Shown here: one piece after another, positions 1 to 30,586 of the stretch
Layout: each line of letters opens with the position of its first letter
Numbering within the stretch: position 1 is the stretch's first letter
Virus record (IMG/VR): IMGVR_UViG_3300047481_001941
Coordinates: 1 to 30,586 of that record
Length of the DNA stretch: 30,586 nucleotides
Direction: 5' to 3' (one strand)
Origin: a virus
Made by a program: the position numbers and the translations under genes
Notes under the pieces: model-generated
Seen by the model: the letters and a program-made list of their open reading frames with translations, nothing else
Told to the model about the DNA's origin: nothing
Databases searched by the model: none

Positions 1-1
1 T

Positions 2-388
2 CAAAAAGTTTTTGCAATTGGAGATTCTACTGATCACTTGGTTCAAACCCGTGTTTTGGCATCTTATGGTATTCAGTCATCATTTAATTACAGCCTTTCT
101 TTTGCTGACCTTGACCATGAGCTTGCTGCTGGGAGACCTGTTGTTATTGGTATCCTCCATAGGGGCTCTTTATCTGCTCCTACTGGTGGGCATATGGTTG
201 TAGTGATTGGTAAGACTCCATCGGGTGATTATGTAGTGAATGATCCCTACGGAAGTCTGAATGATGGTTATACTGGTGCTGTAACTAATGGAAAAGGTGC
301 TGTTTATAAAAAGTCTGAACTCACACGTCGTTGGACTCCTGATGGTCCAAAGTCTGGATGGGGTAGACTGTTTGATGCAAAAAAGTAG
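2..388 (+). CDS. C39-like peptidase domain protein (3' part; start lies before the window)
   Basis: The frame is open from the window edge to the TAG at 386-388, so only the C-terminal part is visible. It contains GGHMVVVIG followed by DYVVNDPYG, the pattern around the catalytic His and Asp/Asn of papain-like C39_2 peptidases; the catalytic Cys would lie upstream of the window. In this family such domains cleave peptides, and in phages they are found with lysins or virion proteins. The last codons before the stop form the heptamer A AAA AAG, and the -1 frame then runs without a stop through a Thr/Asn-rich linker into the lysozyme at 439. This ORF and the lysozyme may therefore be one frameshifted polypeptide. 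A separate short protein is the alternative. Confidence 0.72.
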   Translation, partial: QKVFAIGDSTDHLVQTRVLASYGIQSSFNYSLSFADLDHELAAGRPVVIGILHRGSLSAPTGGHMVVVIGKTPSGDYVVNDPYGSLNDGYTGAVTNGKGAVYKKSELTRRWTPDGPKSGWGRLFDAKK

Positions 389-447
389 AAACGCCAACTA
401 ACAATACCAACGAAGTAAAAAATACCAACGGAGTATCGTTGGTTGGC
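379..447 (+). promoter_or_regulatory. Candidate -1 programmed frameshift element (A AAA AAG plus downstream stem)
   Basis: A AAA AAG at 379-385 is in the correct phase for the upstream peptidase frame (gcA AAA AAG TAG). Seven bases later, 393-402 can pair with 438-447 to form a 10-bp stem with one G-U pair; the 35-nt loop carries two copies of an 18-nt imperfect repeat. The heptamer is the one used in E. coli dnaX. The arrangement is seen directly; function is inferred. A homopolymer sequencing error could produce the same break. Confidence 0.5.
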
Positions 448-891
448 ATTAAGTTGATAAAAGAGTTTGAAGGATGCCACTTGAATGCTTATCCTGACCC
501 ATTAACAGGTAAAGAGCCAATCACTATTGGTTGGGGAAGTACTAAAGATTTTAATGGAAGTACATTTATGCTTGGAAAAAGAATCACTCAAGATTATGCT
601 GATAAGCTATTAATATTTGATATTGAACAACGATTTCTTCCTTCGTTACAAAAAATACCTTACTGGAGTGAGATGAATGACAACCAAAGAGGGGCTTTAC
701 TTTCTTTTGCTTATAATCTTGGTGGACATTTCTATGGTGCTGCTAACTTCAATACTATTACACGCATTCTAAAAGAGCGTAAATGGAATGAAGTTCCCAA
801 AGCACTAGAAATGTATCGCAATCCTGGTAGTAAAGTAGAAGCAGGATTGTTGAGACGTAGGAGAGCAGAAGGTAAACTATGGGTTTCCTAG
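439..891 (+). CDS. GH24 phage lysozyme (T4 lysozyme type)
   Basis: This domain would hydrolyse the glycan strands of peptidoglycan. It shows KEFEGCHLNAYPD followed by TIGWGST, matching the Glu-Asp-Thr catalytic region of phage lysozymes (E11 and D20 by this numbering), and LLSFAYNLG and GLLRRRRAE, typical of the GH24 C-terminal half. There is no ATG before the catalytic Glu. The TTG at 439 has a possible GGAG at 430-433. Alternatively, translation arrives by a -1 frameshift from the C39-like ORF, because this frame is open upstream through VETPTNNTNEVKNTNG. The 3' end overlaps a convergent small gene by 15 nt. It could be an endolysin or a virion-associated lysin; the gp5 at the window end shows no lysozyme domain in its visible part. 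Confidence 0.85.
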   Translation: MVGIKLIKEFEGCHLNAYPDPLTGKEPITIGWGSTKDFNGSTFMLGKRITQDYADKLLIFDIEQRFLPSLQKIPYWSEMNDNQRGALLSFAYNLGGHFYGAANFNTITRILKERKWNEVPKALEMYRNPGSKVEAGLLRRRRAEGKLWVS

Positions 892-1038
892 TTTTCTTCC
901 TCGTTTAGCAGGTCTTCTTATAAAACAAATAATTTCTGAGGGTTGTTTCTTGGGGATAGGTCTTCTATTCTCAAGCATCAACCCTTGGTTTGTAAATAAT
1001 CGCATTAATATTAACAATTGTAGTACTAATGCTTTCAT
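877..1038 (-). CDS. 53-aa basic protein with hydrophobic N-terminus
   Basis: The ATG (1036-1038) overlaps the stop of the upstream minus-strand gene in an ATGA arrangement. It is preceded by AGGAAGGAAG, a strong ribosome binding sequence. The product begins MKALVLQLLILMRLF, a short hydrophobic stretch, and ends in a basic tail (RRPAKRGRKLG). I do not recognise a family. The strong SD, the coupling to its neighbour and the full use of the space to the lysozyme end support it as a real gene. Its stop lies inside the 3' end of the lysozyme gene on the other strand. A small membrane-associated peptide is possible. Confidence 0.6.
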   Translation of the reverse strand: MKALVLQLLILMRLFTNQGLMLENRRPIPKKQPSEIICFIRRPAKRGRKLGNP

Positions 1039-1226
1039 CTTCCTTCCTGATTATGAATCCATGTCTTTAGTTCATGTAGATAGTTTCTCAACATATCTGC
1101 TTTCTCTAAATGCCACTTATTTCCACTCTTGAAATATTCTTGAGTATGATTGTCTATTGCTTTAAGTGTATTATGTATCGGTGCATTCCAAGGCTCTCTG
1201 ACAGGAGTATTCCATTCCCTTGGCAT
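1035..1226 (-). CDS. Conserved cyanophage-type small protein, 63 aa
   Basis: The product starts MPREWNTPVREPWNAPIH and continues with HLEKADMLRNYLHELK and a C-terminal HNQEGR. It is a soluble, helical, charged protein with no domain I can name; from memory, similar small proteins occur in T4-like cyanophages. A CTAAATA late-type motif lies upstream on the same strand (1248-1254). It is coupled by ATGA overlap to the 53-aa gene. Together they form a two-gene minus-strand unit, divergent from the large gene at 1289. Confidence 0.72.
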   Translation of the reverse strand: MPREWNTPVREPWNAPIHNTLKAIDNHTQEYFKSGNKWHLEKADMLRNYLHELKTWIHNQEGR

Positions 1227-1247
1227 TTGTGGGAAAGCAGTTTTAAG

Positions 1248-1254
1248 TATTTAG
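1248..1254 (-). promoter_or_regulatory. Late-type promoter motif CTAAATA (minus strand)
   Basis: CTAAATA reads on the minus strand about 22 nt upstream of the ATG at 1226. It resembles the T4 late consensus TATAAATA and recurs before many genes here. It faces away from a plus-strand AATAAATA at 1267-1274, so the 1227-1288 gap looks like a divergent late promoter pair. Confidence 0.45.
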
Positions 1255-1266
1255 ATTATCTGTTAA

Positions 1267-1274
1267 AATAAATA
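1267..1274 (+). promoter_or_regulatory. Late-type promoter motif AATAAATA
   Basis: It differs from TATAAATA at one position and lies 14 nt before the proposed TTG start of the large structural-type gene. It is paired with the divergent minus-strand motif. Confidence 0.4.
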
Positions 1275-1288
1275 TCTAAAAGTAACAG

Positions 1289-3490
1289 TTGAAGTGGGAA
1301 GTGACAAAAAGAACTTGGAATAAAAAATACACAAAGAAAAAATCATCATTTCAACTCACTGACGAGAAGATTGCTCTTCTTGATCGTGAAATGAGAAAGA
1401 CAAAGTTGGGTGAGTCAATCGCAAATAGCACTTCGGGATTATATACTGTTACTGGATTTGAACCTGGTGATCCTGCTGTTCCAGAAATTCCAGCAGTTCC
1501 AGCAGTTCCACCAACTTATGAAAATGTAACTGGAGGACTATCCAATACTAATGATTTTGTTTGGCCAGAAGATCAAGGTGACGGTAGTGATCCAGATGCT
1601 GCACCAAATATTCCCAGCAATTTATATACAACTTATAATGGAGAACAAGTAGCAGCACTTCGTCAAGTTGATGTTGATCATGGAGATGGTGTGGTTCCAC
1701 TTGGACTTGCTTTTCATGGTAGGGCAATTTCTAGTCAAGTTATTGGATTCATAACTGCTGGAGGATTTAATGCTGTTGTTCAAAGTGGTGTTTTTACAAC
1801 TCCTGGACCATACACAGATCTTCAACAAGCGTATTTAACTGCATGGAATGCTAGAGGGACAAGTGGAATATTTCAATACTTTACTACTAGAACAGTTTAC
1901 TTTTGGGGTTCTCTTGATTGTCTTTTTGGATTTTGTTTTGGAGGATCTCAATATTTTCCATCAAACTTAAGTAATACTAGTACACCAAAAGCAGATCGTG
2001 CATTGTATTCATATGAATTGGTAATTCCAACAGATGCCAGTGGAAATCCCCTACCAAATCGTTTTATAACAGATCCAGGTTCTCCAGAAATTCCTGCTGT
2101 TCCTGGAGTTCCTGAAGGTCCACCTAGATTTGTTGTACTAAGTAGAGATAAATTAGGTGATCCAAATTATTTCCCGGGGGTTATTAAAGCTGGTATTGAT
2201 TTTATAAAAAATATTGGAAATGCACTTTCTGAATTTGGAAAGGGTGCAGAAAAAGCAATTACTCAAATTGGAAATAAAATAAGGGAAGGGGAAAAGGCTT
2301 TATCCAATTTTACAAAACCAATAACAACAATTACTGATGGTATAGAAGATGGAATTAATTTATTGAGTAATGTTAAAAATATTTTAGGATCTACACAATT
2401 GGGACCAAAAGATTCTGGTGGAAGATATACTCTTCCTCCTGGTTCTTTGGGAACTCAAAATAATCCTTTACCAAATAAAGTTTCTTCATCAACTCAAGAG
2501 TATCTTTTAAAGGGATATAATCCTAAAATAGATGGATCTCTGGGTCAATATTTGCAAAGAAAAACTTCTATGGGGTTAGAACAAGGTGGAAATATAGGAG
2601 CAAAAGGAACACATAATAATATTACAGGAACACCATATATTGATAATAAAGGAAACATTCGTATTCCTGATACTTATGGATTTGGACCATCGGAAGATAT
2701 TGCTAATAAACCAATTGTAAGAGAAACTGTAAATTTTTTTGCGGCAGTAGCAGATGCTTTAGGTGGAGAAAAAGCAAAGCAAGAGGTTAGTGCAAATGTA
2801 CAAACATTTTTTGACCAATCTGGTTTTGGTCTCATACCAGGAACTCCAGGAAAAAATGCACCAATAGTTCATTTTGAAACTGTTATACCTGCTAGTGATG
2901 CTCAAAAACTAGCTCCAAACTATAAAAATCAATCAGTTAAAGAAGAAACTTTATTTGAAAAATTTAAAAGACAAAATCAACCAAATCAAAAAGAAACTAA
3001 AATAAGTGAATATGATTTATTGATTCAAGAGATACAAAATCTTCCAGGTCCAATTAAAAAGTATCTTCTACTTGAATTTGAGACTTCTATGAAGTTAGCA
3101 ACTTTATCTCCTGATGAAAGACAGTTTAAAGAAAAAGAGATTCAAAATGAATTGTTAGTTAAAACTTCAAATTTATATATTGATACTCATTTTCCAGAAA
3201 ATCAAAAGTTATTTAAAAAACTTCAAAAATCTATCAAAAGAAATATCAAACTCACAGACCCAAAAACATTTAAGAATGTTGCGGATACTCCATCATTTAA
3301 AAAATTACTTTCAGTTGACTATGTTAATAAAGTAGATGTTCCAAAGAAAAAACTAAAACTTCAGAATAGAAATAAAAAAACAGCAGCAAGATTTTTAAAG
3401 AAACCTAGAATAAAATCTGCCATGGACTTAATTGATGAAAAAATCATAGAACTAGAAAAGGATTTAAAGAAAACTGGAATAATCCCTTGA
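1289..3490 (+). CDS. Large virion structural-type protein with proline-rich linkers
   Basis: This 733-aa protein has no enzyme motif I can recognise. The N-terminus is basic and helical. Residues 61-75 (PAVPEIPAVPAVPP) and 266-278 (PEIPAVPGVPEGP) are near-repeats that bracket a 190-residue segment like a cassette. Residues 300-370 are amphipathic helical, the middle (about 375-470) is Gly/Pro/Asn-rich, and the C-terminal 150 residues are Lys-rich and helical. Composition, size and place before the psb cassette suggest a structural or appendage protein of cyanomyoviruses. The start is uncertain: TTG 1289 has a weak RBS and GTG 1301, four codons later, is an alternative. Function is inferred only from type. 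Confidence 0.7.
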   Translation: MKWEVTKRTWNKKYTKKKSSFQLTDEKIALLDREMRKTKLGESIANSTSGLYTVTGFEPGDPAVPEIPAVPAVPPTYENVTGGLSNTNDFVWPEDQGDGSDPDAAPNIPSNLYTTYNGEQVAALRQVDVDHGDGVVPLGLAFHGRAISSQVIGFITAGGFNAVVQSGVFTTPGPYTDLQQAYLTAWNARGTSGIFQYFTTRTVYFWGSLDCLFGFCFGGSQYFPSNLSNTSTPKADRALYSYELVIPTDASGNPLPNRFITDPGSPEIPAVPGVPEGPPRFVVLSRDKLGDPNYFPGVIKAGIDFIKNIGNALSEFGKGAEKAITQIGNKIREGEKALSNFTKPITTITDGIEDGINLLSNVKNILGSTQLGPKDSGGRYTLPPGSLGTQNNPLPNKVSSSTQEYLLKGYNPKIDGSLGQYLQRKTSMGLEQGGNIGAKGTHNNITGTPYIDNKGNIRIPDTYGFGPSEDIANKPIVRETVNFFAAVADALGGEKAKQEVSANVQTFFDQSGFGLIPGTPGKNAPIVHFETVIPASDAQKLAPNYKNQSVKEETLFEKFKRQNQPNQKETKISEYDLLIQEIQNLPGPIKKYLLLEFETSMKLATLSPDERQFKEKEIQNELLVKTSNLYIDTHFPENQKLFKKLQKSIKRNIKLTDPKTFKNVADTPSFKKLLSVDYVNKVDVPKKKLKLQNRNKKTAARFLKKPRIKSAMDLIDEKIIELEKDLKKTGIIP

Positions 3491-3520
3491 CGCCCTGTTA
3501 AGATTGTGTTATTATAAATA
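3487..3520 (+). promoter_or_regulatory. Overlapping sigma70-type and late promoters before psbA
   Basis: TTGACG at 3487-3492, a 17-nt spacer, and TATTAT at 3510-3515 form a host-type promoter. A perfect T4 late motif TATAAATA (3513-3520) overlaps that -10 box. The -35 overlaps the stop of the upstream gene. Both promoters would produce psbA mRNA with a leader of roughly 150 nt. Confidence 0.6.
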
Positions 3521-3562
3521 GGTAAACAAATGTTATGGATTCCTAACAATCTGTAACATTAA

Positions 3563-3660
3563 ACACCCGCTTAACCGAGACCTATGGGTGTATAAAAACG
3601 TCTCTCATATCCAGTCTGAGGGTGACTGGGGAATAGTAACTCCACCATTTCCCTGATGGT
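3563..3660 (+). other. Structured psbA 5' leader
   Basis: Three hairpins follow each other: ACACCC (3563-3568) with GGGTGT (3586-3591), CCAGTC (3611-3616) with GACTGG (3624-3629), and ACCAT (3644-3648) with ATGGT (3656-3660). No clear Shine-Dalgarno lies before the psbA ATG, where the sequence is AT-rich. The leader may govern mRNA stability or translation. No known riboswitch class is recognised. Confidence 0.4.
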
Positions 3661-3680
3661 CTTACTAACTTAAAATAAAA

Positions 3681-4760
3681 ATGACTGCTACAATTGCTTC
3701 ACGTCAACAATCGAATATTTGGGAACAGTTTTGCAACTGGGTAACTTCAACCGATAACCGCCTCTATGTAGGTTGGTTCGGCGTTCTGATGATCCCTACC
3801 CTGCTTGCTGCTACGACTTGTTTCATCATCGCCTTTATTGGCGCACCTCCTGTGGACATCGACGGCATCCGTGAACCTGTTTCCGGTTCTCTAATGTATG
3901 GAAACAACATCATCTCTGGTGCTGTTATCCCTTCGTCCAACGCAATTGGACTGCACTTTTACCCAATCTGGGAAGCTGCTTCACTTGATGAGTGGCTATA
4001 CAACGGTGGTCCGTTCCAACTTGTTGTCTTCCACTTCCTGATTGGTATCTATGCCTATATGGGTCGTGAGTGGGAACTTTCCTACCGTCTGGGTATGCGT
4101 CCTTGGATTTGTGTTGCCTACAGCGCACCCGTTGCTGCTGCTTCTGCTGTATTCCTGGTCTATCCTTTCGGTCAAGGTTCTTTCTCTGATGCGATGCCTT
4201 TGGGTATCTCTGGTACATTTAACTACATGCTTGTGTTCCAGGCTGAGCACAACATCTTGATGCACCCCTTCCATATGCTTGGAGTTGCTGGTGTCTTCGG
4301 TGGTTCTTTGTTCTCTGCGATGCACGGTTCTCTGGTGACCTCTTCGCTGGTTCGTGAGACCACTGAGAACGAGTCACAGAACTATGGTTACAAGTTCGGT
4401 CAAGAAGAAGAGACCTATAACATCGTTGCTGCTCACGGTTATTTCGGACGCCTTATTTTCCAATATGCTTCCTTTAATAACTCACGTTCACTTCACTTCT
4501 TCCTTGCTGCCTGGCCTGTTGTAGGTATCTGGTTCACCGCTCTTGGTGTGAGCACTATGGCTTTCAACTTGAACGGTTTCAACTTCAACCAGTCTTTGCT
4601 TGATAGTCAGGGTCGTGTGCTCAATACTTGGGCAGATGTCCTTAACCGTGCCGGACTTGGAATGGAAGTGATGCACGAACGAAATGCTCATAATTTCCCT
4701 CTTGACCTTGCTGCTGCTGAAGCAACTCCTGTTGCTCTTACTGCTCCTGCAATCGGTTGA
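3681..4760 (+). CDS. psbA: Photosystem II D1 protein
   Basis: D1 is the core reaction-centre protein of photosystem II in the thylakoid membrane. It turns over fast in light, and phage copies sustain electron flow during infection. The 359-aa product is full length. Visible functional residues are Tyr161 (TyrZ), Asp170, Glu189, His190, His198 (P680 ligand), His215 and His272 (iron), and His332/Glu333/His337/Asp342 near the Mn cluster. The C-terminal extension after Ala344 is retained. Residue 130 is Glu, as in the high-light D1:2 form. The gene is not interrupted by an intron. It has its own promoter pair, a structured leader and a terminator. It is richer in G+C than the flanking phage genes, consistent with host origin. 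Confidence 0.99.
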
Positions 4761-4785
4761 TAAACAACTGAATAACTGATATAAT
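4757..4785 (+). promoter_or_regulatory. Possible sigma70-type promoter at the psbA stop
   Basis: TTGATA (4757-4762) overlaps the psbA stop, and TATAAT (4780-4785) follows after 17 nt. The psbA terminator begins at 4788, so any transcript from it would immediately enter the hairpin. It could be a real promoter for the following small ORFs or a chance match in AT-rich DNA. Confidence 0.35.
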
Positions 4786-4787
4786 TA

Positions 4788-4813
4788 AGAGGGTATAACA
4801 ACCCTCTTTTTTT
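4788..4813 (+). terminator. Rho-independent terminator of psbA
   Basis: AGAGGGT (4788-4794) pairs with ACCCTCT (4801-4807) over a 6-nt loop, followed by seven T (4807-4813). The T-run abuts the ATG of the next small ORF. Confidence 0.88.
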
Positions 4814-4936
4814 ATGTCTCATAATAATCAACACCACCCTATGGAACCCTGGGTAATTTGGGCAGGAGTAGGTATAATGGGATTCACCGTGATTGTGTTT
4901 GTCGTCTTCACTCTTTCAGTAATCTATTGGGGATGA
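4814..4936 (+). CDS. 40-aa single-pass membrane peptide next to psbA
   Basis: ATG directly follows the psbA terminator T-run. The peptide has a His/Asn-rich N-terminus (MSHNNQHHPMEPW) and one transmembrane segment (about residues 15-37) ending SVIYWG. The stop TGA overlaps the next ATG. The C-terminal VVFTLSVIYWG weakly recalls small thylakoid subunits such as PetN, but this is a visual impression only. Its position beside psbA suggests a thylakoid or cell-membrane role. It lacks an obvious RBS, since the terminator stem occupies that place. Confidence 0.6.
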   Translation: MSHNNQHHPMEPWVIWAGVGIMGFTVIVFVVFTLSVIYWG

Positions 4937-5034
4937 GCACTATGACTTTCTTGGGACTATATCTAATCTATATTGGTGTGAGTGGATTGTTTAGAGATTT
5001 ACAGAGATACAGAGAACAAACTGACGATAGGTAA
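4933..5034 (+). CDS. 33-aa small membrane-type peptide
   Basis: The ATG overlaps the previous stop (ATGA), suggesting translational coupling. The product MSTMTFLGLYLIYIGVSGLF starts with a hydrophobic helix and ends with a charged tail (LQRYREQTDDR). No family is recognised. It could also start at the second Met. Its reality rests on the coupling and the membrane-like composition. Confidence 0.5.
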   Translation: MSTMTFLGLYLIYIGVSGLFRDLQRYREQTDDR

Positions 5035-5038
5035 ATAA

Positions 5039-5058
5039 CTAAATACTTAAAAAGTATT
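5039..5058 (+). promoter_or_regulatory. Late-type CTAAATA motif overlapping an inverted repeat
   Basis: CTAAATA (5039-5045) overlaps the left arm of AATACTT (5042-5048) / AAGTATT (5052-5058). A late transcript starting about 6 nt after the motif would lose the left arm, whereas a read-through transcript would fold. Confidence 0.45.
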
Positions 5059-5064
5059 CGTAAG

Positions 5065-5607
5065 ATGGACGCACAAGATTTTCGTAGTCTTCAAGAAGCA
5101 TATAGTCAGGTTTATCAAGTTGATGAAGCAATCAGAAACCCTGAAAGCAGAAAGAAACTTCGTGATATTGAGGATAAGGAAGTAAGAAAGGGTGATAAAT
5201 CAAAAGGGGAAAATCCACGTAGTAAGTATCCAACAGAAAAAGGGAAACTAGCAGGACACCTTCTTCGTGGTCCAGAAAGCACTGGGTCAAAAGGCAATCC
5301 AGTAAGAAGTCGTGGTGGAACTAATGCTCCTGCTGATGAAAGAGTAGGTAGAGGACCTCATCGTGCTGGAAACGCAGCATACTGGGCTGGAAATGCTGGT
5401 CCAAATAGAGATAGAGGAGCAGGAAATAAAGCAACAAGAAGAGCAGGTAAGTCTGTTCCAAATACAAGAGATATGGATGAAACTTTTGATATTTACGACA
5501 TCATCCTCTCACACCTTATTGATGAAGGTTATGCTGATACTCAAGAAGCAGCAGAAGCAATTATGGTGAATATGAGTGAAGAGTGGAGACAAAGTATTCT
5601 TGGTTGA
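5065..5607 (+). CDS. Cyanophage protein with LQEAY N-terminus and helical C-terminal module
   Basis: The 180-aa protein begins MDAQDFRSLQEAYSQVYQ and ends with an acidic helical module around DIILSHLIDEGYADTQEAAE and NMSEEWRQS. The middle (about residues 25-135) is Gly/Arg/Asn-rich, basic and probably disordered. From memory, both end modules recur in T4-like cyanophage proteins, several of them structural. No catalytic motif is visible. It lies between psbA and psbD behind its own late motif and ends at a terminator. It may be a virion or DNA-binding accessory protein; the function is unknown. Confidence 0.72.
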   Translation: MDAQDFRSLQEAYSQVYQVDEAIRNPESRKKLRDIEDKEVRKGDKSKGENPRSKYPTEKGKLAGHLLRGPESTGSKGNPVRSRGGTNAPADERVGRGPHRAGNAAYWAGNAGPNRDRGAGNKATRRAGKSVPNTRDMDETFDIYDIILSHLIDEGYADTQEAAEAIMVNMSEEWRQSILG

Positions 5608-5630
5608 TTATTATATGATATAATAAAGAG

Positions 5631-5655
5631 GAGACCTGTGAAGGTCTCTTTTTTT
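5631..5655 (+). terminator. Rho-independent terminator fused to a late promoter
   Basis: GAGACC (5631-5636) and GGTCTC (5643-5648) flank a 6-nt loop and are followed by seven T (5649-5655). The last T is also the first base of TATAAATA (5655-5662). Confidence 0.85.
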
Positions 5656-5662
5656 ATAAATA
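5655..5662 (+). promoter_or_regulatory. Late promoter TATAAATA before the HNH gene
   Basis: This is a perfect T4 late consensus that begins with the final T of the preceding terminator. It lies 29 nt before the ATG at 5692. Confidence 0.55.
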
Positions 5663-5691
5663 GTTATGTAGTAGACACAGTAGCAGTAAGA

Positions 5692-6270
5692 ATGAAACAT
5701 AAACATCATATTGTTCCAAGACATATGGGTGGAACTGACGACCCTTCTAATCTTATTGAACTAACTGTGGAAGAACACGCAGAGGCACACAGAGAGTTGT
5801 GGGAACAATATGGTAATATCAAAGATTATTGTGCTTGGAAAGGTTTAGAAGGAACTATTGGTAAAGAAGAAATTGTAAGATTGCTGATGGACCCAACTGG
5901 AAGAGTTCATACAGAAGAGACCAAACAAAAGATGAGTGAAGCACATAAAGGTAAACCAAAGCACACAGAAGAAAGCAAAGAAAAATTGAGACAGTTTAGA
6001 ACTGGTGCAAAAATGAGTGATGAGCAAAAAGAAAAAATAACACAAAGTTTGATAGGAAATACAAGATGTCTTGGTAATAAACTAACAGAAGAACATAAAG
6101 AAAATCTTTCTAAAAGTATGAAAGGTAATAAAAATGCTTGTGGTCCTCAAAAAGTTAGTGAAGAGGCAAAAAGAAATAGAAGCGAAGCATCAAAAGAAAG
6201 GTGGAGAAAATATAGAGAGGCAAAAGGTCTTGACCCAAACAAACCTATTGATAAGAGATACGATAAGTAA
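5692..6270 (+). CDS. HNH homing endonuclease with NUMOD3-type repeats
   Basis: The N-terminus KHKHHIVPRHMGGTDDPSNL with LTVEEHAEAHRELWE is an HNH-type nuclease core. The rest carries helical DNA-binding repeats of the NUMOD3 kind (HTEETKQKMSEAHKGK, HTEESKEKLRQF, LTEEHKENLSKSMKGN, VSEEAKRNRSEASKERW). It would cut DNA at a homing site, probably in or near the psb genes of related phages. The ATG at 5692 was chosen because an in-frame GTG at 5638 lies in the terminator loop. It lies immediately before psbD and is much more AT-rich. No split gene is visible, so it is a free-standing homing gene. Confidence 0.88.
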   Translation: MKHKHHIVPRHMGGTDDPSNLIELTVEEHAEAHRELWEQYGNIKDYCAWKGLEGTIGKEEIVRLLMDPTGRVHTEETKQKMSEAHKGKPKHTEESKEKLRQFRTGAKMSDEQKEKITQSLIGNTRCLGNKLTEEHKENLSKSMKGNKNACGPQKVSEEAKRNRSEASKERWRKYREAKGLDPNKPIDKRYDK

Positions 6271-6279
6271 AAGTTCTTA

Positions 6280-6332
6280 TTGACTTCCTTTGTAAACTAT
6301 TGTAAACTAAATATGAGAAACAATATGGGAGG
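6280..6332 (+). promoter_or_regulatory. psbD promoter region and RBS
   Basis: TTGACT (6280-6285) and TAAACT (6303-6308) are 17 nt apart, a moderate sigma70-type match. CTAAATA (6307-6313) overlaps the -10. A 9-nt unit TGTAAACTA occurs twice with a period of 10 (6291, 6301). GGGAGG (6327-6332) is the SD, only 2 nt from the ATG. Confidence 0.45.
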
Positions 6333-6334
6333 TT

Positions 6335-7396
6335 ATGACTTCTTCTACACTTTCAATTCCAAATCAACAAAAAGGTTGGTTTGATTTATTAGATGATTGG
6401 TTAAAAAGGGACAGGTTTGTTTTTGTTGGTTGGAGTGGTTTGCTCTTATTTCCAACAGCATATCTTGCTCTGGGTGGTTGGTTGACTGGAACAACATTTG
6501 TTTCATCGTGGTACACACACGGTATTGCTTCCAGTTATTTGGAAGGTTGCAACTTTTTGACCGCTGCGGTAAGCACCCCTGCTGACGCTATGGGTCATTC
6601 TCTTCTTCTACTTTGGGGTCCTGAGTCTCAGGGAGATTTCGTCCGCTGGTGCCAACTTGGGGGACTCTGGCCTTTTGTGGCGCTCCACGGATCTTTCGCT
6701 CTGATTGGATTTATGCTTCGCCAGTTTGAGATTGCTCGACTGGTCGGTATCAGACCCTATAATGCCATCGCATTCTCTGGTCCTATCGCTGTGTTCGTCA
6801 GCGTCTTCCTGTTGTATCCTCTAGGACAATCCAGTTGGTTCTTTGCACCATCGTTTGGTGTTGCTGCTATCTTCAGGTTCCTTCTGTTTCTTCAGGGTTT
6901 CCACAACTGGACTCTCAACCCCTTTCATATGATGGGAGTTGCTGGTATACTGGGAGGAGCACTGCTCTGTGCGATTCATGGAGCAACTGTAGAAAATACA
7001 CTTTATGAAGATGGCGATCAGTCGAATACTTTCAAAGCGTTTGAACCGACTCAAGAGGAAGAGACTTATTCTATGGTTACGGCTAACAGATTCTGGTCTC
7101 AGATCTTTGGTATTGCTTTCAGCAATAAACGTTGGTTGCACTTTTTTATGCTTTTCGTTCCAGTTATGGGCCTCTGGACTTCTTCTATTGGCATCATCGG
7201 TCTTGCTCTTAACTTACGTGCCTACGACTTTGTATCTCAGGAAGTTAGAGCGGCAGAAGATCCAGAGTTTGAAACGTTCTATACAAAGAACATCCTCCTT
7301 AATGAGGGACTTAGAGCGTGGATGGCACCAGTAGACCAGCCACACGAACAGTTTGTATTTCCAGAGGAAGTGCTCCCGAGGGGCAACGCACTCTAA
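6335..7396 (+). CDS. psbD: Photosystem II D2 protein
   Basis: D2 pairs with D1 in the photosystem II reaction centre. The 353-aa product is complete. Numbering is one ahead of the usual cyanobacterial form: Tyr161 (TyrD), His190, His198 (P680 ligand), His215 and His269 (iron ligands) are all present. The C-terminus VLPRGNAL is typical. It has its own upstream motifs and a strong terminator and is flanked on both sides by HNH genes, consistent with a cassette spread by homing and recombination. The first ~200 nt look AT-rich and phage-like while the middle looks host-like, suggesting mosaic ancestry. Phage copies help keep photosystem II running in infected cells. Confidence 0.99.
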
Positions 7397-7407
7397 AAAT
7401 AAATAGA

Positions 7408-7432
7408 AGGAGTTCTCAGAACTCCTTTTTTT
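7408..7432 (+). terminator. Rho-independent terminator of psbD
   Basis: AGGAGTTC (7408-7415) pairs with GAACTCCT (7419-7426) over a 3-nt loop, followed by a run of seven T (7426-7432). As after psbA, the T-run directly precedes an ATG. Confidence 0.88.
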
Positions 7433-7513
7433 ATGACTATTATTCTTGTGTCCTTCATAGCATTTGGAATTTTTATGTTCCTAATGTCTCTTACAGACCA
7501 TTATCATTATTAA
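7433..7513 (+). CDS. 26-aa hydrophobic peptide next to psbD
   Basis: The ATG abuts the psbD terminator T-run, exactly as for the 40-aa ORF after psbA. The product is one hydrophobic helix (MTIILVSFIAFGIFMFLMSL) with a short His/Tyr tail. Size and topology resemble low-molecular-weight photosystem subunits, but I see no specific identity. No clear RBS is present. It may be a chance ORF; the parallel arrangement after both psb genes is the main support. Confidence 0.4.
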   Translation: MTIILVSFIAFGIFMFLMSLTDHYHY

Positions 7514-7514
7514 A

Positions 7515-7544
7515 ATAAATACTCATAAGTCGCAAGCACTTATG
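7515..7544 (+). promoter_or_regulatory. Late-type motif and start-codon hairpin
   Basis: ATAAATA (7515-7521) is followed by CATAAGT (7524-7530) and ACTTATG (7538-7544), a perfect 7-bp inverted repeat. Its right arm contains the start codon of the HNH gene. In read-through RNA the start would be hidden, whereas a late transcript starting near 7527 would lose part of the left arm. Confidence 0.5.
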
Positions 7545-7913
7545 GGACCTCTCCAATCGCCCGAAGAATACTTGTTCAATCTACAAGCAACAAGTCACTC
7601 AGAAGCAAAACGATTATGGAGAAAGCAAATAAAAGAAAGTTGGGATCATAAATGTGCTTATTGCGGTTCAGAAGAAGATTTAACTCTTGACCATGTTATT
7701 CCACAATCAAAAGGTGGGTTAGACATTACAAGAAATGTAGTATGTTGCTGCAAATCTTGTAATCAATCTAAAGGACACGATCACTGGAAATTGTGGTATG
7801 TCCAGCAAGATTTTTATTGTGAGAGAAAATTTAATTTGATAGAAGAATGGATGGCACCACCAAAACCAACTAATCTTTATGCATATCGTCCAAGGAAAAA
7901 TATTGCATATTAG
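7542..7913 (+). CDS. HNH endonuclease (zinc-binding type)
   Basis: The 123-aa protein has the canonical HNH module: CAYCG, then LTLDHVIPQSKGG (catalytic His), then NVVCCCKSCNQSKG, with two CxxC zinc knuckles. It begins MGPLQSPEEYLFNLQ. This family nicks or cuts DNA; as a free-standing gene beside psbD it is probably a homing endonuclease acting on psb alleles that lack it. It is a different subtype from the NUMOD3-type gene upstream of psbD. Start-codon access may be hairpin-controlled. Confidence 0.9.
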   Translation: MGPLQSPEEYLFNLQATSHSEAKRLWRKQIKESWDHKCAYCGSEEDLTLDHVIPQSKGGLDITRNVVCCCKSCNQSKGHDHWKLWYVQQDFYCERKFNLIEEWMAPPKPTNLYAYRPRKNIAY

Positions 7914-7966
7914 TATCTTCACACAAAAGATACATCTTTAATACATAGAAAGGTTGGAAAAAAACT

Positions 7967-8128
7967 ATGAAAACCCTATCACTTTCAGAAGATCAGATTA
8001 AACTTCTGGCAGACGCTCTTTGGATGCGTCAGAGATGCTTTATTGCAGGAGACAGAAGATTTAAACAATATGGTAGAATGTTAGATGAACTACTTGAAGG
8101 AATGGAGTATACTCCCAGTAGATATTGA
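7967..8128 (+). CDS. 53-aa conserved-type small protein
   Basis: The product starts MKTLSLSEDQIKLLADALWM and ends LLEGMEYTPSRY, a compact, probably all-helical protein. It follows an A/G-rich stretch (GAAAGGTTGGAA) that can serve as RBS. It ends 2 nt before the ATG of the phosphoesterase. The pattern SEDQIKLLADAL recalls small helical proteins that T4-like cyanophages carry in numbers. The function is unknown. Confidence 0.7.
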   Translation: MKTLSLSEDQIKLLADALWMRQRCFIAGDRRFKQYGRMLDELLEGMEYTPSRY

Positions 8129-8130
8129 TT

Positions 8131-8838
8131 ATGACTTACGATACAGTATTCATCTCTGACGTTCATTTAGGAACTCCCAGATGCAACACAAAAAAGTTTT
8201 ATAAGTTTCTTAAAGAACTTAAAACCAAAAAGTTAGTGATGGTAGGTGATATCATAGACATCTACTGTATGGAAAAATATAATACTCGCTGGACGAAAGA
8301 TCATACCGAGTGTGTTCATCAGATTATTAACTTAGTCAAGAAAGGTACAGAAGTCGTTTATATTCTTGGAAATCACGAGGGTCAGATTCGTCGGTATTGT
8401 GATTTTGAGCATAAGAACTTCCGAATGGTAGATGAGTATGTTCACAAGGATTCAAACGGAAATAAGTTTCTTTGTGTTCACGGAGATAAGTATTCGGAAT
8501 ATTCTTCTGGGTCTTGGAAACAATTGGTGTTTAATAAAGGTTATGAGATTATTACTCCATTAAGTTTATGGTTAGAAAGATTCTTCCGATTTTCTTTGGT
8601 TTATGCTTTAAAAAATAGTGTGAGGGGAAAGAACTATATCAATCAATACGAAACTGATATTGCTTCTTACTGTGCCCAAAGAGATAAAAAATACGATGGA
8701 GTTATTTGTGGACACATTCATTCTGGAAATATTCGTAACTTTGAAAAGATTACTTATATGTGTTGTGGAGATTTTGTGGATACCTGCTCTGCAATTGTGG
8801 AAAAAAATGGAATTTATTCACTTGAAAAATATCGATGA
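8131..8838 (+). CDS. Calcineurin-like metallophosphoesterase
   Basis: All metal-binding motifs are present in order: SDVHLG (D10, H12), VGDIID (D40), GNHE (81-83), VHGD (H117), GHIHSG (H195, H197). The layout is closest to the UDP-2,3-diacylglucosamine hydrolase (LpxH)-like branch, although the substrate cannot be read from sequence. It would hydrolyse phosphodiester or phosphomonoester bonds with two metals. The ATG at 8131 was chosen over an in-frame TTG at 8125. It is coupled downstream by an ATGA overlap. In a phage it could act on lipid A precursors, nucleotides or nucleic acid ends; this is open. Confidence 0.9.
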   Translation: MTYDTVFISDVHLGTPRCNTKKFYKFLKELKTKKLVMVGDIIDIYCMEKYNTRWTKDHTECVHQIINLVKKGTEVVYILGNHEGQIRRYCDFEHKNFRMVDEYVHKDSNGNKFLCVHGDKYSEYSSGSWKQLVFNKGYEIITPLSLWLERFFRFSLVYALKNSVRGKNYINQYETDIASYCAQRDKKYDGVICGHIHSGNIRNFEKITYMCCGDFVDTCSAIVEKNGIYSLEKYR

Positions 8839-8954
8839 TTACTACAGAGACGCCATATAAACTCGCAGAGATTATTAGAGATACTTGGCCAGGTCTTTAC
8901 AGACCGGCAAAAGAAACTTATAATATAAAAAGTCAGAAGAAAAAGAATGTATGA
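8835..8954 (+). CDS. 39-aa small basic protein
   Basis: The ATG overlaps the phosphoesterase stop (ATGA) and the ORF overlaps the next gene by 8 nt, so it fits exactly into the operon. The product begins MITTETPYKLAEIIRDTWPG and ends in a Lys-rich tail (SQKKKNV). No family is recognised. Its tight coupling on both sides supports translation. Confidence 0.6.
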   Translation: MITTETPYKLAEIIRDTWPGLYRPAKETYNIKSQKKKNV

Positions 8955-9231
8955 TTATTGGGTAGTGACAGATAAAACCATAGGTAGAGTGATTGCTCAC
9001 TGCGGTGAAGAAAAAGATGCTTTAATGTTAGTTGGATTTGATAAGAACAGAAGAACTTATCGAAAGCAAAAGTTCATTATGGACCAAGTCATTACGGTAA
9101 CAACGACAACAGACAAACAACTTCCGGGTCAACAAGGACTACCTGCTGCAAAAGAAGAACTACCTCCTGTAGATTTTCAACAACAAGTATGGTTGCCTGA
9201 GGGACAAGGAATTCCAGTTAATGCTAAATAA
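8947..9231 (+). CDS. 94-aa cyanophage-type hypothetical protein
   Basis: It begins MYDYWVVTDKTIGRVIAHCG, with a strand-rich N-terminal part and a Gln/Pro-rich C-terminal half (QLPGQQGLPAAKEELPP). No known motif is seen. It overlaps the preceding small gene by 8 nt, and a CTAAATA motif sits at its 3' end (9224-9230). The N-terminus might form a small beta domain; function is unknown. Confidence 0.72.
   Translation: MYDYWVVTDKTIGRVIAHCGEEKDALMLVGFDKNRRTYRKQKFIMDQVITVTTTTDKQLPGQQGLPAAKEELPPVDFQQQVWLPEGQGIPVNAK
9224..9230 (+). promoter_or_regulatory. Late-type promoter motif CTAAATA before glutaredoxin
   Basis: It overlaps the stop region of the upstream gene and lies 21 nt before the glutaredoxin ATG. 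Confidence 0.4.
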
Positions 9232-9251
9232 CTTTCAGTTTAGTGAGAATC

Positions 9252-9488
9252 ATGAAGTTTACAGTTTATTCAAAAGACGGTTGCCCATATTGCACAAAAG
9301 TCCAACAGGTGCTAGAGTTAGCAGAACTGCAACATGTAGTTTACAAACTTGGAGTGGATTTTAGTCGTGAAGAATTCTATGCAGAATTTGGACAAGGTTC
9401 TACTTTCCCCCAAGTTATTGTAGATGAAAAACATATTGGTGGATGTACTGATACCGTTCAATATCTGAAGGAGCAGAATTTGGTTTAA
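9252..9488 (+). CDS. Glutaredoxin (NrdC-like)
   Basis: The protein has KFTVYSKDGCPYCTKVQ with the CPYC redox site near the N-terminus. It continues with STFPQVIVDEKHIGG (cis-Pro and GSH-binding region) and CTDTVQYLKEQ. At 78 aa it is a normal short glutaredoxin. It transfers electrons to targets such as ribonucleotide reductase, supporting dNTP synthesis; T4 nrdC plays this role. The start could also be GTG 9243. It is coupled to the next gene by a TAATG overlap. Confidence 0.93.
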   Translation: MKFTVYSKDGCPYCTKVQQVLELAELQHVVYKLGVDFSREEFYAEFGQGSTFPQVIVDEKHIGGCTDTVQYLKEQNLV

Positions 9489-9847
9489 TGGATAGCAACT
9501 TTCACGAAGTTTATGGTGATGTTGAAAAAGCGATTGATTATGCTTTTAAAGGACAGTTTGTTTTAAAGTTTTATGATTATCTAAAAGTTCGTGGAACCAA
9601 AAGAATAGAAGTTGAAGAGTTTATTGAAAGTGCAACTGCAAGTGAGTTAAGTAATCTTGTAATGGATCTTGATGATTATCTTGAAGGTGGTTCTGATGAA
9701 ATGCACAAACAACTTCGTGAAGGTTATGGACACATTCCAAAACCACAGGCAAGAAAAATCAGAAACTACTTATATGCTATCTTAGAGGATGCATGGAAAT
9801 ATAGTCATGACAAAAGACCAGGACGAAGGAAAAAGGAAACTAAATAA
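9488..9847 (+). CDS. 119-aa acidic/helical hypothetical protein
   Basis: It starts MDSNFHEVYGDVEKAIDYAF and is mainly helical, with an acidic centre (VMDLDDYLEGGSDEM) and a basic end (KRPGRRKKETK). No enzyme motif is visible. It starts in the glutaredoxin stop (TAATG) and its 3' end overlaps the following gene. Gene order suggests a conserved cyanophage small gene cluster. Confidence 0.75.
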   Translation: MDSNFHEVYGDVEKAIDYAFKGQFVLKFYDYLKVRGTKRIEVEEFIESATASELSNLVMDLDDYLEGGSDEMHKQLREGYGHIPKPQARKIRNYLYAILEDAWKYSHDKRPGRRKKETK

Positions 9848-10010
9848 TGATGAACCCCAAATTAATCGGGGTGTTGAGTTATTACTACGCAATAGGAGAA
9901 GATCAGAAAAACCAAAAACTTTTCAAGTGAAGTTTGGTAAGATGATCTCTCTCTTCCGCAGAGAGTTTCATTTCTTTATAGACTTTCATTTTGACATAAG
10001 AAAAAAGTAA
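9807..10010 (+). CDS. 67-aa basic conserved cyanophage-type protein
   Basis: The ATG at 9807 is preferred over 9789; the product starts MTKDQDEGKRKLNNDEPQ. The C-terminal half, PKTFQVKFGKMISLFRREFH followed by FFIDFHFDIRKK, is a pattern I recall as common in cyanomyovirus small proteins. It overlaps the upstream gene by 41 nt in another frame. It is very basic, with an aromatic amphipathic end that could bind nucleic acid or membrane. Function is unknown. Confidence 0.72.
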   Translation: MTKDQDEGKRKLNNDEPQINRGVELLLRNRRRSEKPKTFQVKFGKMISLFRREFHFFIDFHFDIRKK

Positions 10011-10028
10011 ATTCTCTGGAGAAGACAA

Positions 10029-10256
10029 ATGTTAGCAGTAACTCTAACCATAGGAACACTGGTCTCAATTATGTTCTTTTTTGTAGGAGGAGTAGTAGGA
10101 TGGTTAGCAAAAGAACACTTCTACCAAACTCAACCAGTTTACGTTCACCCAGAGATGTTTGATTCAAATGGGAATATAATACCCGACGAAATTTTAGCTG
10201 TGAGATTTGAAAACGATTATGAGTACACCGACGAAGACGAAGAAGACGACGATTGA
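10029..10256 (+). CDS. 75-aa membrane-anchored acidic protein
   Basis: It has one N-terminal transmembrane segment (MLAVTLTIGTLVSIMFFFVG), then a soluble part (PEMFDSNGNIIPDEIL) and a strongly acidic tail (YTDEDEEDDD). TCTGGAGAAG lies upstream as RBS. The 3' end overlaps the next gene by 38 nt. It probably sits in the inner membrane with the acidic tail in the cytoplasm or periplasm. Its family is not recognised. Confidence 0.75.
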   Translation: MLAVTLTIGTLVSIMFFFVGGVVGWLAKEHFYQTQPVYVHPEMFDSNGNIIPDEILAVRFENDYEYTDEDEEDDD

Positions 10257-10791
10257 AAAACCAATCGATACTCTTCCCCCAAATCCTTTTGTATATGAAA
10301 TTTTAGAGCTTGCTTCGAAGCAAAGAAGTAATGCTAAAAAAGTGGAGGTTCTTAAAACTTATGCACACGATTCTGTTAAAAGTATTTTTATTTGGAACTT
10401 TGATGAATCAGTAATAAGTCTCCTCCCAGAAGGTGATGTTCCTTATGCTGATGCAAATGATCAGACTGTTTACTCAGGAACTCTCTCTGAGAACTTAGCA
10501 AAAGAAGCATCTGGTGGAGAGTCTGCTACGGGACAAGATCTTGATGGTAGAGGTAAAACATCACTTAGGAGAGAGTATCAAAATCTCTACCATTTTGTAA
10601 AAGGTGGTAACCGAAATCTAAATAATATTCGTAGAGAGATGATGTTCATCAATCTTTTACGAGGACTTCATCCCAAAGATGCAGAAATATTAATTCTTAC
10701 AAAAGATAAAAAACTTTCATCTAAGTATAAAATCACAAAAGAAAATGTAGCAGAAGCTTATCCCGACATTCAGTGGGGAGGTCGTTCGTGA
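10219..10791 (+). CDS. Conserved cyanophage protein (possibly DUF6433)
   Basis: The 190-aa product (ATG 10219; an in-frame TTG at 10207 was rejected) has a Thr/Lys-rich N-terminus followed by PFVYEILELASKQRSNAKKV. It also contains SLRREYQNLYHFVKGGNR and EMMFINLLRGLHPKDAEIL. From memory this resembles the T4-like cyanophage family called DUF6433; it was not verified. It is helical and basic, with no catalytic signature. Its stop overlaps the GTG start of the next gene. It may be DNA-associated. Confidence 0.75.
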   Translation: MSTPTKTKKTTIEKPIDTLPPNPFVYEILELASKQRSNAKKVEVLKTYAHDSVKSIFIWNFDESVISLLPEGDVPYADANDQTVYSGTLSENLAKEASGGESATGQDLDGRGKTSLRREYQNLYHFVKGGNRNLNNIRREMMFINLLRGLHPKDAEILILTKDKKLSSKYKITKENVAEAYPDIQWGGRS

Positions 10792-11123
10792 CAGTTGCTG
10801 TAGATACGGAGAAAAGTATGGCAGAAAAAGAAAAAGAAGAAAAAAATATTCTGCCTAGTAGTTATGGATGTGAAGTATTGCTTCAAGGCACTACATTAGA
10901 TAAAGTAAAAGATCCTTCTTTTCCAACTGACGCTTTCTTAATTTGGTATAATAATGAAGGATCCAAAAAACTTGATTTAGTAAGAGGGTCTAGATCTCGT
11001 ATATTTGATATGTACTATGATAAATACGGTCCAGGAGCTATTCAAAAGATAGACTTTGGATATGGAAGAACAAACCCTAAACTATGGGGATATAAACAAC
11101 CAGAAAAGAAAAAGAAGAGATGA
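10788..11123 (+). CDS. 111-aa conserved-type hypothetical protein
   Basis: GTG 10788 was chosen because GGGGAGG (10775-10781) sits 6 nt upstream and the GTG overlaps the previous stop (GTGA). ATG 10818 is an alternative. After a charged N-terminus the protein has YGCEVLLQGTTLDKVKDPSF and DAFLIWYNNEGSKKLDLVRG, then a basic tail (QPEKKKKR). The middle looks like a small beta-rich domain. No function is assigned. It is coupled by ATGA overlap to the next gene. Confidence 0.72.
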   Translation: MTVAVDTEKSMAEKEKEEKNILPSSYGCEVLLQGTTLDKVKDPSFPTDAFLIWYNNEGSKKLDLVRGSRSRIFDMYYDKYGPGAIQKIDFGYGRTNPKLWGYKQPEKKKKR

Positions 11124-11338
11124 GCGAAGGTTTTAGAGGATTTGCTAAACCAGCAAAAGATAAAGAACTTAAACTGTATATTAAAAACAGAGAAGTTGAA
11201 AAACTTATTAAAGAATATAAAAAACTTAAAAAGTATCAAAAATCATCAATATTTGAGATTGAAAAACTTTCTGGACAAGAAACTAAGATAGATAAATTAC
11301 TAAACGAATATGGGATAGACCCCGAAGCAATTGAATAA
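11120..11338 (+). CDS. 72-aa coiled-coil type small protein
   Basis: It begins MSEGFRGFAKPAKDKELKLY, and the middle is a Lys/Glu-rich helix (EKLIKEYKKLKKYQKSSIFE) likely to be coiled coil. It ends with an acidic helix (LLNEYGIDPEAIE). It starts in the previous stop and ends with TAATG shared with speD, so it is an internal operon gene. Its function is unknown; small size and charge could suit a protein-protein adaptor. Confidence 0.7.
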   Translation: MSEGFRGFAKPAKDKELKLYIKNREVEKLIKEYKKLKKYQKSSIFEIEKLSGQETKIDKLLNEYGIDPEAIE

Positions 11339-11664
11339 TGGGAAAGCATTATCTTCTTAACTTGTATGAATGCTCGTTTGTCCTTTTGGATGACGAGCGT
11401 TGTCTTATAGATCTATTAGAAAATGCAGCAATTGCAAGTGGTGCTACTGTGGTACAAACTATTTCAAAGAAATTTGAACCACAAGGAGTTACTGTAATTT
11501 GCCTATTGTCTGAAAGTCATATCAGCATTCACACTTGGCCCGAAGAAGGTAAGGCAGCAGTAGACGTTTATACTTGCGGCGATTGTAATCCTAAGATCGG
11601 ATGTGACATTATCATCCAACAACTTTACGCACAAAATCATACCTTGAGTTATATTGAAAGGTAA
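11338..11664 (+). CDS. speD: S-adenosylmethionine decarboxylase proenzyme
   Basis: SpeD decarboxylates S-adenosylmethionine to supply aminopropyl groups for spermidine synthesis. The bacterial short-form signature is clear: LLSESHISIHTWPE, with self-cleavage before Ser60 to form the pyruvoyl group, His65, and DVYTCGDCNP with Cys80. At 108 aa it is near the usual length. It is a known cyanophage auxiliary gene. It starts by TAATG overlap in the small-gene operon and is followed by a CTAAATA motif and a new SD. Spermidine could aid DNA packaging or photosystem stability; that part is inference. Confidence 0.96.
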   Translation: MGKHYLLNLYECSFVLLDDERCLIDLLENAAIASGATVVQTISKKFEPQGVTVICLLSESHISIHTWPEEGKAAVDVYTCGDCNPKIGCDIIIQQLYAQNHTLSYIER

Positions 11665-11666
11665 TG

Positions 11667-11687
11667 CTAAATAACCCTATATGGAGA
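11667..11687 (+). promoter_or_regulatory. Late-type motif and SD that decide the next start
   Basis: CTAAATA lies at 11667-11673 and GGAGA at 11683-11687, 6 nt before ATG 11694. This favours the downstream ATG over the one at 11664. Confidence 0.5.
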
Positions 11688-11693
11688 TTGCAT

Positions 11694-12014
11694 ATGCTCT
11701 CTACACAATATCGTTTGCGTCTTGAAGCAATCTGCGAACGAATTGCAAAACATGAAGAAGTAAGTTTAGAAGACATGATATGGGCAGAGAAACTTGCTAA
11801 AGCAAATAGAGCGGCAGCAACCATTCTGCGACAAGCAAGAAGAACCGCAGAAAATCCTAATATGATGGAGGGAGATATGGATGATTTTTTAAACCAACTT
11901 GACATCGGTGGAATAGGCAACGAACGTTTTGGCAAACGTGGATTTGATGACATCGATGATATGGTTGATTGGTGGACAAAAGATAAACCTGATGACTGGC
12001 GGCAGCGAGATTAA
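11694..12014 (+). CDS. 106-aa conserved-type helical protein
   Basis: ATG 11694 is favoured by the SD; ATG 11664 is possible because it overlaps the speD stop. It starts MLSTQYRLRLEAICERIAKH, continues with a helical segment rich in Ala/Arg (WAEKLAKANRAAATILRQAR), and ends in an acidic Trp-containing tail (DDMVDWWTKDKPDDW). Similar small proteins occur in cyanophages from memory. No catalytic motif is seen. The gene ends just before the early promoter of the riboswitch unit. Confidence 0.73.
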   Translation: MLSTQYRLRLEAICERIAKHEEVSLEDMIWAEKLAKANRAAATILRQARRTAENPNMMEGDMDDFLNQLDIGGIGNERFGKRGFDDIDDMVDWWTKDKPDDWRQRD

Positions 12015-12040
12015 AACGGTATCACATTTTACAAAACTTC

Positions 12041-12069
12041 TTGACTAAATACGTCATGAGGTCTATAAT
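12041..12069 (+). promoter_or_regulatory. Strong sigma70-type promoter of the riboswitch unit
   Basis: TTGACT (12041-12046), a 17-nt spacer and TATAAT (12064-12069) are close to consensus. CTAAATA (12045-12051) overlaps the -35, so host-type and late recognition could both occur. Transcription would start about 12076, just at the first stem of the riboswitch. Confidence 0.75.
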
Positions 12070-12076
12070 GACTTTA

Positions 12077-12169
12077 CGTTCATCCAGGTAACTGGACGCA
12101 AGTAGGACGGCGGAACGGATCGTTCATTCGCTATTCGCAAATAGCGAACGCAAACCGCCCGAAGGAACG
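12077..12169 (+). promoter_or_regulatory. Glutamine riboswitch (glnA / Downstream-peptide class)
   Basis: The conserved blocks of this cyanobacterial class are present: CGTTCATCC at 12077-12085, GGACGCAAGTAGG at 12094-12106, and CCCGAAGGAACG at 12158-12169. CGTTC (12077-12081) pairs with GAACG (12165-12169) as P1. TCCAG (12083-12087) pairs with CTGGA (12092-12096) over GTAA. GGCGG (12109-12113) pairs with CCGCC (12155-12159), enclosing a 9-bp hairpin (12127-12135 with 12140-12148). The known class binds L-glutamine and sits before short ORFs in cyanobacteria and cyanophages. It was recognised by eye, not by covariance search. Confidence 0.85.
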
Positions 12170-12204
12170 GGACTAACCATCTCATTTCTTTGGAGGAACC
12201 CCCA

Positions 12205-12342
12205 ATGTCTAAAGTAGTTTATCGCGGTGTTGAGTATGACACCGAAGCACGTCGTCAGGCACAGCAGCAGGTACAGCAACAACCCCAACAGTACAACGAA
12301 GTTTATCGCGGAGTTAAGTACACTAAGGAGGGGCATAAATGA
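12205..12342 (+). CDS. Riboswitch-controlled 45-aa peptide with two YRGV motifs
   Basis: This is the downstream peptide of the glutamine riboswitch. It contains VVYRGVEYD near the N-terminus and EVYRGVKYT near the C-terminus, separated by a Gln-rich spacer with 9 Gln (QAQQQVQQQPQQ). YRGVxY is the hallmark of DUF4278-like small cyanobacterial proteins; as I recall, some of these (PirA-type) act in nitrogen regulation through PII, which I could not verify here. GGAGG at 12192-12196 is an 8-nt-spaced RBS. It probably tunes host nitrogen metabolism during infection. It is coupled by ATGA to the next peptide. Confidence 0.85.
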   Translation: MSKVVYRGVEYDTEARRQAQQQVQQQPQQYNEVYRGVKYTKEGHK

Positions 12343-12437
12343 AAAAACTTAATGTTCTCCAACTCATCAAAGAGCAGAAGCAAAAAGAAGAGAGGCGTCG
12401 TAAAGCATCTCTTGCTACTCTAGTAGCAGCAAAATGA
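12339..12437 (+). CDS. 32-aa basic peptide, second gene of the riboswitch unit
   Basis: Its ATG overlaps the stop of the YRGV peptide. The product MKKLNVLQLIKEQKQKEERR, followed by a short hydrophobic end (LATLVAAK), is a single charged helix. It ends just before the terminator at 12441. No family is recognised. Being co-transcribed with the riboswitch peptide, it may act in the same process. Confidence 0.6.
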   Translation: MKKLNVLQLIKEQKQKEERRRKASLATLVAAK

Positions 12438-12440
12438 TTC

Positions 12441-12469
12441 AGAGGGGTCTTGACGACCCCTCTTTTTTT
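12441..12469 (+). terminator. Rho-independent terminator whose loop is a -35 box
   Basis: AGAGGGGTC (12441-12449) pairs with GACCCCTCT (12455-12463), followed by seven T (12463-12469). The 5-nt loop TTGAC plus the first stem base forms TTGACG. Confidence 0.92.
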
Positions 12470-12478
12470 GGGTATAAT
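12450..12478 (+). promoter_or_regulatory. Sigma70-type promoter overlapping the terminator
   Basis: TTGACG (12450-12455) and TATAAT (12473-12478) are separated by exactly 17 nt. The spacer is the terminator's right arm and T-run. It would drive the 55-aa gene and thyX. Confidence 0.7.
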
Positions 12479-12501
12479 TAGCTTTGTCAGCATTCATATG
12501 A

Positions 12502-12669
12502 ATGGATAAAGAGAAGCTTAAGTTAATCGTCAGAAACCTTGAGTCTTTAGTAGAATGTCTAAAGTCAGAGATTTATTCTGATGTAGATTCTTATAAAACA
12601 AGCTATGAAGAAGTAGCACCTTACATTTCAGATTACGACGAAGTATTTTATGAAGACGATGATGAATGA
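12502..12669 (+). CDS. 55-aa acidic small protein before thyX
   Basis: It starts MDKEKLKLIVRNLESLVECL, an amphipathic helix, and ends with a Tyr/Asp/Glu-rich acidic tail (YISDYDEVFYEDDDE). It is the first gene after the terminator-promoter element, and its 3' end overlaps the thyX start. No family is recognised. The strongly acidic C-terminus is DNA-mimic-like, which is only an impression. Confidence 0.65.
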   Translation: MDKEKLKLIVRNLESLVECLKSEIYSDVDSYKTSYEEVAPYISDYDEVFYEDDDE

Positions 12670-13378
12670 ACTAACAGAGTTTGAGTTTATGAAACCAGAA
12701 GTAAAACTCATTAGTGTTACTCCAGATGCAGAGAAGCATATGGCTTACTGTGCTAGGGTAAGTAATCCTGCTAATCAAGAGAATGAAAAGTTCTCTGGAC
12801 TGCTCAAGTATTGTATCCAGCATCAACACTGGAGTATCTTCGAACAGGCCAGCATGACTGTAGAGATCAATACTACAAGAGGTATTGCAGCTCAAATCTT
12901 ACGTCATAGATCCTTCACATATCAAGAATTTTCACAGCGTTATGCTGATAGTACTCTTCTTGGTAAAACGATTCCTCTTCCCGAACTTCGCAGACAAGAT
13001 ACTAAAAATCGTCAGAACAGTATCGATGACATTCCCGACTATTTGAAACTAACCTTGCTCGAAGATATTCGTATTCACTATGAGAGTGCTCTGAGACTCT
13101 ACAACCGTCTTCTGGAGAAAGGTGTGGCAAAAGAGTGTGCAAGGTTTGTATTGCCCTTGGCGACGCCTACAAGACTCTATATGACTGGTTCTGTGCGATC
13201 CTGGATTCATTACATCGATTTGCGATCTGCTCACGGTACACAGAAAGAACATATGGAGATTGCTGAACTAGTTCGTTGTATCTTTACTTGTCAGTTTCCT
13301 GCGGTATCTGAAGCACTTGGTTGGACTCGTGAGGGATGTGAAGAATGTTTAGATGCACCTTCTATTACTATTGAATAA
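12662..13378 (+). CDS. thyX: FAD-dependent thymidylate synthase ThyX
   Basis: ThyX makes dTMP from dUMP with methylene-tetrahydrofolate and FAD. The signature RHRSFTYQEFSQR (RHRx7S) is complete, and LISVTPDAEKHMAYCARVS is the typical N-terminus. It is about 238 aa. Starts at 12650, 12659 and 12662 are all possible; 12662 was chosen for the GAAG at 12653-12656. The gene overlaps the acidic small gene. It raises the thymidine supply for an AT-rich phage genome and is a common cyanophage gene. Confidence 0.97.
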   Translation: MNELTEFEFMKPEVKLISVTPDAEKHMAYCARVSNPANQENEKFSGLLKYCIQHQHWSIFEQASMTVEINTTRGIAAQILRHRSFTYQEFSQRYADSTLLGKTIPLPELRRQDTKNRQNSIDDIPDYLKLTLLEDIRIHYESALRLYNRLLEKGVAKECARFVLPLATPTRLYMTGSVRSWIHYIDLRSAHGTQKEHMEIAELVRCIFTCQFPAVSEALGWTREGCEECLDAPSITIE

Positions 13379-13404
13379 ATATTTTTACAAATTATTAACA
13401 ATCT

Positions 13405-13647
13405 ATGGCAATATATCCAATCGTACATAAAGATACTGGCGAAAAGAAAGTCATCGAAATGAGTGTTCATGATATTCAGAAATGGTATGAAGAAAATCCA
13501 GAATGGAGAAGAGATTGGTCTGAGGGGTGTGCAACACCCGGGGAAGTTGGAGACTGGCAAAATAAGTTAGTCTCTAAACACCCTGGATGGAACGAAGTTC
13601 TTAAATCCGCATCAAAAGCCCCAGGCGCAAGAATCAAACCACTCTGA
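13405..13647 (+). CDS. 80-aa conserved cyanophage-type protein
   Basis: It starts MAIYPIVHKDTGEKKVIEMS and has VHDIQKWYEENPEWRRDWSE and PGWNEVLKSASKAPG. The opening resembles FmdB-like zinc-ribbon proteins, but the CxxC pairs are absent. It is probably a small beta-plus-helix protein. An ATAAATA motif (13375-13381) precedes it, and it ends 6 nt before phoH. From memory, homologues are frequent near phoH or thyX in T4-like cyanophages. Function is unknown. Confidence 0.75.
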   Translation: MAIYPIVHKDTGEKKVIEMSVHDIQKWYEENPEWRRDWSEGCATPGEVGDWQNKLVSKHPGWNEVLKSASKAPGARIKPL

Positions 13648-13653
13648 TAGGTT

Positions 13654-14409
13654 ATGCCAGCAAAAAGAAACGCTCCAAAGTCACCCGTCCCATTTGGAAT
13701 GAGTAATAAACAAATGAAAAGAAAAAAACCACTCAACTCTGACTTGATGAGAAAGATTGAGCCTCTGACAAAAAATCAGGAGGAACTTTTTCGTTGTTAT
13801 AAGTTAGATCAAAACCTTGTTGCTTATGGTTGTGCTGGTACAGGTAAGACATTCATCACTCTCTATAATGCTTTAAGAGATGTACTTGATGAAAAAACCC
13901 CTTACGAAAAAATTTATCTTGTACGTTCTCTTGTAGCAACGAGAGAGATTGGTTTTCTTCCTGGAGACCACGAAGACAAATCTTCGCTTTATCAGATTCC
14001 ATATAAGAATATGGTAAAGTATATGTTTGAGTTGCCATCGGAAGCAGACTTTGAAATGCTTTATGGTAATCTCAAAACTCAAGGAACAATCAGTTTTTGG
14101 AGTACATCTTTTATTCGTGGAACAACTCTTGATAACTCAATCATTATTGTTGATGAGTTTCAAAACTTGAATTATCATGAACTTGATAGTATAATCACTA
14201 GAGTAGGTGAAAATAGTAAGATCATGTTCTGTGGTGATGCCACTCAATCTGATCTTATCAAGACGAATGAAAAGAATGGAATTATTGATTTCATGAAAGT
14301 GCTTCGTATTATGCCTTCGATTGATATTATTGAATTTGGAGTTGATGATATTGTTCGCTCTGGATTAGTGAAAGAATACATTCTTGCTAAAATGGAAATT
14401 GGTTTATGA
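13654..14409 (+). CDS. phoH: PhoH-like P-loop ATPase
   Basis: The Walker A motif GCAGTGKT (residues 59-66) and Walker B IIIVDEFQ (163-170) are present, with FCGDATQSD as a further helicase-like motif. At 251 aa it is the short phage form. PhoH proteins bind ATP and are linked to phosphate stress in bacteria; the phage role is unsettled, with RNA-related functions proposed. The N-terminal 30 residues are basic. ATG 13699 could be an alternative start. It overlaps the exonuclease gene by 4 nt. Confidence 0.95.
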   Translation: MPAKRNAPKSPVPFGMSNKQMKRKKPLNSDLMRKIEPLTKNQEELFRCYKLDQNLVAYGCAGTGKTFITLYNALRDVLDEKTPYEKIYLVRSLVATREIGFLPGDHEDKSSLYQIPYKNMVKYMFELPSEADFEMLYGNLKTQGTISFWSTSFIRGTTLDNSIIIVDEFQNLNYHELDSIITRVGENSKIMFCGDATQSDLIKTNEKNGIIDFMKVLRIMPSIDIIEFGVDDIVRSGLVKEYILAKMEIGL

Positions 14410-15086
14410 ACTTTATTCATCATAATTTTTTAGGTGACCTTGAACTAGAAAAGAAAGAACAAAATGGCATCCGTCTCTACAATCTTCCAAATGGAGCATG
14501 GGTGCCTTCTATTACTTCAGTTACTTCATTCTATAATCGTCAGATTTTTGTAAAGTGGAGAGAGCGTGTAGGACTTGAAGAAGCAAATCGTATTACACGT
14601 CAAGCAACTGCAAGAGGAACAGATTTTCACCAAGTCTGTCAAGACTACCTTGAAAACAAAGAACTCAACTGGGATGATTATCAACCTCTGACAAAGTTTA
14701 TGTTTCATCATGTTAAATGTGAACTTGACAAGATAAATAATATTCATGCAATCGAAAGAACACTTTATTCTGAGTATCTTGGACTAGCAGGAAGAGTAGA
14801 TTGTATTGCAGAGTATGAAGGAGAACTTGCAGTTATAGACTTTAAAACCTCAACTAAGATTAAACCAGAAGCATGGATTGAAAACTATTTTGTTCAAGAA
14901 ATGTTCTATGCTGCTGCATACTATGAGTTAACTGAAATCCCTATTAAAAAGTTAGTTACATTAATGGTAACTCCTGGTGGTGAAGTTAAAGTGTTTGACA
15001 AAAGAAACAAAGGGGACTATATTAAACTATTAGTTCGTTATATTAAAGAATTTGTACATCACAATATTGGGTCAGATGGAGAATGA
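14406..15086 (+). CDS. PD-(D/E)XK exonuclease (MGME1/Cas4-like)
   Basis: The 226-aa protein has the RecB-family nuclease pattern: ARGTDFHQVCQDYL (motif with His), GLAGRVDCIAEYEGELAVID, then DFKTSTK with the catalytic D-x-K, and QEMFYAAAYYEL as motif IV. It would degrade or trim single-stranded or branched DNA during recombination or host DNA breakdown. It overlaps phoH (ATGA) and gp33 by 11 nt, placing it in the replication-recombination operon. In cyanophages it is usually called exonuclease. Exact polarity is not deducible. Confidence 0.85.
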   Translation: MNFIHHNFLGDLELEKKEQNGIRLYNLPNGAWVPSITSVTSFYNRQIFVKWRERVGLEEANRITRQATARGTDFHQVCQDYLENKELNWDDYQPLTKFMFHHVKCELDKINNIHAIERTLYSEYLGLAGRVDCIAEYEGELAVIDFKTSTKIKPEAWIENYFVQEMFYAAAYYELTEIPIKKLVTLMVTPGGEVKVFDKRNKGDYIKLLVRYIKEFVHHNIGSDGE

Positions 15087-15333
15087 ATTAGAAAAAGCAT
15101 TAGAAGGTAAATTCTTTTGTCCGTCAAGATTTGCTCAGGAAATTGAATCTCTTGTTCATGCTAATGATGACATGAGTTATATTGACGCAATCGTTCATTT
15201 TTGCGAAAAGAATAATATTGATGTAGAATCAGTACCTAAACTTATTTCGAAACCTCTGAAAGAGAAAATTAAGTATGAGGCTATGGAACTTAATTTTCTT
15301 AAGAGGAGTTCGAGAGCAAGACTACCCCTTTGA
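15076..15333 (+). CDS. 33: gp33, late transcription co-activator
   Basis: gp33 bridges RNA polymerase and the sliding clamp so that late promoters fire on replicating DNA. The 85-aa product begins MENELEKALEGKFFCPSRFA, continues with SYIDAIVHFCEKNNIDVESV, and ends FLKRSSRARLPL, with a hydrophobic/basic C-terminus as expected for a clamp-binding end. Its place just before gp59 and near gp32 matches cyanomyovirus order. ATG 15076 was chosen; a longer version from 15052 lies fully inside the exonuclease gene. It is shorter than T4 gp33 (112 aa). Confidence 0.83.
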   Translation: MENELEKALEGKFFCPSRFAQEIESLVHANDDMSYIDAIVHFCEKNNIDVESVPKLISKPLKEKIKYEAMELNFLKRSSRARLPL

Positions 15334-15336
15334 TAA

Positions 15337-15933
15337 ATGATGCCGGTTGATGCCTATCGTTGTTATCTGTCTTTAAAGAATCATTTTACGAAAGACAGTT
15401 ACGACTACCACAAATACTGTGGTAAAAGTCGTGCGACTGTACAATCTTTCTACAAACGGAAAGATCGTTTCTGGTTCGAAAAAGTCTCCAGACAAAAAAC
15501 AGATCAAGAAATCGTTGAGTTCTTTGTATCAAACTTTATCACCTGTACTGATCCAAGTAAACTTTGGATAGGAGAAATGATGAGAGAAGGTGAGGAAAGA
15601 TATGAAGCATGGAAGAAAAGAAATCAATCACTTTCTTATGTTTTTAAAGAAGAAACTCAAAAACTTTTTGAAGACCTAAAGGTAGATGAAGTATTTGACT
15701 GTAAAAAAGGTCATCCACCCGTCTTAAAAAATTTCCTGAACGGGAATATTAGTATAGAAACCTTGGTAATCTATGATAAAATATTCCTGTTCGGGAAAGA
15801 TTTTGATAAGAAACTTTTGGACCCTGTGTGGGAAACCGTCAGTATGAAAATGAAAAAGTACAGTCCCTTTCTAAATATTGATGTACAGCGTTATCGCAAA
15901 CTTTTGAAAGAAGTTATTTTAGGAGAAAAATGA
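15337..15933 (+). CDS. 59: gp59, loader of the gp41 helicase
   Basis: gp59 recruits the replicative helicase to forks coated with gp32. The 198-aa protein has AYRCYLSLKNHFTKDSYDYH, SRATVQSFYKRKDRFWFEKV and FVSNFITCTDPSKLWIGE, matching the T4 gp59 pattern (KLYLMIKQH, YQKRRDKYFFQKLS, FISNLVANQDAWIGD). The C-terminal half is helical with PFLNIDVQRYRKLLKEVI. ATG 15337 or 15340 are both possible. It sits between gp33 and gp32, which fits its partners. Confidence 0.9.
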   Translation: MMPVDAYRCYLSLKNHFTKDSYDYHKYCGKSRATVQSFYKRKDRFWFEKVSRQKTDQEIVEFFVSNFITCTDPSKLWIGEMMREGEERYEAWKKRNQSLSYVFKEETQKLFEDLKVDEVFDCKKGHPPVLKNFLNGNISIETLVIYDKIFLFGKDFDKKLLDPVWETVSMKMKKYSPFLNIDVQRYRKLLKEVILGEK

Positions 15934-16274
15934 GTTTCTTCAAATCTGAAGTTGTCCGTGCAGAGATGACTGAAATTGGTGAGATGCAAGAAGATGTTTA
16001 TAAAAATGTCTTTAAGTTTCCCACGATGACAAAAGAAGAAAAACTAGAGCATGTAAAACTCTTGGAAAAACTTCTTGATAAACAAAAGGTTCTGTATACT
16101 CGTTTAAGTTTATCTGATGACCCAGAAGCGATTCAGATGAAGGAACGAATTGCGGAGTCTGCTTCTATGATGGGTCTTCCATCAAATGTTGATATGAATG
16201 TGATCTTCAATAATATGTCAAGTATGCTAGATGTGATGAAGCAGCAGATTGACAAGACGGGTTCCGACCTGTAG
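15930..16274 (+). CDS. DUF1825-like cyanobacterial/cyanophage protein
   Basis: The 114-aa protein begins MSFFKSEVVRAEMTEIGEMQ and contains FKFPTMTKEEKLEHVKLLEK and LLDKQKVLYTRLSLSDDPEA. It is an all-helical protein of the DUF1825 type, a family found in cyanobacterial genomes, so this looks like a host-derived gene. It overlaps gp59 by ATGA and precedes gp32. No function is known. Its strict place between gp59 and gp32 suggests a link to replication. Confidence 0.85.
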   Translation: MSFFKSEVVRAEMTEIGEMQEDVYKNVFKFPTMTKEEKLEHVKLLEKLLDKQKVLYTRLSLSDDPEAIQMKERIAESASMMGLPSNVDMNVIFNNMSSMLDVMKQQIDKTGSDL

Positions 16275-16323
16275 AATAACGAAGTACACAAAAGCCAAAT
16301 CCTTACAAATACGAGGTAATCTA

Positions 16324-17253
16324 ATGTCTTTTAACGATCTCAAAAAGCAATCTTCTCTTGGTTCGCTGACTGCGAAACTGGTAAAGGAAGTAGAGAAGAT
16401 GAGCACAACTTCCAACGGTGCTGATGAGCGTCTCTGGAAACCCGAAATGGATAAGACTGGCAACGGTTTTGCAGTCATTCGTTTCCTTCCTGCACCTGAG
16501 GGTGAAGAACTTCCCTGGGCTAAGATGTACTCTCATGCATTCCAAGGTCCTGGTGGTTGGTATATTGAAAACTCCTTGACTACTGTTGGTGGTAAAGATC
16601 CAGTTTCTGAATACAACCGCGAACTTTGGAATAGTGGTAGTGAAGCAGATAAAGAAACTGTTCGTAAGCAGAAGCGTAAACTGTCTTACTACAGCAACAT
16701 CTACGTTGTAAAAGATCCTGCTAATCCTGCAAACGAAGGTCGTGTCTTCCTGTTCAAGTATGGCAAGAAAATCTTTGATAAGATTATGGAAGCCATGCAA
16801 CCTGAGTTTGAGGATGAAACTCCTATCAATCCTTTTGACTTCTGGCAGGGTGCTAACTTCAAACTCAAAATCGTAAAGAAAGATGGGTATTGGAACTATG
16901 ACAAGTCAGAATTTGACCGCGTTGCACCACTCTTGGATGATGATGATGCTCTTGAATCCGTCTGGAAGAAAGAGTACTCTCTCGCAGCGGTAACTGCTAC
17001 TGATCAGTTCAAGTCTTATGAAGATCTTGAAAAGCGTCTGAAGTATGTTCTGGGTCAAAAGTCTGCCGATCGTCCTCGTCTGGATGAAGAAGTAGAAGAT
17101 GAAGATAATGATCGTGGAACCTATACTCCAGATTTTACTTCACGTCGTCCTGAACCTGAACTTCCTGCAGTAGAATCTTCTGTTCTTCGTCCTTCAAATG
17201 ATGAAGACGAAGATGATGCTCTCTCTTACTTCCAGCGTCTTGCCGAGGAGTGA
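16324..17253 (+). CDS. 32: gp32, single-stranded DNA-binding protein
   Basis: gp32 coats ssDNA and organises replication and recombination. The 309-aa protein has GNGFAVIRFLPAPEGEELPW, LSYYSNIYVVKDPANPANEG and VFLFKYGKKIFDKI, matching T4 gp32, and the usual acidic C-terminal tail (SNDEDEDDALSYFQRL). It contains no cysteine, so the T4 zinc-binding site is missing. ATG 16324 with GAGGTAATCTA upstream was chosen. It is better codon-adapted and more GC-rich than its neighbours, fitting an abundant protein. Its 3' end faces gp53 on the other strand. Confidence 0.95.
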   Translation: MSFNDLKKQSSLGSLTAKLVKEVEKMSTTSNGADERLWKPEMDKTGNGFAVIRFLPAPEGEELPWAKMYSHAFQGPGGWYIENSLTTVGGKDPVSEYNRELWNSGSEADKETVRKQKRKLSYYSNIYVVKDPANPANEGRVFLFKYGKKIFDKIMEAMQPEFEDETPINPFDFWQGANFKLKIVKKDGYWNYDKSEFDRVAPLLDDDDALESVWKKEYSLAAVTATDQFKSYEDLEKRLKYVLGQKSADRPRLDEEVEDEDNDRGTYTPDFTSRRPEPELPAVESSVLRPSNDEDEDDALSYFQRLAEE

Positions 17254-17266
17254 AGTATAATCAAAT

Positions 17267-17292
17267 CTGCTTGACTCTTTTGGTCATAGCAG
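17267..17292 (+). terminator. Possible bidirectional hairpin between gp32 and gp53
   Basis: CTGC (17267-17270) with GCAG (17289-17292) and TGAC (17272-17275) with GTCA (17283-17286) form an imperfect stem in the convergent gap. No clear T-run follows on either strand. Confidence 0.3.
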
Positions 17293-17306
17293 CTTATGCA
17301 AATCTA

Positions 17307-17981
17307 CTACTGAAATAGTCTAATATTATCAGCAGTCTTCATGGTTTCACTCTTATATTGAGTGGAACCTTTTCTGTATGTCATAATGTCTTCTAAATCA
17401 TCAAGTACAATATTTAAGTATCTTGGTTTTAGTAAGAAAATATTCCTTTTATCATTTTCTACTTGTTCCTCATACTCATAGTTTGTTACAGTAATAACGG
17501 CATTATCACTTGATATTGTTATTTGTTGATCAATAAAGAAGTCATAGAAAGAAACGGAATAATCAGATTCTACTTGAAGTCCTGCAGGAACAATCACAAC
17601 ACCTTGACTATTTTTAATTTCAACGGTTTCATAATGATGCACTCCATTATACAGAGTGTCATAATCACCATACTTGTCAAGAACAAATCTATCAAAATCG
17701 TTTTGTGGTAATGGCCATTCGGTTTGAATATTGATTACATTATTGCATACTAAAACCAACCAATCTAAGTTAGAGTTGTTATAGAACTTGAATGCAACGT
17801 TATCTGGTCTATCATCACCTTCAATTTTATATTTTGTGAAAACTGATAGGTCTTGGAAAATATCCTCTCTCAGTTTTCCTTTCTTAAAAAGATTTTTTAC
17901 AGGAACGTAATCAGATATTTTAGCATTTGGTAATCTGCTAACGTATTCAAAATCGGGAAGTCTGCGGAAGTAATCTGACAT
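17307..17981 (-). CDS. 53: gp53, baseplate wedge protein
   Basis: The start MSDYFRRLPDFEYVSRLPNA, then SDYVPVKNLFKKGKLREDIF, matches the gp53 family. VAFKFYNNSNLDWLVLVCNN and WPLPQNDFDRFVLDKYG are typical of its LysM-like fold region. In T4 it joins wedges around the hub. An upstream extension (to 18077) lies inside gp48 and was rejected. It has 224 aa, near the T4 length of about 196. It is last in the minus-strand unit gp4 - unknown - gp48 - gp53. Confidence 0.9.
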   Translation of the reverse strand: MSDYFRRLPDFEYVSRLPNAKISDYVPVKNLFKKGKLREDIFQDLSVFTKYKIEGDDRPDNVAFKFYNNSNLDWLVLVCNNVINIQTEWPLPQNDFDRFVLDKYGDYDTLYNGVHHYETVEIKNSQGVVIVPAGLQVESDYSVSFYDFFIDQQITISSDNAVITVTNYEYEEQVENDKRNIFLLKPRYLNIVLDDLEDIMTYRKGSTQYKSETMKTADNIRLFQ

Positions 17982-17985
17982 TTTT

Positions 17986-19299
17986 TTATGGTTTTGAACT
18001 TTGAGATTCTCTAAAAAGTAAATCTTGTGGCATAGAACTTCCAGTATTTCCATAATCTTCATTAAATACTGGTTCAAGTTCTTGGAAAGTCATTTGTATT
18101 TCATAAGATACCATTACACCATCAAGAAATGTTGCATATTGACCTTCTGGTGTGTAGTTAACTATGAATGATTGGAGAGCACATTCTTTAATTGCTCCAA
18201 TATAAGGATGATCTGCATCAGCACCTTTTGGTCTATAAAGATAATTTATATTAAATGTGTGAGGAGATTTTAAATATAAATTTGATATTGACTTTTGTGG
18301 CGACATTCCTTGCTTAAAAAATCTTATGATTTGAATTATTTGTTTTGCTTCATTTGGACTTCTTGCAGACATTTTAAATGTAAAATTAAAAGGTCTTAGT
18401 GTCGGTGCATTAAATAGAAGTTCCATATTTGGATTAAAAATAGCACCTTGAGTTCTTGCAAGTAATCCACCAATACCAGTCGATGCTTCTGTAAATTTTG
18501 TTGCTACTGCATTTTTAACTTCTCCAGAATTTGCAGCAACTCCTTCCACAGCACCTCCTACAGTATCTGCTGCTGCACCGAATCCACCTTTTATTCCAGC
18601 CAAAGCAATATTTGCTAATAATGCTTTGGCTGGGTCCATAGTATCTTGACCCCAACTTACGCCATTACTTTCAGATATTCCTGATGGTATTGGTAAAACA
18701 ACTGTTCCCAAAAGTGTTCTATTTTTTGTTCTTTCGGCAAATCCTCCAAGATTATCTTGTCCAGTTTGAAATTTTCTTGGTTCATATTTTAACATCGTAA
18801 ATTTAATCACATCTTGCTTCGTATTAGCAATATCAAGGGGATATATATATTTTCCAAATGAAGAAGATTTGTTTCTTGATAATCCACTACTTTCAATCTT
18901 TAAATCAACTGGTTGAGATCCATCGCCAGTTCCATCTGGATTATTTGCACTATTTGGTGATATTAGTTTGTTTGCTGCTGCTTGACCTGCTTCTGGAGTT
19001 CCTCCTGCAGATTGAACACCCTTTGATACTGTTGTTTTTGCAGAGTCTTTGATCGTTGTTATTCCCTTTTCACTTGATAATGCTTTTATTTCATTTTGTG
19101 TTAAGTTTCCGGCATTTGGATCTGGAGTAAACTTATTTGTTGATGGGTTATATGTTCCTAAACTTTGAAATGTATTAAATGCACCTTGCTTATAAACTTG
19201 AGTTATGCCTGTTGTATCATCTACAACAGGCGATAAGATACCTGAAATTCCTGGAACAGCAAACGTATTTTTACCAGGTTCTCCGTATGTTCCTGCCAT
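17986..19299 (-). CDS. 48: gp48, baseplate tail-tube cap
   Basis: The 437-aa protein has YIYPLDIANTKQDVIKFTML, then LLFNAPTLRPFNFTFKMSAR and a C-terminal QMTFQELEPVFNEDYGN, the tube-fold pattern of gp48/gp54/gp19 relatives. It would form the ring that joins baseplate hub and tail tube. The N-terminal 150 residues are low complexity (Gly/Asn/Ser/Thr). It precedes gp53 with a 4-nt gap. A gp54 identity is possible, but the plus-strand 20177 gene fits gp54 better. Confidence 0.85.
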   Translation of the reverse strand: MAGTYGEPGKNTFAVPGISGILSPVVDDTTGITQVYKQGAFNTFQSLGTYNPSTNKFTPDPNAGNLTQNEIKALSSEKGITTIKDSAKTTVSKGVQSAGGTPEAGQAAANKLISPNSANNPDGTGDGSQPVDLKIESSGLSRNKSSSFGKYIYPLDIANTKQDVIKFTMLKYEPRKFQTGQDNLGGFAERTKNRTLLGTVVLPIPSGISESNGVSWGQDTMDPAKALLANIALAGIKGGFGAAADTVGGAVEGVAANSGEVKNAVATKFTEASTGIGGLLARTQGAIFNPNMELLFNAPTLRPFNFTFKMSARSPNEAKQIIQIIRFFKQGMSPQKSISNLYLKSPHTFNINYLYRPKGADADHPYIGAIKECALQSFIVNYTPEGQYATFLDGVMVSYEIQMTFQELEPVFNEDYGNTGSSMPQDLLFRESQSSKP

Positions 19300-19310
19300 T
19301 AGAAGGGTTT

Positions 19311-19700
19311 TTATTTATTTAGACGGAATTTTCCATACTGTAAGGAAAGCAACTCATCAAGCTCATTATATTTAACTACATGCAATTTGCCAGCAACTTC
19401 TTCCCAAGTGTATTGCCTTCCTTGCCTCCAGTGGAAGTTTATTCCCTTAAATCCCCATCGTTCTAAAGAAGTGCAAGCGATGAGTGGATGTTGATCATAT
19501 TCTATATTTGGTGTTTTGGGATTGTATATAAATGTATAAAACTTTCCTGGTTCTGGATACAATACTTCTTCTTTAAATATATCCATTATTAATAGCATTA
19601 TATCTTCTGGATCCGCAGAACCACTTGCTACAACTCTTCTCTGAAGTTCTCTTGTTCTTGCACTTCCTGTTCCTTTGTATTGACCGAAACCTTCTGCCAT
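19311..19700 (-). CDS. 129-aa conserved-type protein between gp4 and gp48
   Basis: It begins MAEGFGQYKGTGSARTRELQ and contains DIMLLIMDIFKEEVLYPEPG, KFYTFIYNPKTPNIEYDQHP and ERWGFKGINFHWRQGRQYTW. It looks like a compact alpha/beta protein. The motif PHPL-like (YDQHPLIACTSLERWGFKG) recurs in cyanophage proteins from memory, but I cannot name it. It overlaps gp4 by ATGA and precedes gp48 by 11 nt. A structural or assembly function is inferred from its neighbours. Confidence 0.75.
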   Translation of the reverse strand: MAEGFGQYKGTGSARTRELQRRVVASGSADPEDIMLLIMDIFKEEVLYPEPGKFYTFIYNPKTPNIEYDQHPLIACTSLERWGFKGINFHWRQGRQYTWEEVAGKLHVVKYNELDELLSLQYGKFRLNK

Positions 19701-20143
19701 TACTTGATACCTAGTTCGTCTTCCGTAATGATCATAAACTCTATCAGTCTATCTGCACAAAATTCTTTTGCTGCTTTCCACTTTGCTTGATTGACTTCAT
19801 ATGTCACACATTCGTGAATATAGGATTTTGTAACTCTTGATTTTTTCACGGGAGGTTTTATTTGTTTTTTTGGTTTAACTTCAACTACATAAGTTTTTAT
19901 CTGACCACTACTTTCCTTCACTTTAATAATAAAATCTGGAAAATATTTGTGTACACGATTATCTACTGGAGAAATGTATGGAATATAAAACTCTTCACTT
20001 CCCCACTCTAAAATATTTTCATTCAGATCACACCAATTGCAAAATTTTCTTTCCCAACTACTACGACAAATAATATTGTCTGGATTTCCTTTATATTTTT
20101 TGGGATAAGATGGTTTGTATTTACTCTTAATACTTTCTGCCAT
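19700..20143 (-). CDS. 4: gp4 head completion protein (TnsA-like nuclease fold)
   Basis: T4 gp4 completes filled heads and has a nuclease-like fold. This 147-aa protein has RSSWERKFCNW (E31), VHKYFPDFIIKV (D70) and YVVEVKPKKQIKPP (E88, K90), an intact PD-(D/E)xK active-site set. The length equals T4 gp4 (150 aa). It is the first gene of the minus-strand island, with a perfect late motif TATAAATA (minus, 20168-20175). The intact active site suggests real cleavage, perhaps of DNA ends at the portal; this is inference. Confidence 0.9.
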   Translation of the reverse strand: MAESIKSKYKPSYPKKYKGNPDNIICRSSWERKFCNWCDLNENILEWGSEEFYIPYISPVDNRVHKYFPDFIIKVKESSGQIKTYVVEVKPKKQIKPPVKKSRVTKSYIHECVTYEVNQAKWKAAKEFCADRLIEFMIITEDELGIK

Positions 20144-20151
20144 ACATAATA

Positions 20152-20175
20152 TATAAAGATCAAAAAGTATTTATA
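20152..20175. promoter_or_regulatory. Divergent late promoters between gp4 and the tail operon
   Basis: On the minus strand TATAAATA (20168-20175) points to gp4. On the plus strand TATAAAGA (20152-20159, one mismatch) points to the tail operon. The two cross over in 33 nt. Confidence 0.6.
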
Positions 20176-20176
20176 A

Positions 20177-21001
20177 ATGCCTACCGCAAGGAAAATAGCA
20201 GACATTAAATCTAACTTATTGAGACCTGCACTCACATCTCATTTTGAGGTAGAGATTGGACTTCCTAGTGACGCAGCAGAATTTAGAAGATTTTTGGGTT
20301 TAAATGAAGTTCCTTATAGTATTACTGATCAAACACGATTACAATTAATGTGTTCAGAAGCAACTCTTCCGGGATCTAATATAGCTACTTTTGATGTTAA
20401 TGACAATTTTCATGGTGTAACAGAGAGACACGCATACAGAAGAATTTATGATGATCGTATTGATTTAACGTTTTATGTTGATGCTGAAAATTATCTGCCA
20501 ATTAGATTTTTTGAAACTTGGATAAAATATATTGTAGATGAAAGTAGAGTAAAAAGAAACGGTGTTGGATCTGAAGATCCTAACTATTTTTACAGGGTTA
20601 GATATCCTGAAGGTGCTGGGGGATATACTGCTAAAGGATTAAAAGTCATAAAGTTTGAAAGAGATTATAAACAAAAATTGGAATATGAGTTTATAAAATC
20701 TTTTCCAATTAGCATTACATCGATGCCAATTTCATATGATTCATCTTCTTTACTTAAATGTACAGTTTCTATGACTTATATTAGATATGTTTTAATACAA
20801 GAATCCAATAAAACAGAAACCCTTCCACAATCTAATGTTAATTTAACACCAGAACAATTAGCAAGAATTAATAGTATTTCATTTAATTCTAATGCAAATC
20901 TAGGCGTTACTCCACTTACTACTGGTGGGGTTCCTCTTTCTTCTTCACAGGCTTCTGGAAATAATGTTAGTCTCACTTTTTCTGGAGTAAGTTTACTTTG
21001 A
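20177..21001 (+). CDS. gp54-like baseplate tail-tube initiator
   Basis: The 274-aa protein has MCSEATLPGSNIATF, RIDLTFYVDAENYLPIRFFE followed by TWIKYIVDES, and FIKSFPISITSMPISYDSSS. T4 gp54 shows the same order (KMPENRLSYE, VISFRMDSEACNYRAMQDW, FTGCIPISVSAPELSYDG). The tube-fold core lies at about residues 1-220; the C-terminal 50 are Ser/Asn/Gly-rich. It would start tail-tube polymerisation. It is first in the plus-strand tail operon. Tail tube gp19 is less likely because of length and N-terminal form. Confidence 0.65.
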   Translation: MPTARKIADIKSNLLRPALTSHFEVEIGLPSDAAEFRRFLGLNEVPYSITDQTRLQLMCSEATLPGSNIATFDVNDNFHGVTERHAYRRIYDDRIDLTFYVDAENYLPIRFFETWIKYIVDESRVKRNGVGSEDPNYFYRVRYPEGAGGYTAKGLKVIKFERDYKQKLEYEFIKSFPISITSMPISYDSSSLLKCTVSMTYIRYVLIQESNKTETLPQSNVNLTPEQLARINSISFNSNANLGVTPLTTGGVPLSSSQASGNNVSLTFSGVSLL

Positions 21002-21005
21002 GCAT

Positions 21006-21012
21006 CTAAATA
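21006..21012 (+). promoter_or_regulatory. Late-type promoter motif CTAAATA before gp26
   Basis: It lies 30 nt upstream of the gp26 ATG and right after the preceding stop codon. Confidence 0.45.
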
Positions 21013-21041
21013 ATCACACCTGAAAACTTCTATAGGACATT

Positions 21042-21761
21042 ATGCCTTTACCAAAGATTTCTACACCATCTTATGAACTTGAATTGCCATCAACTGGAGA
21101 AACAATTCAATATAGACCCTTTCTAGTTAAAGAAGAAAAACTTCTTGTGATTGCTTTAGAAAGTGAAGACACAAAGCAAATCACCACGGCGATTAAAACA
21201 GTTATCAAAAATTGTATTCTCACGAAAAGCATTAAGGTAGAATCACTTCCTACTTTTGATATCGAATATCTATTCCTCAACATTCGTGGTAAGTCTGTTG
21301 GGGAGGAACTTGAAGTTAATGTTATCTGTCCCGATGATGGAGAGACTCAAGTTCCTGTAAAGATTAATCTTGATGATATTGAAGTTCAAAAAAGTGAAGA
21401 GCATACTAACAGAATCAAACTTGATGATAATATTATGATGGAAATGAAATATCCATCTTTAGATCAGTTTATCAAAAACAACTTTGACTTTAATGATAAG
21501 AATGCGATGGATCAATCATTTGAGTTGATTGGATCTTGTATTGATAAGATTTATACTGAAGATGAAGTATGGTCTGCGGCAGACGTTACGAAAAAAGAGA
21601 TTGGTGAATTTTTAGAATCTATGAACTCTTCTCAGTTTAAAGATATTGAGAAGTTTTTTGAAACGATGCCAAAACTTTCTCATACGATTAAAGTCACAAA
21701 TCCAAATACCAAAGTTGAAAGCGAAGTTGTACTTGAGGGCTTAGCGTCTTTTTTCGCGTAG
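21042..21761 (+). CDS. 26: gp26, baseplate hub / tail assembly protein
   Basis: The 239-aa protein starts MPLPKISTPSYELELPSTGE and has IQYRPFLVKEEKLLVIALES and YLFLNIRGKSVGEELEVNVI, typical of the T4 gp26 family (PF12322). The usual label is baseplate hub subunit. The last codons (tct ttt ttc gcg tag) contain the slippery heptamer T TTT TTC at 21749-21755, and the -1 frame continues into the next ORF. With tape measure following, this mirrors lambda G and GT tail chaperones. I therefore consider that gp26 may be a tail-assembly chaperone with a frameshifted long form of 303 aa. Confidence 0.92.
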   Translation: MPLPKISTPSYELELPSTGETIQYRPFLVKEEKLLVIALESEDTKQITTAIKTVIKNCILTKSIKVESLPTFDIEYLFLNIRGKSVGEELEVNVICPDDGETQVPVKINLDDIEVQKSEEHTNRIKLDDNIMMEMKYPSLDQFIKNNFDFNDKNAMDQSFELIGSCIDKIYTEDEVWSAADVTKKEIGEFLESMNSSQFKDIEKFFETMPKLSHTIKVTNPNTKVESEVVLEGLASFFA

Positions 21762-21779
21762 CGATGATCCATATGGATC
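21749..21779 (+). promoter_or_regulatory. Candidate -1 frameshift site joining gp26 to the gp51-like ORF
   Basis: T TTT TTC (21749-21755) is in gp26 phase, two codons before the stop. After a -1 slip the reading continues CGC GTA GCG ATG into the next ORF with no stop. GATCC (21766-21770) and GGATC (21775-21779) form a small stem 10 nt downstream. The second ORF lacks a Shine-Dalgarno sequence. Confidence 0.65.
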
Positions 21780-21952
21780 TTGAAAACTATTTTCGTTTAA
21801 ACTTTTCCTTAATGCAGTACCATAAATACTCTTTATGGGAGATTGAAAATATGATTCCTTGGGAAAGAGACATCTATGTTGCATTATTACAACAGCATCT
21901 TGAAGAAGAGCAACTAAAACAACAGCAGCAGATGAGTAATGCCCATTTCTAA
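21764..21952 (+). CDS. 51: gp51-like hub assembly ORF (probably also the -1 extension of gp26)
   Basis: The 62-aa ORF reads MDLENYFRLNFSLMQYHKYS, then LWEIENMIPWERDIYVALLQ and QHLEEE with a Gln-rich tail. The WERDIYVALL segment is the pattern I associate with short gp51/tail-chaperone downstream domains. No SD precedes either ATG (21764 or 21773). It is in the -1 frame of gp26 and reachable from its slippery site. Its 3' end overlaps the tape measure start by 14 nt. Independent translation by coupling remains possible. The gp51 name is by position and likeness. Confidence 0.7.
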   Translation: MIHMDLENYFRLNFSLMQYHKYSLWEIENMIPWERDIYVALLQQHLEEEQLKQQQQMSNAHF

Positions 21953-24356
21953 AGACTTAACAGATTTAGATTCACAACTTAAAAAAACTGTAATCTCTGC
22001 TGAAAGTTTTAAGAGAGGGAGCTCCTTAGATTCTTCTAAAAGTATTGCGAATATACATAAAACACTTTCAAGTCTTGCTGGACATACCAGGAAACTTGTT
22101 GGGAGAGTTATTTCTTTAGAAAAAACAGTCAATAATAACTCTAGAAAAATTACTGTTCTTAAGAATCTTTCACAATCTCAAAGTGGAAGAATGGGGGGAG
22201 AAAATATTGGTGCTAAGTTGCCTGGAAGTTCTACTTCAAATGTAGAAGATAATATCTCTGCTATCGCGGAATCCGTAAGTTCAATAGCAGAGATATTATC
22301 GGGAAGAAAAAAACTTCTAGACGATACTGCTGCTTTTGATAAAAGAAAAGCAGAGCAAGATAAAAGGTCACTTGCAGAAAGTAATCTTGAAAAGAGATTC
22401 GATGGGTTAAAAAGAGATGCTGAAAAAGTTATAGCACCAGTAAAAAGCATTTTAGATAGGATAATAGATTTTTTTGTAACCGTTTTCCTTGGTAGAGTAG
22501 TTTTTAAATTACTTGAATGGTTTGGTGATCCAAGTAATGCTAAGAAAGTAAACTCTATTATTAGATTTTTAGGAGATAACTGGCCAAAACTTTTATCTCT
22601 TTACCTTGTATTTGGCACAAGTTTTGGTAGATTTGCAAAAGGACTTTTTAAAGCAGTTACTTTAGGTTCATTCAAACTTATTGCTCTTATTGCCAAACTA
22701 GCTGCTGCTAAAAAGATAAGAGGTGCTAGAAAAGTTGCAGGTTTTCTTGGTGGGGGAAAAGGAAAACTTCTTGCAAGTGTTATAGGTACTGGAGTTGCCC
22801 TTGGGGGAACTTATGCACTTACTCAAGGATTGAAGGGTGGAGAAGACAAACAAGAAACCCAAAAATTTGCAGGTGGTGGATACGTAAAACCAAGATTCCC
22901 AACATTCTCGGGTGGTGGATTTAACTTTAAGGGAATGATGGGTGGTGCCTCTCTAGGATCTATGTTTGGTCCTCTTGGAATGTTACTTGGTGGATCTGGT
23001 AAACCTCAAGAAATGTTTGGTGGATTTGTAAGCGGAGAGAAGGGTGTTGATAAAGTCCCAGCGATGCTTAGTGATGGTGAGTTTGTTATGTCTCGCGGTG
23101 CTGTTGCAAAGTATGGTGTTGACACTCTTGAATCTATGAACGCTGCAGGTGGAGGAACAAACAGACCAAAGATGGTAAGTGGCACTACTTATGCTCAAGG
23201 TGGCGGTTATATTGGAACCCAGGAAGAAAAGAAAGAAAAAATCAAAGATCCAATACTTGAAAAGAGGGAAAGGGAACTTGATAAGATAACCGGATATTCT
23301 GGAGGAATGATTGCTGATCGTAAAGAAGACCTATCACAACAAAATTTGAGTGCAAGACTGAAAAGAATAGAACAACAAATGCAATCTCAAAGAGCACTTG
23401 CTTCTGGACAAGGTATTACTATTAAAGGTGCAGGTCTTGGTTCTAATATTGGAAAAGGTGTTCCAACAACTTTTATGGGTAGAGAGGCAATCAAAGTTTC
23501 TCTTCCTCCTGGTGGGTCTTATGAAAATGAAATAACTCTTGCGGGCAAAAGATATTTTGCTATGAAAAGGGGAAATGATGTCATCTATGTTTCTAATTTC
23601 ACAAAAGGTCTTGCCGGACAGGTTGATAAGTACGGGGCAACGAATAAGTCATATCGTGGATCTGGTGGTGGAGTAACAAGAGAAGATAAGAAGAATTTAC
23701 CCAAAACAAAAATTATGATGGGTCCTGATGGTCCTTTTGTTGGATATCTTGCGTTTAAGAATGGAGAACCAACATATCAAAGAGCAACACAAAGAAAGAA
23801 AGGACTATTAGAAAATATTACAAACTTTTTTGACCCTAAAGGTGCGAAAGCAAAAGAAGAAACTTTAAATGCAAGAACATTAAGACTTACCGCAATAAGT
23901 GATCTACAGGATTATCGAAAAGTAATGCCTGAGGAAAAGGTCAAAGAGATGTTGAATATGAGACTTGGACCTAATGCATACTCTCGTGCAGTTAATGATC
24001 TTAAGGCAAAGGAAGTAAGAATAAAGAATGAAGCAGAAATGAAAAAACAAGCTGGGATGGCGAATTATTCTGCTTCAAATGTTATTGCAGCTCAGAACGC
24101 AGGTAAGGTTTCAAATCTTGGATCTAATTATAAGCAACAGGAACTTAAACTTGCAGCTGCCGCAAATAAACCTAAAGTAAAACCAGTCTCACCTCCACCA
24201 AAACCACAATCACAAACTTATGCTCAAAAAATGCAAGCAAGGCAGAATGCTAAAAGAGGTGGATCATCTCCTTCAGTAAAAACACCAAATTTTGGTGCGA
24301 CGTGTCCTAAGGATGGAAATAGAAAAGCAAGACAAAAAATTCTTGGTATTTTTTAG
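21939..24356 (+). CDS. Tail tape measure protein (gp29 role)
   Basis: The 805-aa protein would set tail length and occupy the tube lumen. The N-terminus is coiled coil (about 1-90). Hydrophobic segments at about 165-300 include RIIDFFVTVFLGRVVFKLLE and LASVIGTGVALGGTYALTQG. It then has Gly-rich repeats and VSGEKGVDKVPAMLSDGEFV with MSRGAVAKYGVDTLESMNAA, a widespread tape-measure C-terminal motif. The end is Lys/Ala-rich. It overlaps the gp51-like ORF. No sequence likeness to T4 gp29 is claimed; the role follows from domain type and gene order. Confidence 0.85.
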   Translation: MPISKDLTDLDSQLKKTVISAESFKRGSSLDSSKSIANIHKTLSSLAGHTRKLVGRVISLEKTVNNNSRKITVLKNLSQSQSGRMGGENIGAKLPGSSTSNVEDNISAIAESVSSIAEILSGRKKLLDDTAAFDKRKAEQDKRSLAESNLEKRFDGLKRDAEKVIAPVKSILDRIIDFFVTVFLGRVVFKLLEWFGDPSNAKKVNSIIRFLGDNWPKLLSLYLVFGTSFGRFAKGLFKAVTLGSFKLIALIAKLAAAKKIRGARKVAGFLGGGKGKLLASVIGTGVALGGTYALTQGLKGGEDKQETQKFAGGGYVKPRFPTFSGGGFNFKGMMGGASLGSMFGPLGMLLGGSGKPQEMFGGFVSGEKGVDKVPAMLSDGEFVMSRGAVAKYGVDTLESMNAAGGGTNRPKMVSGTTYAQGGGYIGTQEEKKEKIKDPILEKRERELDKITGYSGGMIADRKEDLSQQNLSARLKRIEQQMQSQRALASGQGITIKGAGLGSNIGKGVPTTFMGREAIKVSLPPGGSYENEITLAGKRYFAMKRGNDVIYVSNFTKGLAGQVDKYGATNKSYRGSGGGVTREDKKNLPKTKIMMGPDGPFVGYLAFKNGEPTYQRATQRKKGLLENITNFFDPKGAKAKEETLNARTLRLTAISDLQDYRKVMPEEKVKEMLNMRLGPNAYSRAVNDLKAKEVRIKNEAEMKKQAGMANYSASNVIAAQNAGKVSNLGSNYKQQELKLAAAANKPKVKPVSPPPKPQSQTYAQKMQARQNAKRGGSSPSVKTPNFGATCPKDGNRKARQKILGIF

Positions 24357-24367
24357 GAGACATATAA

Positions 24368-27300
24368 ATGGCTATCTCTGCAGATAAACTTTTAGACAGA
24401 CCATCAGAACTTCACAGACGCTATGGCGGAAGACTTGCTATGCAAAAGTCTCTACAAGAAAAGATGGTGGGAGGAGGTCCTGCAAATATTGTTCTTACTA
24501 AAAAATCCATAAAAAATATTGAGATTATAAAGGTCAAATTTGTTCAAATAGAAAATATTTTCAAAGGAACTCTTGCCTCAGAAAAGAAAGCACTTGATGA
24601 AAAGAAGAGAAGGGAAAGTAATACTAGACGCGAAAAGCAAGAAGAAAAATTAGAAACTAAACCAAATGCCGAAAAAGGTTCTGTAAAGATGCCTGCCTCT
24701 CCAAGGATGGGTATTCTTGACTGGATAAAAAACTTTATAGGAAATATACTTCTTGGTTACTTTGCAGTTAGATTGATTGATCATCTCCCCAAGATAATGC
24801 CTATTGTAAAATTCTTGGGAAATGCTGCAGACTTTATTATAGATGTTGGTGGAAAACTTTTAAACGGACTGGTGACGTTTATTGATTGGGGATACAAAGC
24901 CTATGATGCTACTCGTGGATTTATAAAAGGTCTAGGTGGAGAAAACTTTGCTCAGGGATTTGATAAGTTTGTTGGAGCGATTGATACCACTTTATTTTTG
25001 GCAACTGCTATTGCGGGCGATCTTCTTTTAGAATCTTTATCTGGTGATGGTGGAGGTGGTCTTGGAGATATTGTTGGCGATCAACTTAAGAAAAGAGGAG
25101 CACAAAAAGTTGCTACAAGTGTCGCTGGAAAGGCAGGAACTGCTGCAAAAGCAGGTGGTGTGGGTGCAGCTGCCGCCGCGGCTATCGTTGCTGGTGCAGG
25201 ACTTCTTGCATCTGCTTTGGGTGAAGGTGCATTTCAACTTAGAAAGTTTGCAGTAAAACCAATACAAAAACTTGAGGACGATCAAAAGAACGATAAAAAT
25301 CCTCTTACTAGATTTGGAAGAGGTGTTGTTTTGAATATGGTAAGACCTTTGTTTGGTCTTTTTCAAACAGTTGGATTTTTACTTGATGTTGTTGGTGCTC
25401 CATTTAGATATGCTATAGAACTTCTCCGTTATCCATTTTTGAGTGAAGAAGATAAGATAAAACAAGCAAATAATCTTGCCAAGTTTGATGCAAGAATTCG
25501 TGAAGACTTGAGGAAAGCATTAAATATGCTCACTCTTGGACTTGCATTTAAAGAAAAGGGATCCTTTGGAAACATCTATGGAAATAAAGGTTCCCAAAAA
25601 CAAATGATGGGTAAAATGGCAGGTGGTGGTATTACAAGAGGTGGTAGAAGTCAGACAGGTGCTAGAAGGACAATAGGTGGAACAAAGAAAAAGGGTCAGT
25701 ATAAAAGAGCATTAGCACAAAAACCATCTAAGATAGAAATCAAAACCGAAGATAAAACACTTAAAGAAACTGGAGAACAACTTGACAAGACCAAGTACTT
25801 TGGTCCAATCTTGGCAATCAGTTCCAAGATTATGGCAAAACAAGAACCAACACAAAAAGATTATGAGAATGTTGGTCTTGGAATCAACTTATTGATTTCC
25901 AAAGGTATTGAAGAAGATCAACTAAAGGGTGGTTTGGTTGCTGCTTTTGCTGGGGGTGGACTAGTTGATGATGAATTTTTAGAAGCAGCAGAAAAAGGAA
26001 GCGATATTACTAACTGGGTTGCTAGAACATTTAAAGGTGAAATTGAAAGTAATGCCCAAAAAACTTTAAGATTGATTAGAGAGAAAATAGATGAAAAGAA
26101 AGGTCCTGCTGGAGTTTCTGGACCTGGGCAGCCAGGGTCACCTGATATGATTAATATTCAGGGAGGGGATGTTGATTTTTGGACTCTTGTAGCAGTTGCT
26201 TCTAGAGAGGATGGAGATCCTCAAGCATGGGCTGATGTTGCACAATCAATTTATAATAGACTTGCATCTGGTGCTTATACTGGAAAGACTATTAAGGATT
26301 TAATTCTTGGACAAATGCAATATGAACCAACTTGGAAGTTTCCTAAACCAGGCGTGACAGGAAAACCAAATCAAGAATGGTATTCTATTAAAGATGCTGC
26401 TAGTGCAGGAATAGCTGCTGGTCAATCTGAAGGTGCGATGAAAAAAGTTGCAGCGGCAATTTTAGATCCAACTCTACAAAAAAATGCAAGGGAATTTATT
26501 CAAGGGAGAACTGACTTTAGAGGATATAGTGTTTCTGGGGGAGCACAAAGAAAATCTGGAGACAACTATTTTGGGTGGTACAATAACTATCGCGCAAATA
26601 AGGTAGGTTCTGTTCCTAATTTTGGTGCAACTGCTACAACTGGTGGATCTGGACCTGGAGGATCATTTGTTGGTGGAGGGACAGGTTCTGGATATGGAAC
26701 TGGTGGTGTAAAGATTGCGGGTGATTTGGGTGACTATATGAAAGCAAATCGTGGAAAAATTGGAGTAACTGGTGATATTCACCAGCACCCAAGACACCCT
26801 AAACAGGAAAAAAGAAATTATTTTTCATATCATAACCAAAATAGAGCACTTGATATTGGTGGATATGGACCTGCCCATCCAAGCTCAGGTGGAAGAGACG
26901 AACAAGCACCTGTTATCAGAGCATTATTGGAGTGGAATAAAAGAAATGGATATCAACCAGTAGAAATAATTCATGGATCACCTGCTTTCAAAGGTCTGGG
27001 TAAATATGAATCTGGTCCAAGAGATCTTCACTCAAATCACGTTCACGTTGCTTATCACAGAGGTAAGGTTAGATCTGGTAAGGAAACCATAGCAAGAATT
27101 CTAAAGGACGAAAAAGTTTTAGATCCAGATACCTCTAAAGCACTTGACCAAATAAATCCTTTGCTTGCATACCAACTCAATAAAGCTTCAACAAAAGAAG
27201 GTGTTCTTAAAGTACTTCAGTCCTATGCTGGTTATGAACTACCATACGCAGAACCTCAGATTATTGAAGTTCCTGTTGAAGTTTCCTCTGGAGATATGGG

Positions 27301-27391
27301 GGATTATTCTAGTTCAAGTGCTGGAGAATCTAGATTTATTCCAATCTTTAGTGAAAATGATTCTTTTGAAAGTCTGTATGTTGGTGGGTAA
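24368..27391 (+). CDS. Tape-measure-like tail lysin with SleB-like and M15-like domains
   Basis: This 1007-aa protein has a helical charged N-terminus, a hydrophobic part (about 110-300; ILDWIKNFIGNILLGYFAVR) resembling the upstream tape measure, and Gly-rich repeats. At about 605-740 there is a cell-wall hydrolase region (VAVASREDGDPQAWADVAQS, IYNRL, YNNYR), SleB-like. At about 800-895 is a zinc peptidase of M15 type: YHNQNRALDIGG (Hx6D) and SNHVHVAYH (HxH). It could cut peptidoglycan glycan and peptide bonds during DNA entry. AGGAG precedes the ATG. It probably travels in the virion tail. Confidence 0.85.
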   Translation: MAISADKLLDRPSELHRRYGGRLAMQKSLQEKMVGGGPANIVLTKKSIKNIEIIKVKFVQIENIFKGTLASEKKALDEKKRRESNTRREKQEEKLETKPNAEKGSVKMPASPRMGILDWIKNFIGNILLGYFAVRLIDHLPKIMPIVKFLGNAADFIIDVGGKLLNGLVTFIDWGYKAYDATRGFIKGLGGENFAQGFDKFVGAIDTTLFLATAIAGDLLLESLSGDGGGGLGDIVGDQLKKRGAQKVATSVAGKAGTAAKAGGVGAAAAAAIVAGAGLLASALGEGAFQLRKFAVKPIQKLEDDQKNDKNPLTRFGRGVVLNMVRPLFGLFQTVGFLLDVVGAPFRYAIELLRYPFLSEEDKIKQANNLAKFDARIREDLRKALNMLTLGLAFKEKGSFGNIYGNKGSQKQMMGKMAGGGITRGGRSQTGARRTIGGTKKKGQYKRALAQKPSKIEIKTEDKTLKETGEQLDKTKYFGPILAISSKIMAKQEPTQKDYENVGLGINLLISKGIEEDQLKGGLVAAFAGGGLVDDEFLEAAEKGSDITNWVARTFKGEIESNAQKTLRLIREKIDEKKGPAGVSGPGQPGSPDMINIQGGDVDFWTLVAVASREDGDPQAWADVAQSIYNRLASGAYTGKTIKDLILGQMQYEPTWKFPKPGVTGKPNQEWYSIKDAASAGIAAGQSEGAMKKVAAAILDPTLQKNAREFIQGRTDFRGYSVSGGAQRKSGDNYFGWYNNYRANKVGSVPNFGATATTGGSGPGGSFVGGGTGSGYGTGGVKIAGDLGDYMKANRGKIGVTGDIHQHPRHPKQEKRNYFSYHNQNRALDIGGYGPAHPSSGGRDEQAPVIRALLEWNKRNGYQPVEIIHGSPAFKGLGKYESGPRDLHSNHVHVAYHRGKVRSGKETIARILKDEKVLDPDTSKALDQINPLLAYQLNKASTKEGVLKVLQSYAGYELPYAEPQIIEVPVEVSSGDMGDYSSSSAGESRFIPIFSENDSFESLYVGG

Positions 27392-27414
27392 ATAAGAATA
27401 AGAGGTAATACCAA

Positions 27415-28770
27415 ATGGCAAATCAAATAGTATCAAAATCTGCTGAAGCATCTAATATATCTAAACTTGATATTTTTTCAAATAAAACTGGAAAGCCAGT
27501 AAGTGTTACTGGTGGAACTATTGGATTGCTTTACTATGAAAGCATACTACAAGACTCTATCAGAGCAACTGTAACTTTCGTGGATGCTGGTAATACTATA
27601 AACAACAAGACTGCTTTGGATGGTCTTCCTATTGTCGGGCAAGAAAAAGTTGATCTCAAATTTTCTGATAATAATAATAATGAGTTATCTATGATATTAT
27701 ATGTTAACAAAGTTACACCCATGGTTGATGATACAACAAAGTCTATGGTTCAACTTGACTTAGTATCAAAGGAATTCATTCTAAATGAGAAAGTTAGATT
27801 GAACACTAGATTTGATGGAAAAATATCGGACCACATAAGAAAGATTCTGACAGATTCAAACTACTTGGGTACAGAAAAGAATGTTAGTATTGAAGAAACT
27901 TCAAATAACTATAACTTTATAGGGAATAATAGAAAACCATACTATGCTTTGAACTGGTTATCAAAGAAAGCAATCTCAGCACAGAACCAAAAGATTGGTG
28001 ATAGTGCTGGGTATTTTTTCTATGAAACTTCCGATGGATTCTTCTTTAAGTCTATTGACGGATTACTCTCTCAAGAAAAGAAAAAGTCAATTATCTTTAA
28101 CAATTCTCCTGACAGTAGAGGTGAAAATATCCCTGCTGGATATGATGTAAAAGCACTTGATTATGAAAAGGATAATAATGTAGATGTGCAGAAAAAACTT
28201 CAGATGGGAGCATATTCTACACGTACTATTCTTTTTGATCCTTTTACGTGTTACTATGAAGTGATTACTGAAAGTGCAAAAGAAAAAGAACAATCATTAA
28301 AACTTGGTGGTAAGGAACTTCCAGTTTTAAATAAGGAGTTTAATCGTCAAGGTGATAACAAAGAGTTTTCAAGAACTCAATATATGTTACTTGATAAAGG
28401 ATCTTTACCCACAGGAAGTGGAACTGGAAAAGGTCAGGAGCAGTTGAATAAGTCAAAGCAAGAAAATTTTGAACCAAAGAAGATACTTAATCAGTCAATC
28501 CGAAGATATAATCAACTGTATACCTCAAAAAGCACCATAACGATAGCAGGCGATTTTTCTTTGCACGCAGGTGATGTTGTTTTTCTTGATGTGCCAGAAC
28601 TACAGACTGATGTAAAAAATGATGATGTGAACAAAGAAAGTGGAGGTCTATATATTATAGCAGATTTATGTCATTATATTTCTCCAAAAGAAACTTATAC
28701 AAAATTAAACTTGGTCAGAGATTCATTTGGAAGAAAAGGAAATCACACATCAGGTAGTATTCCATTATGA
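27415..28770 (+). CDS. gp27-like baseplate hub protein
   Basis: The 451-aa protein begins MANQIVSKSAEASNISKLDI and has LLYYESILQDSIRATVTFVD, LDLVSKEFILNEKVRLNTRF and a C-terminal ADLCHYISPKETYTKLNLVR. These match the beta-domain pattern of gp27/gpD hub proteins (pore-ring and wing strands, ITIAGDFSLHAGDVVFLDVP). In T4 gp27 forms the trimeric hub that carries gp5, and here gp5 follows after one small gene. It has an AGAGGT RBS. At 451 aa it is longer than T4 gp27 (391). Confidence 0.72.
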   Translation: MANQIVSKSAEASNISKLDIFSNKTGKPVSVTGGTIGLLYYESILQDSIRATVTFVDAGNTINNKTALDGLPIVGQEKVDLKFSDNNNNELSMILYVNKVTPMVDDTTKSMVQLDLVSKEFILNEKVRLNTRFDGKISDHIRKILTDSNYLGTEKNVSIEETSNNYNFIGNNRKPYYALNWLSKKAISAQNQKIGDSAGYFFYETSDGFFFKSIDGLLSQEKKKSIIFNNSPDSRGENIPAGYDVKALDYEKDNNVDVQKKLQMGAYSTRTILFDPFTCYYEVITESAKEKEQSLKLGGKELPVLNKEFNRQGDNKEFSRTQYMLLDKGSLPTGSGTGKGQEQLNKSKQENFEPKKILNQSIRRYNQLYTSKSTITIAGDFSLHAGDVVFLDVPELQTDVKNDDVNKESGGLYIIADLCHYISPKETYTKLNLVRDSFGRKGNHTSGSIPL

Positions 28771-28985
28771 CCAAAAGAAGTATCCAACAACACATCAACG
28801 ATGACAAAGATCTTTTAGATGACTCAACTCTCTCACCTCAGATGAGAAGGCACGTTGAAGATGAGTTAGTTAACTTAGAAAAATATCAAGCAAATCATCC
28901 AGATCAAGATCATGATCCAACTTCTTTTGAGATATATTGTGATCAAAATCCAGATGCTGCAGAGTGTAAAATTTATGAAGATTGA
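28767..28985 (+). CDS. cp12: CP12-like Calvin cycle inhibitor
   Basis: The C-terminal YCDQNPDAAECKIYED has the CP12 pair Cys58 and Cys67 with the conserved Pro between them (CxxxPxxxEC), spaced as in plastid and cyanobacterial CP12. CP12 ties GAPDH and phosphoribulokinase into an inactive complex, slowing the Calvin cycle. The usual N-terminal Cys pair is missing and the central AWD core is not obvious. The gene is 72 aa and sits by ATGA overlap between hub genes, implying late expression. The phage form may be reduced to the GAPDH-binding end. A coincidental small tail protein is the alternative. Confidence 0.78.
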   Translation: MTKRSIQQHINDDKDLLDDSTLSPQMRRHVEDELVNLEKYQANHPDQDHDPTSFEIYCDQNPDAAECKIYED

Positions 28986-28991
28986 TAACTG

Positions 28992-30586
28992 ATGGAAGGC
29001 GGCGGGTCTTTATTTAATCCTGGTTTTTTAGGTGCTAGTTTTCTCTGGTGGGTTGGTCAGATTGCTGACGACTCCACTTGGAGAGATAACATACTGCCAG
29101 GAAAGCACGAAAATAAAGACTCTATTCCTGGATGGGGTAGACGATATAAGGTAAGAATAGTAGGTCTTCATGACAGAGAAGAAGAAGTAATACCTTCTGA
29201 TCAACTCCCATGGGCTCAAGTGATGTATCCCATCACAGCGGGTGGTGGTCAAACGAATGCTGCAGCTACAGCAAACCTGAGGCAAGGTAACTTTGTTTTT
29301 GGATTTTTTCTAGATGGACAGGACATGCAAGTTCCTGTTATCATGGGAGTCCTTGGTAATAATGCTCAGACAGCACTTAAGACAAAGATTGGAACTAATG
29401 AATCTAATTTTGCGGCGACAAGTGGATATGCTGAAGGAAAAGATCCTCCTAAAGGATCTGCGAAACCTTTAGTTCCTGATGAGGGTCTAGTAACTTCTAA
29501 ACCAAAGGACCCTCTAGTTTCCAGTCAGTGTGCATCACCTCCTCCAGGAACTAAACTTAATCGGTTTGGATTGCGTCCTGATATTTCATTAACCAGAGAA
29601 CAACTTCAGGTTGCTCAGCAAGCAAGAGAGAGTGCAAGAAATCAAGGACTGAATAGAGATCAGCAAGAGACTGCTGCTCAACAAGCAGTTTCAAATCTCA
29701 TCAAAACGACTTGCCAACAAGCAAACTCAAAAGATTCTCAGTCATATCCCGGTGCAACTAAAGAAAACTCAGATGCTGTTCATGAACAAAGTGCTAGTGA
29801 TGTAAAAAGAGAAGATAAGATGCAAGAGAAGATTTCTCTTCTCAAACCAGATAATATAGTTGAATCTGCTATTAAAGGAATACAAACTGAAATTGAAAAT
29901 GTAACAAAGAAAATAGAAAAATATTTAAAAGCAATCAATAGTTATATTGACGCAGTATCTGGTCCAATAACAAACATACAAAAGGCAATCTCCGATGCCG
30001 CATGTATAATCGCAAAATATATGAAAATAATCTTTGATAAGATTATGGAATATGTTTTAAAACTTTTGAATAAAGAACTTACAAAAGTCGTCTCTGCTAT
30101 GCCTTCAAGTATGAGACAGATGTTTGGTGATATAAAAGAAATTTTAACAGAGTTGATTCTCTGTCTTTATAATAAAATAACTAATGGATTATGTGGTTTG
30201 ATTGAAGATCTTTTAAATAAAGCTTTGAGACCACAAGAACTTGAAAGACAAGCAAGATCGAGGTCTGGTGATAATCTAACAGTCCCTGATGTTCCAGTTT
30301 GTGCCGCAGAAGATTTAGTTGGACAAACAATCTCAGCAAATAAAGATCAGATTACTCAGGCAAATGATGCTATTGTAAATAATTTGAACGCATTTATAAA
30401 TGATATACAAGGAGAACTTGCTGGAGTAAGTGGTGCATTATCGGATATTACATCTCTTTTAGGAAATATTAGTGGAGCATTAACATCTGCACTTTCTTTT
30501 GAAAATCTTAAGTTGAATATTTTTGGGTGCGAACTTAAACCAAATGTAGCTGTCTCCGATTATTATACTTTTTCAAGAGGTGGATC
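28992..30586 (+). CDS. 5: gp5 baseplate hub (OB-fold; 3' end beyond the window)
   Basis: The frame is open from ATG 28992 to the window edge. WGRRYKVRIVGLHDREEEVI, PSDQLPWAQVMYPITAGGG and NFVFGFFLDGQDMQVPVIMG form the OB-fold of the gp5/VgrG family. After about residue 170 it turns to a Gln/Lys-rich linker and then long coiled-coil and hydrophobic helices (IENVTKKIEKYLKAINSYID). No lysozyme domain follows the OB-fold as in T4 gp5; at least the first 530 residues lack it. It would be the hub spike base, with peptidoglycan digestion perhaps delegated to other lysins. Confidence 0.88.
   Translation, partial: MEGGGSLFNPGFLGASFLWWVGQIADDSTWRDNILPGKHENKDSIPGWGRRYKVRIVGLHDREEEVIPSDQLPWAQVMYPITAGGGQTNAAATANLRQGNFVFGFFLDGQDMQVPVIMGVLGNNAQTALKTKIGTNESNFAATSGYAEGKDPPKGSAKPLVPDEGLVTSKPKDPLVSSQCASPPPGTKLNRFGLRPDISLTREQLQVAQQARESARNQGLNRDQQETAAQQAVSNLIKTTCQQANSKDSQSYPGATKENSDAVHEQSASDVKREDKMQEKISLLKPDNIVESAIKGIQTEIENVTKKIEKYLKAINSYIDAVSGPITNIQKAISDAACIIAKYMKIIFDKIMEYVLKLLNKELTKVVSAMPSSMRQMFGDIKEILTELILCLYNKITNGLCGLIEDLLNKALRPQELERQARSRSGDNLTVPDVPVCAAEDLVGQTISANKDQITQANDAIVNNLNAFINDIQGELAGVSGALSDITSLLGNISGALTSALSFENLKLNIFGCELKPNVAVSDYYTFSRGG

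Follow-up and report, generated by a model that had tools for sequence, protein, structure and literature searches.

The window analysed here is a 30.6-kb viral record of the T4-like cyanophage type, with psbA (3681-4760) and psbD (6335-7396), both identified from their translations, and a gp53-type baseplate gene as markers. Two HNH endonuclease genes, one of them with NUMOD3, lie between psbA and psbD (5638-6270) and just after psbD (7542-7913). These are possibly homing endonucleases tied to the two photosystem genes.

At the left edge of the window, frame 0 codes for the C-terminal 128 residues of a C39-like peptidase (positions 2-388, plus strand), the 5′ end of the gene being lost at the contig end. 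The N-terminal part and the catalytic cysteine are thus outside the window, and the C39 assignment comes from intact relatives, which match PF13529 (Peptidase_C39_2, at 51.6 bits; 1.9e-13 for the protein of Synechococcus phage S-PM2). Searching solved structures with a profile of the peptidase gave no match. A fold search with predicted structures of relatives, made from contig sequences, found likeness to PCAT1 and ComA in their C39 peptidase domains, and a weaker likeness to a pseudomurein endoisopeptidase. The peptidase presumably cuts wall peptides.

The peptidase is followed, in the -1 frame of the same strand, by a linker and a GH24 lysozyme (385-891, 168 codons and a stop). The lysozyme matches Phage_lysozyme PF00959 at 82.5 bits, against a cut-off of 22.3, with an E-value of 4e-23, and PDB lysozymes are also matched. 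It contains the sequence FEG...YPD...TIG, which, judged by eye, we take to hold the Glu, Asp and Thr catalytic positions of T4 lysozyme.

The two frames meet in a very compact junction. The peptidase ends GCA (377-379) AAA (380-382) AAG (383-385) TAG (386-388), and the slippery heptamer A_AAA_AAG (379-385, plus strand) stands directly before the stop codon. The same word is conserved at this place in 61 unique relatives. The open stretch of the -1 frame spans 376-891, giving a 13-nt overlap of which the heptamer occupies 7, and a product spanning the junction would read ...KK|VETPTNNTNEVKNTNGVSLVGIKLIKEFEG... and continue into the lysozyme domain. The original prediction placed the heptamer correctly, and also stated that the lysozyme frame has no ATG start. 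This is borne out, and in the window GTG is likewise absent from the -1 frame upstream of the domain. Nor does the junction itself supply a start over the upstream stop, since AAGTAG yields only GTA and no ATG or GTG.

A 10-bp stem had been predicted 7 nt after the heptamer, and the folding calculations agree. The 5′ arm (GCCAACTAAC, 393-402, plus strand) pairs with the 3′ arm (GTTGGTTGGC, 438-447, plus strand) through nine Watson-Crick pairs and one G-U pair. The stem is separated from the heptamer by a 7-nt spacer (386-392) whose first bases are the TAG stop, and it encloses a loop of 35 nt. This stem is the minimum-energy fold of positions 386-455, at -19.5 kcal/mol (z = -4.76); none of 200 shuffled sequences was as stable, and the helix itself has p = 0.005 against shuffles. 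The 3′ arm also codes for the start of the lysozyme region (SLVGI). The loop (403-437) contains an imperfect 15-nt tandem repeat, AATACCAACGAAGTA / AATACCAACGGAGTA, and among relatives its length ranges from 3 to about 39 nt.

The same break is found in cultured phages. S-PM2 reads ...GAT GCA AAA AAG TAA; its lysozyme follows in the -1 frame, again without a start, and the original, RefSeq and deletion-mutant records of this phage all agree, including the A6 run. The two isolates of S-CAM7 that were examined have a like arrangement with a different slippery word, GTT TTT TTT CCA CAG TAG. The genes annotated as 'lysins' in GenBank for S-PM2 and S-CAM7 begin deep within the lysozyme domain (L003 2152-2370, L008 1989-2261, L195 1743-1961), because no start codon exists further upstream. 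Frameshifting would explain these truncated annotations, and the 95-residue PHROG family named endolysin, phrog_10457, may have been built on such genes.

These records bear on a first objection, namely that the true gene is one fused ORF and the break either a sequencing or assembly indel in the run of A or a recent frameshift that inactivated the gene. Runs of A are indeed error-prone, ACG-2014f has one uninterrupted ORF, and three contigs with A7 in place of A6 (L064, around 2366; L075 and L077, around 2363) read through from peptidase to lysozyme as a single ORF with the stem kept; these could be real variants or assembly indels. Against this, the break recurs in several isolates and in dozens of unrelated metagenomic contigs, it is also found at G_GGA_AAG and C_CCA_AAG, where there is no long homopolymer, and the stem is conserved. 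Moreover, both halves look functional and under purifying selection: comparison of the window with four relatives gives dN of 0.12-0.20 and dS of 0.9-1.3 for the peptidase, and dN of 0.12-0.25 and dS of 1.35-1.65 for the lysozyme. The resulting dN/dS, a rough estimate with dS near or above 1, is about 0.14-0.19 in the peptidase and 0.07-0.19 in the lysozyme. An artefact or pseudogene is rejected on the basis of the isolates, the number of contigs, dN/dS and the homopolymer-free heptamers, and we consider it extremely unlikely.

Relatives were drawn from a viral contig collection using peptidase, lysozyme and other queries, and their junctions were classed by profile searches. The first set contained 88 unique split junctions, 87 of them overlapping, and all 87 overlaps put the lysozyme in the -1 frame. 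A heptamer without an overlapping start was present in 69, an ATGA or GTGA overlap without a heptamer in 10, both in 8, and neither in none. A larger set provided 96 unique junctions of the frameshift type, again all -1, although these are related by descent and are not independent events. They comprise 61 with A_AAA_AAG (the A class), 20 with G_GGA_AAG (the G class), 11 with C_CCA_AAG and 4 with T_TTT_TTT. Although the heptamer helped to define the class, no start-less -1 split lacking one was found. The heptamer touches the stop codon in 87 of the 96, with one or two codons between them in the remainder, and the median frame overlap is 16 nt. In the A class the lysine pair is coded AAA-AAG in all 61 cases, whereas the lysine codons used in the rest of these genes predict that pair in 23%. 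Of the 96 0-frame stops, 69 are TAG, 26 TAA and one TGA, and TAG accounts for 53 of the 61 in the A class. A TGA following AAG creates GTGA, which would place the junction in another class; this does not account for the excess of TAG in the A class.

The stem is almost as constant as the heptamer. Taking p≤0.05 against dinucleotide shuffles as significant, 94 of the 96 junctions have a stem, with an uninterrupted helix of 7-17 bp beginning 4-8 nt past the heptamer (59/61 for A_AAA_AAG, 20/20 for G_GGA_AAG, 11/11 for C_CCA_AAG and 4/4 for T_TTT_TTT). The sequences of the arms vary by lineage and yet pair: GCCAACTAAC/GTTGGTTGGC, ATCAACACCACA/TGTGGTGTTGAT, AGTTCTATTCC/GGAGTAGAACT and GCGGCAG/CTGCCGC. 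In aligned registers, both partners have changed at 12 of 86 pairs, a sign of covariation, and 46 further types of pair occur. Since the 3′ arm of A-class stems codes for the start of the lysozyme region, we infer that the 5′ arm, in the linker, had to follow it. The interpretation originally offered, -1 frameshifting, is thus strongly supported by the combination of break, heptamer and well-spaced stem at 96 distinct junctions, and by stems that co-vary.

It is also necessary to consider whether the lysozyme is made as a separate protein, from an internal start or by ribosomes that re-initiate past the stop (translational coupling). Overlapping ATGA or GTGA starts do occur in 18 unique relatives, 10 without a heptamer and 8 with one. 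In the window, a TTG at 439-441 has a GGAG (430-433, plus strand) 5 nt upstream. This possible start, shared with one relative (L015), did not feature in the original prediction. Among the 20 G-class junctions, 18 carry an ATG in frame shortly ahead of the domain, but single-ORF relatives have these ATGs too, as plain methionine codons. Of the 61 A-class junctions, only one has an ATG in the interval and only four have a start of any kind accompanied by an SD-like motif; the TTG of the window lies partly inside the stem. Two separate proteins would moreover leave the heptamer and the stem unexplained. A significant stem is found at none of the 10 start-overlap junctions without a heptamer, and at one of the 8 that have both. 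Judged from its sequence context, initiation at TTG439 may add some free lysozyme as a minor product in this phage, but with SD-bearing starts so rare internal initiation is rejected as the conserved mechanism, and separate synthesis of the lysozyme appears very unlikely.

The third alternative is transcriptional slippage on the A-run, producing mRNAs of differing length. The A6 and T8 runs are homopolymers, as this would require, but the G_GGA_AAG and C_CCA_AAG sites have a like stem in a like position and contain runs of only 3. In addition, a stem spaced at 4-8 nt is typical of ribosomal rather than polymerase slippage. Transcriptional slippage is rejected on the G_GGA_AAG and C_CCA_AAG cases, and its probability is close to nil.

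From sequence comparison we conclude with high confidence that the junction carries a signal for programmed -1 ribosomal frameshifting, which would add a lysozyme to part of the product of this cyanophage lysis gene. The window contains what is expected of a bacterial -1 signal, namely an efficient heptamer in the overlap, a start-poor and conserved -1 ORF, a stem, and conservation with compensatory changes. In a systematic study in E. coli, the highest efficiencies with a stimulator, up to 54%, were those of C_CCA_AAG, G_GGA_AAG and A_AAA_AAG, and H_HHU_UUY motifs were likewise efficient (PMC4066793). These types cover all four words found here, with E. coli serving as a stand-in for the cyanobacterial host. 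An upstream SD-like stimulator is not claimed: the strength of SD-like pairing at -20 to -4 is -5.7 kcal/mol, compared to -6.2 kcal/mol in the class without frameshifting, where the signal is equally strong.

The proposed mechanism is as follows. A ribosome translating the peptidase frame would come upon the heptamer A_AAA_AAG and, 7 nt beyond it, the stem-loop. The majority of ribosomes would be expected to terminate at the adjacent TAG, releasing a short protein consisting of an N-terminal module and the C39 peptidase. With the stem as stimulus, a fraction would re-pair in tandem on A_AAA_AAG one base back, and by translating the linker and what follows would give a bifunctional fusion of N-terminal module, C39 and GH24 domains. 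For S-PM2 the predicted products are 231 residues (short) and 394 residues (long). The lysozyme would then be made mainly as a C-terminal extension, and slipping, at whatever rate it presumably occurs, would set the ratio of the short form to one able to cut glycan strands as well.

Frameshifting by -1 is standard in phage tail chaperones and in IS elements. The signal described here resembles the dnaX and IS-element type in its class of heptamer, a stem 4-8 nt downstream, a nearby stop, and the expectation of a short and a long product. It differs in that the gene is a phage lysis enzyme, the heptamer varies by lineage, and the SD-like signal is no stronger than in the class without frameshifting. 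The tail chaperone gpG/gpGT of lambda is similar in being a phage gene in which a -1 shift puts a C-terminal extension on part of the product, but it functions in tail assembly and not in lysis. According to a title cited in PMC10885494, the suggestion for T4-like tail chaperones is a mechanism that does not involve frameshifting. The authors of that work, on PRFect, count lysins among the known frameshifting genes, and the references they give for this begin with a paper of 1994 on a Lactococcus phage lysin encoded by two overlapping genes (PMC10885494). As far as the citation tells, that is also a phage lysin from two overlapping frames, although in a different phage, host and gene. Closer in outcome is LysA of mycobacteriophage Ms6, where one lysis locus gives two forms of lysin, and frameshifting at a GTGA overlap has been suggested (PMC3111421). 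The second form there comes from a gene embedded in frame, and the available text of that paper does not mention a slippery heptamer or a stem (PMC3111421).

Text searches of the open-access literature found no earlier report of frameshifting in a cyanophage lysin. The signal is a textbook one, while the class of gene and the host group are new, and the evolutionary turnover is unusual. The lysis enzyme of widespread marine and freshwater cyanobacterial viruses would thereby join the short list of phage gene types with a -1 frameshift.

The domains joined by the frameshift are not the same in all the relatives. The C39 peptidase has a gene of its own, further upstream, in the G_GGA_AAG clade, as seen in L316. 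The 0-frame product is here an N-terminal module of about 71-76 residues, DLHNFF...NHVKAVQWLEDNLP... ending in CPHCGKPLGK (L316 2271-2501, L153 1747-1959). Pfam matched the module only below threshold, to zinc ribbons, where the G class has its CPHCGK tail. The tail looks like half a zinc ribbon and is absent from single-ORF relatives, including L329, a close relative of the G clade in which module and lysozyme form one ORF. Frameshifting would so join the lysozyme to a shared N-terminal module, with or without the peptidase between them. A choice between protease and protease-lysozyme cannot be its general purpose, because the short product of this clade has no protease. For the same reason, the signal has probably originated or been rebuilt on more than one occasion. 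On the lysozyme tree, in which few branches are well supported, parsimony requires at least 21 changes between frameshifting and other arrangements.

The original prediction was to fall if there were an extra or missing A, or if relatives carried one uninterrupted ORF, and for most close relatives this refutation does not hold. Some relatives do carry a single ORF, and these fit as alternative solutions to the same domain pairing. A fixed ratio of short to long product cannot be essential everywhere, because some relatives live with a plain fusion. We suggest, tentatively and as a possibility close to evenly balanced, that cyanophages have repeatedly gained or remade -1 frameshifting to place a lysozyme on the N-terminal module, with or without C39. 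They would have done so using the three best bacterial heptamers and T_TTT_TTT, in exchange with fusions and start/stop overlaps, the rate serving to control the dose or timing of lysis. One gene pair occurring as an in-frame fusion, as a frameshift with four slippery words and as a start/stop overlap constitutes a natural experiment. The evolution of the signal and the reason for frameshifting are open to study in cultured S-PM2 and S-CAM7, with ACG-2014f as the fused comparison.

Some junctions have mixed features. A_AAA_AAG is combined with an overlapping ATGA or GTGA start in L002, L036, L043, L116, L120, L122 and L148, mostly without a significant stem, and these junctions may represent a transitional state between frameshifting and coupling. 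Altogether eight relatives pair a heptamer with an overlapping start, mostly without such a stem, so a heptamer by itself does not diagnose frameshifting. L134 and L143 (around 2009) are in-frame fusions in which A_AAA_AAG persists ahead of sense codons and traces of the stem arms survive. They look like frameshift sites that have turned into fusions, or the other way round. In S-CREM1 (L007 697-1878) the domains are fused in the reverse order, with the lysozyme first, followed by the N-terminal module and C39.

Follow-up and report, generated by a model that had tools for sequence, protein, structure and literature searches.

Does gene 26 of a T4-like cyanophage simply end at its stop codon, or does a -1 frameshift just before that stop join it to the short gp51-like open reading frame (ORF) that follows? 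The question is raised by the window, by which we mean the whole stretch of 30,586 nucleotides that was analysed here and that is identical to IMG/VR virus record IMGVR_UViG_3300047481_001941. The window matched PF00124 twice, representing two photosystem reaction-centre genes, which we take to be psbA and psbD, and its gp26 was 84% identical to gp26 of Synechococcus phage S-SM2; on these grounds it is a fragment of a T4-like cyanophage genome. The frameshift signal at the end of gp26 is real and well conserved, and the frameshift that it very probably directs is already known in kind rather than new.

Sequences compared

The comparison comprised IMG/VR loci (80 + 80 + 11 + 7 + 5), 14 loci from named phages and the window itself, giving 198 sequences, all of which had a gp26 match. 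The gp26 stop codon was reached in 195 of the 198; L068, L074 and L183, in which gp26 is cut by the end of the contig, were left out. A few genomes (e.g. HTVC008M and CC31) were present twice in the set. In the relatives, gp26 was assumed to begin where its tblastn match begins, and the true start may differ in distant loci. A search for relatives with the Vibrio 6E35 gp26 as query found none.

The 185 loci that carried a heptamer (see below) were collapsed at 90% identity into 97 representatives (90 with TTTTTTC and 7 with TTTTTTT) and at 50% identity into 14 clusters (9 with TTTTTTC and 5 with TTTTTTT). Because the sequences are related, loci should not be counted as independent events, and it is safer to rely on the 14 clusters at 50% identity. 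Since the 97 representatives are a subset of the 185 heptamer loci, the T that precedes TTT is true of them by selection; the unselected counts are 185/195 and 161/161. A core of 81 representatives had at least 50% identity to the window, the range in which every locus has the heptamer, and 79 of these 81 had enough downstream sequence for the analysis of stimulators. Profile comparisons of T4 gp26 and gp51 are quoted in local alignment mode.

Organisation of the locus

The features of the locus, with the matches on which their assignments are based, are listed in Table 1.

Table 1. Features of the gp26 locus and its neighbours in the window (positions are those of the window).
Feature	Position	Strand	Evidence
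Tail-tube-like gene, upstream of gp26	20177..21001	+	phrog_45 tail tube E 3.1e-34; PF23849 E 2.8e-12
gp26 (239 aa), putative short form (TAC-N) of the tail assembly chaperone	21042..21761	+	PF12322 E 2.8e-78; phrog_150 E 6.9e-83; AlphaFold residues 1-86 resemble HK97 2ob9, Z 7.8
SD-like GAGGG, putative dnaX-type stimulator, 9 nt 5′ of heptamer	21735..21739	+	SD-like purine motif in 93/97 representatives; Glu232 GAG in 63/79
Slippery heptamer T TTT TTC	21749..21755	+	In phase; TTTTTT[C/T] in phase in 185/195 loci; codons 237 and 238 jointly top for synonymous constraint among 222 scored
Predicted C-terminal domain (TAC-C) of the long form, encoded by 65 codons in the -1 frame	21755..21952	+	Takes in the 'gp51-like ORF' 21764-21952; phrog_634 E 6.3e-27; phrog_150 positions 241-281 E 2.7e-5; family profile vs T4 gp51 residues 200-246 E 2.9e-7
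Possible stem-loop GATCC-ATAT-GGATC, 10 nt 3′ of heptamer	21766..21779	+	77% of pair cells pair, 79 sequences; suggestive only
Tape-measure-like protein, 805 aa	21939..24356	+	Best match phrog_35029 (unknown function) E 4e-58; three tail length tape measure phrogs weaker, best E 1.2e-4; position

The gp26 gene scored 263 bits against PF12322, for which the curated cut-off is 24.5, and it was the single PF12322 gene found in the 30.6-kb record. Its 3′-end reads TCT TTT TTC GCG TAG, with the TAG at 21,759–21,761, which confirms in the sequence that a T TTT TTC lies in phase two codons before the stop, as originally predicted. Following a -1 slip this is read as TTT TTT CGC GTA GCG ATG and onwards, and the frame is open up to a stop at 21,950–21,952. 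Reading of the shifted frame therefore bore out the prediction that it runs into a 62-amino-acid ORF (21,764–21,952) and that the gp26-gp51 fusion is a 303-amino-acid product.

The 62-amino-acid ORF shares 14 nt with the tape-measure-like ORF, which agrees with the predicted overlap between its 3′-end and the start of the tape measure gene, the identity of the 805-amino-acid ORF as a tape measure gene being suggested by weak matches (best E 1.2e-4 to a tape measure phrog) and by position. The next long ORF starts before the -1 ORF ends in 79 of the 91 representatives listed (97 in all), starts at or after its end in nine and was not found in three.

A 1007-amino-acid ORF 3′ of the tape-measure-like gene (24,368–27,391) had no Pfam match at E 0.001. 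Elsewhere in the window, two HNH-type nuclease ORFs at 5638–6270 and 7542–7913 (NUMOD3+HNH and HNH_5, respectively) flank the second photosystem reaction-centre gene (6335–7396), and these are likely to be homing nucleases.

The downstream -1 frame

The gp51-like ORF could be an independent small gene that is expressed by translational coupling, in which case ribosomes that end at the gp26 TAG would reinitiate at the ATG at 21,764, 2 nt further on. Public records do annotate the gp51-like ORF separately, and an ATG is the third or fourth -1-frame codon after Phe-Phe in 60 of the 97 representatives. However, the ATG position of the window (residue 4 after Phe-Phe) is occupied by Met in 58 and by Leu in 35 of the 97, and 16 have no ATG within the first 18 codons of the -1 frame. 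A Shine-Dalgarno (SD)-like 4-mer was found before the first -1-frame ATG in 2/97, compared with 48/97 before the start of the gp26 match, such that the lack of a Shine-Dalgarno sequence claimed for the ORF in the window extends to 95 of the 97 representatives. The -1-frame residues ahead of the supposed start are also conserved, being R in 86/97 followed by I, V or L in 97/97; an independent gene leaves both these residues and the conserved heptamer unexplained. Furthermore, T4 gp51 has its N-terminal domain within the same protein, and the ORF of the window matched phrog_634 and, in addition, the C-terminus of phrog_150, the gp26 family. Independent expression through coupling is therefore very unlikely, and judged on this sequence evidence the downstream ORF does not constitute a separate gene.

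Conservation of the slippery heptamer

TTTTTTC occurs 26 times in the window against an expectation of 25.66, and the count was dropped as evidence, being at chance frequency. What is above chance is the place of the heptamer and its conservation, not its presence. An in-phase TTTTTT[C/T] together with a stop-free fusion was found in 185 of the 195 loci that reach the gp26 stop. TTTTTTC started 10 nt before the stop in 169 of the 195 and 7 nt before it in one, TTTTTTT was present in 15 and neither was present in 10. The -1 frame of four of the 185 heptamer loci ended with the contig before a -1 stop; the frame of the other 181 extended 53–64 codons beyond the gp26 stop. The original prediction had set against itself any close relative in which the heptamer or the open -1 frame had been lost. 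No such relative was seen, as TTTTTTC was equally far from the stop in all 161 loci that were at least 50% identical to the window. The heptamer was kept even in six named phages with a gp26 that is only 24–31% identical.

The ten loci without the heptamer were seven of the T4/CC31 type, in which the genes are separate, Aeromonas phage phiA8-29, Vibrio phage K452 and L176, in which gp26 is truncated. The gp26 reading of L176, an IMG/VR contig, ends at 162 amino acids despite 99% identity to HTVC008M; either an error in the contig or a broken copy probably accounts for this. Another ten named phages were also inspected. TTTTTTC was found in XZ1, D479, S-CRM01 and RN05-S and TTTTTTT in Melnitz-3 and phiM7, the heptamer was absent from Vi01, VAP7 and D532, and phiKp_23 has a duplicated layout instead.

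The same fusion could in principle be translated from an edited mRNA, if transcriptional slippage on the T run added or lost a base. Longer runs in some relatives, such as the 8 T of HTVC008M, would suit this explanation, but the usual run is just 6 T closed by C (90/97). Six T closed by C is the pattern of tandem-tRNA slippage and not a long homopolymer, and we consider slippage during transcription to be extremely improbable.

Codon-level constraint at Phe-Phe

Codons 237 and 238 of gp26 were TTT and TTC in 81/81 core representatives, the set over which the 222 codons were scored and these two shared first place for synonymous constraint. At other positions of the 97 genes TTT encodes Phe 788 times and TTC, the rarer Phe codon, 284 times, and only 2 of the 89 other Phe-Phe pairs in the same genes are written TTT-TTC. 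The codon that precedes the TTT-TTC of the heptamer varies (AGT, TCT, GAT, AAT, GGT and GCT). The T4/CC31-type loci (7/7, long and short forms separate) keep Phe-Phe near the end of gp26 and write it TTC-TTC (4) or TTC-TTT (3), neither of which is slippery. It is scarcely credible that gp26 function or base composition alone maintains the Phe-Phe end and the T run, with no frameshift. In favour of this view, FF237-238 is invariant as protein in a 25-sequence alignment and persists in T4-type gp26, and the count of TTTTTTC in the window is what chance predicts. However, a protein constraint does not fix TTT-TTC plus the preceding T, Phe-Phe being seldom written in this way elsewhere and being written with other codons by T4-type gp26. 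The -1 frame, moreover, continues beyond the stop without interruption and codes for a conserved domain.

Candidate stimulators

The SD-like purine motif ends 7–10 nt 5′ of the heptamer in 93 of the 97 representatives. Its GG is set by an invariant Gly, and its conservation is therefore partly a protein constraint. The free codon choice within the motif is that of Glu232, which is GAG in 63/79 and ranks at the top of the 28 Glu columns (median 27%, next 61%). The spacing of the element resembles that in E. coli dnaX.

The paired positions of the downstream stem-loop formed pairs in 77% of pair cells across the 79 sequences, compared with 11–56% when the structure was slid, and the weakest pair was present in 51/79. 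Folding of the downstream 60 nt against shuffles gave a mean z of -1.8, and a control stretch gave 0.03 (40 of the 79 sequences folded). These results are suggestive of a stem-loop that may act as a stimulator 10 nt 3′ of the heptamer. The single match from a search of Rfam around the heptamer was CRISPR-repeat-like, below threshold and on the opposite strand; it was taken as chance.

Homology to T4 gp26 and gp51

Alignment of T4 gp51 with the profile of the fusion covered residues 14–246 of 249 (probability 98.7, E 4.7e-16). T4 gp51 matched both parts of the fusion, the N part with an E of 2.9e-10 and the C part with an E of 2.9e-7. T4 gp26 aligned with the short form (E 1.1e-26) and had no match to the C part (E 0.25). 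The two T4 proteins also aligned with each other by profile (E 3.5e-11). As controls, 60 column-shuffled profiles gave a best probability of 6.1 and a best E of 0.006, and five unrelated proteins of the window gave probabilities of at most 0.2. T4 gp51 matched PF12322 over residues 1–201 (E 3.9e-52), a family that T4 gp26 also matches, and it matched phrog_150 across almost its full length. A structure model of a CC31-type gp51 (L192) had a mean pLDDT of 60, which was too weak for use.

T4 gp26 thus corresponds to the short form only and T4 gp51 to the fusion, and T4 therefore encodes the long form as a separate gene. On these profile matches, the short and long forms are made from two genes in T4 and from one gene plus a frameshift in the phage of the window. 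Accordingly, the prediction of a frameshift for T4-type gp26 does not extend to T4 itself. Vladimirov, Gautam and Davidson are said to have found frameshifting conserved in several T4-like groups and genes 26 and 51 separate in T4.

Other layouts

Klebsiella phage phiKp_23 (Slopekvirus; L205:1501-2795) encodes a long gp51-like gene followed in tandem by an overlapping short gp26-like gene, the second gene being judged by eye. By its sequence this layout is a second form of the two-gene solution, unlike the divergent genes of T4. In place of the heptamer, Vi01, VAP7, phiA8-29, K452 and D532 carry NTT TTY, with one or two codons between it and the stop. The -1 frame of these five is open into a similar C-terminal stretch, which contains MPWHL in four and APWQV in VAP7. 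The NTT TTY of these Ackermannviridae-type phages may be a weaker, possibly one-tRNA, slip site.

A broader scheme can be drawn from these layouts, which we offer tentatively, doubting it slightly more than we credit it. The Kyanoviridae and a large part of the T4 superfamily would have retained a dnaX-like three-part signal (GAGGG 9 nt upstream, TTTTTTC and a hairpin 10 nt downstream). Gene duplication would have replaced the frameshift in two layouts, namely the divergent genes 26 and 51 of T4 and CC31 and the tandem overlapping long and short genes of phiKp_23, and the site would have been relaxed to the weaker NTT-TTY in the Ackermannviridae-type phages.

Possible chaperone fold and proposed mechanism

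The AlphaFold model of gp26 had a mean pLDDT of 85. A Foldseek search of the PDB with this model placed the HK97 tail assembly chaperone (2ob9) first of 75 matches, yet with an E of 0.34. On re-alignment 3fgx, 2ob9 and 3klu led with Z of 7.8, 7.8 and 7.3, respectively, over approximately the first 90 residues, and the next entry had 4.9; a VIA Z under 8, as between gp26 and 2ob9, is middling by the tool's own scale, and of the three entries only 2ob9 is labelled as a tail assembly chaperone. Comparison of the gp26 profile with the sequences of the PDB gave nothing significant; the best match, a ribosome hibernation factor, had an E of 0.12 and was not used. By this middling score, the modelled N-terminal domain of gp26 appears to resemble the HK97 tail assembly chaperone.

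This locus very probably gives rise to two co-N-terminal tail assembly chaperones through programmed -1 frameshifting of ribosomes at T TTT TTC, because the heptamer is conserved and under synonymous constraint, the downstream ATG is lost in relatives, the fusion is homologous to T4 gp51 and gp26 appears to resemble the HK97 chaperone. The same evidence supports the original reading of the gene order (tube-like gene, gp26, frameshift, gp51-like ORF and tape measure) as a mirror of lambda G/GT/H.

From the site, its open frame and the layout ahead of the tape-measure-like gene we infer the frameshifting itself, its low rate and the protein contacts as follows, the chaperoning of the tape measure by both forms being modelled on lambda gpG/gpGT. 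Most ribosomes would terminate at the TAG and release gp26, the short form. A minority would pause over the heptamer and, with tRNA-Phe occupying the P site as well as the A site, slip back by one base before translating 65 further codons to give the 303-amino-acid long form. On the model of lambda G/GT, the tape measure protein encoded by the next gene would be coated by many short and few long chaperones, and the long form would recruit tail tube subunits through its C-terminal domain.

Comparison with known systems

The original prediction held that such a frameshift was undescribed for T4-type gp26. This does not stand, as later papers, in the passages available of PMC10885494 and PMC12846349, already credit Vladimirov, Gautam and Davidson (Virology 2022, 566:9-15) with the description of short and long chaperone forms in T4-like phages. 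The same passages credit that study with poly-T -1 frameshift signals in T4-like TAC-N genes (PMC12846349) and with some T4-like phages that have a short chaperone gene and a long fused gene in place of frameshifting (PMC10885494). Among the literature matches listed, in which subscription papers are thinly covered, no title or start of an abstract concerned a gp26/gp51 frameshift in cyanophages. Data on conservation across the cyanophages, the SD-like element and the hairpin were likewise absent among the matches listed, and may be contained in Vladimirov et al. 2022.

Cyanophage gp51 has been reported, in the part of PMC3037559 available, to be approximately 20% as long as other gp51 proteins and to be without the first 200 or so residues. 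Frameshifting would explain this, since the missing part would be gp26. The cyanophage records that were examined annotate two separate genes, for which one joined annotation is preferable, and the present reading gives a function to two proteins that are publicly named as a baseplate hub subunit and a hub assembly catalyst.

In lambda, gpG and gpGT chaperone the tape measure protein, and long-tailed phages are stated to make two chaperone forms 'except T4' (PMC5009743, in the text available). The gp26 and gp51 found here bear on T4 as the apparent exception to this two-chaperone rule. The lambda G/GT heptamer differs from T TTT TTC. For other phage families, the Vandenendeviridae and Andersonviridae, the available part of PMC12846349 proposes that a poly-T motif ahead of the tape measure gene directs a -1 frameshift; the C-terminal part of their chaperone is annotated as a hypothetical protein, and their motif is GTTTTT, unlike the TTTTTTC of the window.

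For T4 itself, the sections available of PMC3004832 describe gp51 as an essential protein that has no known function and is missing from the final particle, list gp26 and gp51 as hub assembly chaperones, and state that genetic studies support gp26 being in the hub. The absence of gp51 from the particle and the listing of both proteins as hub assembly chaperones fit a transient chaperone, whereas gp26 in the hub does not. T4 is like the window in that its gp26 is homologous to the short form and its gp51 to the fusion, both being members of PF12322; it is unlike the window in that genes 26 and 51 are separate, divergently oriented paralogues and the Phe-Phe codons of its gp26 are not slippery.
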